The position numbers were made by a program, and so were the translations under genes. The notes beneath the pieces were generated by a model. The model was given only the letters and a program-made list of their open reading frames with translations, did no database searches and was not told where the DNA came from. Shown piece by piece: positions 1 through 49,012 of a stretch of DNA of 49,012 bases (positions within the stretch are counted from its first letter, which is position 1; the number at the start of each line of letters is the position of its first letter). Source of the DNA: a virus; IMG/VR virus record IMGVR_UViG_3300023313_000010, positions 1-49,012 of that record. One strand, written 5' to 3'.

Positions 1-16
1 GTGTGCTCTTCCGTCT
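1..16. other. Illumina adapter remnant (artefact)
   Basis: The bases GTGTGCTCTTCCGTCT match the 3' end of the Illumina TruSeq read-2 adapter (GTGTGCTCTTCCGATCT) except for one missing A. They are not found at the equivalent place in the other copy of the terminal repeat, where 48871-48886 has different sequence. This is library sequence, not phage DNA. Confidence 0.9.
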
Positions 17-140
17 GGGACGCAGAGGCGCGGTGGGCAAAAACTCAGAATAACTATGTGCTTTAGAGTGCAGGTGCGTTAGAATGCACATAAATACTTA
101 AACCTACCCCCTAGTTTAAATTTAAAATGAGTTTGAGAAT
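17..140. other. Candidate cos/packaging region upstream of terminase
   Basis: Bases 17-38 are strikingly GC-rich (18 of 22) within AT-rich surroundings, begin with GGGACGCAGAGGCGC, and lie just ahead of the small terminase gene, where lambda-type phages place cos. Bases 69-88 contain short inverted copies (GTGC...GCAC). The adapter joins exactly at base 17, which would fit many reads beginning at one physical end. The packaging role is inference from position, composition and the GpA-type terminase. Confidence 0.4.
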
Positions 141-142
141 AT
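17..142. repeat. Terminal direct repeat, left copy
   Basis: These 126 bases are identical to 48887-49012. The overlap means the assembly is circular or circularly permuted, with a unit length of 48,870 bp. A length of 126 equals k-1 for k = 127, as expected from a de Bruijn assembler, so it need not be a biological terminal redundancy. Base 141 begins the first gene, which is intact only in this copy. Confidence 0.95.
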
Positions 143-380
143 GTTAAAAGCAGGTTCGGAAAATAAAAAAATAATTTTGCATCTAATATCAATATTAGAT
201 TTTAGACATGATGGTTTAAAATCCGCATTGGTTGAGTATTATTGTGTTGGTGGTAAAAGCATTGAGATTGCTAAAATTAATGGTACGCATACTGGGAACT
301 TATACCGTGCGATGAAAAGATTGAATAAGTTGGTTGATGATATTGAGATATTACAAAAAATGAGATTAGGTTTACTATGA
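141..380 (+). CDS. Small HTH DNA-binding protein upstream of terminase
   Basis: A 79-residue protein. Residues about 30-62 (around KSIEIAKINGTHTGNLYRAM) read as a helix-turn-helix of the PapB/sigma-like type, in which a short helix is followed by a recognition helix and a basic stretch. It is the first gene of the late operon, and its last four bases overlap the start of the small terminase gene, so it is translationally coupled. Its place between the putative packaging site and the terminase suggests a regulator of late genes or an accessory packaging protein. The function is inferred from the fold guess and context only. Confidence 0.65.
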   Translation: MLKAGSENKKIILHLISILDFRHDGLKSALVEYYCVGGKSIEIAKINGTHTGNLYRAMKRLNKLVDDIEILQKMRLGLL

Positions 381-964
381 GTAAAATTGACGTTTCTAAT
401 TTATACACTGTAGGGGAGTCAGTAACTCTCAATCAACTGACAACATTGTTAGGCATGACGAGTAATAAAATAAAAGGGTTTATTGCGTTAGGATTGCCAC
501 ATGTTGTTAATGGTCACACAACTGTTTTTGACACTGTTGCCACAGTACGTTGGATAGTTTCCCACGAAGTAAACCAAGCCATGAATCTTGATGAAGAATT
601 TATGAGTGGCATGGAGGCAAAAAGAAGGGGTGAAGTAGCCAAGGCGCTCATGGCGGAGTTACAGTTAGCCAAGGAACGTGAACAATTGGCTAATATTGAA
701 GATTTGATGATGAATTTTACGAGCGCATTAATACAAGTCAGAGCAAAGTTAGTTAGTCAGCCATCAAGATTAAGTGGGATATTATCTCACCAAGATCAAA
801 AAGAAATTAACCGTTTGTTAGAGGCTGACTCACAAGAAATGTTAGAAGTTTTATCGGAATATAAACATGAATATACTGGAAACGAGTCAAGAAGCACAAC
901 TGAAAATATCAGAGTTGATAACCCTCGCATTCCTCCAATGCCTAAAGCCGCCCCCAAAACTTGA
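377..964 (+). CDS. Terminase small subunit, lambda Nu1-like
   Basis: A 195-residue protein close in length to lambda Nu1 (181). The N-terminus (residues about 14-50, VTLNQLTTLLGMTSNKIKGF) fits the winged helix-turn-helix by which Nu1-type subunits bind cos. It is followed by a charged helical stretch (about 75-110, EAKRRGEVAKALMAELQLAKE) that resembles the dimerisation segment of the family. In the phage it would recognise the packaging site and recruit the large subunit. It overlaps the upstream gene by 4 bases and the large terminase by 98 bases. The C-terminus (NPRIPPMPKAAPKT) is proline-rich and probably flexible. Confidence 0.85.
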   Translation: MSKIDVSNLYTVGESVTLNQLTTLLGMTSNKIKGFIALGLPHVVNGHTTVFDTVATVRWIVSHEVNQAMNLDEEFMSGMEAKRRGEVAKALMAELQLAKEREQLANIEDLMMNFTSALIQVRAKLVSQPSRLSGILSHQDQKEINRLLEADSQEMLEVLSEYKHEYTGNESRSTTENIRVDNPRIPPMPKAAPKT

Positions 965-2810
965 CTTAGTAGAATGGGCTGATACATACAGATACTTACC
1001 TGACAACAGCGCGGAGTCAGGCAGGTGGAAAACAAGTAGGGTGGAAGCGGCGAGACAACCAATGTTGAGTATAAGTAATCCTGACGTACAAGAAATAACA
1101 ATAATGTGCGCCATACAATTTATGAAAACTGAATTGATGATAAACACGGCGCTGTATTACATGCATCAAGAGCCAAGCCCTATAATTTACGTTGCCCCAA
1201 AAAAAGAAACAGCCGAAGCATGGTCAAAAGAACGCTTGGTTAAATCGGTTAATGCTACACCTGTGGTGGCGGATATCTTTACCGACAACAGAAGAGGTGA
1301 AGGTAACACGATTACCCAGAAACAATATCCAGGTGGGCAGATAAGTATTGTTTCTGCTCGTAATCCAACTGACTTGGCTATGAGGGCTTGTAGGGTTGTT
1401 TTACTGGATGAAATCGACAAATACCCTGTCAATGTTGGGTCGGGTGAATCGGGGTCTGGTGGTGAGGGAGACCCCATTGCTGTTGTTTGGGGTCGCGCGA
1501 CAACCTACGGTGGGCGTGCTAAAAAGGTTTCGGCGTGTAGTCCTACAGTTGAGGGTAAATCAAGGATTGATGCTGAATACCGAAAATCAAATATGCAAGA
1601 GTTTTATCATGTTTGCCCTCACTGCGACCATGCAAAAGTGTTGATGTGGACTGATGTTAAGATACCTAAAAATGAAAAAGGTGAAATGCAACACGAAGGG
1701 GCGGCAATTGTTTGCAGTGAGTGTGGTGCAGAATGGAATGAATCAGATCGACACAAAGCTATTCGTAATCATTTTTGGGTGGCGAAAAAACCCGAAGTAA
1801 CATGGCATCATGGGTACAAAGCAAGTAGTTTATGTTCACCGTTTACGCCTGTAGTCACATTGGCCAAAGAATTTGTTGACGCTCAAGGCAGTCAAGAGAG
1901 TTTAAAAGCTTTTCGTAATACACGTATGGCCGAAACATGGAAAGAGGTAGGAGAACGTCCTGAGTGGAAGAAATTGTACGACAGGAGAGAAGATTACCCT
2001 GTGGAAGTGATACCTGACGGAGCTTTGTTGGTGACTTGTGGTATTGACGTTCAGAAAGATTATATAACGGGCGAGGTTGTGGGTTGGGGGAGACGCAAAG
2101 AATCTTGGTCGATCGAGGAGTTTGTCATTCATGGTAAAATGGAAGAAGAAGAATTGCAGGAAAAGTTGTCGGCATTTTTGGAACGAACTTATGCTAATTC
2201 AGCAGGTTTAGAAATACCGATAATGAAGACCTGTATTGACTCAGGTTACAACACTCAAGAAGTTTACGGGTTTGTGCGTAGTTACAACTCTGATTCGGTG
2301 GTTGCAATTAAAGGTGGTAATGACGGGTTAAAAACCATTATTGGCACACCTTTGCCTGTTGATGTTAAAGTCGACGGGAAAAGAATATCGAGAGGATTGA
2401 TGTTGTGGCATGTTGGTTCAAGTGTTATAAAAGAGCAATTATACCGTTGGTTTAGTGCTGAAAAACCAACGGATGAACAGTTATCGACCAGTGACGGTCG
2501 TTATCCTTCGGGTTATTGTCATTTTCCGATGTATTCTGAGGAATTTTTTAAGCAAATTACAGCCGAACAATACACAATGAAAGTTGACAACAGAGGTTTT
2601 CACACCTATGTTTGGGATAATATGCGAAAAGACAATCACAAATTGGATTGCCGAGTTTATGCGAGAGCCGCCGCGTCCATGTTACAAATAGATAGAATGA
2701 ATGAAGAAAATTGGTTAGAATTGGAAAAAATATACTTACCCAAGCAAAATAACACTGACCCCAAGCCTAAAAAGCGTAGGCAAGGAAGGTTTATAAAGAG
2801 AAACCGATGA
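867..2810 (+). CDS. Terminase large subunit, lambda GpA family
   Basis: A 647-residue packaging motor and nuclease, almost the length of lambda gpA (641). The N-terminal segment KPPPKLDLVEWADTYRYLP (28-46) is typical of the family. The ATPase Walker A region is atypical, CAIQFMKT (81-88), with methionine where glycine is usual. Walker B is RVVLLDEID (176-184). A zinc-binding insert begins with CPHC (250-253) and continues with CSEC. The C-terminal nuclease shows TCGIDVQKD, TCIDSGYN and the family signature KLDCRVYARAA. The start at 867 lies 98 bases inside the small-subunit gene; it is preferred because the family N-terminus is encoded there. Confidence 0.95.
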   Translation: MNILETSQEAQLKISELITLAFLQCLKPPPKLDLVEWADTYRYLPDNSAESGRWKTSRVEAARQPMLSISNPDVQEITIMCAIQFMKTELMINTALYYMHQEPSPIIYVAPKKETAEAWSKERLVKSVNATPVVADIFTDNRRGEGNTITQKQYPGGQISIVSARNPTDLAMRACRVVLLDEIDKYPVNVGSGESGSGGEGDPIAVVWGRATTYGGRAKKVSACSPTVEGKSRIDAEYRKSNMQEFYHVCPHCDHAKVLMWTDVKIPKNEKGEMQHEGAAIVCSECGAEWNESDRHKAIRNHFWVAKKPEVTWHHGYKASSLCSPFTPVVTLAKEFVDAQGSQESLKAFRNTRMAETWKEVGERPEWKKLYDRREDYPVEVIPDGALLVTCGIDVQKDYITGEVVGWGRRKESWSIEEFVIHGKMEEEELQEKLSAFLERTYANSAGLEIPIMKTCIDSGYNTQEVYGFVRSYNSDSVVAIKGGNDGLKTIIGTPLPVDVKVDGKRISRGLMLWHVGSSVIKEQLYRWFSAEKPTDEQLSTSDGRYPSGYCHFPMYSEEFFKQITAEQYTMKVDNRGFHTYVWDNMRKDNHKLDCRVYARAAASMLQIDRMNEENWLELEKIYLPKQNNTDPKPKKRRQGRFIKRNR

Positions 2811-3013
2811 CTACTAAATCACAACTTGAAGAATTGGAAAAATCTTATTATGCAGGAGTGTTAAAGGTTCGTGAAGGTGACACATGGATAGAATATCAAT
2901 CCATGTCACACATGCGTATTGCGATACAGGATGCAAAAGCTGAATTGAATAATACCCGACCAAAAGGTTCACACTTTGTGAAAACGAGTAAAGGTTATGA
3001 ATCGAATAGATAA
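2807..3013 (+). CDS. Head-tail connector protein, gpW-like
   Basis: Sixty-eight residues, the same size as lambda gpW. The opening TTKSQLEELEKSYYAGVLKV, then GDTWIEYQSMSHMRIAI, is the usual pattern of gpW-type proteins, which seal the portal after packaging and form the platform for the tail. The gene sits between large terminase and portal exactly as in lambda. It overlaps the terminase stop by 4 bases (ATGA) and the portal start by 17 bases, indicating a coupled head-gene operon. Confidence 0.85.
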   Translation: MTTKSQLEELEKSYYAGVLKVREGDTWIEYQSMSHMRIAIQDAKAELNNTRPKGSHFVKTSKGYESNR

Positions 3014-4430
3014 AGTTATAAGTTATTTCAGCCCATCATTAGGGTTGAAGCGTTCACAAGCACGAATCGCAACTGATGCGATTAGAAATTATGATGTTGC
3101 AAGTCGTGGACGTAGAAACGAAGGTTGGTACAGACCTAACACAACCGCCGCAGATGAGCTTTCTAAGGCTTTTCAGATCGGTGCGGCATCGGCGCAAGAG
3201 TTATGTCGTAATAACCCATTAGCGGGCAAAATAAAGCGTATTTGGAGTGGTAATATAGTCGGTGCAGGGATACAGCTTGACATAAAGGGTGATAACGACA
3301 TAAAAGTTGGACTTTTTCAAAAAGATTACGATTTATGGTGTAATTCAACCACATGTGATTATGAAGGCCATTACAATTTGTACGGGCTACAATGGTTGTG
3401 GGCTAATACTATTGTTGAATCAGGGGCAGTGTTTATTCTAAAACGTATAAATTCTAGTATGAAAATACCTTTACAATTGCAGACTTTAGAACAATCCCAG
3501 TTAGACCGAGGTAAAAATGGTGAGTATATTCGTGATGGGATTGAATACACCAATAATGGTGCGATAAAAGGGTATTGGTTTATTATCGACAAAACTCAAA
3601 GAATCACTGAGTCGAAATTTTACCCTGCAAGCGCTGTTCTTCACGTTTTTAGAAAAGAGCGTGTAGGTCAACATTTAGGCATGACTTGGCTTGCGCCTAT
3701 TGCCACCTTGTTGCGTAATTACGATACATATATGGATGCCAAGTTGATGCAACAACAGATTGCGGCGTGTTTCGCTGTGATCGTTGAGAACGCAAGCAGT
3801 AATTTAGGTAGTATTTCACCTGACAATCAACTCCCTGACACCATTGAATCGGGTATGATTGAATATGTTGACTCAGGGACTATCCCGCACACTATATCAC
3901 CTCCTAAAGCTGATAATTCTTCACAATTCGATGATTCAATAAAGGGTGACATTGCCGCAGGTGTTGGTTTAACAAGAGAACAATTGACAGGTGATTTTTC
4001 AAAAGTTAACTTCGCTTCGGGTAGAATGGCTAAAAATGAATTTAACTATGATTTGGATTATGTTCAAAAAGTCATGTTCAAACCTGCTTTAGAAGGTGTT
4101 TTTAATTGGGTTTCTAGTTTGTATCAGATTAAAAACGGTGTTGGTGACTATACTTCTGATTGGACTTTCCCGACACGTTCGGCGGTTAACCCTAAAGAAG
4201 AATTTGAAGTGTTGATGTCAAAAGTAAGACACTCCATGATGTCCCCATCAAAAGCCGCAAAATTAAGTGGTGAAAAATTAGATGTTATTGTGAAACAATG
4301 GGTGAAAGATAAAGAATTGTTCGGTGACTTGGTTTTTGATATTGACCCAAGTCTTTACGCCGCAACAGGAAACCAATTAAATAACAATGACGCGGCGAGT
4401 GCCAATAATGATAACCAAGGTGTGAAATAA
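2997..4430 (+). CDS. Portal protein, lambda gpB family
   Basis: A 477-residue protein recognisable as a phage_portal_2/lambda gpB-type portal, the dodecameric vertex through which DNA enters and leaves the capsid. Supporting segments are the N-terminal YDVASRGRRNEGWY, the NNPLAGKIKRIWSGNIVGAGI block (about 78-98), the FRKERVGQHLGMTWLAPIA block (about 219-237) and the C-terminal DWTFPTRSAVNPKEE region. The last 20 residues are asparagine-rich and low complexity. It is somewhat shorter than lambda gpB (533). No SPP1-type minor head protein or separate protease follows immediately; instead a cassette of other structural genes intervenes. Confidence 0.93.
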   Translation: MNRIDKVISYFSPSLGLKRSQARIATDAIRNYDVASRGRRNEGWYRPNTTAADELSKAFQIGAASAQELCRNNPLAGKIKRIWSGNIVGAGIQLDIKGDNDIKVGLFQKDYDLWCNSTTCDYEGHYNLYGLQWLWANTIVESGAVFILKRINSSMKIPLQLQTLEQSQLDRGKNGEYIRDGIEYTNNGAIKGYWFIIDKTQRITESKFYPASAVLHVFRKERVGQHLGMTWLAPIATLLRNYDTYMDAKLMQQQIAACFAVIVENASSNLGSISPDNQLPDTIESGMIEYVDSGTIPHTISPPKADNSSQFDDSIKGDIAAGVGLTREQLTGDFSKVNFASGRMAKNEFNYDLDYVQKVMFKPALEGVFNWVSSLYQIKNGVGDYTSDWTFPTRSAVNPKEEFEVLMSKVRHSMMSPSKAAKLSGEKLDVIVKQWVKDKELFGDLVFDIDPSLYAATGNQLNNNDAASANNDNQGVK

Positions 4431-4690
4431 TGTCGAGATTACATAAACCTTATTGGAAAAGAATGTTAATCTCATTAGATCAAACATTCTTGAATGTATT
4501 ACCTAGTCCTCTGCTTAATTGGTGGTTAGAACCTGCTCATCCTTTTGGTCTTGAGGATGAAACCTTATCAAGTGTCATGGGAAAGAACCTAGAATTTTGC
4601 TCTGTATGTAGAGTAGTTTGCAAAGTTGTATCTTTTTTCTTTAGACAAAACACCCATTGTAAAGACTCTATTGAGCGGGATGAAGTTTAA
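4430..4690 (+). CDS. Conserved small phage protein, unknown function
   Basis: Eighty-six residues. The pattern LISLDQTFLNVL ... DETLSSVMG ... FFFRQNTHC resembles a small cysteine/histidine-containing protein family common in tailed phages, from memory of its ALDQ...DETLS...HC signature. Its role is unknown. Its ATG overlaps the last base of the portal stop (TAATG), and its own stop overlaps the next start in the same way, so it belongs to the late operon. It has no signal peptide. Four cysteines (positions about 64-82) could bind metal or form disulfides. Confidence 0.75.
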   Translation: MSRLHKPYWKRMLISLDQTFLNVLPSPLLNWWLEPAHPFGLEDETLSSVMGKNLEFCSVCRVVCKVVSFFFRQNTHCKDSIERDEV

Positions 4691-5136
4691 TGGAAAATGA
4701 GCTACTTAAAAGATTATTACAACACGTCAGTAGTGTATCATTAGCTGTGACTGTTATAAGTTTATACTTGATGGGTGATACAAAATGGTTAGACCCGTAT
4801 TTACCTGAGAATGGTAAATTTCTAATACTTTGTTTACTCATCGGTTTGGTTGTGGTTTATGAATTATCTATTTTGGGTGCTAAACGGATAGATTGCAAAG
4901 TTGGTAAGTTAGACTTAAAAGTGCAAGAAGTGTTATTAAATATGGAAATAAATAGCCTTGTTCAAGCTGTGAATGGGTTATATGGAAGATTTTTAGCCAG
5001 TGGTGATGAATTTATAACCAATGAATACACTATAAAAGAATTATCGGATTTGACCGACAAACGATTGAGGCTTGGTGTCAACAGTTATACACAAGGCAGA
5101 TTAGAATTTTTAAACAGTAAGATTAAATTAGGGTAA
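4690..5136 (+). CDS. Two-pass membrane protein, unknown function
   Basis: A 148-residue protein with two hydrophobic segments, roughly residues 14-28 (VSSVSLAVTVISLYLM) and 43-62 (KFLILCLLIGLVVVYELSIL), followed by an 85-residue soluble helical tail. It starts on the last base of the previous stop. Two-segment membrane proteins can be holins, but this one lies in the head region, far from the spanin genes, and its long cytoplasmic tail is not holin-like. I therefore call it only a membrane protein. Confidence 0.75.
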   Translation: MENELLKRLLQHVSSVSLAVTVISLYLMGDTKWLDPYLPENGKFLILCLLIGLVVVYELSILGAKRIDCKVGKLDLKVQEVLLNMEINSLVQAVNGLYGRFLASGDEFITNEYTIKELSDLTDKRLRLGVNSYTQGRLEFLNSKIKLG

Positions 5137-5141
5137 AAATA

Positions 5142-5501
5142 ATGAAGATTTCATATTTTTTACTATTAATAACATTGTCTATAAACGCTCAAGCGGCAAC
5201 TATCTTCTGGACTAAACCATTACCTGTTGCCGATATAACTTACACTAAAGTATTTTTATATTGTCAGGGTAAAGAAGTTGGTAGTGTGCCTGTGAGAACT
5301 ACTAGAATTTACACTAATAGCACAACTATGAATAAATCAGGTGTTAATACTTGTTATGTTAAGTCTGCGGGTTACTTAACTTCTGATATCGGAAAAAACC
5401 TAATTTATTCTATTCCATCAAAATCTATAACGTTCAAATTAGTTAATGGTACATTGGTTAAAGCTGTACCATTAACTCCTACGGGTTTAGGTATAAAATA
5501 G
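5142..5501 (+). CDS. Secreted or structural small protein with signal-like N-terminus
   Basis: A 119-residue protein whose first 18 residues (MKISYFLLLITLSINAQA) form a typical Sec signal peptide with an AxA cleavage site, followed by ATIFWTKP. The mature part is beta-rich, with many threonines and valines and two cysteines, and may be an Ig- or fibronectin-like fold. Its stop directly abuts the start of the 728-residue protein at 5502. A signal peptide on a phage protein suggests export to the periplasm or cell surface of the infected host. Superinfection exclusion is one possibility, but nothing in the sequence proves it. Confidence 0.7.
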   Translation: MKISYFLLLITLSINAQAATIFWTKPLPVADITYTKVFLYCQGKEVGSVPVRTTRIYTNSTTMNKSGVNTCYVKSAGYLTSDIGKNLIYSIPSKSITFKLVNGTLVKAVPLTPTGLGIK

Positions 5502-7688
5502 ATGGCTAGAGTAGTCAAAAAGATTAATGGTAACGGGTTAGCCGTAGCTAATGTAGTTACTATTGACCTACCTGTACACACTACAGGTGATGTTATACAA
5601 ATATTTGTAGGTGTTAATACAGGTACGTTAACAACTCCTGCTAGTCTATCACAAGACGGATATGTAAACGGAGGAGAGGACTTATATTCATTTACACATG
5701 TAGGTGAGGCTATACCTTTAACATCGATCGCTATAACAAGCTCTAACGCAACAACAGAATTCACATATCATATTTATGTGTGTAAGGGTGTGCCTACTAC
5801 AGCTTATGTATCGGCTTATCAACCATTATATGATAGTGCTAATACAGGTACTCCTACAGCTACAGCACTATTACCATTAGACGACAATTGCCTTGTGTTT
5901 GCGTGTGCAGTGGGTGGGGGTAATATTACAACACTTCCGCCTGTAGGGTGGTTCGATGGCGGGTGTTCCAATTCTAGCAGTTCAGGAATATCATCCTCTT
6001 CTGCTTATATTAATCAAGCTACAGCGGCAACAACTGGGGCTATTAAGTTCCCACTAGGCTCTGATATAAAAGATAGGTTCAGCTACATAGTTATAGCATT
6101 AAAATCTTCTGATGCTTCCATTGAAGCTATGTGTTCGGGAGTTCCTGCAAATATCATCCATGCTATGGGCAATGACTGCGGACACGATGGCATAGGTGAA
6201 GTAAACCTTTCAGCTACGATAACAACTGTTGGCGCGACATTCACTACTCGTAATGAAGCAGGAACAGAAGTAATCGGTGGTTTAATCGATGGGTATAGAA
6301 ATGCATCAACACGTACAGGTAGCTCAAGCTTTACAGATCAAGCGATATTACAAGTAACGCCCCTAGCTTCTGCTAAAGATTTTACCAATATGAAGCTTAG
6401 TATTGCGCCTGTCTATCTAGGTAAGCGTACACCTAGAACCTACGCGGATTATGCTAGTTTCTTTGGTCTATATGACAGTGTAGCAGGAGCTTGGAGGATT
6501 TGGCGTATAAAGTCTAATGACTCAATACCAAGCATTAAAACCCGCACCATGACTGTCTTGGATGTCTCAGGTGGGTATGAGGATGAGACGGTAGGTGCAT
6601 TTAGCTTAACAGCTATTACACATATTTTCTTTGGTAGGGTCATTGAGAAGAATGCAGGGTCACAGGAGATGTGTTGGTATCCTATCTATGATTTACAAAC
6701 AATTAAGGTTATTGGTGGTAATGCGACAAGACCTGTTAACTTTCAAACAGCGGTAGACCTTGCCAAAACAGCAGGGTTAAACACTGTACAGAATCAATCA
6801 GGACAGTCTCTAGGTCAGTTCTACGCCACACAAAGTATATCAACAGGTGATGGCTCATCCCCTACGGTATGGGATAGCACAGGTCAATCTATAGAATTCC
6901 CATCTGCTTTAGATATTGCTAATGGACGAGTTCAAAGCAAGATAGCTCAAGCGTCATTGGCTTACAGTATTGATAGTGATGCTGTAGTACCTAGTAACAC
7001 GTTTAACATGGGTGACTATCATCAGTTTAATTACGTAAGTGGGGCTGTAACAGGAGCAGGACTTGTACTAAACGGTACAGTAAATCTATCGAATGTTACA
7101 GGTGCTATGAAAGATTGGACGTTTGCCGATTGTATTTCATTTAGTAATGTCTGTGATATGTCGGCAGGTAACAGCTATAAGAATATAATTAACCCAATAA
7201 CGATAGATTCCGAAGCGGCTCTATCGTTATTGGGGAATGGAAATTTTGATAATTCTACATTAATTATCGTTGGAGACCAGTCGGGGATATGGGCTGACAA
7301 GATTTTAAAGTTTTCTAATAATGTAAAGGATATTGAGTACACGGGAACTACACCTTTCAGATTAATGTCATCCACTCCTATAACAGTTAATAATAGTAAC
7401 ACTGGGATACTTACTATTGACACACCCCAACCAACACTAACAATTACGGGTTTTATATCTGGGTCTATTGTTTTAATCCATGATTTAGATAGTGCTGACC
7501 CACAAGATAAGGGCACAGAGCTTTTAAGAAATAATAATGCTATTTCCGATATTGCTTATATAGGTACTGCGAGTAATATAGTATCTATATCGGCGTATAA
7601 GTCAGGGTATAAACGATTTTATGCCGAGTACACAATAGCTCCTACCGATGCTACTTTTACGATTAACCAAGAACTAGAGACAAACTAA
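5502..7688 (+). CDS. Large beta-rich structural protein, probable fibre or decoration
   Basis: A 728-residue, glycine-, serine- and threonine-rich protein with no charged coiled coil. The first 200 residues look like a beta-sandwich. Residues about 500-690 contain successive short asparagine- and isoleucine-rich segments (GNGNFDNSTLIIVGDQSG, NNVKDIEYTGTTPF, NNSNTGILTIDT) of the sort seen in beta-helical fibres. It is likely a virion surface protein, either a receptor-binding fibre or a head fibre, given its place between portal and capsid. By eye its codons favour CTA, GTA and ATA more than flanking genes do, which may indicate separate origin. Its stop overlaps the next start (TAATG). Confidence 0.7.
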   Translation: MARVVKKINGNGLAVANVVTIDLPVHTTGDVIQIFVGVNTGTLTTPASLSQDGYVNGGEDLYSFTHVGEAIPLTSIAITSSNATTEFTYHIYVCKGVPTTAYVSAYQPLYDSANTGTPTATALLPLDDNCLVFACAVGGGNITTLPPVGWFDGGCSNSSSSGISSSSAYINQATAATTGAIKFPLGSDIKDRFSYIVIALKSSDASIEAMCSGVPANIIHAMGNDCGHDGIGEVNLSATITTVGATFTTRNEAGTEVIGGLIDGYRNASTRTGSSSFTDQAILQVTPLASAKDFTNMKLSIAPVYLGKRTPRTYADYASFFGLYDSVAGAWRIWRIKSNDSIPSIKTRTMTVLDVSGGYEDETVGAFSLTAITHIFFGRVIEKNAGSQEMCWYPIYDLQTIKVIGGNATRPVNFQTAVDLAKTAGLNTVQNQSGQSLGQFYATQSISTGDGSSPTVWDSTGQSIEFPSALDIANGRVQSKIAQASLAYSIDSDAVVPSNTFNMGDYHQFNYVSGAVTGAGLVLNGTVNLSNVTGAMKDWTFADCISFSNVCDMSAGNSYKNIINPITIDSEAALSLLGNGNFDNSTLIIVGDQSGIWADKILKFSNNVKDIEYTGTTPFRLMSSTPITVNNSNTGILTIDTPQPTLTITGFISGSIVLIHDLDSADPQDKGTELLRNNNAISDIAYIGTASNIVSISAYKSGYKRFYAEYTIAPTDATFTINQELETN

Positions 7689-9226
7689 TGGCCACAATAA
7701 CTAGAGATAATTTTAATAACGCAGGTTCTAAATTGGTTCGATCTAGCCAAAGTAGAAATGGTGGGATACCTGACGGTAATGTGTTTATTGACACACCGAA
7801 CGATGTTGTTGAGTTGATGGATGTTTCAGAAGTGCCTACACTTTCGGCTGATGCAGGTTCAGCAAATGCCTTGACCACCGTAGACAAGGTTGACTCTCTG
7901 GCTTTGTATTTCTTTTTATTGAAAGAAGTTGAATTAGACCCTTCATTGCAGAAGTATCGATTTATGATGGATGCCGTACCTAACAGAATGGGCAAGTTAG
8001 TAGGAGCAACCGCATTTTTAAACGGTGTTACACTAGCCGCAGGTGATGAAGCTAAAATATCGAACTCTGGTTTTACAGAATTTGCTTTAGACGGTAGTAT
8101 TTCGTCCGTGTTTCATGGGGTAAAAGCTTTAAACCTTATAAGCCCTACTGGACAACCATTTTATCAATTAGTGGCAACACCTGTTACAGAGGCCACTCGA
8201 CAAGCCGCAACACCTGTTAATTTTTCTAATGTAGGTAAAATTAATGATGTTATTAAAACTTACACTAATGGTGGTGCTGATTTAAGGAGTTACGCATTAA
8301 TATTAGGCGTAAGAGATTTTGGTTACACCATTGGTGAGACAGACAGTGTAAAGACGGGTATCACAGAATTGGGTGCGTATTCTCAAGGCTATGGTATAGG
8401 TAACACGTTAGTTCCTGAAATAAGTGTATTAACAGAGGCCGATGTGTATGGTGCAGGTATTGTAGCACCATACACAGGTCTTGCTTTTAATAGAGACAAC
8501 CCTGTAAATAGTGTATCTGTCGGGGTGTTTAATGAGGGTGTGGCTACGTTTACTGATAGAATAACCAATACTGGTGGTGCGACATTACTGCAAGTGAGAG
8601 CTTGGTTAGATAAGTTGATGCAACAGGATGTTGATGTAAATAGTGGCACGGATGTTGTTACTTTTTTGCCAAAAAGAGCAGAACCTTTATATAATATAGA
8701 TTCACAAGGACGATTGGTCACTCGAAAAGGTTTGATGATTGAAGGATTATCTGCGTCAGACCAACAAGGGGTTGTTTTTACAGACGACACAGGGTCAACT
8801 TTTACCTACCCGTTTGCTGTAGGTATCGAGATAACCTTGTCGGGTGCTTGGTATTCTGATACTAACCAATTTTACAGAATAATGTACGCTAATGGTGGTG
8901 GGGCAGGTGATGATTTCGATACTTCGGGGGCTATCACCGCTACAGCAACTAATGCAGATGCTAACAATGCTAACTCATTGTTGATGAGTGGGGATAAAAC
9001 AGACAGCAGGATTACTTCGACTCCCGATGTTGACGGAAATCACAAACTCACGTTGACTTATGATTATGACGGCAATAGCGAGGCATCTTTGTCATCAAGC
9101 ATTGATAAATCTTTGATTTTAAGAATAGGTGGAGGAACTACTTCTAAATCCAAAGTAGTTCCTATAACTGTCAAGCGTGTAGCCACAATTCCTGTAGATG
9201 CAACAACCGATTCCGAGACTAACTAA
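7688..9226 (+). CDS. Structural protein of the portal-capsid cassette
   Basis: A 512-residue protein, TAATG-coupled on both sides. The N-terminus (NNAGSKLVRSSQSRNGGIPDGNV) is followed by a mixed region with YRFMMDAVPN and RSYALILGVRDFGYT, a central stretch (about 280-400) of beta-type sequence, and a C-terminal low-complexity segment rich in Asp, Ala and Thr (ATATNADANNANS). No enzyme motif is visible. Co-transcription with the 728-residue protein and the four small genes after it suggests they build one appendage or capsid decoration. I do not recognise a named family. Confidence 0.7.
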   Translation: MATITRDNFNNAGSKLVRSSQSRNGGIPDGNVFIDTPNDVVELMDVSEVPTLSADAGSANALTTVDKVDSLALYFFLLKEVELDPSLQKYRFMMDAVPNRMGKLVGATAFLNGVTLAAGDEAKISNSGFTEFALDGSISSVFHGVKALNLISPTGQPFYQLVATPVTEATRQAATPVNFSNVGKINDVIKTYTNGGADLRSYALILGVRDFGYTIGETDSVKTGITELGAYSQGYGIGNTLVPEISVLTEADVYGAGIVAPYTGLAFNRDNPVNSVSVGVFNEGVATFTDRITNTGGATLLQVRAWLDKLMQQDVDVNSGTDVVTFLPKRAEPLYNIDSQGRLVTRKGLMIEGLSASDQQGVVFTDDTGSTFTYPFAVGIEITLSGAWYSDTNQFYRIMYANGGGAGDDFDTSGAITATATNADANNANSLLMSGDKTDSRITSTPDVDGNHKLTLTYDYDGNSEASLSSSIDKSLILRIGGGTTSKSKVVPITVKRVATIPVDATTDSETN

Positions 9227-9552
9227 TGTTGGAAGCTTTACGGACAGGTGTCATTGAAATTGACACTGCAAAAATCAATGACGCTCAGTGGATAGTTGCG
9301 ACCATACAGAAATTGAACATCGACTCAAGCGGAACTATTGTATCTGAGAAAATTCGGGATGGTAAAGTATTCCGTAAAGCTTCTGATGTTGCATTGGAGG
9401 TGATTACATTCACCGACCCTGTAACTAAGCAAGAAATCACTATGTCAGTAGCAGGAATGGCAACAGGCATAAAAGCATTAATGGTTAAATGGATATTGGA
9501 AGATAACCCCACAGCCACTTATGATAAAAATCTTGGGATGGTTATTTTATAA
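9226..9552 (+). CDS. Small protein of the structural cassette
   Basis: A 108-residue protein between two structural genes, joined to both by TAATG overlaps. The sequence (AQWIVATIQKLNIDSSGTI, FTDPVTKQEITMSV) predicts a mixed alpha/beta fold without membrane segments or metal-binding motifs. It is presumably a structural partner or assembly factor of the cassette. No family recognised. Confidence 0.65.
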   Translation: MLEALRTGVIEIDTAKINDAQWIVATIQKLNIDSSGTIVSEKIRDGKVFRKASDVALEVITFTDPVTKQEITMSVAGMATGIKALMVKWILEDNPTATYDKNLGMVIL

Positions 9553-10025
9553 TGACTCAGGTTGCCAGTATTAATTTTGCAACGAAACGCATTAATCTGC
9601 ATAGTGACACCGTTATCAATGGGTTTGACTGTATCGCCGCGTATTTTGAAATTAATACTATTATAAATAACACCCCTGCATATCAACGTTATTCCCACAT
9701 GCTTAGTGCCGAGGGGAATATCAACAAAGGTGGGGGCGTATTTACACCTAAGTATGCATTAAGTGAGTCAGGATGGCTTTATCGCCCCTATGATTTGGTT
9801 TCGCACACTCTGAAACTTCTTGTTGAACCCGTGTCTAAAGACGGGTTAAGTGGTCGTGATGTGTTCGACAGATTTGGCCTAACTGTAGTGGTGAACATTG
9901 ATGAAGTCTATGAAAAAGTTGAAATAAGGGAAGTGAACACAGGTAGTGGTGTAAATGCTCAAGACATTATTGACATAGCCAATAAAAGTCGTGACGTGTT
10001 ACTTGCTACTGAGACTTTCCCATAA
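9552..10025 (+). CDS. Conserved phage structural protein, unknown role
   Basis: A 157-residue protein. Its opening TKRINLHSDTVINGFDCIAA, then LSAEGNINKGGGVFTPKYAL and SKDGLSGRDVFDRFGLTVVV, matches a pattern I associate with a conserved protein in the fibre or decoration cassettes of siphoviruses. The role is not known to me. It overlaps its neighbours by one base on each side. No catalytic motif is seen. Confidence 0.7.
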   Translation: MTQVASINFATKRINLHSDTVINGFDCIAAYFEINTIINNTPAYQRYSHMLSAEGNINKGGGVFTPKYALSESGWLYRPYDLVSHTLKLLVEPVSKDGLSGRDVFDRFGLTVVVNIDEVYEKVEIREVNTGSGVNAQDIIDIANKSRDVLLATETFP

Positions 10026-10282
10026 TGAACCTTTGGCAGATCATAACAAATAATAGCACTTTACCCATTCAGTCAGGTAACAACCTTTGGTTACATCTTA
10101 ATAACCAACAAGGTGTCAGTACAGGTGGTCTTGTTCCCATACCTTATTCTGATATAATTATAGAGGATAAAGTTGATAGTGTTACATTTATTGATTATAG
10201 TGACGTTATAACCTTGTTGGAAGAACGAATACCGTCTATAACTATGGAAGAACAACTAATCATATTGAGTTTTGAAGAATGA
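10025..10282 (+). CDS. Small protein of the structural cassette
   Basis: An 85-residue protein starting on the last base of the preceding stop and overlapping the next gene by 4 bases. It is acidic at its C-terminus (EERIPSITMEEQLIILSFEE) and has a beta-type N-terminal half (QSGNNLWLHLNNQQGVSTG). No family recognised. Context suggests a virion or assembly component. Confidence 0.6.
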   Translation: MNLWQIITNNSTLPIQSGNNLWLHLNNQQGVSTGGLVPIPYSDIIIEDKVDSVTFIDYSDVITLLEERIPSITMEEQLIILSFEE

Positions 10283-10623
10283 CAACAATAGTTAGATTCA
10301 CAGGTGATGATGACCCTCATGCGCTTTTATTGCAGATAAAAAAGATAACTGAAAGTGAGGCAACACCGCTTGACTTAGATTTAATATCGACAGTTCAATT
10401 TGCATTTAAAAAAGATGACAGCACTGTTGTTGTTTATACTTGTACGAAAGATGCTGTTGCAAAATCGGGGATTATTTATATTCCTTTTACTTCTGCTGAC
10501 ACATTGATTGCTTCATCACAAGGTTTGGATTATGACGTGCAAGTAGTGTGGGTTGCTAATGGTAAGAAAAAAACATTAGGCAAAGGTTTGTTGATATTAA
10601 ACGAAGATGTAAATAAGAGTTAA
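10279..10623 (+). CDS. Ig-fold-like small structural protein
   Basis: A 114-residue protein. The alternation of short strands (TTIVRFTGDDDPHALLLQIK, TVQFAFKKDDSTVVVYTC, LDYDVQVVWVANGKKKTL) looks like the beta-sandwich seen in N-terminal domains of baseplate upper proteins and adaptor domains. This is a fold impression, not a family match. It is the last gene before the protease-capsid fusion, with only 2 bases between stop and start, so it closes the cassette that separates portal from capsid. Confidence 0.6.
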   Translation: MTTIVRFTGDDDPHALLLQIKKITESEATPLDLDLISTVQFAFKKDDSTVVVYTCTKDAVAKSGIIYIPFTSADTLIASSQGLDYDVQVVWVANGKKKTLGKGLLILNEDVNKS

Positions 10624-10625
10624 TT

Positions 10626-12719
10626 ATGGCTACCAAAATAAAATCAGTAAAAAATCAATGCAGAGCTATTGCTTCGTTTTTACCTAAAACCGTAAACGAA
10701 AAAGACAGAACAATACAAGTTGTATTGACAACAGGGCAACAGGGTAAACGGTATGATTGGAATACCGATACTGAGTATCTTGAAGAACTCGATGTTACCC
10801 CTCAGTCAATTAACACTGAACGATTAGACCGTGGTCTTTCTGTAATTAACGACCACCAAAAATATAATGGTGTCGATGGTGTTTTCGGTATTACAGAAGA
10901 TTACGTTATTGAAAATAACCAGATTATAGCTACAGTAAGATTCGCTTCTGACGCTGATAGCGATATAAAATTTCAAAAGGTGCGTGAAGGTATATTGAAG
11001 CATGTAAGCTTAGGCTATGCTGTTACTGAATACACTCCGATACCTCAAACAAGTGGTCATTTACCTGTTGTGAGAGCAACAAACTGGACACCTACTGAGT
11101 TATCTTTTGTGATAACACCTTTTGAAACCACCAATGGTGTCAGAAATAACTCTGACACTGATTATTATGAAATTAAAATTAAAGAGGAAAATATTATGAC
11201 CCTTGCTCAACTTCGCGCCGCGTTAGCGGATGCTCAAACGAGAGGCGCACCTGCGGATGAAATCCAAGGGTTACAGCGTCAAATTGATGCGTTATCACCA
11301 CCTGCTACTCCTGCTACTCCTGCTACTCCTGCTACTCCTGCTACTCCTGCTACTCCTGCTGTAGCGGCAGAACCAGTACGTGCTATTGCTACTCCTGCTA
11401 CTCCTGCTGTTGATTTGGATAAAGTTCGTTCAGCAGAAAGAGGTAGTCTACAACCAATGATTGACGCGTGTCGTTCAGCAGGTTTGAAAGATGAGTTTGC
11501 TATTGCAAATTTCAATCAAGGTGTGACGTTAGACGCACACCGTGGGTTGGTTATTGATGAACTGGGTAAAGAAAGTTCTGAAAATATTATCCGAACTGCG
11601 GCAACATCATTAAATGGTGACGATAATAGTGACCAAAAAGAACAAACTCGAAAAGCTGTAGAAAGTGCTTTAGCATATCGCGCGGGTGATAATTCTATTG
11701 AATTGACTGACAATATTCGTCAATTCTCAGGTTTAACTATGCACGAGACCGCACGAGCATTGCTTTCTGCACAAGGCGTTAACACAAATATGATGTCTCG
11801 TATGAAAGTTGCCGAACGTGCTTTTCATTCAACTTCGGATTTTCCTTTAATCCTTGAAAATGTAATGAATAAAAATCTTCAAGCGGCATATACTGAGACA
11901 CCTCAAACTTTTGCCGACTTAGGCCGTAGAACTACGGTAAATGACTTTCGTGAAAAACACACTTATAACCTTGGTTCTGCTCCTAATTTATTACCATTGG
12001 GTCAACATGGTGAGTACAAAGCAGGTACTTTTGGTGAAGGTAAAGAAAAGTACAGTATCGCCACTTACGCACGTAAGATAGGGTTTACTCGTCAAATGCT
12101 TATCAACGATGACATGAGTGCGTTAGATCGTGTTCCTGCTATGTTTGGTGCGGCAGGTTCGCGTTTAGAATCAAACATTGTTTGGGGTCTAATCCTTGGT
12201 TATGATTTCTTTACAAACACGGCAGTTCCTACATTGATGGGTGATGGTTTAGATGTGTTCCATGCGAATCATGGAAACTTGTTGACAGCAGGTTCAGCAT
12301 TCAGTAAAGCCGCATTGTCTAATCTTCGTAAGCTTGGTCGTAAGCAGAAAACTCATGGTGGCGAATTTATGAATGTTGTTTATGACACATTGGTAATTCC
12401 TGAAGATATCGAAACCACTGTTGATGAAATCATTACACAAACCATCTTGGCTTCTGTAACTGGTGAAACTAACCCATTCCGTGGTAAGTTTATGCCTCGT
12501 GTAGAACCTCGTTTGAGTCAAGTTTCACAAACAGGTTATTATGCTTTTGCTAAAGGCATGGAAACTTTCGAGTACGCTTATCTTGCAGGTGAAGAAGGTA
12601 TGCACACAGAAGCCAGTACATCTACCGATATCGATGGTATGGAAATCAAAGTTCGTAAAGATTTTGGTGCAGGTATGATTGATTATCGTGGCATGGCTAA
12701 AGCAACAGGCGCGGCTTAA
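10626..12719 (+). CDS. Prohead protease / major capsid protein fusion
   Basis: A 697-residue fusion. Residues 1-190 are an HK97-type (peptidase S78-like) prohead protease, with a candidate catalytic His in VINDHQKY (H77) and Ser in KHVSLGYAV (S128). Residues about 191-225 are helical (TLAQLRAALADAQTRGAP) and resemble a scaffold or delta domain, followed by a PAT repeat linker. Residues about 330-697 form the capsid subunit (for example ADLGRRTTVNDFREKHTYNL, KIGFTRQMLINDD). A strong internal ribosome-binding site (GAGG, 8 bases before ATG at 11196, in frame) could give a separate 507-residue scaffold-capsid product. Such fused protease-capsid genes are known in several siphoviruses. Confidence 0.92.
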   Translation: MATKIKSVKNQCRAIASFLPKTVNEKDRTIQVVLTTGQQGKRYDWNTDTEYLEELDVTPQSINTERLDRGLSVINDHQKYNGVDGVFGITEDYVIENNQIIATVRFASDADSDIKFQKVREGILKHVSLGYAVTEYTPIPQTSGHLPVVRATNWTPTELSFVITPFETTNGVRNNSDTDYYEIKIKEENIMTLAQLRAALADAQTRGAPADEIQGLQRQIDALSPPATPATPATPATPATPATPAVAAEPVRAIATPATPAVDLDKVRSAERGSLQPMIDACRSAGLKDEFAIANFNQGVTLDAHRGLVIDELGKESSENIIRTAATSLNGDDNSDQKEQTRKAVESALAYRAGDNSIELTDNIRQFSGLTMHETARALLSAQGVNTNMMSRMKVAERAFHSTSDFPLILENVMNKNLQAAYTETPQTFADLGRRTTVNDFREKHTYNLGSAPNLLPLGQHGEYKAGTFGEGKEKYSIATYARKIGFTRQMLINDDMSALDRVPAMFGAAGSRLESNIVWGLILGYDFFTNTAVPTLMGDGLDVFHANHGNLLTAGSAFSKAALSNLRKLGRKQKTHGGEFMNVVYDTLVIPEDIETTVDEIITQTILASVTGETNPFRGKFMPRVEPRLSQVSQTGYYAFAKGMETFEYAYLAGEEGMHTEASTSTDIDGMEIKVRKDFGAGMIDYRGMAKATGAA
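11196..11198 (+). promoter_or_regulatory. Internal in-frame start with strong Shine-Dalgarno
   Basis: The sequence GAGGAAAATATTATG places a good ribosome-binding site before codon 191 of the fusion. The stretch AGGAAAATATTATG is identical to the initiation region of the capsid cement gene at 12778. Internal initiation would yield the capsid part without the protease. Use in vivo is inferred. Confidence 0.6.
11301..11409. repeat. PAT tandem repeat encoding a linker
   Basis: The 9-base unit CCTGCTACT repeats six times in a row from 11301 (PATPATPAT in protein) and reappears at 11392-11409. It encodes a flexible proline/alanine/threonine linker between the scaffold-like helix and the capsid domain. 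Confidence 0.85.
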
Positions 12720-12727
12720 TTAAGTTT

Positions 12728-12756
12728 AGGGGTGTAAAAACCCCTTCTCTTTAACT
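12728..12756 (+). terminator. Weak terminator or attenuator after capsid gene
   Basis: A 6-bp stem AGGGGT/ACCCCT (12728-12733 with 12740-12745) is followed by the pyrimidine-rich TCTCTTTAACTTT. The U tract is broken, so this is a partial terminator at best. It may lower transcription beyond the capsid gene. Confidence 0.45.
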
Positions 12757-12777
12757 TTATTTATTTAGGAAAATATT

Positions 12778-13128
12778 ATGAAAAATTATATTCAAGACGG
12801 TGATACATTAACTGTTATTGCTACCGAAACAATGGTGTCAGGTAAAGCATACAAAGTTGGTGATTTATCGGGTGTTGCGGCTATTAATGCCGCCATTGGT
12901 GAAGAATGTCAACTTGTAACCGAAGGTGTTTTTGATTTAACTAAAACTGCGGCAGACGTAATTGCACAAGGTGAAAAGTTGCATTTAAACACCACAAATG
13001 GTGAGTTGACTACTGTTGACGCGGGACATTTCTTATTCGGAATCGCTACCGAAGCTAAAGGAAATGGTGATTTAACTGTTCCTGTGCGAATCATTCAATC
13101 TGCTTCTGCGGCAGGTGCGGCATCTTAA
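12778..13128 (+). CDS. Capsid cement/decoration protein, DUF2190 family
   Basis: A 116-residue protein with the DUF2190 pattern: GKAYKVGDLSGVA near residue 23, EECQLVTEGVFDL in the middle and GHFLFGIATEAKGNGDLTV near the end. Family members decorate and stabilise capsids after expansion. It lies directly after the capsid gene behind a partial terminator and has a clear AGGA ribosome-binding site 9 bases before its ATG, consistent with high expression. It is close to the usual length. Confidence 0.85.
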   Translation: MKNYIQDGDTLTVIATETMVSGKAYKVGDLSGVAAINAAIGEECQLVTEGVFDLTKTAADVIAQGEKLHLNTTNGELTTVDAGHFLFGIATEAKGNGDLTVPVRIIQSASAAGAAS

Positions 13129-13134
13129 TACAAG

Positions 13135-13443
13135 ATGTTTAATGATGTTATCAAAAGGGCTTCTAACACTGTTCAATCGGTGTTAGGAGCTTCTTTGCTT
13201 TATCGTAAACATGGTGGTGATACTGTAAATGGAATCCGAATCATACTTGATAAAAATAAAGCTTTTAAAGACGATTATGGTGTTATTTCAGGCTATAGTG
13301 TAGAAGCTTCATTTTTGAAAAGTGAAATTGAAACTGTGAATGTTCAAGATGAGTTTGTTGAACTGAACGGTGACACATGGCGTATAACAGGTGTTGTCAG
13401 AGAGACAACGGCAAAGTGGTACGTGGATGTAGTCAAAATATAA
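13135..13443 (+). CDS. Head-tail joining protein, gpFII-like
   Basis: A 102-residue protein between the cement protein and the tail-completion gene, where lambda-like phages place gpFII-type adaptors. The strand pattern (YRKHGGDTVNGIRIIL, SVEASFLKSEIETVNVQDEF, DTWRITGVV ... YVDVVKI) fits a small beta-barrel connector. The match rests on size, order and this pattern. The next ATG overlaps its stop (TAATG). Confidence 0.7.
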   Translation: MFNDVIKRASNTVQSVLGASLLYRKHGGDTVNGIRIILDKNKAFKDDYGVISGYSVEASFLKSEIETVNVQDEFVELNGDTWRITGVVRETTAKWYVDVVKI

Positions 13444-14096
13444 TGGCAAAGTACACGTCAAAAGATTTTCAAACCTTGGTTAATAATATTAAAGGTAAAG
13501 ATGTTATTGTATTAAAAGCAACTAAAAATACAATAGACAGGTCTGCAACATTTTCAGTTAACACGGCTATAAAGTTGATAACTGATGAAGTTAATCTCAG
13601 TCGTCAATACCTTAAATCTGGGATTAATTATGTCAAACGCCCATCCAACAATGATTTGACCGCCGTTGTAAGGGCTAATGTAAGGGCTACATTATTGGAG
13701 AGATACCCTCATAGTGTTTATGGTGGAAAAGGATTAGGAAAAGGCAGTGTTGGTGGTGGTACAGTAAGTGTTAATAAAGGTAAATCAACCTTTATTAAAG
13801 GATTAAGATATGTGACTTTGAAAGGTTCGGGAGAACGTGTCATTGGTTTATCTAATATAGACGCACTAAAGCATTTCCGAGCGAACCTATACAAAGGTAA
13901 GGGTGCTACACCTTTGAAGGTGAAGAAATTGCAACAGATAAATTTGAGGGCAAAGAATAACCCTTATGGCAGAACACCATTGCACTCAAGAAGTATTAAC
14001 CAATTGTTTGAGAGTGCGAGAGTTGACTTACAACCCGACCTTAAACAATTCATGCAGGATAATTTTTTAAAAGAATTCAACAGGTTAAACAAATGA
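13443..14096 (+). CDS. Tail-completion protein, minor tail protein Z-like
   Basis: A 217-residue basic protein. The N-terminal part (ATKNTIDRSATFSVNTAIKLI, then RQYLKSGINYVKRPSNNDL) resembles gpZ-type tail completion proteins, which act at the head-tail interface. Its gene order, after gpFII-like and before the terminator-like protein, agrees. I chose the ATG at 13443 because it overlaps the preceding stop; an upstream ATG at 13377 lies deep inside the previous gene and is less likely. Confidence 0.7.
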   Translation: MAKYTSKDFQTLVNNIKGKDVIVLKATKNTIDRSATFSVNTAIKLITDEVNLSRQYLKSGINYVKRPSNNDLTAVVRANVRATLLERYPHSVYGGKGLGKGSVGGGTVSVNKGKSTFIKGLRYVTLKGSGERVIGLSNIDALKHFRANLYKGKGATPLKVKKLQQINLRAKNNPYGRTPLHSRSINQLFESARVDLQPDLKQFMQDNFLKEFNRLNK

Positions 14097-14560
14097 GTGA
14101 CATAGATGACATTATAGCTAATGACGTTATAGCTAAAATCACGGCTATAACGACAGCTAATGGTTATGCCAATGACGTGAGTTCATTAGATGGTTGGATG
14201 GTTCACTACGCCAGTGATTTACTGTCTGGTGCTAATGGGCTTTCATTCCCCGCAGTAGCGGTGCAACCGTTGTCCGACACACCTACACCTAACAGTTCTA
14301 ACAAACGATCAAATAATTCACGGGTCATGCGATTAATCGGTGCGGTGTCCACCTCGAATTTCGGGATGGTGAACAAGAACATTAATAGCCTATTGCTTGA
14401 CGTTAGAAAATCTTTGGCGTTTGACCCTTACAATTCCGACAAAAGTAAAGCGTTTGAGTTGACTATGGGGAATGCCACTTTTAACCTTCCTGACTCAAAA
14501 GACCAATATGCGTTTTTTGAAATGGATATAACTATAAAATATATTGAAAATTGGATGTAA
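14093..14560 (+). CDS. Tail terminator protein
   Basis: A 155-residue protein overlapping the preceding gene by 4 bases. The N-terminal helix (IDDIIANDVIAKITAITT) followed by beta segments (LSFPAVAVQPLSD, RVMRLIGAVSTSN, QYAFFEMDITIKYIE) is the usual layout of tail terminator (lambda gpU-like) proteins, which stop tail-tube polymerisation and join tail to head. Assignment is from size, pattern and gene order. Confidence 0.65.
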   Translation: MSDIDDIIANDVIAKITAITTANGYANDVSSLDGWMVHYASDLLSGANGLSFPAVAVQPLSDTPTPNSSNKRSNNSRVMRLIGAVSTSNFGMVNKNINSLLLDVRKSLAFDPYNSDKSKAFELTMGNATFNLPDSKDQYAFFEMDITIKYIENWM

Positions 14561-14565
14561 AAATT

Positions 14566-14865
14566 ATGAGTAAGATAATACCTATGGATGACAATGTGAT
14601 TGTTGAAATAATCCCACAAACTGCAAAAATTGGTTCGATTATAATCCCCGATGTTGCTTTAGACAAAAGCAGTTTGGCGCAGGTTGTAATACCGAATGTA
14701 AGAAGTTATCATCGTAATGGTGAATTGCGGGATGTAACTTTGGTTAAAGGTATGAAAGTAAGAATACCTAAAGGCAAAGTGGGAACAACTGTGCCCGAAT
14801 CGCCAGAAGGTAAAGAATGGTTAGCCATTCCAGAAGATTGTATTTATTATATTGTTGAGGATTAG
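14566..14865 (+). CDS. GroES-like co-chaperonin
   Basis: A 99-residue protein matching the whole GroES chain (bacterial forms are about 95-97). PMDDNVIVEIIPQTAKIG corresponds to the first strand (PLHDRVIVKR in GroES). GSIIIPDVALDKSSLAQVV matches the end of the mobile loop and the following strand (GGIIIP...KP..GEVV), and WLAIPEDCIYYIVED matches the C-terminus. The central roof region is present but diverged. It would cap host GroEL during folding of phage virion proteins. The ATG at 14566 is chosen because the upstream ATG at 14551 is inside the tail terminator gene and GroES begins at this point. Confidence 0.85.
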   Translation: MSKIIPMDDNVIVEIIPQTAKIGSIIIPDVALDKSSLAQVVIPNVRSYHRNGELRDVTLVKGMKVRIPKGKVGTTVPESPEGKEWLAIPEDCIYYIVED

Positions 14866-14867
14866 TA

Positions 14868-15014
14868 ATGAAAAGTACACATAAAGAATCTGTGAAAGTT
14901 GTTTTTGTAAAAAAATGCGACTTTCTAGGTAAACCTAGAATGCCTAAAGACAAAGAAACTGTTACCATAGGCCAATCTAAAATTTTGAAAGAACATAAAC
15001 TTATTGAGGAATAA
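14868..15014 (+). CDS. Small protein between co-chaperonin and tail tube
   Basis: A 48-residue basic protein starting two bases after the previous stop (TAGTAATG). It reads MKSTHKESVKVVFVKKCDFL and continues with KPRMPKDKETV, ending KEHKLIEE. The pattern of an initial strand, a charged turn and a final helix resembles tiny proteins often found among head-tail genes, but I cannot name a family. Confidence 0.7.
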   Translation: MKSTHKESVKVVFVKKCDFLGKPRMPKDKETVTIGQSKILKEHKLIEE

Positions 15015-15019
15015 TCGAC

Positions 15020-15760
15020 ATGGGTAATAAATCGTTTTTGGGCAAAGGCTCAATTTATTTAGAAGAAATTGGCGGCGCAACGGGTTTGTTGCCAGTAGGT
15101 AACGCAAAAGATTTATCTCTTGCGTTTAATGAAGATAAGAAAGAGCAACAAGATTATCAAGATGCAGGTGGCGCAGTAGTAAACACTGTTTCGCGAGTAA
15201 GTTCAGTTGTTGGTTCAGTCACTTTATTAGAACTGACCGCCGAAAACTTACAGAAGGCGTTGCGGGGACTTGTTAACACTGTCGCGGCAGGCACAGTTGT
15301 AAGTGAAGCACACACTGCTTATTCAGGTGCTTTTGTACCTTTTGATAAAATTGCTGATAAATCAGCGAGTATCACAGTAACCAATGTTGGGGCGACCGTT
15401 ACTTACGTGGAAGGTACGGATTACAGTGTTAAGAAGAATGGTGTTGAAGTAATTGTCGGCGGCTCTATTGTTGATGCCGCAGGTATTGAAATCAGTTACA
15501 CTAATTTGAAATCTTTCAATGTTGAAGGTTTAAAAGACAGTGGTCGTGAATATCGGATGCAGTTTGACGGTTTAAATGAAGCAGATAGTTCAAGCCCTGT
15601 TCCAGTTACATTATTCCGTGTTAAGATTAACCCCGCACAAGCTTTAAGTTTAATCACGGCAGATTTTGGTGAATTGGCAATTACTTTTGATGTATTGAAA
15701 GACACATCAATTGTTGGGGCAGGTTTATCTCAATTTATTAAGATTGGTATGACTGCTTAA
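15020..15760 (+). CDS. Major tail tube protein
   Basis: A 246-residue protein. The start SFLGKGSIYLEEIGGATGLLPVGN followed by KDLSLAFNEDKKEQQDYQ is typical of tail tube subunits, in which an early beta-hairpin is followed by a statement of measured insertions. The C-terminal half contains the beta-sandwich strands (YRMQFDGLNEAD, VPVTLFRVKIN, ELAITFDVLKD). It lies before the tape-measure gene and is followed by a strong terminator, as expected for a highly expressed protein. The middle segment (about 95-165) may be an added Ig-like insertion. Confidence 0.8.
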   Translation: MGNKSFLGKGSIYLEEIGGATGLLPVGNAKDLSLAFNEDKKEQQDYQDAGGAVVNTVSRVSSVVGSVTLLELTAENLQKALRGLVNTVAAGTVVSEAHTAYSGAFVPFDKIADKSASITVTNVGATVTYVEGTDYSVKKNGVEVIVGGSIVDAAGIEISYTNLKSFNVEGLKDSGREYRMQFDGLNEADSSSPVPVTLFRVKINPAQALSLITADFGELAITFDVLKDTSIVGAGLSQFIKIGMTA

Positions 15761-15788
15761 ACTTTAACACACATTAAAGTTGTAACTA

Positions 15789-15816
15789 AAAGGACTGCTT
15801 AATGTAGTCCTTTTTT
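15789..15816 (+). terminator. Rho-independent terminator after tail tube gene
   Basis: An 8-bp perfect stem AAAGGACT/AGTCCTTT (15789-15796 with 15806-15813), a 9-base loop and a T run (15811-15816). It separates the tail tube from the tape-measure gene and probably reduces downstream transcription. Confidence 0.88.
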
Positions 15817-15833
15817 ATTTGGGGTATATAAAT

Positions 15834-18800
15834 ATGGCTAACAAAGAAATTGTTGACTTGGTTATAACGGCTGAGAATTTAGCAACTAAAGAATTAGAAA
15901 AAGCGGCAAAAGATGTAAGAGGTTTAGGTAAAGAGGTTCTTCTTACTGAGGAACAACTTAAACAATTAAAAGTCGATCAAACAACAATACAATCTTACAC
16001 GGCGTTAGAACAGGAGATAAAACAATTGGATTTGGCGCTTGCTAAATCTGTAGTAGCGTTAAACGCAAGTAAAAAAGAATTAAAAGCAAACAGTAAAGCA
16101 ACCAAGGCTGATGCAGAAGCAGTTCAATTACAAGTAATTTCTGTAAAAAGGCAACGTAGTGAATTGGGTAAACGTAACACTCAGTTGATAAAAAATAAAG
16201 ATGCTGTAAAAAAATTAGGTGTGGCGTTAACCGAGTTATCAGTAGCGGAAGAAAAATACAATGTAGAAATTAAAAAATCAGAAGCGAAATTAATAGCACT
16301 GAATGCTATACAAAATAAACGTGTTTCAACTCTGAAAAAGAATGTTGCGGCTGAACAAGAAAATGTTGCGGCTCAAAAAAAATCAACTGCCGAAGCTAAA
16401 AAACAAGCACTTGCCGCCGAAAAACAAAGTAAGGCTACAAAGAAATTAGAAGAGGCTCAAAGAAAATCCGCTATACAGTCTAAAGAATACCGTGCGGCAA
16501 TGGAAAAGTTGAATGCCGAGTTTAAAAAAGGCAAATTGACAAAAGAACAATATATTGTTGTTGAAAATAATCTACAAAAAGAATTCAAGCAAACTACGGC
16601 ACAAGCAAAGGCGGCAAGTTTGTCATTAGTTCATAGCGGGGATGCGGCAAGAAAAGCTGTTAGAAGCACTGATGCCTTAACCAAGGTCACAAGAAGGCTT
16701 GCACAGGCTTACACGGTGCTCATAGCGGCACAATCGGCAGGTCGTATAATTGGTGACAACGTAAAGAATTTTGGTGACTTAGAAGAAGCTCAGACAAAGG
16801 TTCTAAAGACCACCACTTTAATGCGTACTGAAATATTGGACATGACCGACCAATTGATGCAGATGTCAGAAAATGCAACCCCCTCTGCAACTAATGAGCT
16901 TCTTAAATTCGCAGAAGTGGCAGGTCAATTAGGAGTAGAAGGTACTGACAATATTTTGCGAATGGTTTCAGCCGCAGATGCTTTGAATGTGTCAACTGAT
17001 TTAGCGGGTCAAGAAGCTGTCACATTGTTGACTCGTATTTTGACGATGACAAAAGAAGGTGTTCCCGCTATTGACGGGCTAGCATCAACCTTGGTCGCAC
17101 TGGGTAACAACACCGCCGCAACTGAATCTGAAATAGTACAGATGACAAAAGAGATTGTCACAGGTACACAGGCGTTAAATATAGGTTCTACTGCCGCCGC
17201 AGGTTATGGTGCTACTCTAAGAGAATTAGGGCAACGGGGGGAGTCTTCAAGAAGTGCATTTACTAGGTTGGCAAATTCAATAAAGTTGGCCGTAATAAAT
17301 GGAGGTGATGACTTAAAGAAATTGAGCATCATAACAGGTCAAACAGCCAGTGAGTTGAAGAAGAATTTAGGTGATGCACCTAAAAAGATATTGTTTGATT
17401 TCATAAAAGGACTACGTGGAGTTAAAGACGCAGGTGGTTCGGTTAAAACTACCCTCGACCAGTTCGGGTTAACTTCACTTGACACATTAAGTGTGCTTGA
17501 AGCCTTGGCGACAAACACCGATCGATTAGCTAGAAATTTAAAAATAGCTGACGATGCACAAGTTGCGGGTAACGCTCATTTAAAAGAGGCGGCGAAACAG
17601 TACGCTACCCAGAATTCAGCACTGGATAAACTCAATAACAAATTTATTAATTTAAAAACATCCATTGGTGAAGCTTTTAGCTCGACAACAAACGCAACTG
17701 TCGAAGAATTAGGAAAGATACTGGATGACAACAAAGACTCTATAATTTCATTCTTCGACTCAACAGTTGTTCTTGGTGCAGAATTTGTTGAATTGGCTAA
17801 AGATATTGTAGGGGTTGCTTCCACTTTTGATGACCTTGTTGCGGGTGGGGAATCGTTCAATATAACTTCTAGGATTATTTCAGGTAATCTTAATGCTTTG
17901 CAAAATGGGTTACTTGGGGTAAAGGCGTACCTTATTGATTTACAGCAAAGTTTTATTGAAATAAAAAGCTATTTTACAGGTTGGTCAAAGGGGATGACCG
18001 ATGATTGGAATAAGCTTGAAAAATCTTGGAATGATACAGTAAACAAAATAAAAAAGAATAACCAAGACTTAGGTAATTCTATTGAGGACGCTAACGGTCG
18101 TTCTTCTGTTGCTTACAGAAATTTGATAGACACCACCCAAGAATATTCAGGGGAAGTCAGTAAGCTTGATGAAAAAATGCAAGCTCAGTTAAAGACCATA
18201 TTAAAAACAGGTACTTATAATAAAGATAATGAAAAAATAAGCAGACAAATAACCCATTCTTTAATCGAATTACACCGTGAAACAGTAGCTTTTAATGCGT
18301 CCGAAAAGGTCAGATTAGAAAATGCTAAAAAAGCCAAATTAGAAGCCGATAAGAAATTAGAAGCCGATAAGAAATTTATAGCCGAACAGAATAAATTAAA
18401 TGCACTGTATCTGACCAACAAAAAAGCCATTGAAGAACTCAATAATAGTTATAAAAAAGGAACTATTTCTGAACTTGAATTTACTGTACAGACATACAAA
18501 CTCAATAGTGCTAAGGCTTTACTCAAGGATAAAATAGTAGGTGTATTGGATGCGTTAAAACCATTACCAAAAGTTGTTGATAAAACTAAAGTTTCGTATG
18601 AAGGTTTATCTTCTGAAATGTTCACCCTAACCAAAGCTTTTGACAAGGCAGAGGTTAAACAAGATGAAGCAGAAAAACGTCTTAAAAGTCTTACTAAAGG
18701 TACTGACGCTTATGCAACTGCCCAAAAACAATTAGCAGTTGCGAATGCAGAGGTAAGGAATTCAGGGGATGCCTTAGAAGCACAGAGAGAGTTAGAAAAA

Positions 18801-19997
18801 GCCAGTGTTTTTAAATTGACACAACTCCGTACTCAGTTGGTTAAACAAATTGAAAAAGAAACTGCGGTTAAAAATATCTCATCAAAAGCGGCGTTGATAC
18901 ACAATAAAACTATCGATGAATTACAAAAAAGATTAGCCATAGTAAACAAATTAATTGGTGATAACACAACCAAGACTGATGAAAACACCAAGTCTGTAAA
19001 AGATAATACTGACACTAGGAAATCAAGTAAAATAACATTAGATGAATTAGTATCTAAAACCAATGAGTTGACCGATGCTGAAAATAGTAACACTAATGCT
19101 GTAGAAGAAAACACCGCCGCGACATTCAAATTGAATAATGCCAATGATCTTGCCGCTTTAAGTGTTGACCAACTTAAAGCAAGGTATGATCTTCTTGCGA
19201 ATTCTTTTGCAGGGGTGAAAACTGCAATAGGTAATCTCAGTGAGACAGGTCGATTGATCGATGGCACGTTGCGCCGCCAAAAAGAGTTTGAGTTGTCGTT
19301 TATAAGTCAGTCTTTGGCGGCTAAACAATTAGAAGAACAATTAAAAAATAATTCATTGAGCTTGAATGAACTCAATGCCGCGACATTCAAAGTTAATAAC
19401 CAGTTTTCGTTATTAGGTGATTCACAATTAGACCCTTTAAGGTCAGCTATACAATCTGCTAAATCAGAATTTGAGAGTTTGGACAACTCGATATCAAATA
19501 GTCTGTCACGTTCACAAGATAGATTGGATGCACTATTAGGAAACCAATCAGCTATACTTGATAGAAAATTTGAAAGAGAAATTATTGATGCTCAAAAACA
19601 ATTAGAAGATGCTCGTGCTTCTGGTGATTCACAAGTCATAAAATCAGCAAGGGAAACCATAGCTAACCTTAACAAAATACATGGCATCGAGCGTAAAAAC
19701 TTTGATGATAATGAAAAAGCCAGAGCTAAAGCTAAAGCCGATGAAGAGGCGCTGAATAAGTCAAAGACAAACAACCAATCATCCTCTGGGAGCAGTAATG
19801 TCAATAGTAATGGTGGAGGCAGTGGTGGAGGAGGTTCGTCACCCTTATTGCCGTCAGCATCACGAAAAATTGTTGATGTCAACTTGAACCTAGGCAAAAA
19901 AACAGCAACGGTGTCTGTTGTAGATCAAAACAGCGCTGATAATCTTATTAATATTTTAAATGATCTTGGCGCAAGTAATATCAACGGGGTTCAATAA
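15834..19997 (+). CDS. Tail tape measure protein
   Basis: A 1387-residue protein, the longest in the genome. Residues 1-270 are lysine-, alanine- and glutamate-rich coiled coil. About 295-600 form a TP901-type tape-measure domain (EEAQTKVLKTTTLMRTEIL, FAEVAGQLGVEGTDNI, LGNNTAATESEIVQMTKEI). Further helical repeats follow, then a Ser/Asn/Gly-rich linker (SSSGSSNVNSNGGGSGGGGS near 1325). By the rule of about 1.5 A per residue the tail would be near 200 nm. The ATG at 15834 follows GGGG at a good distance; an in-frame TTG at 15819 lies too close to the terminator. Confidence 0.93.
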   Translation: MANKEIVDLVITAENLATKELEKAAKDVRGLGKEVLLTEEQLKQLKVDQTTIQSYTALEQEIKQLDLALAKSVVALNASKKELKANSKATKADAEAVQLQVISVKRQRSELGKRNTQLIKNKDAVKKLGVALTELSVAEEKYNVEIKKSEAKLIALNAIQNKRVSTLKKNVAAEQENVAAQKKSTAEAKKQALAAEKQSKATKKLEEAQRKSAIQSKEYRAAMEKLNAEFKKGKLTKEQYIVVENNLQKEFKQTTAQAKAASLSLVHSGDAARKAVRSTDALTKVTRRLAQAYTVLIAAQSAGRIIGDNVKNFGDLEEAQTKVLKTTTLMRTEILDMTDQLMQMSENATPSATNELLKFAEVAGQLGVEGTDNILRMVSAADALNVSTDLAGQEAVTLLTRILTMTKEGVPAIDGLASTLVALGNNTAATESEIVQMTKEIVTGTQALNIGSTAAAGYGATLRELGQRGESSRSAFTRLANSIKLAVINGGDDLKKLSIITGQTASELKKNLGDAPKKILFDFIKGLRGVKDAGGSVKTTLDQFGLTSLDTLSVLEALATNTDRLARNLKIADDAQVAGNAHLKEAAKQYATQNSALDKLNNKFINLKTSIGEAFSSTTNATVEELGKILDDNKDSIISFFDSTVVLGAEFVELAKDIVGVASTFDDLVAGGESFNITSRIISGNLNALQNGLLGVKAYLIDLQQSFIEIKSYFTGWSKGMTDDWNKLEKSWNDTVNKIKKNNQDLGNSIEDANGRSSVAYRNLIDTTQEYSGEVSKLDEKMQAQLKTILKTGTYNKDNEKISRQITHSLIELHRETVAFNASEKVRLENAKKAKLEADKKLEADKKFIAEQNKLNALYLTNKKAIEELNNSYKKGTISELEFTVQTYKLNSAKALLKDKIVGVLDALKPLPKVVDKTKVSYEGLSSEMFTLTKAFDKAEVKQDEAEKRLKSLTKGTDAYATAQKQLAVANAEVRNSGDALEAQRELEKASVFKLTQLRTQLVKQIEKETAVKNISSKAALIHNKTIDELQKRLAIVNKLIGDNTTKTDENTKSVKDNTDTRKSSKITLDELVSKTNELTDAENSNTNAVEENTAATFKLNNANDLAALSVDQLKARYDLLANSFAGVKTAIGNLSETGRLIDGTLRRQKEFELSFISQSLAAKQLEEQLKNNSLSLNELNAATFKVNNQFSLLGDSQLDPLRSAIQSAKSEFESLDNSISNSLSRSQDRLDALLGNQSAILDRKFEREIIDAQKQLEDARASGDSQVIKSARETIANLNKIHGIERKNFDDNEKARAKAKADEEALNKSKTNNQSSSGSSNVNSNGGGSGGGGSSPLLPSASRKIVDVNLNLGKKTATVSVVDQNSADNLINILNDLGASNINGVQ

Positions 19998-20386
19998 TGA
20001 GTTTAACTTTAGATGATGGTGTCACAACCATAACTTTACCTGACGCAATGGAGTGGGTCGACGAGTATGAACATGACGTTGTTAAACAAGATGTTCAAAA
20101 ATTAGTAGGTGGTGGAATTGTCATAAGTGAGAATTTGGTTACAGCAGGAAGACCTATTACATTGGAAGGTGGTAAAAATGTGTGGATTACAAAATCTGTG
20201 ATTGATAGTATAGTCGCAATGAGATCGGCTGTTGATGTGGTTATTACTCTCGTATTGCCTGATTTAAGATCGTTCAGTGTAATGTTTGATAAGTCTTCAA
20301 AGCTTGACGCGAAACCCGTGTGGCGAAAGAATATACAATCTAACGATGATGTTTACACTTTAAAAATTAAATTCATAGAGGTCTAA
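19997..20386 (+). CDS. Distal tail protein candidate
   Basis: A 129-residue protein starting on the last base of the tape-measure stop. The beta-type sequence (LTLDDGVTTITLPDAMEWVD, VITLVLPDLRSFSVMFDKS, DVYTLKIKFIEV) and the place after the tape measure suit a small tail-tip adaptor. No enzyme motifs. Homologous-looking proteins occur at this position in YuA-like and some Mu-like phages, from memory. Confidence 0.65.
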   Translation: MSLTLDDGVTTITLPDAMEWVDEYEHDVVKQDVQKLVGGGIVISENLVTAGRPITLEGGKNVWITKSVIDSIVAMRSAVDVVITLVLPDLRSFSVMFDKSSKLDAKPVWRKNIQSNDDVYTLKIKFIEV

Positions 20387-20387
20387 A

Positions 20388-23300
20388 ATGGCTATAACTA
20401 ATAACGACATAAAAGTATTTCAAGCACAAGACAACACTGATAATGATTCTGGTGGTGGTGCTAGGACTAGTATTGAAGTTAAAGATGGTGACGTTAACAA
20501 TCTGTTCCCCGATATTTCAAGAATTGACACTGTAGGTGGTGATGTAGCTCTCCGTAAAATATTTCCAACTGTTGTTACAGCCAACAACGATGTTTATTAT
20601 GGGGCACACGCCATGATAAGGAAGAAGCCTGACGACCCTCAAGTAAGTGCTTTAATGTACCATTCCGATGACCCTTATGATAAAAGACTGTCAGCTCAAA
20701 ATGGTATTGAGTCATATGTTGTTGCAAGTTACGCGGAAGAATTTTATTTGTTCGGGAATCATGTGAGTGGCTCTAAGTCGGTTACATTTTTACAGAATTT
20801 AGACCAATCTGTACCCGTGGTAGGAGAGGTTTATTTGTTGGTTGATGATGATGGCACTGAACAATATATAAGGCTTACAGATGTTAATGTGTCCAACGTT
20901 GTTTTGACTTATCAGCAAGGAGCAACATTTTCTTCTTATGAAAGGAGAAGAATTATAGGAACTATCGACCAAGCCCTCACTTATGATTTTACAGGTTCTA
21001 CTTTTAACCCCGCAGGAAAGAACGCAAATACCACCGAGGTTTTCTCAACCCAAGTAGCTGATGCGGCTAAATTTTATAGCACCAGACCGTTATCCACACC
21101 CGCTGTAACAGGAGCTAACATCGTAAACGTGGACAGCATCTACGAATCATTAGTTCCTGCAACAAAAAGTCAATCACCAATAATTAACGCCGACCCTGTT
21201 AGCGTAGGTAAAGTTTTAAAGTCGTCATTGTCAGGTTATTACACTGTGGCTATAAGTTTGACAGGTGCTGATGTCGGCAATCTGGGTGTGGGTGTTACAC
21301 CATCATCATTAACTATTGGCACGGCATACAATGATGATGGTGTGGGTAATATAGTAAGAACAAGTGATGGAGTTACCATTGGTTCTATCGATTACTACAC
21401 AGGGGATGTTGTGCTAGGTAGTTTGTTCACATCTTCTGGTAATTTTGATTTCACATTTATACCTGCCGCGAAAGTAGACACTGCAATAGCTTATACTGGG
21501 TCGATTAAAATAACCCAAGGCAACCAAAGTTATACTTATGTTAAAAATTTATCACCAATGCCTTCACATTCAGCATTGGTGATAAATTACAGGTCTCAAG
21601 GTAAATGGTACAGAATCCTAGGTAACTCTGACAATTCATTAGGTGATGATGTAAAGATAGGTAAAGGGTTGTTGCTTGATAATGGTGATGGAACTGGAAC
21701 AATAAGTCTCACATTAGGTTCGTTGCCAGACATTGATTCTTCAATATTATATGGTTGGGGTTCTTCTGAGGTAATCACCGATAGAAGCCTGTCAAGCAAT
21801 CTTAAAATGGTGTTAGAGATAAATCTAGCGGCAATAAATATCGAAACATCAAGCTTGGTTTTAATTACCCAAGGAGCAACAATCACCTCTGACGCGGCGG
21901 GTGTTCTTACAGACAGCTACGGAGCTATAACAGGTGTATTCGATGGTTCTAAAGGGATTATCAAGATAACCAATGCCTCATCCTCAAGATTTTCACCAGT
22001 GCCCACAGTGGATGATATAGATGTTAGTTATAATTACGCATCCCCTGCCAATATTGGTACAGGAGTTGGTTATAAACAAACCGCCGATTTTGCCGAAACT
22101 AACCCCACAGGTTCTCAATTGGCCTTTGGTTCATTCAGCAGAGCTACGGGTTTATATTCAATGTCAGTGGGTCAGACCATGCAAATTGAAGGTGTTGAAT
22201 TGCTCATCAACACAATATATCCAACGACAAGAAGGATTGTAACAGGTGCTTCGGGTGGGTTATTTTCAGGTAGTACCAATCACGGTAATTTATTAACAGG
22301 TTTTAACAATCGAAGAATATTGTTAATATCTAACGCCGCAGGTGAATTAAAACCCGATTTCGACCCATTTACGTCAACCAATTTCGGAACAGTCGCGGCT
22401 AACGGGGTAATCAGTTTAAATCTGTCGAAACAATACTCAGTTGTTGAGCCTAATGGTTTGGTTAACAATGGTTTGGGTGGTTCATCACCCACCTATACCA
22501 CCACATTGTTGAAAGAGGAATTGATTCCTGATTCTGTTATAACTGTAAAATTTAGAAGAGGTGGTGCGTTAACACATCCTTCGTCACAAGTGAACAGGTT
22601 GTTATCAAAGGATGTTGTGTGCAGTTATACTATCGGGTTGGACAGTGGTTATATAGCAGGAGAGGTTTATTTCAGAATGTTTTCTGATACCAACGATTGG
22701 TATAACACTTTTTTCAGCAGAGACGGTTTAGTTTATAGAAAACCAGACCTTGGCACAGAAGAACAAGTGGGTACAATCGACTACCAATCTGGTAAAATAA
22801 GTATTGACTATATTGACTATCCACACTTCTTTTATTTTAAACCCCTTAGTTTCTTTACGGCAGAATACGGGAATGCGGAATTAGGCCAATCGGTTTTTGA
22901 TTTCAGAACAGCATCAACAAAGTTGTTAGCCAGTTCTTTTCAGTTAAGATATAACACCGAAAATGCTAACAACCTCACAGCAACCACTGATGCCAACGGT
23001 GTTATAACAGGAACAGACATCGCGGCGGGTAGTTTTGTTGAGCCTGACACTGGGATGGTTCACATTCAATTCAATAACGTGTTCGCCAGTTTGGATAGTT
23101 TCAAATATGACGCAGTGGCAGAAACTACATTACCTTTGAATCCAGAATTGTTAGGTTTGAATCCTGTTAGATTACCTGCTGATGGTAGAGTACCGATTTA
23201 TGATGCGGGTAGGCATGTAATAATTTTCAATGAAGTCACCACCCCTACGACTAACCCTACACCATTGGCTAATGATGTCGAAACTCTAACAAGGTCTGGG

Positions 23301-24038
23301 CAAGCTTATATCGAAGTCATAGACTCGAACGGTAACAGATTGGACACCACACAATATACTGTTGACAAAGCTCTTGGCACGGTCACATTTTCCGCAACAT
23401 TGGTGTTGCAGGATAAATACGCTGTGGCATTAGTAGCACCTTTCAGTATTGTTGATAGAATTGAAGACATGTTGCAAAGCATTGATGTTCAGGTTAACGG
23501 TCAATTAACCCTTTCAGGGGTGTTATCACATGACTATCCTGCTGACACTTCTTTTGTGGCATCAACTCTGGTATGGGGCGACACCCAATCGAGAGTTTTC
23601 AACCTTTTCACACAAGAGATTTGGGACAATGGTAATCCTGTATGGTCTGACTCTATTATTGGTTCATCAACAACACCACAATACGATTTAATAAATTACC
23701 CTCTGACTATAACTAATGCCGATAGCACAAGCGGTAGATGGGTTATCATTTTTAAATCGAACACTACTGTTGATGTCGCCCATGAGAAATTAGGGCTTGT
23801 TCAAACTAATATCAGCATCATAAATGACAACATTGCTCCTATTAACCCTGCTACAGGGTTGCCTTATTTCACAATGTTAAAAGGTGGTTTCGGTGGTGGT
23901 TGGATAGCTAATAACGCCATAAGATTTAACACCGATTCTGGTGGTAATAATGTATGGGTAATCAGAACAGTGCAAGCAGGTGCATTAACCCAACAAAAAG
24001 ATAACATTGAGATTGAGATTAGAGGGGATGCAAACTAA
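20388..24038 (+). CDS. Large tail-tip/baseplate structural protein
   Basis: A 1216-residue protein beginning with NNDIKVFQAQDNTDNDSGGG and SIEVKDGDVNNLFPDISRID, then VALRKIFPTVVTANNDVYYG. I recall this N-terminal pattern from a family of long tail proteins encoded just after the tape measure in YuA-like siphoviruses and some Mu-like phages. The remainder is beta-rich, with repeated GSIDYYTGDV and GTIDYQSGKISID type segments that may be repeated domains. It probably forms the distal tail cone. It begins one base after the previous stop and its own stop overlaps the next ATG. Confidence 0.75.
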   Translation: MAITNNDIKVFQAQDNTDNDSGGGARTSIEVKDGDVNNLFPDISRIDTVGGDVALRKIFPTVVTANNDVYYGAHAMIRKKPDDPQVSALMYHSDDPYDKRLSAQNGIESYVVASYAEEFYLFGNHVSGSKSVTFLQNLDQSVPVVGEVYLLVDDDGTEQYIRLTDVNVSNVVLTYQQGATFSSYERRRIIGTIDQALTYDFTGSTFNPAGKNANTTEVFSTQVADAAKFYSTRPLSTPAVTGANIVNVDSIYESLVPATKSQSPIINADPVSVGKVLKSSLSGYYTVAISLTGADVGNLGVGVTPSSLTIGTAYNDDGVGNIVRTSDGVTIGSIDYYTGDVVLGSLFTSSGNFDFTFIPAAKVDTAIAYTGSIKITQGNQSYTYVKNLSPMPSHSALVINYRSQGKWYRILGNSDNSLGDDVKIGKGLLLDNGDGTGTISLTLGSLPDIDSSILYGWGSSEVITDRSLSSNLKMVLEINLAAINIETSSLVLITQGATITSDAAGVLTDSYGAITGVFDGSKGIIKITNASSSRFSPVPTVDDIDVSYNYASPANIGTGVGYKQTADFAETNPTGSQLAFGSFSRATGLYSMSVGQTMQIEGVELLINTIYPTTRRIVTGASGGLFSGSTNHGNLLTGFNNRRILLISNAAGELKPDFDPFTSTNFGTVAANGVISLNLSKQYSVVEPNGLVNNGLGGSSPTYTTTLLKEELIPDSVITVKFRRGGALTHPSSQVNRLLSKDVVCSYTIGLDSGYIAGEVYFRMFSDTNDWYNTFFSRDGLVYRKPDLGTEEQVGTIDYQSGKISIDYIDYPHFFYFKPLSFFTAEYGNAELGQSVFDFRTASTKLLASSFQLRYNTENANNLTATTDANGVITGTDIAAGSFVEPDTGMVHIQFNNVFASLDSFKYDAVAETTLPLNPELLGLNPVRLPADGRVPIYDAGRHVIIFNEVTTPTTNPTPLANDVETLTRSGQAYIEVIDSNGNRLDTTQYTVDKALGTVTFSATLVLQDKYAVALVAPFSIVDRIEDMLQSIDVQVNGQLTLSGVLSHDYPADTSFVASTLVWGDTQSRVFNLFTQEIWDNGNPVWSDSIIGSSTTPQYDLINYPLTITNADSTSGRWVIIFKSNTTVDVAHEKLGLVQTNISIINDNIAPINPATGLPYFTMLKGGFGGGWIANNAIRFNTDSGGNNVWVIRTVQAGALTQQKDNIEIEIRGDAN

Positions 24039-24913
24039 TGGCTGTTAAATTGTACAATTGGGATGATACAGGCGCACCTCAGTTAGGCTCAACCAATGAT
24101 GGGAGTTTGATAAATATACTACGCGCATGTTTAGTTGATGGTTACGGCACTAGAACTTCTGCGGGTTGGTCTATGCCATTTTCTGATTTACCAAACAATA
24201 AAGCCGCTTTCAAACCTGTTGTTGATGATTTTCATATACAAGTCGATGACAACTATGATTATCGATGGGCTAAGGTCAAGGGTTTTAGCTCCATGAGCGC
24301 GTTAGATGTTGGTTCATCGGAATTTCCAATTCCAAGTAGGGATTTACCCTCACTAACTAATTTCTTTTCAGTTAGTAAAAGGTACAACACAGCTTTTGAT
24401 TCAACAAAATGGCACATGATCGTTGACGACACTTTTTTTTACTTTTTTTCAGAAGAAGTAAATTACCCTAGTGGTTTCTTTTACGGGAAAATGGATTTTG
24501 TTGACCCTTTACACACACCGTTGGCTTACGTGTTATCGGGTTATATAACCGCGTCAGGGCAGACATCAACCAATGTGTTGTATTCCCTTTTTCAATTAAA
24601 CAGTGGTTCTTTATTCCTGACTAATGACGTTTTCAACCCTTTGATAACAAGACAACTTTCGGTCAGTAGAGACACAACGAGTTACATTAACCCTAACCCT
24701 ATAACTGGGAAATTATTGTTACAAAAATGGAAGATATCATACTCAACACCTGTTATACATGTTGGAGAACTACCTAATTTTTTTCGCTGTAACGGAAATG
24801 TGAGTATATTTAAAACAGGTGATAAAATAATTTTGAACGGGGTCAAATATATAATTATTCAAGCAAGTATATCTAATGTAAATTTGTTTGAATATTCACA
24901 GGATGTTGGTTAA
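24038..24913 (+). CDS. Tail-tip protein of the same module
   Basis: A 291-residue protein. The N-terminus (KLYNWDDTGAPQLGSTNDGS, then LINILRACLVDGYGTRTSAG) is a recurrent pattern in tail-tip genes that follow the large protein upstream. There is also NNKAAFKPVVDDFHIQVDD. The C-terminal 50 residues (SYSTPVIHVGELPNFF, GDKIILNGVKYIIIQAS) form a beta domain. No enzyme motif. TAATG overlap with its neighbour upstream. Confidence 0.7.
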   Translation: MAVKLYNWDDTGAPQLGSTNDGSLINILRACLVDGYGTRTSAGWSMPFSDLPNNKAAFKPVVDDFHIQVDDNYDYRWAKVKGFSSMSALDVGSSEFPIPSRDLPSLTNFFSVSKRYNTAFDSTKWHMIVDDTFFYFFSEEVNYPSGFFYGKMDFVDPLHTPLAYVLSGYITASGQTSTNVLYSLFQLNSGSLFLTNDVFNPLITRQLSVSRDTTSYINPNPITGKLLLQKWKISYSTPVIHVGELPNFFRCNGNVSIFKTGDKIILNGVKYIIIQASISNVNLFEYSQDVG

Positions 24914-24915
24914 TA

Positions 24916-26073
24916 ATGCCTGTACAAGCATTACTCGAATTCACTAACGGTATATCTGACACGTCAGGTAATCAGACATGGAATCTTGGTAGTGGCACTG
25001 AATTGGTAGATTCTATTCAATCGATTAGTGGGAATTCCCTTGATCTAAATGTTCAGTCTAGGCAATGGATATCGACATCGTTGTTAAATTCTTTAACTGG
25101 TGATTTTACTGTCGAGGGGTGGTTTTGGTTTTCTCCTAATTCAGCAACCACCGATGGGATATTGAGGTTTTTAAACGTAAACGGTTTTGATTTCAGGTTG
25201 TATTATAATTACGATTTATTATACATATCTGTTTACAATAATGGATTATTAATACAGACATTATTGACTTCCCAAAACAACGGTTGGGTTCATATAGCTT
25301 TAGTGAGATTCAACGGGGTATTAACCGCTTATGTCGATGGGTTTAACTCAGACAATGTTCAAAATTCAGATTCGTTTACCGATGTTGAATTAGGGGTTGG
25401 TGACGGCGCGAGTAATTATTTAGTAGGGTATGTGGATTCATTCAGAATTATTGACGAAGCCATATACCAAAGATCGTTTATCCCCTCGAATCAATCCCTC
25501 GCAATGGGTTATTCGGTATTTACATTAGATGATATCGTAAATATTGGTACACCAATATATTTTAACCAAAGTATAATAAAACCTTTTGGCGCGGAAATAT
25601 ACTTTATGAATGGCAATGGGGGCGGTGGCAATGGGGGAACGGTAGTTACCACACCTACTAGCACTAATATTGTTTCAGGAAATGTGAAAAAATTAGGAGT
25701 ACCTTACTCTGTTAAAATAACAGTAGTGTCGGTTGAGTTGAACTCAAAAGTTGTAGGTGTAGGTGTAAGTGATGAGATAACAGGGGATTATTCTGTTGAT
25801 GTTTACCCTTGGGTTGATGAAGTGCTAGTTATGGCCTCACCTGATTATGGGACTAAATTCTTACCGTTATCGGTAATAGCTTTAGGTCAATTAGTTCACC
25901 CTACCGTTCATAACGGAAAGGTTTACGAGGTGACTGTTGCAGGAACACTTGGTGCGTCAGAGCCACCTTGGTCTGACGCGATAGTTACAAGCGGTTCAGC
26001 ACAACTAACACCAAAACCTTTATATTCACCATTGGCTAATGGTTTTCTAACACCTGTTGTGACGCTACTATAA
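24916..26073 (+). CDS. Tail protein with LamG/concanavalin-like lectin domain
   Basis: A 385-residue protein. Residues about 5-190 read as a laminin-G/concanavalin-like jelly roll: an early LEFTNG strand, SLDLNVQSRQWISTS, DFTVEGWFWFSPN, GWVHIALVRFNGVLTAYVDG and a closing VGYVDSFRIIDEAIYQ. Such domains bind sugars. A glycine-rich linker (GNGGGGNGGTVV, about 233-244) leads to a second beta domain (GNVKKLGVPYSVKITV) like carboxypeptidase-regulatory folds. This makes it the best candidate for host-surface glycan recognition at the tail tip. Confidence 0.75.
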   Translation: MPVQALLEFTNGISDTSGNQTWNLGSGTELVDSIQSISGNSLDLNVQSRQWISTSLLNSLTGDFTVEGWFWFSPNSATTDGILRFLNVNGFDFRLYYNYDLLYISVYNNGLLIQTLLTSQNNGWVHIALVRFNGVLTAYVDGFNSDNVQNSDSFTDVELGVGDGASNYLVGYVDSFRIIDEAIYQRSFIPSNQSLAMGYSVFTLDDIVNIGTPIYFNQSIIKPFGAEIYFMNGNGGGGNGGTVVTTPTSTNIVSGNVKKLGVPYSVKITVVSVELNSKVVGVGVSDEITGDYSVDVYPWVDEVLVMASPDYGTKFLPLSVIALGQLVHPTVHNGKVYEVTVAGTLGASEPPWSDAIVTSGSAQLTPKPLYSPLANGFLTPVVTLL

Positions 26074-27812
26074 TGGTTCAAAGGATTACAGGTTCATTGG
26101 GTTCTTCTTACAGTTTGAGTGATTCCGATAAATCCACTCAAGTTAGAGACGGGTATAAAAAACAATCTGTAAATGATATCGGTGTGAAGTTACAATACGA
26201 TGGCCTATCCATTGTAAACATGGTGGATGAACTTCCGTGGTCTTTTAATACCCCTCGTGATTTACCACTCGCATTAAACTGGTTTAAATTTAAAACCCTG
26301 ACAATGCTTGATTCACTACAGTATAAGGGTCATCCACCAGTGAAGGATGTCAGCTTCAAAGTCGATGGTAGAATAAGTTTTAAAATTTACGATACAGGTA
26401 GTAAATTAAAATATTTTAATTTACTACCTTATGTTGATGTCGGCATTTCTGAAAATTTTTATTCTGTTTCACTGGATTTTGAAAAACCCTTAGCACCAGA
26501 TTCTCAAACATATTTACCGACACTTATGTTTGAATTTAATGAGTCTGATTTATCTACTTTTAACGGGGATTTTATTAAACCCATTGACTATGATAAACTC
26601 AGAACAAGACTATCCTCTTTAAATTCGTCAACTACATACCCTTGGGGTGTAACTAAGATTGTTGACATTTACGAAGATTTAAAATGGGGTTATGGGAATA
26701 ATGATTTTAATGTTGGTGGGGCAGTAAGTAATGAGTATTTGGTTGACGCTGATACGCTTAATTTGCCGACACCTGATTCTACGAGGGTTATTACGTTTGT
26801 GAATGTTGTTAATGTTTATGTTTTACCTGCCAGAACGCCAATACAGTTTTCAGATTTTAAGCTTTCGTATGATATTGATTCTGTAGCTTGGAATTTCTCA
26901 ATGACTGTCCCAGATAAAGCAACTGCGAATATGGTTAAACCAACTCAGTTAAACGTCATCGAATTGGAAGTTAATATCAATGGTTCAGTATTTTTGGTAT
27001 TTGTTGCCAAGACTTCTACCACTAAAAATACTGAGAATGACGGTACTGTTGTCACACGAATAAAATGCAGTGGTTTTTCAATACATAAATTACTTTCACA
27101 TCCTTACAGTTCTAAAAAATCAAAAACTTACGCCACAACAAGCGCACCGTCTGGGATTTTAAACGATCAATTAATCGGTACTGGTTTCACGGGAACTTGG
27201 GGTTCGGTGACTTGGACACTACCTGCCAATACGTTGAGTTATATTGACAAATCACCGTTAGGTGTTATGTCGGAATTAGCAAGCGCGGTGGGTGCTATTA
27301 TATTACCAACACCTGACTCTAAAGATTTTACAATAAAACCCAGATACCCCATATCACCGTGGCAGTGGGATATAATGTCACCAGATATCGCACTTAGTGA
27401 AAACAATTTTTTCAGCATTGATACAGAATGGATACCTCAAGAATCCCCTGATTCAATTTATGTGTTTGGTGAAGATAATAATGGAGTCGCTGTAAAATGC
27501 ACAATAAATGGTCGTGCAGGGAATAAAACATTGCCGTCTGTAACTAACAAATATATGACTGACACGACACCTGCTACTGAACGTGGACGAATAGAAGTGG
27601 CAAAGAATGGGTTTATAGAAATCGTCCCTGTAAGCACTTATGTAGACCCCATAATTGGTATTATACAACCGTTGTCATTAGTGGAAGTTACCGAAAGCGA
27701 TAATGTTACAAAATGGAAAGCTCAAGTGGTCAGTAACTCATTAACATTGAAAAGAAATGGCAATGCTTTAGTGCAGAATTTACAATTAGAGAGGCATTAC
27801 AGTGGCATCTAG
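26073..27812 (+). CDS. Tail hub-like protein
   Basis: A 579-residue protein. Residues about 260-420 resemble hub proteins of long-tailed phages: a strand-rich region (WNFSMTVPDKATANMVKPTQ, IELEVNINGSVFLVFVAKT), then GFSIHKLLSHPYSSKKS, then LGVMSELASAVGAIILPTPD with a helix that binds neighbouring subunits. The C-terminus has QPLSLVEVTESDNVTKWKAQ and a terminal strand. It overlaps the previous gene by one base and the next by 11. Role inferred from pattern and order. Confidence 0.65.
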   Translation: MVQRITGSLGSSYSLSDSDKSTQVRDGYKKQSVNDIGVKLQYDGLSIVNMVDELPWSFNTPRDLPLALNWFKFKTLTMLDSLQYKGHPPVKDVSFKVDGRISFKIYDTGSKLKYFNLLPYVDVGISENFYSVSLDFEKPLAPDSQTYLPTLMFEFNESDLSTFNGDFIKPIDYDKLRTRLSSLNSSTTYPWGVTKIVDIYEDLKWGYGNNDFNVGGAVSNEYLVDADTLNLPTPDSTRVITFVNVVNVYVLPARTPIQFSDFKLSYDIDSVAWNFSMTVPDKATANMVKPTQLNVIELEVNINGSVFLVFVAKTSTTKNTENDGTVVTRIKCSGFSIHKLLSHPYSSKKSKTYATTSAPSGILNDQLIGTGFTGTWGSVTWTLPANTLSYIDKSPLGVMSELASAVGAIILPTPDSKDFTIKPRYPISPWQWDIMSPDIALSENNFFSIDTEWIPQESPDSIYVFGEDNNGVAVKCTINGRAGNKTLPSVTNKYMTDTTPATERGRIEVAKNGFIEIVPVSTYVDPIIGIIQPLSLVEVTESDNVTKWKAQVVSNSLTLKRNGNALVQNLQLERHYSGI

Positions 27813-28038
27813 TGTTAATGAATTTACAAAGTTCCAAGGTTTAATAAACAATGACCATGTTGAAATAATCACCATCACAGCTAATAATGCCGATGGAACT
27901 AGCACAGGAACGACTCCTAGCGGGGATATCGTTAAAGTACGTGGTGAAACAGTTGCGGCGGGAAATAATGCTTTTGTAAAGAACGGTGTAGTGGATGGTC
28001 AAGCACCGAATTTAAGTGTCATAGGGGTAATAATATGA
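27802..28038 (+). CDS. Small tail-region protein, unknown
   Basis: A 78-residue protein overlapping the hub gene by 11 bases and the next gene by 4. The sequence (NNDHVEIITITANNADGTST, GDIVKVRGETVAAGNNAFVK) has a beta-hairpin pattern with a VRGETVAAGNNAFVKNG segment like spike or adaptor tips. It is probably a small tail-tip component. Confidence 0.6.
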   Translation: MASSVNEFTKFQGLINNDHVEIITITANNADGTSTGTTPSGDIVKVRGETVAAGNNAFVKNGVVDGQAPNLSVIGVII

Positions 28039-28481
28039 GAATTTTAGTAGATAGAATAAAATCTGACAGTGATTCCACATTATCGATAATTAGTATTGAT
28101 GGTGAGTTTGAATGTTTCGGTTTAGAAGATGCATACCATAAACATAAGATACCTAAAAAAACTAGAATTCCACCAGATATTTATGTTGTGGGTGTCCGTA
28201 AGGTTGGCGGATTCCATACCCGATATTTTGATAAATTCCCATCTTTCCATCAAGGAATGCTACAGGTCATGGACGTTCCTAATTTTGACTTTATTCTAAT
28301 ACACATAGGTAATTTTAGTGGTGATACAGAAGGTTGTCTGTTGGTTGGTTGTGGTGCTTCCACACAAAATAGATTAACAATACAATCAAGTAAAATCGCT
28401 TATAAAATTTTTTACAAGAAAGTGATACAAGCGGCATTAAATGGTGATTTAACTGTTGAGTATCGAGACAGTGATTTATGA
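28035..28481 (+). CDS. DUF5675 family protein, candidate lytic enzyme
   Basis: A 148-residue protein. The conserved core FILIHIGNFSGDTEGCLLVG (about 86-105) and the earlier FECFGLED and RIPPDIYVVGVRK segments place it in the DUF5675 family. The spacing of His, Asp/Thr and Gly-Cys recalls L,D-transpeptidase-like active sites (HG...S.GC), though the chemistry of the family is not established to my knowledge. It is the first gene of the lysis-type block, before a holin candidate and the spanins, and no ordinary endolysin is present, so a role on the cell wall is a reasonable inference. Confidence 0.8.
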   Translation: MRILVDRIKSDSDSTLSIISIDGEFECFGLEDAYHKHKIPKKTRIPPDIYVVGVRKVGGFHTRYFDKFPSFHQGMLQVMDVPNFDFILIHIGNFSGDTEGCLLVGCGASTQNRLTIQSSKIAYKIFYKKVIQAALNGDLTVEYRDSDL

Positions 28482-28666
28482 GTGATGCAATAACCAAGTG
28501 GAGAGTATTCCCTAGAATTTTTGCTATATTTTATTTATTCCTCACATGGGATGTTTGGCAATGGGTGAAAATGACACCAAACCTTACTGAGTACCAACAT
28601 TATTTTGCTATGGCAATAGTGGCAGGGGCAGTTGGTTATTTTAAATATTATGTGGAGACGGGGTAA
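28478..28666 (+). CDS. Holin candidate, two-segment membrane protein
   Basis: Sixty-two residues with two hydrophobic stretches, about 10-24 (RIFAIFYLFLTWDVWQW) and 41-57 (HYFAMAIVAGAVGYFKY), joined by a short polar loop. WRVFPRIF near the start is a pattern common in phage holin-like proteins. It overlaps the gene before it by 4 bases and abuts the i-spanin by a shared base. It would form pores in the inner membrane at lysis. The assignment is from topology and context. Confidence 0.7.
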   Translation: MSDAITKWRVFPRIFAIFYLFLTWDVWQWVKMTPNLTEYQHYFAMAIVAGAVGYFKYYVETG

Positions 28667-29028
28667 TGGTTAAATTCTATATTGTTGGGGCACTGATTAT
28701 TAGTTTACTTTTAACAGGTTGGAAGATAACCTCTTTGCGTTCTCAGAATGACCAACTCATTGTTAAGAATGACATTTTAAAAACTAATATTTTGTCATTG
28801 AAAGAACAAGTTAAATTTGAAGAAGTTCAGTCTATTCTACAAGGAAATAGAATGGAAAAGCTTAATACTAAGTTGGTTAATTCTGAGAAATCTTTAACTT
28901 ATCTTCGAGGGATATTTAATGGTCATAATTTTTCAAAATTACTTAGTAAAAAACCACAATTAATCACAAACAGAATGGATAAAGCTACCAAGAAAGTATT
29001 GGAGGATTTAGAAAATGCAAGCAATTAA
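28666..29028 (+). CDS. Inner-membrane spanin (Rz-like)
   Basis: A 120-residue protein with one N-terminal membrane segment (FYIVGALIISLLLTGW, about 3-18) and a long periplasmic helix with coiled-coil character (SQNDQLIVKNDILKTNILSL and onward). This is the classical i-spanin layout. Its last 14 bases overlap the lipoprotein gene that follows, the arrangement typical of overlapping spanin pairs. With its partner it would fuse inner and outer membranes in the final step of lysis. Confidence 0.82.
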   Translation: MVKFYIVGALIISLLLTGWKITSLRSQNDQLIVKNDILKTNILSLKEQVKFEEVQSILQGNRMEKLNTKLVNSEKSLTYLRGIFNGHNFSKLLSKKPQLITNRMDKATKKVLEDLENASN

Positions 29029-29356
29029 ATTATTGGCGCTAACACTGGTGGTCATGGTCGCTTCCAGTTGTTCTATATTTAGACCTGTTACTTATAAGAG
29101 AGAAAATGTGTATTTGAGAATAAAATGCCCTAATCCTCCTTCTGTAAGGGTCATTTCTACCGCACCAGTACACCCACAGGCGATTGAAGACATCGCAGGG
29201 GTGTACTGGGTGGGGTTTACCCCAAAAGACTACGAGAACCTATCATTGAACATCCAAGAAGGTATTCGATTTATCAAAGGTCAAAAAGGTCAAATCGAAT
29301 ATTACAAATCGTGCGTAATAGATTACAATAAATCAATCACTCCAATTTCACCCTGA
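29015..29356 (+). CDS. Outer-membrane spanin lipoprotein (Rz1-like)
   Basis: A 113-residue lipoprotein. The signal peptide LLALTLVVMVASSC ends in a lipobox with Cys19. The mature part begins SIFRPVTYKR and has proline-containing segments (CPNPPSVRVISTAPVHPQ) typical of o-spanins, although at 95 residues it is longer than lambda Rz1. It starts within the i-spanin gene in another frame. It is the last gene of the rightward late operon and its stop lies inside the terminator stem. Confidence 0.82.
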   Translation: MQAIKLLALTLVVMVASSCSIFRPVTYKRENVYLRIKCPNPPSVRVISTAPVHPQAIEDIAGVYWVGFTPKDYENLSLNIQEGIRFIKGQKGQIEYYKSCVIDYNKSITPISP

Positions 29357-29388
29357 CTAGCGTTCAATCACCCTGTCAGGGTGCTTTT
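29349..29388 (+). terminator. Terminator at end of late operon
   Basis: A 9-bp perfect stem CACCCTGAC/GTCAGGGTG (29349-29357 with 29375-29383) followed by CTTTTTAGTTTTT. The stop of the outer spanin is inside the structure. Only the rightward direction has a T tract; leftward transcription has none here. Confidence 0.85.
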
Positions 29389-29573
29389 TAGTTTTTCAAA
29401 AACATTAATGCAACAGCACACGCTAACAATGCTTGTTTACTTGGCCTACGGTGTTTTGGTGGTTTAGGGTTATTAATTCTAGCCACTAACGCCTCATGCT
29501 CTTCTTTTTTACGTTTAGCGATTGCCATTGCTTTTCGCTCTTCAAAAGTTCCCCTTCTTTTTGCTTCACCCAT
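29388..29573 (-). CDS. Small basic protein with C-terminal hydrophobic segment
   Basis: Sixty-one residues opening with MGEAKRRGTFEERKAMAIAK, a start shared by many tiny phage and bacterial proteins. The first 45 residues are strongly basic and helical and the end (ALLACAVALMFLKN) is hydrophobic, so it may sit on a membrane or bind nucleic acid. It is the last gene of the leftward operon, overlapping the gene before it by 8 bases and converging on the late terminator. Confidence 0.72.
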   Translation of the reverse strand: MGEAKRRGTFEERKAMAIAKRKKEEHEALVARINNPKPPKHRRPSKQALLACAVALMFLKN

Positions 29574-29751
29574 CTTTCAATATCTCTTTAATTTTATTAA
29601 ACTCATGGTTGGCTTTAGTTGGTGCAAAGCACTCTTTAAAATCTCCAATCAACCAATGTCGGCAACATCTGTCACACCACATTTCATCATCTACTTTACG
29701 AGCAGAGCAAGTTGGTTGTGATTTTTTTTGCTTCTTCGATGTAAAACTCAT
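29566..29751 (-). CDS. Small cysteine-rich (zinc-binding) protein
   Basis: A 61-residue protein, MSFTSKKQKKSQPTCSARK and onward, with WCDRCCRHWLIGDFKECF, which looks like a small metal-binding knuckle (Cys-x2-Cys-Cys ... Cys). The ATG at 29751 is chosen over one 27 bases upstream because AGGA stands about 9 bases before it. The gene overlaps the polymerase 3' end by 56 bases in a different frame. Function unknown. Confidence 0.65.
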   Translation of the reverse strand: MSFTSKKQKKSQPTCSARKVDDEMWCDRCCRHWLIGDFKECFAPTKANHEFNKIKEILKDG

Positions 29752-31765
29752 AATCCAAATCCTCGATGTTAAAATCATTCATATTACTGCAATCTTTTAC
29801 TTTTACGCCTGACTGTATTGAAATTTCTCTTGGTGGTAAACCAGTACGTTTTTCATCATTGGTAAGTAATTCATACATTCCTGATGGCGGTTTACCACCT
29901 TTTTTCACAACTTTATAAACCCCTGTATTTTTATGCTTGTAATGATCTCCTTGTTTTTCTGCTTTGATTTGGGGTTTAGTGTGAGGCATGACTTTTATGA
30001 GATAGCCGCCTTTTTTGCTTGGGTAATAACGGGTAATATTTTGTAAATCTTCATCATTACTCCCAAGAAAACTATCCCCCCATAGGACATCTTGACGTAA
30101 GATCAATTTAGATGTCCTTGGCACTTTTGTAACCAACATGAAGTCATAAATATCTTTGTGGTTTCGGATAAACTGTTCGATATTTTCATTTCTTACTAAT
30201 GCCGCTTCTGCCGCTTTAGCCACCACTAACATGCTGTTATTTTTATGCCATTGGACTTCCCTTGTACTAGAGTTTTCTGCGGCACGTTCATATGCGTAAC
30301 ACCCTATTCTTTTGAGTTTACCATCTGCATACTCTGCAATATAATTGTTGACATCACGAATAAACATGGATTTATAAATCGCTTCTTCCAGTTCCAGACC
30401 TGTCAGAATTTCCCACCATTTACACAATTCTCTACTGTGTTCCAAATATTCATTAGGGCAAAGAAAAGTGATGCCATCAGTGTTTATTTGAACCATAGTC
30501 AAATTAGGTATCCCCATCATTTTTTCAGCTAACATACATAACAATAACTGACCATTGATAGTGACTTTCAAAGTGTATGTTGGGTCATAGAACGGGCTGT
30601 ACCCACCAGATTTATAAGCGCTATTGCTATCACCATACACACCGTTTAGAGCTAATTTAAGCATCGCATTCTCAGGTGTTTTTTTACCATACCCTTTACG
30701 TTGGTTATAGACATCTAAGTAAATTTCACAGAATTTGTCAGATAAATGTGTCGGGAAAAACTTATTAGCAATGGCAAGATTAGGGTAATAACTGGAAACA
30801 TCGACATCAATTAAAGTATGGGTATCCGATGTTCTTATGATGCTATTTTTAAGTGAACCGTGAACACCACCAAGACCTAAATCAAATCTAAAACCTTTAT
30901 GGGTTACTGATTCGGTGACAGCACCTTTCAAGACAATGTTACCTTGCTCATTTTTTTCAGTTAACGCCTTAGTTTTGAAAAAATTAACTAAGGCGTTAAA
31001 TTCACATGATTCAAAATTTATATAAGGTAAAAGTAATTCCCCTATGTTTATAAAATCATGTTTTGTTTTTTTATTCTTAGTTTCAATCCCTGATTTATTT
31101 AATTCCATAATGAAATAGTCTTTACCTATTTTGGTATCATTATGGTTTAGGAAATCCTTATTATATCTAAGGCTCAACTCTTCTCTAAAATCAATAGCAG
31201 AATAAGAATGAAGTAAAAACTTTTTTGTTTCACTGACATCATGTTTATTATAAATAATTAGTTCGTCAGCTTGCTCACGGGTTAAAGGTAATTTAGGGTC
31301 AAAAGGCAAGTCTTTAATGTTAGGGGAACGCATGTTGAATTCCAACATTTTAAGACTTGTTCGCTTTGCATCGTTATCAAAATGGTGTACTTTAAGCAAG
31401 TCAATTTGCGTTATTAACCTGTCTTTCTCCCATACCGTATGAGCATTTTGGTTAGCGAAACCTGAGTTAAATATCATATCTGATTTTGCTTTAATGGTAT
31501 CATGGTTGATGAGACCTTTATATTGCAGAACCAAATGTAATAAAGGATAATCGTAATGAATGTTGTTATAACCAATAAGTCTATGTTTATAGTATGATAA
31601 CGACATTATAAATTCATATAGTGCAACACCATCATTTTTCCATTCGCTAATTTCAAAAAATGGAACACTACCATTTTCCACATTTTCTAAAGCACATGAG
31701 AAAAAATTAGGATAGCACTCCAAGTCGTAAACCCAATCTTTTGATCTGTCTATTTTATCAACCAT
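29696..31765 (-). CDS. Family B DNA polymerase with 3'-5' exonuclease
   Basis: A 689-residue replicative polymerase. Exonuclease motifs: VYDLECYP (D14, E16), GYNNIHYDYP (N68, D72) and YNKHDVSET (Y172, D176). Polymerase motif A is VDVSSYYPNLAI (D322), motif B is KLALNGVYGDSN (K370, N374, Y377) and motif C is QINTDGIT (D430 kept, but Asn in place of the first Asp of the usual DTDS). The C-terminal 200 residues hold a thumb-like region with the KKGGYLIKV and KKGGKPPSG segments. It would copy the phage genome together with the helicases and primase. It overlaps the upstream membrane-protein gene by 16 bases. Confidence 0.93.
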   Translation of the reverse strand: MVDKIDRSKDWVYDLECYPNFFSCALENVENGSVPFFEISEWKNDGVALYEFIMSLSYYKHRLIGYNNIHYDYPLLHLVLQYKGLINHDTIKAKSDMIFNSGFANQNAHTVWEKDRLITQIDLLKVHHFDNDAKRTSLKMLEFNMRSPNIKDLPFDPKLPLTREQADELIIYNKHDVSETKKFLLHSYSAIDFREELSLRYNKDFLNHNDTKIGKDYFIMELNKSGIETKNKKTKHDFINIGELLLPYINFESCEFNALVNFFKTKALTEKNEQGNIVLKGAVTESVTHKGFRFDLGLGGVHGSLKNSIIRTSDTHTLIDVDVSSYYPNLAIANKFFPTHLSDKFCEIYLDVYNQRKGYGKKTPENAMLKLALNGVYGDSNSAYKSGGYSPFYDPTYTLKVTINGQLLLCMLAEKMMGIPNLTMVQINTDGITFLCPNEYLEHSRELCKWWEILTGLELEEAIYKSMFIRDVNNYIAEYADGKLKRIGCYAYERAAENSSTREVQWHKNNSMLVVAKAAEAALVRNENIEQFIRNHKDIYDFMLVTKVPRTSKLILRQDVLWGDSFLGSNDEDLQNITRYYPSKKGGYLIKVMPHTKPQIKAEKQGDHYKHKNTGVYKVVKKGGKPPSGMYELLTNDEKRTGLPPREISIQSGVKVKDCSNMNDFNIEDLDYEFYIEEAKKITTNLLCS

Positions 31766-31941
31766 TTAACCAACCCTCCTAGTAAGAAAATTAATAAAAA
31801 CGTAAGATATGGGAGATATGATAGCCAAACTTCCCCGTATTTTTCTGTAAGTTCTAGGCTTATCTTCATATTGGTATAACCCATGTAAAAAGGCACTGCA
31901 ATGATGAGGATTACGCCGATAATGTATTTAAGATTCATCAT
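31750..31941 (-). CDS. Small two-pass membrane protein
   Basis: Sixty-three residues with hydrophobic segments at about 4-20 (LKYIIGVILIIAVPFYM) and 42-60 (YLPYLTFLLIFLLGGLV). It starts 14 bases inside the P-loop gene and ends 16 bases inside the polymerase gene, in the middle of the leftward replication operon. Its purpose is unknown; it might tether replication to the membrane or block superinfection, but no motif shows it. Confidence 0.68.
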   Translation of the reverse strand: MMNLKYIIGVILIIAVPFYMGYTNMKISLELTEKYGEVWLSYLPYLTFLLIFLLGGLVKWLIK

Positions 31942-32218
31942 TTATACTCACTCCTGCAACCACAAACTTATTGTTTACCGACCTAAAGAAAAAATCCAAG
32001 TCATCAATTAACACACTCCTGTATTCGGGGTTTTTTAAACTCCTGAACTCATAATAAGTTATCGGTTTTATTATTTTTAAATCTAAGTAATCTGCCATGT
32101 TTTGCACATATCTAACCATCGGCTTATCACGCACGACAATAGCATGACCTTCTTTTTCCGATAGTTTTATCAATTCTCTAGTCTTACCTTCACCACGACC
32201 TAATTTAATTACTTTCAT
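31928..32218 (-). CDS. Small P-loop protein, possible ATPase
   Basis: Ninety-six residues. The start VIKLGRGEGKTRELIKLSEK contains a helicase-style Walker A (GxGKT, residues 9-13) and RSVLIDDLDFFF (about 68-79) is a good Walker B with two Asp. The body is too short for a complete helicase, so it may be a minimal P-loop NTPase or an accessory to the helicase whose gene it overlaps by 14 bases. No family name known to me. Confidence 0.72.
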   Translation of the reverse strand: MKVIKLGRGEGKTRELIKLSEKEGHAIVVRDKPMVRYVQNMADYLDLKIIKPITYYEFRSLKNPEYRSVLIDDLDFFFRSVNNKFVVAGVSINDES

Positions 32219-33884
32219 TTTTTATTCTCACTATTAATTCATTGGTTAATCTTTCACTTAAAATTTGTGCTTTATAAATATTTATTTTGAATTTAATCTC
32301 AAAATCACGTTGCACAGTTTCTTTTGTGTAGTCAGGATTATTACGGCTGTGTTTAATACACCATTCCTGTATTAGTGGCCTTAATTGTTGTTGAGAAAAT
32401 TGCCGTTTCATATGTTTATTGACTGCCGACACTCTAACCATTGAAGGTGCATTTTGCATTCTTATTCTAAGATGTTCAGGGTCTTCATCAACCTTAGCTT
32501 TTTCAGATAACAATTGATTAACAAAATCAACGGTGATTTCTTCAAGTTGCTCATCATTAAATTGATATTCTTCTTGCGCTTTATTAACCTCAAGTGGCGT
32601 TTCTTCGTGGTTACATTGAGGGCAAATTTTTTCACTTGCTGATTTAGGTATGTAAAAATGAAAACATTCAGGACAAATCCTACCTAACGATTTTTCATTA
32701 TCGTTATTAGATTTTACTTGTGCATCTAATGTCCATTCAGGGTCTTCATGGGGTTGCCCATGAACACAATGCTCTCTAACATTGCCTACATGATCTAACA
32801 AATATCCAAATTCTTTACCTTCACTGGGGCGAAGACCTCTACCAAACTGTTGCTTAAACAAAGAGTAACTGTGAGTTTTACGAAGCATTATGACCACAGC
32901 AACCGCAGGTACGTCAAATCCTTCACCGAATAAATCGCAATTCACTAAATTTTTAATAAGCCCATTTTCAAAGTCTTCTAACGCTTGCAACAATTGTGGT
33001 GTAGGTGTTTTAGACGATAAAGCAACTGACTCAATTCCTTCTCTATTAAATTGTTCAGCTACATGCTCTGCGTGGGCTATGTTAACAGTGAATGTAATGG
33101 CTTGAAGACCATTACACAACCGTTTGTAATGCTTTACTGCATCACCTGTTATATCGTGGTTATCGGTCGCTTCTGCAAGTTTAGTGTTGTTATAATCCCC
33201 GCCATTGGTTATGTTTACATTGCTGACATCTAGTAACACTGGTGGCGCAAAAATTTTATATAAAGATAAATAACCAAGCTCCATTAACTCACCTTGTGTT
33301 GCACCAACAATAAGTTTATCAAACACCCCGTTAGAATGACTACCCAAACCTTTTTTATCACCCCTTATCGGTGTCGCTGTAACACCCACCCCTTTGGCAT
33401 TAACAAGAGGCTCAATACATTTCCCCCACTTGTTATCAAATAAAACATGATGGCATTCGTCCATCATCCACCATTTAACCTTGGGTATTAGCGACGACAC
33501 TGAGAAACTATTTAAACGCCTTAAAAATGTGTCAACACTAACCACAATTATAGGGCTTAATTCATCATGGAAAGAATCCCCGAACTTTTTTAAATTTGCG
33601 TTGGTAACATTCTTTACAGCTTTAATTGAGGCTATAAAAGAATGATGCACACCCATCATGCAAAGACTTTTGCTTAATTGGGTTATTAAAATGTCACGGT
33701 GAGCAAAAACCAAAGTAATCTCATTATTGGTTTTTGCTCTCCTTGCTATTTCACCCATCACATATGTTTTTCCACCACCTGTAGGTAAAACCGATAAAAC
33801 AGCGTTAACATTTATCGGCAATAAAGCATTTAGTGATTCACTGACTAAATCATCTTGATGGGGTCTTAAAGTGATATTACTCAT
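32205..33884 (-). CDS. SF2 DEAD/DEAH-type helicase with zinc ribbon
   Basis: A 559-residue helicase. LRPHQDDLV stands at the N-terminus. Motif I is LPTGGGKT (33-40), Ia VFAHRDILI, II MDECHH (141-146), III GVTATPIRG (167-175), and the motif VI region QQFGRGLRPS (345-354) carries the arginine finger. A four-cysteine zinc ribbon (C404, C407, C421, C424; CPECF...CPQC) follows. The C-terminal 120 residues are helical and unassigned. In replication operons such enzymes unwind DNA ahead of or behind the fork or remodel recombination intermediates. It begins on the ATGA overlap with the gene before it. Confidence 0.93.
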   Translation of the reverse strand: MSNITLRPHQDDLVSESLNALLPINVNAVLSVLPTGGGKTYVMGEIARRAKTNNEITLVFAHRDILITQLSKSLCMMGVHHSFIASIKAVKNVTNANLKKFGDSFHDELSPIIVVSVDTFLRRLNSFSVSSLIPKVKWWMMDECHHVLFDNKWGKCIEPLVNAKGVGVTATPIRGDKKGLGSHSNGVFDKLIVGATQGELMELGYLSLYKIFAPPVLLDVSNVNITNGGDYNNTKLAEATDNHDITGDAVKHYKRLCNGLQAITFTVNIAHAEHVAEQFNREGIESVALSSKTPTPQLLQALEDFENGLIKNLVNCDLFGEGFDVPAVAVVIMLRKTHSYSLFKQQFGRGLRPSEGKEFGYLLDHVGNVREHCVHGQPHEDPEWTLDAQVKSNNDNEKSLGRICPECFHFYIPKSASEKICPQCNHEETPLEVNKAQEEYQFNDEQLEEITVDFVNQLLSEKAKVDEDPEHLRIRMQNAPSMVRVSAVNKHMKRQFSQQQLRPLIQEWCIKHSRNNPDYTKETVQRDFEIKFKINIYKAQILSERLTNELIVRIKNESN

Positions 33885-34201
33885 TTATAAAATATTAAAA
33901 CTTCTTTTACGCTTTCACGAACACATTCATCGTTGGGCATATCATACAAAGCTTGCAAATTAGCCAATAAATCACCAATGATAAAATCATTGGATAAATT
34001 ACTTAACTGAGGTCGTTTAATCTTAGGCTCACGTAATGGTGGCGGTGGCGGTGGTCTCAATGTTCGAGACGCAATATCGCATTCCACATCATAAGTTCTA
34101 TACTCAATGCAAGGCTGTTTAAACACCCCAAAAAATATACGAGGTTTTAAATTGCATGAACCCATACCATCACAATGTTTACAATTAATTTTATGAATCA
34201 T
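33881..34201 (-). CDS. Small zinc-finger-like protein
   Basis: A 106-residue protein. The N-terminus INCKHCDGMGSCNLKPRIFF has CxxCxGxGxC spacing like DnaJ-type zinc repeats, and later cysteines (about 30 and 41) may complete the site. A run PPPPPPL (about 49-55) separates it from a helical C-terminus. The ATG at 34201 is preferred; a GTG at 34210 is possible. It overlaps the preceding gene by 11 bases and the helicase by 4. Function unknown. Confidence 0.7.
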   Translation of the reverse strand: MIHKINCKHCDGMGSCNLKPRIFFGVFKQPCIEYRTYDVECDIASRTLRPPPPPPLREPKIKRPQLSNLSNDFIIGDLLANLQALYDMPNDECVRESVKEVLIFYK

Positions 34202-34358
34202 CTTTAACACTCACTATAATTTTTTTAAGAGGAGAAGTCATAGCCAACTTGCTAACATACAAGGTAGGTATTGCAGGTGATAAGGTGTCAACAGCTTCAA
34301 ATACATGTGTGTTTTTTGTAGATTTTTTAAACATCATTTTAATTTCAATATCAGACAT
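34191..34358 (-). CDS. Small conserved-looking phage protein (55 aa)
   Basis: A 55-residue ORF: MSDIEIKMMFKKSTKNTHVF, then EAVDTLSPAIPTLYVSK and SPLKKIIVSVKDDS. The arrangement KKSTKNTHVF...IPTLYV...SP..I.V is one I recall from tiny proteins in phage replication operons. It fills the gap between the genes on either side and overlaps the zinc-finger gene by 11 bases, which supports its reality. Confidence 0.72.
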   Translation of the reverse strand: MSDIEIKMMFKKSTKNTHVFEAVDTLSPAIPTLYVSKLAMTSPLKKIIVSVKDDS

Positions 34359-34374
34359 TAGCTACACACCTTCA

Positions 34375-34920
34375 TTACTTACTCTCCAAATTAATAATCG
34401 CACCCGCAATATAAATGATTGCCCCTAACAATTCCGCAACCTGACGTTCTTTGCTTGGCAATCTAGTCGATTCTTGGATTTTTTTAATAGCTTGATAATA
34501 CATGCCATCTTGAGAACCAATAAGGTTGGATATAACTTGCATTGGTTGTTGGTTAAATGGTAACCCTTGAGCGTGTCGTTCTTTACCTTTACCTTTTGAG
34601 GCTTGCTCGAATGCACGATTTAAAACCTCTCTAAGAGAGAAATACCCGTCAGGTGTTTGTGGCTCAAACCTTGTTTTGCACCATGCTTCGGCTGTTTCTT
34701 TATTTGGGGCAATGTGTATCTCAGGTTTTGAATCAGAGGGTTGCCACCGATAGTCAGTAAGTGGTGGGATTCTATATAAAGCGTTTGCAATACTGTTGAA
34801 ATACGGATTTAGTCCATACTCTTTAAAGGCTAATTCTTTCATACCAACACCAACACCCTTAGTATCGGGATATTTAAACTGGTATAATAAAGTTACAATA
34901 TCTTCCATTCTAGTATTCAT
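34375..34920 (-). CDS. Conserved phage protein, unknown function
   Basis: A 181-residue protein. The C-terminal half (ERHAQGLPFNQQPMQVISNL, GMYYQAIKKIQES, VAELLGAIIYIAGAII) follows a pattern frequent in phage proteins of unknown function: R-H, a QP motif, KKI.E and a final ELLGAI helix. The middle has APNKETAEAWCK (71-82), whose DNA matches part of the large terminase gene over 33 bases. The ATG at 34920 overlaps the upstream TGA and follows GAGAG. Confidence 0.75.
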   Translation of the reverse strand: MNTRMEDIVTLLYQFKYPDTKGVGVGMKELAFKEYGLNPYFNSIANALYRIPPLTDYRWQPSDSKPEIHIAPNKETAEAWCKTRFEPQTPDGYFSLREVLNRAFEQASKGKGKERHAQGLPFNQQPMQVISNLIGSQDGMYYQAIKKIQESTRLPSKERQVAELLGAIIYIAGAIINLESK

Positions 34921-35105
34921 TTTATTTGCTCTCTAATTATTATGAAATGGTCGGGGGATTCTGAAACTGATAGACCCGCTTTCTTGGCTACAACAATGCC
35001 TATATTTGCCGCTATACTTGCCGCTATACTTGCGACCTCCCATGACTCGCCATTTTTATTAAAAGTATCGCCAATCATAGGTCTTTTACCACCAAAAACG
35101 CTCAC
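34917..35105 (-). CDS. Small protein, unknown function
   Basis: A 62-residue protein that starts with GTG at 35105, overlapping the previous stop (GTGA). It reads SVFGGKRPMIGDTFNKNGE, followed by an alanine-rich segment (VASIAASIAANIGIVVAKKA) that may be a strand-helix unit, and DHFIIIREQIK. No family recognised. Overlaps at both ends mark it as part of the leftward operon. Confidence 0.65.
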   Translation of the reverse strand: MSVFGGKRPMIGDTFNKNGESWEVASIAASIAANIGIVVAKKAGLSVSESPDHFIIIREQIK

Positions 35106-35251
35106 AATTCTTTCAACTGATATAACTCACTTTCCATCTTGAGTATTTTTTTGTGTTCTTGGGCGTAATTTCTTTCAGCATAAGGAAGGACACTTTTAGC
35201 GTGTTTTATACGTTTTTCAAGATGAATGATTTTGTTTTTTGTACTATCCAT
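35102..35251 (-). CDS. Small helical protein (49 aa), first gene of leftward operon
   Basis: A 49-residue, highly charged and probably entirely helical protein: MDSTKNKIIHLEKRIKHAKS, then VLPYAERNYAQEHKKILKM and a final ESELYQLKEL. Heptad-like leucines and isoleucines suggest a coiled coil. GAGAG stands about 7 bases before the ATG and its TGA overlaps the next GTG. It is the first gene after the leftward promoter. Confidence 0.7.
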   Translation of the reverse strand: MDSTKNKIIHLEKRIKHAKSVLPYAERNYAQEHKKILKMESELYQLKEL

Positions 35252-35279
35252 TATTTTCTCTCAATTACTTAGAGCGGCT

Positions 35280-35307
35280 AATATACCATCATAAAATAAA
35301 ATTTCAA
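35280..35307 (-). promoter_or_regulatory. Leftward promoter candidate
   Basis: On the minus strand TTGAAA (35302-35307) and TATATT (35280-35285) are separated by 16 bases, each 5 of 6 to sigma-70 consensus. It would drive the replication genes from 35251 leftward. Confidence 0.6.
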
Positions 35308-35318
35308 ATTTTATTTTA
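35292..35318. promoter_or_regulatory. 13-bp perfect palindrome, candidate operator
   Basis: TAAAATAAAATTT and its exact reverse complement flank a single C at 35305. It covers the leftward -35 box and overlaps the rightward -35 box, so a bound dimer would control both directions. There is no T-tract/gene-end context for a terminator. Confidence 0.6.
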
Positions 35319-35343
35319 CAAATCTTTTTAATTCAATTATAGT
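35315..35343 (+). promoter_or_regulatory. Rightward promoter candidate
   Basis: TTTACA (35315-35320) and TATAGT (35338-35343) are separated by 17 bases, each 5 of 6 to sigma-70 consensus. It would drive the gene at 35399 and the rightward replication genes. Confidence 0.65.
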
Positions 35344-35398
35344 TCGTTTCGTCAACACATTATGTGACTTTTAATTTAACCAAATGAGAGAATTTACT

Positions 35399-36235
35399 AT
35401 GAGTAAAGGAATTTTAGAAAATATTTTAGAAAAAATAACGTCTGTAGAATCAACTGTTAACGAGCTTGCCTCGTCAATGAGTGGTGGAACGCCTGTTGCT
35501 CCACTACCAACGTCAATTACAGATAGTGATGACAACGGTATTGACGGCGAAATGGCTAGATCATTAGCACCCGATGGTTTAGACCCTAAAGAAATGCCAT
35601 ACACTAATTCAGCAGGACAACTTGTCGATATCGAAGGTAACGTATGGACAGAAGGTGTTCACGCCTCAACCAAAACTTGCACCGTGAAAGGTGTTTTCAA
35701 AAAAAGTAAAGCTAAGAATAAACCTGTTGCGCCTGTTGCGCCTGTTGCACCGACTGCACCGACTGCACCGACTGCACCGACTGCACCGACTGCACCTGTT
35801 GCGCCTGTTGCACCGACTGCACCGACTGCACCGACTGCACCTGTTGCAGGTAACAACCCTGTTGCCAAAACAAAGGCTATGGAATATATCACCATGTTAT
35901 CTGACGAGCATAATGTTTCTTATGATCTCATTCTCAGTGTGTTACACGATAAGATGGGTGCTAAAACTTTTGACGAACTAACGGAAGATCAATACCCTGC
36001 TGTTGCTGAGTTATTTGCCACTTGGTCTAATGATATGACTACCGCAACAAGTGACGTTGAGCGTATCGTTACTATTGGCGGAGACCAAGGCGCGGAAGGT
36101 ATTCGGGTTCTTTACACTAACGCAGGTAACGCCAATGGGGTAACACATTTTAATTCTGATGTTTTAGAAGAATTTCTCCCAGAACTTAAAGCATACCGCG
36201 AACAATGGGACGCTTACGCCGACTCTTTGAAATAA
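35399..36235 (+). CDS. Early protein with PVAPTAP repeat linker
   Basis: A 278-residue protein. The N-terminal helix [20 protein letters not shown] may be a coiled coil. The next part includes [20 protein letters not shown] (about 87-106), a segment I recall from early phage proteins. Then comes a proline/alanine/threonine repeat (about 113-153), and a helical C-terminal domain ([20 protein letters not shown] onward). The first gene after the rightward promoter, it is probably abundant early. The ATG at 35399 follows GAGAG by 8 bases; the ATG at 35384 has no ribosome-binding site. Function unknown. Confidence 0.75.
35724..35850. repeat. PVAP/TAP tandem repeat
   Basis: The 9-base words CCTGTTGCG, CCTGTTGCA and CCGACTGCA alternate about fourteen times, coding PVA and PTA units. 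The same words appear at 39430-39641. Confidence 0.85.
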
Positions 36236-36246
36236 AGAAATTAACC

Positions 36247-36282
36247 CGCATCAACCTATTGATATTTTTTTAGGTTGATGCG
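36247..36282 (+). other. 12-bp perfect hairpin without a downstream T tract
   Basis: CGCATCAACCTA (36247-36258) pairs exactly with TAGGTTGATGCG (36271-36282). The 12-base loop ends in six T, but after the stem comes ACAACACAAC, so it is not a normal terminator. It lies between two early genes and may slow RNA decay or transcription. Confidence 0.7.
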
Positions 36283-36309
36283 ACAACACAACAAAATTGG
36301 AATAATATT

Positions 36310-36726
36310 ATGAGTAAATTTAGTTTAGGTGCTTTTGTAGAGATTGATTGCAGTGGTGAAGAAGGTAAAATCATTGGCACTGCACAATATATTGACGGGA
36401 AAGATAAATGTTTGATACGTTATCAAGCCGCTGATGGTCGTGCTGTCGAGTCATGGTGGGATGAAGACGCTTTATCCTTGGCTAAAAGAAACTCCGACTC
36501 TGACGCAGTTAAAGAGTTTATTAAGATGAATGCGAAATTTGTTAGTTACCCTTCTAGCAATCCAGAAGATATAAAAATGACAAATTCTGGTGATAATAGC
36601 CAAGAACAGTGGGATGAAGAAATCGGTAAGTTCCTTGGAAATCTTGGACATATTGCGATAAAGAATGAAGAAGGTAAATTTATTCTTAAAGGTGAATTGC
36701 ATCACATAGATTTTTCTGACGAATAA
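36310..36726 (+). CDS. Small protein with KOW/Tudor-like N-terminal domain
   Basis: A 138-residue protein. Residues 1-55 (GAFVEIDCSGEEGKIIGTAQ, CLIRYQAADGRAVESWW) look like an SH3-like barrel of the KOW or Tudor type and resemble the N-terminus of the protein at 38419. The rest is acidic and helical. Its stop overlaps the next ATG (TAATG). Function unknown; nucleic-acid or protein contact is possible for this fold. Confidence 0.7.
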   Translation: MSKFSLGAFVEIDCSGEEGKIIGTAQYIDGKDKCLIRYQAADGRAVESWWDEDALSLAKRNSDSDAVKEFIKMNAKFVSYPSSNPEDIKMTNSGDNSQEQWDEEIGKFLGNLGHIAIKNEEGKFILKGELHHIDFSDE

Positions 36727-37826
36727 TGGGTATTCAACACTCTAATGTAGGTGCATCAATAAGCCATATTTACATGAACTGCAATGCGGCTACCGCTATG
36801 TCAAAAGGCTGTCCTAATCCGACAAATGAAGCCGCTGAGTTAGGTACTGCCGCCCATGCTCTTGGTGAATTTTGCCTCACATTAGGTGTTGATGCTTACG
36901 ATTGTATAGGTTTGGTTTTTAACGGGTTTACTGTTGACACCAGTATGGTAGAAGCTGTTCAATTATATGTCGGTTTTATCCGTAGTTTATCCGCAAAATA
37001 TGGCGTACCCCCAATGTTGGAGAAAAGGGTGTGTATGTCGTCAGTTGGTGATAATGTTTTCGGAACTGCTGATTGTATTTTACTGACCGAGCGTGTATTA
37101 GATATTTCTGATTACAAACATGGTTATGTTGTAGTAAATGTGGAAAACAATACTCAAGCAATTTTTTATGCCATAGCAACACTTGATACTTATCATCTTT
37201 GGGATAAAGTGTTGGAAGTGAACACTCACATTATTCAACCAAGAGCCGACCATGAGAAAGGCTCTATTAGAACTTTCTCATACACCATTGCTGAATTAAG
37301 AATATGGCAACGTAAATTTTATAACGCAATAAAAAATCCTAACATTATACCTAATGCAGGAACACATTGTAGATATTGTTTAGCGTCAACTAAATGTAGA
37401 ACTAGAATGACTCGTACTATTGAGTTGGCATATAGATCAACACCCGACGATAAAGTTACAACCGAAGAACTCACTCAGATATTTTTAGAGAAAGACTCGA
37501 TTATTGCACACTTAAACAAGATAACAGATGCTATGACCGCAAAAGCAAAAGAAGGTCTCAAATTCGAAGGTCTCAAATTGGTTAAAGGTCGTAAACATTT
37601 TGTCTGCACCAATCAAGATGAATTTGTTAAAGAGGCGGGTGAAAAAGGTGAGTTGTTATTCGATAAGAAATTAAAAAGTATGTCTGCGGTAAAAGGCATA
37701 GTCGGTAAAAACCTGACTGAGAAATATTTTGTAAAACCTGATGGCGCGGCAGTTCTTGTGCCTATGTCAGATTCAAGACCTAGTATAAGCCAATCCGCGA
37801 TTGGTATTTTTGAACCGATTAAATAA
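36726..37826 (+). CDS. DUF2800 family nuclease (PD-(D/E)XK type)
   Basis: A 366-residue protein. The N-terminal AAELGTAAHALGEFCL (about 37-52) and the central VFGTADCILL (about 115-124) with DISDYKHGYVVV (about 130-141) are typical of the DUF2800/Cas4-RecB-like nuclease superfamily. Asp in TAD and Asp-x-Lys in DYKHG are the probable metal ligands and catalytic lysine. Cysteines in THCRYCLASTKC (about 217-228) could form an iron-sulfur or zinc site as in related AddB-like enzymes. It probably works in recombination with the ssDNA-binding protein encoded downstream. Confidence 0.87.
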   Translation: MGIQHSNVGASISHIYMNCNAATAMSKGCPNPTNEAAELGTAAHALGEFCLTLGVDAYDCIGLVFNGFTVDTSMVEAVQLYVGFIRSLSAKYGVPPMLEKRVCMSSVGDNVFGTADCILLTERVLDISDYKHGYVVVNVENNTQAIFYAIATLDTYHLWDKVLEVNTHIIQPRADHEKGSIRTFSYTIAELRIWQRKFYNAIKNPNIIPNAGTHCRYCLASTKCRTRMTRTIELAYRSTPDDKVTTEELTQIFLEKDSIIAHLNKITDAMTAKAKEGLKFEGLKLVKGRKHFVCTNQDEFVKEAGEKGELLFDKKLKSMSAVKGIVGKNLTEKYFVKPDGAAVLVPMSDSRPSISQSAIGIFEPIK

Positions 37827-37842
37827 TTTAGGAGAAATTAAC

Positions 37843-38394
37843 ATGAATAAAGATTACATAAATGAATTGTCAAAAGAAATTTATCAAAACAATGTGAAGA
37901 TGGGGTGGTGGGATAACAACCCTTGTATCTTCACTAAATTACAGTTGGTGAACACTGAGATTTCAGAAGCTACGGAAGGTGAAAGAAAAGACTTAATGGA
38001 TGACCATTTACCTAACCGAAAAATGGGAGAGGTAGAACTCGCTGACGCGCTTATTCGAGTGTTAGACATAGGTGGCAAGTTGGGCATTCAGTATTCCAAT
38101 GAAACAAACTATTTTGACGACTTTATAAGATGGTTTGACGATTCACCGTCCATTGGTAAACAGCACTTGATTTTAACTCTTTACGTCACGGTGTTATCAA
38201 TTTGTTATAAAAGAAATGATAGCCATCATCCTGTAAATAAAGCTTACAGCTCTTTAATCAATGGGATAATAAAGGTGTCGGATAACCAAGGTTACGACAT
38301 AAAAAATGCAATGTTCGAGAAGTTGGTTTATAACCAAAAACGTCTTGACCATAAGCGTAGTAATCGTGCCGAAAAGCATGGTAAGAAATTTTAA
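37843..38394 (+). CDS. MazG-like nucleotide pyrophosphohydrolase
   Basis: A 183-residue helical protein. KLQLVNTEISEATEGERKD (32-50) followed by EVELADALIRVLDIGG (63-78) gives the ExxE...ExxD metal-binding pattern of the MazG/all-alpha NTP pyrophosphatase superfamily. Such phage enzymes hydrolyse nucleoside triphosphates and can adjust dNTP or ppGpp pools during infection. The ATG at 37843 is supported by GGAG 9 bases upstream; an in-frame start at 37801 lies inside the previous gene. Confidence 0.85.
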   Translation: MNKDYINELSKEIYQNNVKMGWWDNNPCIFTKLQLVNTEISEATEGERKDLMDDHLPNRKMGEVELADALIRVLDIGGKLGIQYSNETNYFDDFIRWFDDSPSIGKQHLILTLYVTVLSICYKRNDSHHPVNKAYSSLINGIIKVSDNQGYDIKNAMFEKLVYNQKRLDHKRSNRAEKHGKKF

Positions 38395-38418
38395 TAAACT
38401 AAAATAGGTAAAAAAATA

Positions 38419-38802
38419 ATGAGTAAATTTAAAGTTGGACAGTCTATAGCTTTCTCGACGGGTCTTGGCAAGGTCATGGAAACCTCCCCTACATCGGATG
38501 GTAAAACCCAATATCGAGTGCGTTGTGATTTTACAGATTATTGGGTCAGTGAGGGTGAATTAGAACTAATTGAGACTCCTGTTGAGCCTGAGACTCCTGT
38601 TGCACCTGAGACTCCTGTTGCACCTGAGACTCCTGTTGAGCCTGAGACTCCTGTTGAGCCTGAGACTCCTGTTGCACCTGAGACTCCTGTTGCACCTGAG
38701 ACTCCTGTTGAGCCTGAGACTCCTGTTGAGCCTGAGACTCCTGTTGAGCCTGAGACTCCTGTTGCACCAAAAATCCCTAAAACTAAAAAAGGTAAAAAAT
38801 AA
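38419..38802 (+). CDS. Small SH3-like protein with ETPVxP repeat tail
   Basis: A 127-residue protein. Residues 1-50 ([38 protein letters not shown]) look like the KOW/SH3-like domain seen at 36310. Residues 52-117 are eleven six-residue repeats ETPV(E/A)P, followed by a basic end (KTKKGKK). The tail is presumably an extended spacer. The gene starts after AATAGGT and its stop overlaps the next ATG. Function unknown. Confidence 0.72.
38572..38769. repeat. Eleven 18-bp tandem repeats
   Basis: The unit GAGACTCCTGTTGAGCCT or its GCA variant repeats eleven times without interruption (198 bp), coding ETPV(E/A)P. All six frames are open across it, which creates spurious ORFs. Confidence 0.92.
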
Positions 38803-39770
38803 TGAGTTCACGTACTATATTTTCTGATTTATTCAGAGTTAGTTACCCTAATCTGAAAATCCCTTATGCAAATTCACCTACCGACACACCTAAATATGGT
38901 GTGTCGATGATGTTTCCGCAAACAGGTGTTTGTCCTATTAATAATGCCCCTACATCTTGGCAGAATATACTCACAGCACTGGATGAAGTTTGTCAAGATG
39001 AATGGAAATTGACCTTTGCAGAAGCTACAGGCGTGGGTATGGGCATTGAATACCCACCTAAATTTAAAGATGGTAATACAGTTTGGCAAAAAGATGTACA
39101 AGGTAATCCAATCCCTAATTTGGTTGAACCAAATGCGGCGGGAATGACCTTAATCAATGTTAAAAATGTTGACCCAGTTGGTTGTGTTGACCCAACAGGT
39201 TTATCGGAAATTGACCCTTCTGCTATATTTGCAGGGTCTTGGGCTAAAGCTCAGTTAGAAGTTTCTGCTTATACAGGTAGAAAAGGTCGGGTTGTTTCAA
39301 TTAAGTTGCTGAATATTATGTTGGCCTATAAAGACACCCCTATCGGTAACAAACCTGTTCAACAATCTGCCTCAGAAGCTTTTGGCGCAATGGGTGTGTC
39401 TGACACTAACATTGACACCAATGCTTTTGCAACTCCTGTTGCACCGACTGCCCCTGTTGCACCGACTGCCCCTGTTGCCCCTGTTGCACCGACTGCGCCT
39501 GTTGCTCCTGTTGCACCGACTGCACCTGTTGCTCCTGTTGCTCCTGTTGCACCGACTGCTCCTGTTGCCCCTGTTGCACCGACTACACCGACTGCCCCTG
39601 TTGCACCGACTGCCCCTGTTGCACCGACTACACCGACTGCTCCTGCCGTAAATAATGACCCTGTGATAATGAATGCGGGGCAACCACCTTATGCGGATAT
39701 GTTAAAAGCAGGTTGGACGGATGAAACCCTTGTGGCTCATGGTCATGCTGTTGTGAATTTCACGACATGA
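38802..39770 (+). CDS. DUF2815 ssDNA-binding protein with repeat tail
   Basis: A 322-residue protein. The start [20 protein letters not shown], then [28 protein letters not shown], and [20 protein letters not shown] with KLLNIML are the landmarks of DUF2815, an OB-fold family related in role to T7 gp2.5. Residues about 210-285 are PVAP/PTAP repeats and the C-terminus contains [17 protein letters not shown]. It would coat single strands during replication and recombination next to the nucleases encoded on both sides. The repeat tail is an unusual addition. Confidence 0.85.
39430..39641. repeat. PVAP/TAP tandem repeat in ssDNA-binding protein gene
   Basis: About two dozen 9-base words of the types CCTGTTGCN and CCGACTGCN or CCGACTACA, coding PVA, PTA and PTT units. 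The words are the same as those at 35724-35850. Confidence 0.85.
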
Positions 39771-39880
39771 AACATGCCGTATTAGGTAAATTTATTTACC
39801 CTTCAAAGGTTAGTACCGCAGTCAGACGTTCATTAGATTTACTGCCGTTGCCACCTATTTATGTGGCAACGGCAGACTAA
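39767..39880 (+). CDS. Tiny coupled ORF (37 aa)
   Basis: A 37-residue [22 protein letters not shown], then RRSLDLLPLPPIYVATAD. Its ATG overlaps the stop of the ssDNA-binding gene (ATGA) and its stop overlaps the next start (TAATG), an arrangement that would carry ribosomes across. The last third is a perfect 13-bp inverted repeat, so the peptide may be less important than the RNA structure. Confidence 0.6.
   Translation: MKHAVLGKFIYPSKVSTAVRRSLDLLPLPPIYVATAD
39842..39875 (+). promoter_or_regulatory. 13-bp perfect hairpin before nuclease start
   Basis: CTGCCGTTGCCAC (39842-39854) pairs exactly with GTGGCAACGGCAG (39863-39875) across an 8-base loop. It ends 5 bases before the next ATG and would hide its ribosome-binding region unless unfolded by ribosomes translating the 37-residue ORF. 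No T tract follows. Confidence 0.7.
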
Positions 39881-40299
39881 TGACACCTGAGCAAAAGTCA
39901 TCCCAAGCTGTGAGGCTTCGCGCCTCAGAGTGGGGGTGCAAATTATTTAGGAATAATTCAGGGGTTTTGCCTGATAAAAACAATCGCCCCGTGAGATTTG
40001 GTCTAGGTAATGAGAGTAAAAAACTCAATACTGAATTCAAGTCGGGTGATTATATCGGCATTACCCCTGTACTTATTACACAAGAAATGGTAGGCAAAAC
40101 TGTAGGTATTTTTACTAATTTTGAAGTGAAGGCAGAAAGTTTTAACTTAAAAGAATCTTATCCAAAAAAGAGTAGAGAATACGCACAAAATAATTTTATT
40201 AATTTGGTTAAATCTGTTGGTGGAATCGGTGGGTTTGCTAAAAATTGGGTTAATGTGGATTTTATAATTAAAGAATTTATAACAGGATTAAAGAAATGA
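39880..40299 (+). CDS. VRR-NUC domain nuclease
   Basis: A 139-residue protein with the compact VRR-NUC layout: an N-terminal helix, KLFRNNSGVLPDKNNRPVRF (21-40), SGDYIGITPVLI (55-66) with the metal-binding Asp, and FTNFEVKAES (78-87) with the E-x-K active-site pair. Phage members of this family act as junction-resolving or structure-specific nucleases. It sits between the ssDNA-binding protein and an HTH gene and overlaps the latter by 4 bases. Confidence 0.87.
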   Translation: MTPEQKSSQAVRLRASEWGCKLFRNNSGVLPDKNNRPVRFGLGNESKKLNTEFKSGDYIGITPVLITQEMVGKTVGIFTNFEVKAESFNLKESYPKKSREYAQNNFINLVKSVGGIGGFAKNWVNVDFIIKEFITGLKK

Positions 40300-40550
40300 G
40301 CAATAAGAACAAAATTAAAAGCAAGTTAGAATTAGCCAATGATGCAAATGCAATACGTTTAAAAAATCAGTTTAGGCAGAAACGATTTAAAAAATTGATT
40401 GATATTCACGGGATAGCGAATGTTGCTTTAGCGGCAGGTTTAAAAGAATCGTCATTGCAACAATACATTAGGGTGTCAAACCCAATAAATATTAGGGAGG
40501 ATTCCGTAAAACAAGCAGAAGACATATTACGCGACATTGACCCTGAGTAA
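40296..40550 (+). CDS. Small HTH-like DNA-binding protein
   Basis: An 84-residue basic protein. Residues about 38-60 (HGIANVALAAGLKESSLQQY) fit a helix-turn-helix, with ALAAGL as the turn and ESSLQQYIR as the recognition helix. The N-terminus is lysine/arginine-rich. It is a candidate repressor for the divergent palindrome at 35292-35318, but this is only inference. It ends 6 bases before the primase-helicase start. Confidence 0.68.
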   Translation: MSNKNKIKSKLELANDANAIRLKNQFRQKRFKKLIDIHGIANVALAAGLKESSLQQYIRVSNPINIREDSVKQAEDILRDIDPE

Positions 40551-40556
40551 TAAAAA

Positions 40557-43025
40557 ATGGAATTCAACTATAATGAGGCAAAGAAATTTTGCCAAATACT
40601 TGTTGGTGGAAGTGATGTAAATGTCACGTGGCAAGTATTTTTCGACCCTGATAATATGGGTCAAAGACCTGACTTAGGCAAGAATTGGACAGCATCTTTA
40701 GACGACTCTTTAGAATTTATTAAATACCGACAATCCCAATTGTGTGGAGTGTATCTCACAGTTAATGAAACTGACGGTCATGGTCGTTCTGAATCAAACA
40801 TAACAAAAATTAAATATTTCATCGCAGATTATGACGGGATGGAAGAACCTAAATGGCGAGTAGAACCAACATTTACAACGTCAAGAGACAGTACCCACGG
40901 TCATGCGTATTGGCGCGTATTGGATGAATGCGGTATTGAAGATTATAAGGTTATTCAAAAAAGAATAACCTTAGTTTACAACTGTGATGAACGTGTCATC
41001 GATTTATCAAGGGTGTTACGGTTAGCGGGGAGCTTGCATTTAAAGACCCCTACAGACCCTAAAATGTATTTTGTTGCTAGTCATAGCGGCAAAGAATACT
41101 CAGTTAAAGAATTTGTTGACGCTCATGCTATGGATGCCATAGGTGAAGCTGAATTAAGCAATTGGGAAGATAAAAGACAGGCCAACTTATCGGGTGAGGG
41201 CATTACTGATAATCCTAGATATGTCGAACAAGTTATAAAGTACGCCAAAACACAAGCTACTCCTGCTGTATTGAATAACGGTGGGAGCAACATTTTACTT
41301 AGATCATGTTTGTTTGCGAAAGATAGGGGAATCAGTTATCAAACATGCCAAGAAATATTTTGGGAGCATTATAACCCAAGATGCGAACCTCCTTGGGATG
41401 ACACACCGCAATCTAAATCTCATTTTTTTACAACCATTAAAAATGGTTATGAATATGCCGATAATGCAAGTGGATGCCATACTGCTGTAGGAGTATTCAA
41501 ACAGTTACCTCCGATACCCCCACCTGTTGATGGTTGGGAAGAAAATAAGAAATTAGCACCCACGTTACAAGAGGTTGTTGTTACGGGCGACATCAAAAAG
41601 ACACTCAGAATAACCAAGTTGGAGGGTGAAGTTTTATTGAGCCAATGTACAATAAAATCTGCTCATTATGATTTAGTTAGAGCTTTTGATGGGATGGTTT
41701 TTGATGGTGAAAGAATAATAAGAAGTGGTGAAGTCTTTTACGAGTACGATGTTAAAAAACATGTTTGGCGAGTAATAGGCAAAGATGTCGTCAGGGCATT
41801 GATACAAAGATTTTTTAATGAATATAAACCTTCTGACACATTTACCAACGGCATCTATAATGTGTTTAGAGATTTTGTGAACCATGAACAAATAGATAAC
41901 GGACGTTGGTTGAATAACCCTGATGATGAGTGTCGCGACCTTACCTTATTCAAAAATGGCATTGTTGATTTTTCAGATGTGAATAATATAACCATCAAAC
42001 CACACAGTGTTGATTTCTTTTGCCTTAATAATCTTGGTTATGAATGGGACGAAGAAGCAAAATGCCCCGAATGGATTAAATTTTTAAACACTTTATGGGA
42101 TACCGTCGATACAAAATTAAACATATTAACCTTACAAGAGTTCATGGGTTATATGTTACTTGGCGACACTTCTTTACAAACTTTTTTAATGTTACAAGGG
42201 TTGTCGAGGGGTGGTAAAGGGATAATCACCACTATAATTACTGCCATGATTGGTAAAGAAAATGTGTGTACCCCACCTCTCAGTAAGCTAAATTCTGACT
42301 CAACAATTCACCAAATAATAAAGAGTAAAGCTGTGTTAATTCCTGATGCCCACACTGTAAATAGGAACAATAGAGACAATGTATTGAGTGGGTTTAAAGC
42401 CATGACGGGGCAAGATGATCTTAGCTACCATGAAATGTATGTGGGTGCTAAAACCGCCTCTGTGAGCGCTAAGGTGGTTATGACAGCCAACACTATGCCT
42501 GAATTTGTTGACAGCAGTGGTGCATTGGCTAATCGAATGTTACCTATTGTTTTTCATAAGTCTTTTGCGGGCAAAGAAGACCGTGGATTATCAACTAGGT
42601 TGAAGAAAGAAATAGCGGGGATAACGGCATGGGCGGCAAAAGGTATTAAACGACTAAGGGATAACAATAACCAATTTACAAGGTCTAACGACAGTGCCGA
42701 AGAGTTACAAGAAATTCGTGAGGAAATGTTTCCTCTTTCCAATTTTGTTACACAATGCTGTAGGGTGGGTACAGATAGAGAAGTCGGCATTGACGTGTTG
42801 TATCAAGCGTATCAACTGCATTCTACGATAGGTGGGGTAAAGCTACCTTTTACTAAAATACAGTTCTCTAAGACGCTCAGAACAAGTGAATTACAATTGA
42901 TTAAATGCAGACCGACAGTTGATGGGGTTAGGGTGTCCTCATTTAGAGGGATATCACTAAATGAGGACATGATTAAAAAAATGGGGGTTGGTGGATTTAC
43001 CCCTGTTGTTGACAGTAATGTTTAA
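40557..43025 (+). CDS. Primase-helicase (AEP primase + SF3/D5-like helicase)
   Basis: An 822-residue two-part enzyme. The N-terminal archaeo-eukaryotic-type primase has KYFIADYDG (D91, D93), DSTHGHAYWRV (H114, H116) and IDLSRVLRLAGS (148-159). The helicase part has Walker A GLSRGGKG (548-555, Gly where Ser/Thr is usual), Walker B AVLIPDAH (592-599), the sensor region VVMTANTMPEF (640-650) and the arginine finger in SGALANRML (654-662). This is the P4/D5 phage primase family. It would melt the origin and prime synthesis for the family B polymerase. It is the last gene of the rightward replication set and converges on the small leftward cluster. Confidence 0.92.
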   Translation: MEFNYNEAKKFCQILVGGSDVNVTWQVFFDPDNMGQRPDLGKNWTASLDDSLEFIKYRQSQLCGVYLTVNETDGHGRSESNITKIKYFIADYDGMEEPKWRVEPTFTTSRDSTHGHAYWRVLDECGIEDYKVIQKRITLVYNCDERVIDLSRVLRLAGSLHLKTPTDPKMYFVASHSGKEYSVKEFVDAHAMDAIGEAELSNWEDKRQANLSGEGITDNPRYVEQVIKYAKTQATPAVLNNGGSNILLRSCLFAKDRGISYQTCQEIFWEHYNPRCEPPWDDTPQSKSHFFTTIKNGYEYADNASGCHTAVGVFKQLPPIPPPVDGWEENKKLAPTLQEVVVTGDIKKTLRITKLEGEVLLSQCTIKSAHYDLVRAFDGMVFDGERIIRSGEVFYEYDVKKHVWRVIGKDVVRALIQRFFNEYKPSDTFTNGIYNVFRDFVNHEQIDNGRWLNNPDDECRDLTLFKNGIVDFSDVNNITIKPHSVDFFCLNNLGYEWDEEAKCPEWIKFLNTLWDTVDTKLNILTLQEFMGYMLLGDTSLQTFLMLQGLSRGGKGIITTIITAMIGKENVCTPPLSKLNSDSTIHQIIKSKAVLIPDAHTVNRNNRDNVLSGFKAMTGQDDLSYHEMYVGAKTASVSAKVVMTANTMPEFVDSSGALANRMLPIVFHKSFAGKEDRGLSTRLKKEIAGITAWAAKGIKRLRDNNNQFTRSNDSAEELQEIREEMFPLSNFVTQCCRVGTDREVGIDVLYQAYQLHSTIGGVKLPFTKIQFSKTLRTSELQLIKCRPTVDGVRVSSFRGISLNEDMIKKMGVGGFTPVVDSNV

Positions 43026-43030
43026 GTGTT

Positions 43031-43219
43031 TTATTTACCGAAATCCATCCACCCAACAACACCCCCAACTATTGGGTGGATGCCAATAATGTGTACAACC
43101 TCTGCTTTATAAGGTGCTTCAAAATCACAATCGGATAACTTTATAATATTCTTGACCCAACCTATGCCACCTAATGCTAATACTAATAATACTAATAATG
43201 CCCATAGTAATTTTTTCAT
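43031..43219 (-). CDS. Small conserved membrane/secreted protein
   Basis: Sixty-two residues. KKLLWALLVLLVLALGGIGW forms an N-terminal signal anchor. The remainder, VKNIIKLSDCDFEAPYKAEV and onward to GGVVGWMDFGK, resembles a small protein found in phages and gammaproteobacteria with the CDFEAPYKAEV signature, function unknown to me. It ends 5 bases from the primase stop on the other strand and contains an 11-bp inverted repeat near its 3' end. Confidence 0.75.
   Translation of the reverse strand: MKKLLWALLVLLVLALGGIGWVKNIIKLSDCDFEAPYKAEVVHIIGIHPIVGGVVGWMDFGK
43046..43082. other. 11-bp perfect inverted repeat at convergent gene ends
   Basis: CATCCACCCAA (43046-43056) and TTGGGTGGATG (43072-43082) with a C-rich 15-base loop. 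It lies where rightward and leftward transcription meet. Neither direction has a T tract, so any termination would be rho-dependent or collision-based. Confidence 0.6.
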
Positions 43220-43220
43220 T

Positions 43221-43448
43221 TTATTTGCCTAATAATTCATCAAACTTGAAATTTGCGTCATCTATAAAAACTTCGAGTAAATCAACACTTGTAATGTTGA
43301 TTTCTAGTTCACTAAAAACACGAGCAAAACTATATTTTTCCCCACCAACAAACCAATAGACTTGGACTTTTAAACCTTCGTCAAATGGCGGGAAAAGTAA
43401 AGTACCACCTTGTGTTATTCTATTTTTTAACTCATTCATTCTTTTCAT
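43221..43448 (-). CDS. Small acidic protein, unknown
   Basis: A 75-residue protein: MNELKNRITQGGTLLFPPFD, then LKVQVYWFVGGEKYSFARVF and an acidic end (VDLLEVFIDDANFKFDELLGK). One base separates it from the membrane-protein gene. No family recognised. It is the third of four leftward genes beginning MK(R/Q/K). Confidence 0.62.
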   Translation of the reverse strand: MKRMNELKNRITQGGTLLFPPFDEGLKVQVYWFVGGEKYSFARVFSELEINITSVDLLEVFIDDANFKFDELLGK

Positions 43449-43449
43449 T

Positions 43450-43731
43450 TTATATATTCTCCCATTTAATTATTTCATAATGACCGCCAATTTCCATCCC
43501 AGTACGGGTAGGGTGAAGTTTCCAAAACTTTCTAATTTGACCAACATTTAGCTCGTGCAAATAAGTTTGCGAATCTTTGCTTATCTGATAAACAACATTA
43601 TCCTGCAAATCATGTTTAGGGAAAAAGGTGTCGGTAATTTTTACACTAACTGTTTTAGGTGTCTCTTTAATTACTTCACCCTTTAATCCTGCCTGAGTTA
43701 TCATCATTCCTTTTAAAATTAATTGTTTCAT
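43450..43731 (-). CDS. Small protein, unknown
   Basis: A 93-residue protein with strand-rich sequence: LKGMMITQAGLKGEVIKE, TPKTVSVKITDTFFPKHD and GGHYEIIKWENI. It could be a small beta barrel with a helix (NVGQIRKFWKL). It overlaps the upstream gene by 4 bases. No family recognised. Confidence 0.62.
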   Translation of the reverse strand: MKQLILKGMMITQAGLKGEVIKETPKTVSVKITDTFFPKHDLQDNVVYQISKDSQTYLHELNVGQIRKFWKLHPTRTGMEIGGHYEIIKWENI

Positions 43732-44042
43732 TTTATTAATACCTCATGTTGTTTGATTACTGTGTTAGGTAATACCCCCTTACCTAATCCTATGTCGCTC
43801 AAGGTGATGGAATGGCGCATTAGTTGTCGCTCAAGTGACTTGAAGTGTTTAGAACGGGTGAGTTTTTGGAGATATTTATACCCCCCTCTCTTGGTTACAG
43901 TTTCTTGAGCGATTAGATTCCTATTTTTATATATGCTAATAATAGAGTTATTATTAGCATCATGTGTATTACTAATAACTAACCCACCTGAATTTATTCT
44001 TTTCATACCCCTTCCTGATTTTGGTGTAACTAAATTATCCAC
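43728..44042 (-). CDS. Small basic protein, first gene of leftward cluster
   Basis: A 104-residue basic protein. The GTG at 44042 follows AGGAG by 6 bases and lies inside an iteron copy (TTATCCAC on the other strand). An ATG 36 bases further in (44006) also has a good AGGAAGG site, so the start is uncertain. The body has KRGGYKYLQKLTRSKHFKSL, which could contact nucleic acid. If it binds the iterons around its own start it might be an origin protein, but no HTH is obvious. Confidence 0.6.
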   Translation of the reverse strand: MDNLVTPKSGRGMKRINSGGLVISNTHDANNNSIISIYKNRNLIAQETVTKRGGYKYLQKLTRSKHFKSLERQLMRHSITLSDIGLGKGVLPNTVIKQHEVLIK

Positions 44043-44157
44043 TTATTTCTCCTAAGTTTATTTGATGACTAAACATATTAAGTGGATGCTAATTACTTGT
44101 TTAATTATCCACTTAAATTAATTTACTTATATTGGATTAACCAATGAAAAGGAGTAT

Positions 44158-44196
44158 ATATCATATTAAGTGGATGTCAATAACTTAATATGATAT
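44158..44196. repeat. 13-bp perfect inverted repeat in origin region
   Basis: ATATCATATTAAG (44158-44170) and CTTAATATGATAT (44184-44196) with a 13-base loop. Each arm overlaps an iteron. Confidence 0.85.
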
Positions 44197-44238
44197 TAAG
44201 TGGATAATTAAACTGAGAATAAATTATCCACTTAATCC

Positions 44239-44613
44239 TGCCACGGTTGGGGCTAAAATTGCCACGGTTGGGGTGTTCTGTAAGTCATTGATTTATAAGG
44301 GATTGCCACGGTTGGGTTTCAAACCGTGGCAACCCTACAGCCCTTTAAAAATGCCGATCGGTCAGCAAATAAGCCCCAACCGTGGCAGATAGTAAAAGAC
44401 TTCTCAAGATGGTATATATAAGTATATATTAAAACCTTGGTTACTGAAAAACCAAGAATCTGAGAAGTGTTTGGCGATCTGCCACGGTTGGGGTGTATTT
44501 GCTGACCGATGCCCATTTTTAAAGGGCTGTAGCCTGCCACGGTTGGGTTTCAAACCGTGGCAATCTTTTATAAATCAATGACTTAGCTTTTGTGGCAACC
44601 GTGGCAACCGTGG
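44239..44613. repeat. Ten CCACGGTT elements
   Basis: Forward copies start at 44241, 44262, 44306, 44482 and 44537; reverse copies (AACCGTGG) at 44322, 44378, 44553, 44597 and 44606. Most are embedded in TGCCACGGTTGGGG. They are GC-rich islands in AT-rich DNA and look like binding sites for one protein. Confidence 0.88.
44281..44585. repeat. Giant nested inverted repeat
   Basis: Bases 44281-44390 are complementary to 44477-44585 over about four fifths of positions with one 1-base shift. Each arm also folds on itself (GCCACGGTT...AACCGTGGC at 44305-44330 and 44536-44561). The 86-base centre continues the symmetry with CTTCTCA (44400-44406)/TGAGAAG (44461-44467) and has its own hairpin CTTGGTT/AACCAAG (44436-44456). 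Confidence 0.9.
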
Positions 44614-44627
44614 TTAAGTGGATAATA

Positions 44628-44706
44628 CTGATGGCATTTAGAGTTATTCCATTAAAGTGAGGTTGAAATAAACTGATGGCATTCGATGAACCTCTATTAA
44701 AGTGAG
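44628..44706. repeat. 45-bp direct repeat
   Basis: CTGATGGCATT occurs at 44628 and 44673 and ATTAAAGTGAG at 44651 and 44696, each pair 45 bases apart; the sequence between is diverged. Related TTAAAGT or TCAAAGT words occur at 44801 and 44893, so these may be repeated promoter elements. Confidence 0.75.
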
Positions 44707-44838
44707 CTATTTTGACGTATAAAAAATAATGGAAAAAAAATAATAATAAAATAATTCAATTTAAAATAAAAAAAATAAAAAAATTATTAAGTGGATTTTT
44801 TTATCAAAGTGTGTTATTCGCAGGTGCGCGTTCCTTTA

Positions 44839-44939
44839 TATTTAATTAAGTGGATTAATTTAAAATAAAACTTGATTAAGTGGGTTATTCTGTTAAAGTT
44901 CGCAAATCTTAAATAAATAGAGAATAAAGATCATGGCTA
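44839..44939 (+). repeat. Promoter/leader cassette, copy 1
   Basis: These 101 bases recur at 45553-45653 with one difference (G44884/A45598). The cassette holds two iterons, a promoter candidate and the first codons (ATGGCTA) of the gene. A 32-base part (44908-44939) occurs a third time at 45123-45154. Confidence 0.9.
44872..44899 (+). promoter_or_regulatory. Promoter candidate in leader copy 1
   Basis: TTGATT (44872-44877), 16 bases, then TAAAGT (44894-44899) preceded by TGT as an extended -10. An iteron overlaps the -35 box and spacer, so iteron binding could repress it. Confidence 0.45.
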
Positions 44940-45127
44940 GCAATAACCAAAACTTAATGGGTACTTTGAGTGATAAAGACACTTATAATAAAGTGGTCGA
45001 ATTGTGCGAATTAATTTGTGAGCTTGAAAATAAAACAGGTTATAGCGAACAAGCAATTAGACAAGGGTATATAAAAATTGTCACTGGTTTGGCTTATGGT
45101 TCAATTAAACTAAATGAATTAACTTAA
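44933..45127 (+). CDS. Small unknown protein, early cluster
   Basis: Sixty-four residues: MASNNQNLMGTLSDKDTYNK, then acidic helix VVELCELICELENKTG and IRQGYIKIVTGLAYGSIKL. It starts at the end of leader copy 1. No family recognised. Helical and slightly acidic, as is common for phage proteins that bind host targets. Confidence 0.68.
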   Translation: MASNNQNLMGTLSDKDTYNKVVELCELICELENKTGYSEQAIRQGYIKIVTGLAYGSIKLNELT

Positions 45128-45147
45128 ATAAATAGAGAATAAAGATC

Positions 45148-45372
45148 ATGGCTAAACTTACTTACTTAAAAGTTTCATTATTTAAACGTTTCCCAATGTA
45201 CAAAGATAAAAATGGGGTGCTTACTTTGAAAGTTCAAAACTATAATGAATTTGTTGATTTTATAAAGAATAAAACAGGCGGTTATGAGTGGTTGTTTTCG
45301 CATGTTAAAAATTACTTTATAAATCAGTATGGTGTAAGCATTAAGTTAAATTATGTCATTGGGGTAAAATAA
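45148..45372 (+). CDS. Small unknown protein, early cluster
   Basis: A 74-residue basic protein: MAKLTYLKVSLFKRFPMYKD onward, ending GVSIKLNYVIGVK. Its start region is the 32-base short copy of the leader, so it shares the initiation signal with the genes at 44933 and 45647. No family recognised. Confidence 0.66.
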   Translation: MAKLTYLKVSLFKRFPMYKDKNGVLTLKVQNYNEFVDFIKNKTGGYEWLFSHVKNYFINQYGVSIKLNYVIGVK

Positions 45373-45374
45373 AA

Positions 45375-45563
45375 ATGATGAGTAAAATAGTAAGTAAAAA
45401 AGACACTCAATTAATGATTAAAGCATTAAGAGAAGCTAATTTAAAAGTATCAAAAATCAATAACGGTTATGAGTGCTTCAATAAAAAAAATGTTTTACTT
45501 TTTAAAGCAATAAAAGGTAAAAATAATTATTTAGTAAGAATGAAGGATAATTTATTTAATTAA
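45375..45563 (+). CDS. Small basic protein, early cluster
   Basis: A 62-residue basic protein. The helix QLMIKALREANLKVSK is followed by strands (GYECFNKKNVLLFKAIKGK, NYLVRMKDN), a pattern like small RNA-binding or toxin-type folds such as HicA, though the HicA histidine is missing and I do not claim the family. It starts at 45375 or at the adjacent ATG 45378. Confidence 0.62.
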   Translation: MMSKIVSKKDTQLMIKALREANLKVSKINNGYECFNKKNVLLFKAIKGKNNYLVRMKDNLFN

Positions 45564-45653
45564 GTGGATTAATTTAAAATAAAACTTGATTAAGTGGATT
45601 ATTCTGTTAAAGTTCGCAAATCTTAAATAAATAGAGAATAAAGATCATGGCTA
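45553..45653 (+). repeat. Promoter/leader cassette, copy 2
   Basis: Identical to 44839-44939 apart from one base. It lies between two small genes and would give the second gene group its own promoter. Confidence 0.9.
45586..45613 (+). promoter_or_regulatory. Promoter candidate in leader copy 2
   Basis: TTGATT (45586-45591) and TAAAGT (45608-45613), 16 bases apart, extended by TGT, as in copy 1. Iterons at 45560 and 45590 flank or overlap the -35 box. Confidence 0.45.
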
Positions 45654-45814
45654 AGTTAGTTAATATGATGAATGGTATCGCCACAAAAGTTAAAATTGTA
45701 AGAACAACTAAAACTATGATTGTTGTTGAATATAATGGTTTGCAAGAAAAGTATAATAAAAAAACAGGTAAACCAGTTGGTTATGATAATTTTATGTTGT
45801 TAATACAGGAATAA
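45647..45814 (+). CDS. Small unknown protein (55 aa)
   Basis: A 55-residue ORF: MAKLVNMMNGIATKVKIVRT, then TKTMIVVEYNGLQEKYNKKT and GKPVGYDNFMLLIQE. It starts in leader copy 2 with the same first four codons as the gene at 45148 (ATGGCTAA). Basic, likely a small beta fold. No family recognised. Confidence 0.65.
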   Translation: MAKLVNMMNGIATKVKIVRTTKTMIVVEYNGLQEKYNKKTGKPVGYDNFMLLIQE

Positions 45815-45820
45815 AAGATT

Positions 45821-45952
45821 ATGAAAAGTTTTATAAAAATAGTTTTAATCGGTGTGTTGATTGTCAATGGTTTGCAAGCTGTAAAATCGGTTTATGCAGT
45901 TAGTAGTTTTGAACAAAATAATATTAATAAAATAAATGAGGTTTTAAAATAA
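45821..45952 (+). CDS. Small exported or membrane-anchored peptide (43 aa)
   Basis: A 43-residue ORF whose first 20 residues, MKSFIKIVLIGVLIVNGLQA, form a signal anchor or signal peptide, followed by VKSVYAVSSFEQNNINKINE. Its stop overlaps the next ATG (TAATG). Possibly an inner-membrane peptide acting on host or superinfecting phage. Function unknown. Confidence 0.6.
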   Translation: MKSFIKIVLIGVLIVNGLQAVKSVYAVSSFEQNNINKINEVLK

Positions 45953-46218
45953 TGACTTTAAAAGAATTCAAAAAATCAATTATTGAGGGTGAATTTTACG
46001 CCGCGTATCACCAATTTAAAAATTCTAAAAAAACAACTTTTTTAGGTGTGAGAGAGGTGGATCATGTAAACAGTGTAGGTTTTGGTTTTATTAGTGAAAA
46101 GGGTGCTTCATATTGTCGATGGCCTAAAAAAAGTGAACTTGAAATTATCGAAAATGGTTTTGTTATTAATAATGAAATTTGCAAATTGACTTATATTAAA
46201 GATGAGGTTTTAAAGTGA
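45952..46218 (+). CDS. Small unknown protein, early cluster
   Basis: An 88-residue protein. An N-terminal helix (LKEFKKSIIEGEFYAAYHQF) precedes a strand-rich part (TTFLGVREVDHVNSVGFGFI, RWPKKSELEIIENGFVI). It overlaps the gene before by one base and the one after by 4. No family recognised. Confidence 0.66.
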   Translation: MTLKEFKKSIIEGEFYAAYHQFKNSKKTTFLGVREVDHVNSVGFGFISEKGASYCRWPKKSELEIIENGFVINNEICKLTYIKDEVLK

Positions 46219-46583
46219 AAACAAGCAAAGATTTTAAAGTGGTAAAATATATTTTAGAGTGTGTTGAATATCATCCTGAAACTGATAAAAAAATGACGGT
46301 GGTCGAATCAATAGATTATATTAAAAATCGTTTTAATGGCGAAGTTAAATGGCGTATAGAACGTGACGGTGAACATTCCGCAATGGTTGATTGGTTGCAA
46401 GGTTTAGCGCTGAATATCGAATATATGAATTATAATATTGAGCTATTAGGCATTGAATGGGGTTATATAACCAATGATTCCACCGATAAACAAAAAGGTA
46501 ATTTTGTCGACAATTATTGGTCATTAATGGCAACTAAGATATTGCAATTGTTTCGTGGATATGGGGTAAAATGTTATGTTTAA
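46215..46583 (+). CDS. Conserved-looking phage protein, unknown
   Basis: A 122-residue acidic protein. DWLQGLALNIEYMNYNIELL (about 59-78) and NYWSLMATKILQLF (about 101-114) form a pattern I recall from small proteins in phages and mobile elements of gammaproteobacteria, without known function. It overlaps both neighbours (4 and 8 bases). Confidence 0.68.
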   Translation: MKTSKDFKVVKYILECVEYHPETDKKMTVVESIDYIKNRFNGEVKWRIERDGEHSAMVDWLQGLALNIEYMNYNIELLGIEWGYITNDSTDKQKGNFVDNYWSLMATKILQLFRGYGVKCYV

Positions 46584-46902
46584 ACATATTTTAGAAATAA
46601 GCATAAAAGAATGGTTTGATAAAATTAATGGGAACAGTTATTTTTCGTCACGTGTTTATTATGATGATGAATTGATTCTAGTTTTACCTTTCCAATATGG
46701 TTATGGCGAACACGGTATAGGGCAAAGTTTTAAAAAAATCATGGGTGATAACCTTATTCGCGGTGCAAAATCATGGCAAAAAAGACAAAATTCTAATTTT
46801 ATTAGATATCCTAACTTTTGTGATGATAAGAAAATAAAATTAATTACTCATAAAACAGAAAATTGTTTAAAACGTGATGTTATGTCGTGGGGTACTAAGT
46901 AA
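46576..46902 (+). CDS. Small unknown protein, early cluster
   Basis: A 108-residue protein with aromatic-rich N-terminal half (IKEWFDKINGNSYFSSRVYY, LILVLPFQYGYGEHG) and a basic C-terminus (KKIKLITHKTENCLKRD). Its stop overlaps the next ATG. No family recognised. Confidence 0.66.
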   Translation: MFKHILEISIKEWFDKINGNSYFSSRVYYDDELILVLPFQYGYGEHGIGQSFKKIMGDNLIRGAKSWQKRQNSNFIRYPNFCDDKKIKLITHKTENCLKRDVMSWGTK

Positions 46903-47333
46903 TGACTTATTACATGCAACTAAAACCTATTGTTTTATCTTATTTGACCGATTTTAAAACCGATTTTACAACACTTGATAAAAAACAATTACAAAATTAT
47001 CAAGGTGGTTTTTTATACAGTATTAGAAAAACGGGTACTGATTTATTCAAATTTAATCGTGATATTAGTTTTTTAGATACTGATTATAAAAAAACTATTG
47101 AATGGGGTTATACTTTTTTGATGCGAACCAATAATGAGCGTTTTTTTATTGGTCAAAATGGAAAAATAAAAGAGGTTAAAAAGGACGTTTTACAGTCGGA
47201 ATTTTTAAAATTTATTCAATATATTGCAAGGTTAAAAGCCGATTATGTTTATGTTAATTCCGACTGTAAAGAGCGTGATTTATTGGAATTATCAGAATTA
47301 TCAGAACTCAAAAAAATAATAGGTGAAAAATAA
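46902..47333 (+). CDS. Unknown protein, early cluster
   Basis: A 143-residue protein, the longest of this cluster. The N-terminus MTYYMQLKPIVLSYLTDFKT leads to a mixed region and a helical end with the near-repeat LLELSELSELKKI. TAATG overlaps at both ends. No family recognised. Confidence 0.66.
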   Translation: MTYYMQLKPIVLSYLTDFKTDFTTLDKKQLQNYQGGFLYSIRKTGTDLFKFNRDISFLDTDYKKTIEWGYTFLMRTNNERFFIGQNGKIKEVKKDVLQSEFLKFIQYIARLKADYVYVNSDCKERDLLELSELSELKKIIGEK

Positions 47334-47476
47334 TGAAAGGGTATATTGAATTAATGAAAGCTTATCCAAGGGGGCGGTTTATCGAACGTTATGGTTTTTT
47401 TGGGTATTGGGCAAAAATTAAAGGAATGGGTAATAAATTAATTCCTATTTTTGGAATTCAAATAGGTGAAAAATAA
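47333..47476 (+). CDS. Small basic aromatic protein (47 aa)
   Basis: A 47-residue ORF: MKGYIELMKAYPRGRFIERY, then GFFGYWAKIKGMGNKLIPIF and GIQIGEK. It is TAATG-coupled on both sides. The stretch AATAGGTGAAAAATAATG that ends the previous gene and starts this one (47318-47335) is repeated exactly at this gene's own end (47461-47478). Confidence 0.6.
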   Translation: MKGYIELMKAYPRGRFIERYGFFGYWAKIKGMGNKLIPIFGIQIGEK

Positions 47477-47655
47477 TGGGTATTCAACATTCTAATCAAA
47501 AAATGTTTTTAAGTTGGTTTAATGAATTCCTTAGTATCGAGCGGTTTGCAGAATATTGGGGTATTAGTGAAAAGTTAGCAAAGAAAACAATTAACAAAGG
47601 CCGAATAATACATGAATCTCAATTCTCCAGTATTTTCTGGTGTATTGGTCATTAA
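47476..47655 (+). CDS. Small HTH-like protein (59 aa)
   Basis: A 59-residue protein. Residues about 20-45 (SIERFAEYWGISEKLAKKTI, then NKGRIIHE) look like the helix-turn-helix of excisionase-type or MerR-type small proteins. It begins MGIQHSN, the same as the DUF2800 nuclease, with 24 of 25 bases identical around the start. It may be a regulator of the origin or of these early genes; the function is inferred. Confidence 0.62.
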   Translation: MGIQHSNQKMFLSWFNEFLSIERFAEYWGISEKLAKKTINKGRIIHESQFSSIFWCIGH

Positions 47656-47675
47656 TTTAAAATAGGTAGAATAAA

Positions 47676-47855
47676 ATGGATATTGAAACAATAGAAAGCA
47701 GTTTGGTGAATGGTCAAATCAAACAAGCTAAAAAACAAGTTCGTGAATACGGTGTGAAAAAATTTATTATTGATATGTTATCGTTTCACGATTTTAGTGA
47801 CACAAGTTTTCAGATGGTAGAACGCTATAAGAAAATGATAAGGTTGATAGAATGA
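47676..47855 (+). CDS. Small helical protein (59 aa)
   Basis: A 59-residue ORF: MDIETIESSLVNGQIKQAKK, then QVREYGVKKFIIDMLSFHDF and SDTSFQMVERYKKMIRLIE. Almost all helix. AGGT stands upstream of the ATG. Its stop overlaps the next start (ATGA). The pattern resembles tiny proteins common in Acinetobacter- and Moraxella-type phages, from memory; function unknown. Confidence 0.62.
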   Translation: MDIETIESSLVNGQIKQAKKQVREYGVKKFIIDMLSFHDFSDTSFQMVERYKKMIRLIE

Positions 47856-48106
47856 AAAATTTTATTGAATACTTAGACTTTGGTGTTATGGATAAAAAAG
47901 GGCTTATTAATCCTTGTGGTGACAGGTCTGTTTTTATTTTGGACGGTAGAAATAGTATCGACACAATGATTAATGACGGTTATGAAAACAACGGGATAAG
48001 GAGGCCATTTTATCCTTTTTTTAGGGTTATTAAAAACAATCGTGTTGTTTATTCTAATGTAAAAAAAGGATATCATTTAATAGAGGGCATGAGTCATGGT
48101 AATTGA
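47852..48106 (+). CDS. Small unknown protein, early cluster
   Basis: An 84-residue protein: IEYLDFGVMDKKGLINPCGD, RSVFILDGRNSIDTMINDGY and NNRVVYSNVKKGYHLIEG. It appears to be a compact alpha/beta fold. It overlaps the gene before by 4 bases and the next by 11. No family recognised. Confidence 0.64.
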   Translation: MKNFIEYLDFGVMDKKGLINPCGDRSVFILDGRNSIDTMINDGYENNGIRRPFYPFFRVIKNNRVVYSNVKKGYHLIEGMSHGN

Positions 48107-48293
48107 GCCTTTTTATTTTTTTGTGGTATTGGGTGTTTTTTTTCCAAAACTTATCAATTACATTCTGATATTTATCGCGGTTCAATGGCTTGTTAAAAAA
48201 AATAGAGAACGAGAACGAGAATTAAAACGAAAACGACAATCTAATAAACATAGGAGGTTATTAGATCAAATAATAAACAATAAACCGCTATAA
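48096..48293 (+). CDS. Small membrane protein with basic cytoplasmic tail
   Basis: A 65-residue protein. Hydrophobic residues 2-31 (FYFFVVLGVFFPKLINYILI) form one or two membrane passes. The rest (KKNRERERELKRKRQSNKHR) is extremely basic and may contact nucleic acid or membrane lipids. It is the last gene before the terminator; its stop lies in the terminator loop. Confidence 0.65.
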   Translation: MVIEPFYFFVVLGVFFPKLINYILIFIAVQWLVKKNRERERELKRKRQSNKHRRLLDQIINNKPL

Positions 48294-48307
48294 ACGCGGT
48301 TTTTTTA
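48282..48307 (+). terminator. Rho-independent terminator ending the small-gene cluster
   Basis: AAACCGC (48282-48288) pairs with GCGGTTT (48296-48302), loop TATAAAC, followed by T to 48306. It stops transcription before the tandem array. Confidence 0.88.
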
Positions 48308-48316
48308 TGCGTGTGG

Positions 48317-48847
48317 CATAGCCATAGTCATATAGTCATAGTCATATAGTCATAGTCATATAGTCATATAGCATAAGCATAGTCATATAGCATAAGCATA
48401 GTCATATAGCATAAGCATAGTCATAGTCATATAGTCATAGTCATATAGTCATAGTCATATAGTCATATAGCATAAGCATAGTCATATAGCATAAGCATAG
48501 TCATATAGCATAAGCATAGTCATATAGCATAAGCATAGTCATATAGCATAAGCATAGTCATATAGCATAAGCATAGTCATATAGCATAAGCATAGTCATA
48601 TAGTCATATAGTCATAAGCATAGTCATATAGCATAAGCATAAGCATATAGCATAAGCATAGTCATATAGCATAGTCATATAGCATAAGCATAGTCATATA
48701 GCATAAGCATAGTCATATAGCATAGTCATATAGTCATATAGCATAGTCATATAGCATAAGCATAGTCATATAGCATAGTCATATAGTCATATAGCATATA
48801 GCATAAGCATAGTCATATAGCATAAGTATAGTCATAGTCATATAGCA
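48317..48847. repeat. 531-bp CATA-word tandem array
   Basis: The array is built almost wholly from the words CATAGT, CATATAG(T) and CATAAG. The commonest higher unit is CATAAGCATAGTCATATAG (19 bp); its first part CATAAGCATAG occurs about sixteen times, with a perfect run of consecutive 19-bp units around 48470-48600. It does not code: 19 is not a multiple of three and stops occur in every frame. It is not a CRISPR because there are no unique spacers. It lies between a terminator and the candidate cos region. Confidence 0.93.
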
Positions 48848-48886
48848 CCCTTATGTAGGTTCTTTTCCACTATACTGTGAGTTGCA
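48848..48886. other. Short unique segment between array and cos candidate
   Basis: Contains TATACT at 48871-48876, a possible -10 for the terminase operon, without a convincing -35 box. Nothing else seen. Confidence 0.3.
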
Positions 48887-49012
48887 GGGACGCAGAGGCG
48901 CGGTGGGCAAAAACTCAGAATAACTATGTGCTTTAGAGTGCAGGTGCGTTAGAATGCACATAAATACTTAAACCTACCCCCTAGTTTAAATTTAAAATGA
49001 GTTTGAGAATAT
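48887..49012. repeat. Terminal direct repeat, right copy
   Basis: Identical to 17-142. On the circular genome this copy and the left copy are one segment leading into the HTH gene at 141. Confidence 0.95.

Follow-up and report, generated by a model that had tools for sequence, protein, structure and literature searches.

The replication origins of most phages are unknown. In P4 the alpha protein unites primase, helicase and an origin-binding winged helix in one polypeptide; the winged helix binds repeats in the origin, and unwinding and priming follow (PMC4234260). Rep of the SaPIs, e.g., SaPI5, and Cch2 of SCCmec are D5_N-family primase-helicases with a C-terminal DNA-binding domain, which recognises short iterons directly downstream of their genes (PMC7581432). 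A stem-loop origin has been proposed for pRN1 with its ORF904 and for BIP-1, which is near-identical to the Bordetella phage BPP-1. Here an AEP primase, an SF3 helicase and a winged helix are combined, and a large stem-loop is located 3' of the gene. In this proposal the stem-loop is central; origin-type iterons were not reported in BIP-1 (PMC4234260).

The DNA which we have analysed is an IMG/VR virus record of 49,012 bases; this whole stretch is referred to as the window. It belongs to a marine bacterial virus with a lytic gene set. The genes are those of a tailed phage, i.e., a Nu1-type small and a lambda-type large terminase subunit, and further a polymerase, an SF2 helicase, an ssDNA-binding protein, an exonuclease and a primase-helicase. 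The large terminase is 61-62% identical to those of Shewanella phage 1/44 and of Nahant phages with Shewanella or Enterovibrio as hosts, and the identity of primase and polymerase with the same phages is about 40%. A DNA similarity search with positions 44000-45000 against phage and plasmid records retrieved no match. We propose that an iteron array in this region is a replication origin, read by the primase-helicase and aided by IHF, and assign to this sequence-based reading a probability of roughly 0.77. Most likely, the origin would belong to the P4 alpha/SaPI Rep type, with an unusual degree of symmetry and with IHF sites.

The array lies in the gap between a leftward ORF (43728-44042) and a rightward ORF (44933-45127). 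A preliminary description had reported a giant nested inverted repeat at 44281-44585, and the two complementary arms are real. An outer pair of 51 nt (44281-44331 with 44535-44585, 84% complementary) and an inner pair of 72 nt (44335-44406 with 44461-44532, 88% complementary) surround an AT-rich centre (44389-44448, 25% GC), which is likely an unwinding element. When the two halves of 44281-44585 are joined with gaps, 122 of 159 alignment columns agree (77%), and the self-complementarity of the intergenic region 44043-44932 exceeds that of first-order Markov shuffles by 38 sd. Each arm contains its own hairpin, as had been claimed: the 28-mer TGCCACGGTTGGGTTTCAAACCGTGGCA is present identically at 44304-44331 and 44535-44562. 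The exact 28-mer was sought in viral contigs and is absent there.

The word CCACGGTT occurs exactly ten times in the genome, five times per strand, which bears out the earlier count, and every copy is within 44241-44613; shuffled windows contain 0.95 copies on average and four at most. The copies start at 44241, 44262, 44306, 44482 and 44537 on the plus strand and at 44322, 44378, 44553, 44597 and 44606 on the minus strand, a near-perfect mirror placement about position 44433. The arms are inside the limits drawn initially, yet four copies (44241, 44262, 44597 and 44606) are outside, and thus the element, a putative replication origin, extends from about 44241 to 44613.

The consensus for IHF binding is WATCAANNNNTTR (PMC10380432). 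The sequence AATCAATGACTTA fits it perfectly and is found at 44281-44293 on the minus strand and, as a mirror image 292 bp apart, at 44573-44585 on the plus strand. It is what the arm sequence TAAGTCATTGATTTATAAGGGA reads on the complementary strand. The 49-kb window has 12 IHF-consensus matches versus 6.2 expected, two of them symmetrically in the arms. The arm sequence TAAGTCATTGATTTATAAGGGA is exactly common to the window and a relative, L009, although their replication proteins share only 40% identity. The 18-base core of this sequence, AGTCATTGATTTATAAGG, is shared exactly with distant phages and was hit in over 100 viral contigs and in 112 genome contigs. A first impression of a mobile or att element, gained from the many contigs, was abandoned: the core equals an IHF-consensus site with an A/T flank, and this likely explains its wide spread. 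Further, an attP site should have a linked integrase gene, and none was found among the window proteins scanned. An N15-type protelomerase telomere was also rejected since it requires a perfect central palindrome and the centre here consists of 54 non-palindromic nt; no protelomerase gene was detected among the window proteins scanned.

When related Shewanella and Vibrio phages are inspected, an equal divergent intergenic region and the same plan emerge, with different words (GTGCCAC, TGTGACA). In L009, L010 and L012, with replication proteins about 40% identical to those of the window, the gap contains 13 copies of GTGGCACA, i.e., all copies of the genome, four IHF-consensus sites and a centre of 12% GC; the outer IHF-consensus sites are 295 bp apart compared with 292 bp in the window. 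The arrays of L007 and L013/G001 are comparable to that of the window, and Shewanella phage 1/44 and Vibrio phage 1.050.O share the plan as well. L008 and L011 use TGTGACA and have a weak overall symmetry. The preliminary description had named collinear relatives devoid of symmetry as an argument against the palindrome. The symmetry is strong in L009 and L010 and weaker in L007, but barely above shuffles in L008 and L011; in all five the plan of iterons, IHF-consensus sites and an AT-rich core is retained whatever the strength of the symmetry. Thus, the plan and, in part, the geometry are conserved, while the word and the palindrome length differ between phages. One may speculate that the giant palindrome is a by-product of an inverted duplication of a half-origin.

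Two further observations concern the same gap. The GenBank records of L008 and L011 both break in the AT-rich centre of the array, at points no more than about 10 bp apart, and the L007 record begins in the right half of the array; perhaps this is sequencing drop-out at the palindrome. Directly to the right of the iteron array there are always two or three tandem elements: in the window two copies of ACTGATGGCATT..YCYATTAAAGTGAG, also written GATGGCATT..TCCATTAAAGTGAG (44627-44706, plus strand), in the relatives the counterpart GGGGCGANT..TCCATTAAAGTG (L007 132-180; L008 210-290; L009 41786-41825).

The probable initiator is the primase-helicase of 822 residues (40557-43025, plus strand), composed of an AEP primase and a D5_N/DUF5906 helicase. 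The profiles D5_N and DUF5906 match above cut-off, and there is an AEP PrimPol match. The closest solved relative is the SaPI5 primase-helicase 7ola (E 5e-13 by sequence, 3e-17 by fold); it is also the best fold match of a structure model of residues 380-822 (pLDDT 90.8). The C-terminal 118 residues (42669-43022, plus strand) are modelled as a winged helix (pLDDT 82.9) of RFX type, which is the probable reader of the iterons. The fold matches the DNA-binding domains of RFX5 and RFX1 (1dp7, TM 0.80), and profile searches return these RFX5 and RFX1 domains at E 1e-7 and 1e-6 and SaPI5 at 5e-4. The similarity to the origin-binding domain of P4 alpha is weak (E 0.29 by profile, 0.63 by fold).

Several properties of the P4 alpha/SaPI Rep class are found together: a primase with a D5/SF3-type helicase, a C-terminal winged helix recognised by RFX profile and by fold, and short repeats at an AT-rich segment, here ten iterons and a core of 25% GC. 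Differences exist as well. Compared with SaPI Rep and Cch2, the window has a long mirrored palindrome and IHF-consensus sites, its array is 1.2 kb away from the gene in a divergent gap, and the bearer, a tailed phage, encodes a polymerase of its own. In P4 alpha the primase is of the bacterial (Toprim) type. As in pRN1 and BPP-1, a large stem-loop is located downstream of a gene for AEP primase, SF3 helicase and winged helix; in contrast to that proposal, iterons and stem-loop of the window form one structure.

Are such arrays linked to primase-helicase genes in general? With an alignment of eight primases as a query 79 viral loci were retrieved, and 81 loci, including the window, L009 and L013, were searched for clusters in which one 8-mer occurs five times or more, with copies on both strands, in a span of 450 bp. 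Such two-strand clusters, with phage-specific words, were present in 29 of the 81 loci, which are not fully independent of each other, and in none of 405 shuffles. They tend to be close to the primase ORF, within 1 kb in 21 of 29 (8.0 expected) and within 300 bp in 17; the distance from array to gene is 1.2 kb in the window and 6.7 kb in L009. The remaining 52 loci, some of them short, have no cluster by this definition. Equally, no iteron cluster was found in KLEA5 and in Vibrio phages, distant relatives with primases 40% identical; in KLEA5 the corresponding gap contains a large inverted repeat. These absences, the distances in the window and L009 and the weak similarity to the P4 alpha domain count against the origin reading. 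Opposite sets of words flank an AT-richer core in L276 (GTGTGACA), L287 (GTGGCGCG) and L332 (GGTCAGGG), and in BPP-1 inverted CGAGGCAA iterons surround an AT-rich core near the primase gene (26607-26710 of that record).

The RFX factors of eukaryotes read the X-box, the half-site of which is GTNRCC with the core GTNRC. This core is contained in 12 of 28 iteron words compared with 5.6% of random 8-mers, a difference for which any p-value is optimistic because the words of related phages are not independent. If only the 20 words located no more than 1 kb from the gene are counted, GTNRC is the commonest of 128 patterns of its form. The word of the window fits only if it is extended to AACCGTGGCA. 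The likeness to RFX factors comprises the winged-helix fold and the GTNRC core in many iteron words; these factors are eukaryotic transcription factors, however, and the resemblance is confined to the C-terminal domain. As judged from the words, the enrichment is a second apparent link between protein and site, apart from position.

The origin reading is based on several lines of evidence. A single centre is the mirror axis of the ten words and of both IHF-consensus sites, and relatives keep this plan in the matching divergent gap with other words. Clusters are linked to primase-helicase genes, the protein is akin to SaPI5 7ola and carries an RFX-like domain, and iteron words are enriched for GTNRC. 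Among the suggestions made at the outset, origin recognition or replication initiation is the one supported by the conserved plan, the IHF-consensus sites, the AT-rich centre and the linkage to the primase-helicase gene. We infer that the primase-helicase binds the iteron word, that IHF binds as well, and that melting and the start of replication occur at the array. Via its C-terminal RFX-like winged helix the primase-helicase would dock to the ten iterons, which flank the AT-rich centre in two mirrored sets. Host IHF would bind at the two symmetric positions, bend the DNA there and bring the half-origins together. By analogy to SaPI Rep/Cch2 and P4 alpha, the helicase modules could assemble face to face as two rings and melt the AT-rich centre. 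The primase module would then lay primers and start both forks, and the phage polymerase would replicate bidirectionally.

Tentatively, and with slightly less than even odds, we extend this to a widespread, hitherto undescribed class of phage origins. It would comprise an AEP-primase/D5-helicase with an RFX-like winged helix, X-box-like GTNRC iterons in two inverted sets and an AT-rich core, in the Shewanella/Vibrio lineage with an IHF clamp. If such a class is real, the origin is predictable from sequence, in the large group of phages which have D5-type primase-helicases origins become locatable by sequence alone, and a code of word versus domain is readable across phages. It becomes possible to test how a single domain family recognises changing words, and the iteron model of P4/SaPI and the stem-loop model of pRN1/BPP-1 merge. 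The RFX-type link would connect the initiators of phages with the fold by which eukaryotic transcription factors read the X-box.

Of the competing explanations an operator array fares best, although we consider it unlikely. A regulator would bind the array and control both early gene sets from divergent promoters, with no role in replication. Indeed, the array is located between divergent gene sets in the window and in all close relatives, and directly to its left is a strong promoter-like site, sigma-70-like TTGACA-16-TATACT (44153-44180, minus strand), which has 11 of 12 consensus bases and points toward the leftward genes; the number of promoter-like hits in the region is at chance. But it is a different word, TTAAGTGGAT, which overlaps this site, is found again where other early genes begin, and thus looks like the operator. 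Further, comparable clusters elsewhere track the primase-helicase gene, and two mirrored sets with an AT-rich core are more than a promoter requires. The TTAAGTGGAT boxes are probably operators of a regulator; eight of ten flank the array (44078-44855), at 44078, 44107 (minus), 44166, 44196, 44226 (minus), 44614, 44787 and 44846, followed by 45560 and 45590. Together the ten boxes (44078-45599) surround early gene starts; relatives have dispersed CTGTTRYAAC boxes instead. TTAAGTGGAT was considered as a DnaA box, as some copies, when reversed, contain TTATCCAC; its conserved part runs past the DnaA consensus, hence it is a different word.

Far less probable is a packaging site. In lambda, cosB combines R sites with IHF, and cosN is GGGCGGCGACCT/CGCGGG. 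By analogy, the small terminase would bind the repeats together with IHF, and in other phages IHF sites and repeated words do adjoin terminase genes. Yet a cosN-like site, GGGACGCAGAGG/CGCGGTGGGC, exists elsewhere in the window, at the record junction (17-40, plus strand, and again at 48887). This putative packaging site resembles lambda cosN, precedes the small terminase gene by about 360 bp and has counterparts with a downstream ACTCAG upstream of the terminase genes of L007, L009, L010, L011 and L012. The array is 4.7 kb away from it, and neither contains a cosN nor is positioned just upstream of the terminase genes as a lambda-type cos would be. As the conserved cos-like site is located elsewhere, the array is not the packaging site. 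The record ends overlap by about 125 bases (48887-49012), and a 16-base remnant resembling an Illumina adapter directly precedes the cosN-like site, as expected of a physical end; the contig is probably broken at the true terminus of the genome. Directly upstream of the cos-like site are dense, short A/T-rich repeats (CATAGTCATATAG; ACATCATCAGCATATG), at 48380-48829 in the window and 3807-4252 in L007.

Still a shade less probable is that a ParB-like protein binds the array as a centromere-like partition site or as an anti-silencing site. A centromere may consist of an iteron array with IHF, and L007 has an orphan ParB-like gene; against this, no ParA/ParB match was obtained among the window proteins scanned, and a lytic gene set argues against partition. 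Binding by the ParB-like protein of L007 was discarded as a counterpart was not found in the window.

Similarly improbable is that a transcript or an extruded hairpin is itself functional, as a non-coding RNA or a cruciform which, e.g., titrates a protein. The folding check proposed initially yields very stable structures of the single-stranded element (z = -25 as DNA, -20 as RNA), and for pRN1 and BIP-1 a large stem-loop origin has been proposed (PMC4234260). However, in L008 and L011 the symmetry is weak while words and IHF sites persist, and the 8-nt loop of the 28-bp inner hairpin has a direct, not a mirrored orientation across both arms. tRNA and Rfam scans of the region gave nothing relevant, all Rfam matches being sub-threshold and to microRNA models; nothing was found in favour of a titrating RNA. 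A cruciform may be extruded, but the explanation does not require it: the palindrome differs in length and perfection between phages, and what is conserved is where the protein-binding words and the IHF sites are placed. Finally, assembly can create large inverted repeats, but a chimeric inverted join, a worry voiced earlier, is scarcely credible since the halves are merely 77% identical, the hairpin loop is unmirrored and independently sequenced relatives carry homologous arrays.

Beyond the array, in a group of viral contigs (L015, L025, L038, L047, L055, L062, L065, L100, L105 and L129) an IHF-consensus site and phage-specific repeats (TGACCC, TGCCCC, TGCACC) adjoin a small-terminase-like gene. 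In L105 a Prim-Pol/AAA_25 helicase is nearby, and the site could be an origin or a packaging site. LAGLIDADG-like or intein-like insertions are present in the viral contigs L017 (4559-7183) and L089 (5471-8023), in the head-tail connector and the large terminase protein.

Follow-up and report, generated by a model that had tools for sequence, protein, structure and literature searches.

Right end of the window

The window, which is the whole stretch of DNA analysed here (49,012 nt, IMG/VR virus record IMGVR_UViG_3300023313_000010), carries a repetitive non-coding array near its right end, flanked by the terminator that closes the rightmost operon and, on the other side, by a cos site. The features considered, all on the + strand, are as follows.

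1–16: remnant of a non-phage sequence, GTGTGCTCTTCCGTCT, which we take to be the Illumina TruSeq adapter; it ends exactly at the predicted nick
17–142: left virion end, identical to 48887–49012
58–88: two direct copies of TTAGARTGCA (16-bp repeat), candidate cosB R sites
377–964: terminase small subunit (phrog_57, E 5e-19)
867–2810: terminase large subunit, lambda type (phrog_15, E 1e-206)
36726–37826: phage exonuclease (phrog_69, E 7e-81)
38802–39770: Gp2.5-like single-stranded DNA-binding/annealing protein with C-terminal repeats (phrog_112, E 4e-15)
48096–48293: last ORF left of the array (65 amino acids, no family match)
48282–48306: intrinsic terminator past the last rightward gene (7-bp stem and T-run; end approximate)
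48316–48846: CATAGT/CATATAG/CATAAG minisatellite array, delimited by word splitting, repeat search and 8-mer counts
48316–48513: 99-bp tandem duplication within the array (48316–48414 and 48415–48513, 99% identical)
48459–48603: pure 19-bp run within the array, containing the longest exact repeat (126 bp)
48687–48792: exact 53-bp tandem duplication within the array, from repeat comparison
48857–48863: cosQ, AGGTTCT, the first base 30 nt from the predicted nick, as in lambda
48887–48898: cosN, with a predicted 12-nt 5' cohesive end, GGGACGCAGAGG, followed by CGCGG, placed by the adapter boundary and the contig starts of relatives

The designation of the site as a lambda-type cos is well supported, since the spacing between cosQ and the nick is 30 nt in both phages (the lambda cosQ being GGGTCCT), CGCGG directly follows the 12-nt cohesive end in both, and contig starts and adapters fall at the predicted nick. 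Indeed, contigs L010, L011, L015, L016 and L043 and the B8b record all start at, or within 1–2 bases of, this position. Relatives recovered via TerL or the cos pattern align nearly gap-free around [AG]GGVCGYAGANNCGC, the cos spacing being off by one or two bases in L021 and L024. Lambda and the window also share the same terminase families, with terS then terL to the right of cos, and candidate R sites for cosB were restricted to the two TTAGARTGCA copies. Positions 1–20 of L012 likewise hold an adapter remnant adjoining the predicted cosN nick, and such leftovers on IMG/VR contigs can flag virion ends in metagenomes. Lambda terminase remains on the cosB end after the cut and packages from the cosB side (PMC9026076), and the array is therefore placed at the last-packaged, right virion end. 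The terminator search gave two hits at 48282–48302, one per strand at the same spot, against 0.1 expected in shuffles. Both flanks that the sequence-only reading had given the array, a terminator on one side and a candidate cos on the other, are thus supported, by the terminator search and the lambda-type cos features respectively.

Two other repeated elements were observed in the window. Nested inverted repeats at 44281–44585 (72 nt, 88%; 51 nt, 84%) make up a palindromic element of 300 bp within the non-coding gap at 43.0–44.9 kb, and this is possibly an origin or a MITE. A 101-bp duplication (44839–44939 and 45553–45653, 99% identity) has a third, 33-bp end copy at 45123.

Structure of the array

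Splitting the array at CAT resolved it into four words of 6, 7 or 8 bp, CATAGT (n = 27), CATATAG (n = 22), CATAAG (n = 18) and CATATAGT (n = 10), plus edge variants. It contains 48 distinct 8-mers, compared with 254 ± 18 in first-order Markov shuffles (n = 1000, minimum 205), is the region of lowest sequence complexity in the whole genome, and has stop codons in six of six frames, which confirms its description from the letters as irregular, restricted and non-coding; the limits given at that stage, 48317–48847, were right to within 1–2 bases. Tandem Repeats Finder reported a 19-bp unit in 27.5 copies (score 595). The repeats run head to tail and include nested tandem duplications, exact or near-exact, with lengths of 19, 53 and 99 bp, while words outside the lexicon are confined to the two edges (CATAGC as the first word; a C-to-T change and a last CATATAGC near the end) and the interior is clean of variants. 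Nested duplications, a homogeneous interior and variant edges are likewise features of minisatellite or VNTR loci generally, from which the window array differs in sitting at a phage packaging end. The earlier suggestion of slippage or unequal exchange, drawn from the order of the words, is backed by these duplications, the clean interior and the edge-only variants. A CRISPR array was considered and rejected, as there are only four words and no unique spacers between constant repeats.

The proposal that phased CATA/TATG steps bend the DNA was rejected. Predicted net curvature, an estimate based on dinucleotide step values reportedly those of Olson et al. 1998, was 4.9 degrees per 105 bp in the array against a genome mean of 11.9, and the 19-bp unit is out of helical phase. 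Single-strand folding of the array was no better than that of shuffles, and an Rfam search returned no match.

The possibility that the array is an assembly artefact, in the form of a chimera or false expansion, was considered given the adapter residue at the start of the contig and a copy number right at the k-mer limit of the assembly. At 126 bp (48459 versus 48478, offset 19), the longest exact repeat within the array is equal in length to the terminal overlap of the contig (126 bp, 17–142 and 48887–49012), a coincidence indicative of an assembler k-mer limit near 127. Such a limit shortens arrays by collapse, however, and cannot create one, so that the copy number of the 19-bp unit in 48459–48603 is probably a minimum and the true length of the array may exceed that assembled. 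Since a single contig spans the array with unique sequence on both flanks, and arrays occupy this slot also in 1/44 and 2.096.O, isolates that were sequenced independently, the existence of the array is hardly in doubt and an artefact is highly improbable.

Arrays in the same slot of related phages

The corresponding slot, defined as the gap from the terminator of the last gene to cosQ, was compared among relatives. Shewanella phage 1/44 (KJ018213), whose TerL is 64% identical to that of the window, has an irregular non-coding array of about 480 bp in the same slot that is built from different words, CACATCATC, AGCATATGA and AGGTAGTC. The Nahant phages 2.096.O (MG592666) and 1.083.O (MG592458) have CAT-based arrays there, which at 110–154 bp and with a trinucleotide base are unlike that of the window, and in the GC-rich relatives L017 and L023 the sequence left of cosQ, at the contig ends, is an array of ACCAGC/CAGCAC words, both contigs starting within their own arrays. 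In the least complex 130 nt left of cosQ, the number of distinct 7-mers out of 124 was 19 in the window, 22 in 1/44, 52 in 2.096.O, 19 in 1.083.O, 6 in L017 and 36 in L023; L024 was intermediate (91), the remaining phages had at least 102, and lambda (J02459), which has no array left of cosQ, had 122. Conversely, the array is absent from six relatives in which cosQ and cosN are intact (1.049.O, 1.050.O, 1.055.O, L013, L020 and L021), and these include sisters of array-bearing phages, with 1.049.O, 1.050.O and 1.055.O grouping with 1/44, and L020 with L017.

Presence and absence of the array alternate along the TerL tree, and turnover appears to be rapid. Array words differ even among phages with 77% identical TerL, and the interrupting words differ between 2.096.O and 1.083.O, in which TerL is 99.7% identical. 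Furthermore, the array-less 1.055.O contains ATCACATCATCACATC, a seed of 16 nt that recurs in the array of 1/44. Judged from these sequences, the window array is real and is a hypervariable minisatellite that lies next to a lambda-type cos. Because relatives carry other words at the same place, and close cousins none, the probable interpretation is a hot spot where repeats grow at the packaged genome's end, as opposed to a fixed packaging signal. A role in buffering genome length was rejected, as array-less genomes (45.0–47.7 kb) and array-bearing genomes (44.7–49.6 kb) showed no clear pattern.

Several further observations were made in these genomes. The 1.083.O record (L025), at about position 4830, retains the array but not cosQ, cosN or the first part of the left end, all of which its near twin 2.096.O has, and this loss is likely to be an assembly deletion at the repeat. 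Orphan cosQ–cosN sites, with no relative of the window TerL, were present in L057 (a Marinobacterium MAG), L058 (Psychromonas) and L069 (Neptuniibacter), which, going by these sites, are candidate phage satellites that may borrow the terminase of the window's clade. In L015, L022 and L024, terL is broken by an intein-like insertion at one common place. A 14-bp palindrome, ACTGTTRYAACAGT, is repeated on both sides of cos in the Nahant phages and 1/44 (L027–L029), and is a candidate operator or TerS site.

Searches beyond this set yielded no further match. An exact 19-mer of the array identified no second contig in IMG/VR, and blastn of the array region against phages, with the low-complexity filter on, gave no match. 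Scans with the cos pattern for additional right ends gave chance matches only, the same pattern revealed no new site across 390 genomes from the order of Marinobacterium lutimaris, and searches with the primase and right-end genes found no relatives. The array word occurred in paper texts as chance short matches only, none of them concerning phage arrays by title, and nothing relevant was found in the literature on tandem repeats at cos. The initial statement that no element of this kind was known to be described has to be qualified: the feature is unremarked in the texts searched, but array-bearing relatives are deposited and the 1.083.O record annotates its array as CRISPR spacers.

Physical properties and functional alternatives

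Despite their different words, the arrays have physical traits in common. The frequency of pyrimidine–purine steps is 0.31–0.37 in all six, compared with 0.25–0.27 in the background, folding is low in all six, and C exceeds G in five of six; these common traits could reflect selection for a physical property. One such role would be in packaging or ejection, with a flexible, unstructured last-packaged end, rich in pyrimidine–purine steps, either slowing or easing translocation and so allowing terminase to recognise cosQ/cosN, or aiding ejection, and with selection acting on physics rather than on sequence. The raised step density and low folding would be consistent with this, as would the position of the array, which adjoins cosQ on its left at the last-packaged end. 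However, the six relatives with intact cosQ–cosN have no array, neither does lambda, nor do the orphan cos sites of L057, L058 and L069, and the window array has no net curvature, all of which render such an element unlikely. The more specific packaging or protein-binding element envisaged at the outset is unsupported, because the words are not conserved among relatives and the six intact-cos relatives lack arrays.

A second potential role is that of a transcription insulator, in which the unstructured and often C-rich, G-poor RNA of the array would load Rho behind a leaky intrinsic terminator and so keep right-end operon transcripts from running through cos into the packaging genes. The array begins directly past the terminator, 9 of 13 relatives reach the 93rd percentile or higher for the excess of C over G in the gap (among them 1.050.O, 1.055.O and L022, which have no strong array), and in almost all relatives the gaps fold less than background. 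These rut-like traits, unstructured RNA and C over G on the strand reading toward cos, hold for most relatives but the C excess does not extend to the window, where C and G are equal at 0.16 each, and L013, L020 and L021 show no clear C/G skew; an insulator is accordingly viewed as improbable. Many short, near-identical words might also suggest an iteron-like array that serves replication or partition, or acts as a decoy, through binding of a phage or host protein. That words differ at 77% TerL identity and interruptions at 99.7%, that sister phages are without arrays, and that word lengths of 6, 7 and 8 disrupt any fixed spacing make this quite improbable, and no word at constant spacing was found to be conserved across relatives.

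Origin and turnover of the array

The explanation given most weight, at roughly even odds (about 0.5), is that the array is a right-end minisatellite that arose from local seed sequence and turns over by slippage and annealing, probably aided by cut ends together with the phage exonuclease and annealing protein. Lying between cos and the terminator that ends the rightmost operon, the non-coding slot would be tolerated as a site for the array, and short local seed words would allow arrays to be born repeatedly and independently. Replication slippage and misaligned single-strand annealing would then account for growth, shrinkage and homogenisation, a reading favoured because of the edge variants, nested duplications, seed birth, rapid turnover and presence or absence among sisters. 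Once cosN is cut, terminase would stay on the cosB end and the right end may be left open to the phage's own exonuclease and to its annealing protein, and the slot may be favoured because it combines a non-coding gap with an exposed cut right end. The array itself would be dispensable for packaging. Against this explanation are the length of the array, which is large relative to a compact genome, and the physical traits common to the six arrays, which may point to selection.

In classical lambda work, Stahl and colleagues reportedly called cos a recombinator for Red. Red acts from DNA ends through annealing (PMC2327257). Within the window, in-frame tandem repeats of 9 or 18 bp are present in four ORFs (11301–11408, 35723–35841, 38571–38764 and 39435–39664), and 1/44, 2.096.O and 1.083.O have repeats in some of the same genes, some at homologous positions, including the annealing protein in its C-terminal region. 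Since repeats occur also inside genes of array-bearing genomes, repeat growth is general. Also against the explanation, the recombination genes would be no predictor of arrays, because array-less relatives probably carry the same ones.

The slippage and end-exposure account could also be combined with a physical role. The right virion end would then be a telomere-like repeat zone, independent of sequence, that a clade of lambda-terminase phages maintains, with regrowth from local seeds through cos-initiated annealing and with selection for physical properties (little structure, flexibility, often C over G) that aid packaging termination or insulate transcription. This combination is viewed as unlikely, and there is a modest chance that the array has a sequence-independent function.

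Significance

The recurrence of the array in one phage clade, with different words in 1/44, 2.096.O, 1.083.O, L017 and L023, is new here, and indicates a repeat hot spot that recurs at a fixed position, the last-packaged end of cos phages. It ties the ends cut by terminase to annealing recombination by the phage and to the birth of microsatellites, a connection open to testing. Arrays of this type may explain the right-end breaks and losses in assemblies of the clade, and should not be annotated as CRISPR. Should the array indeed have a physical role, the lambda packaging site would gain a sequence-independent part.
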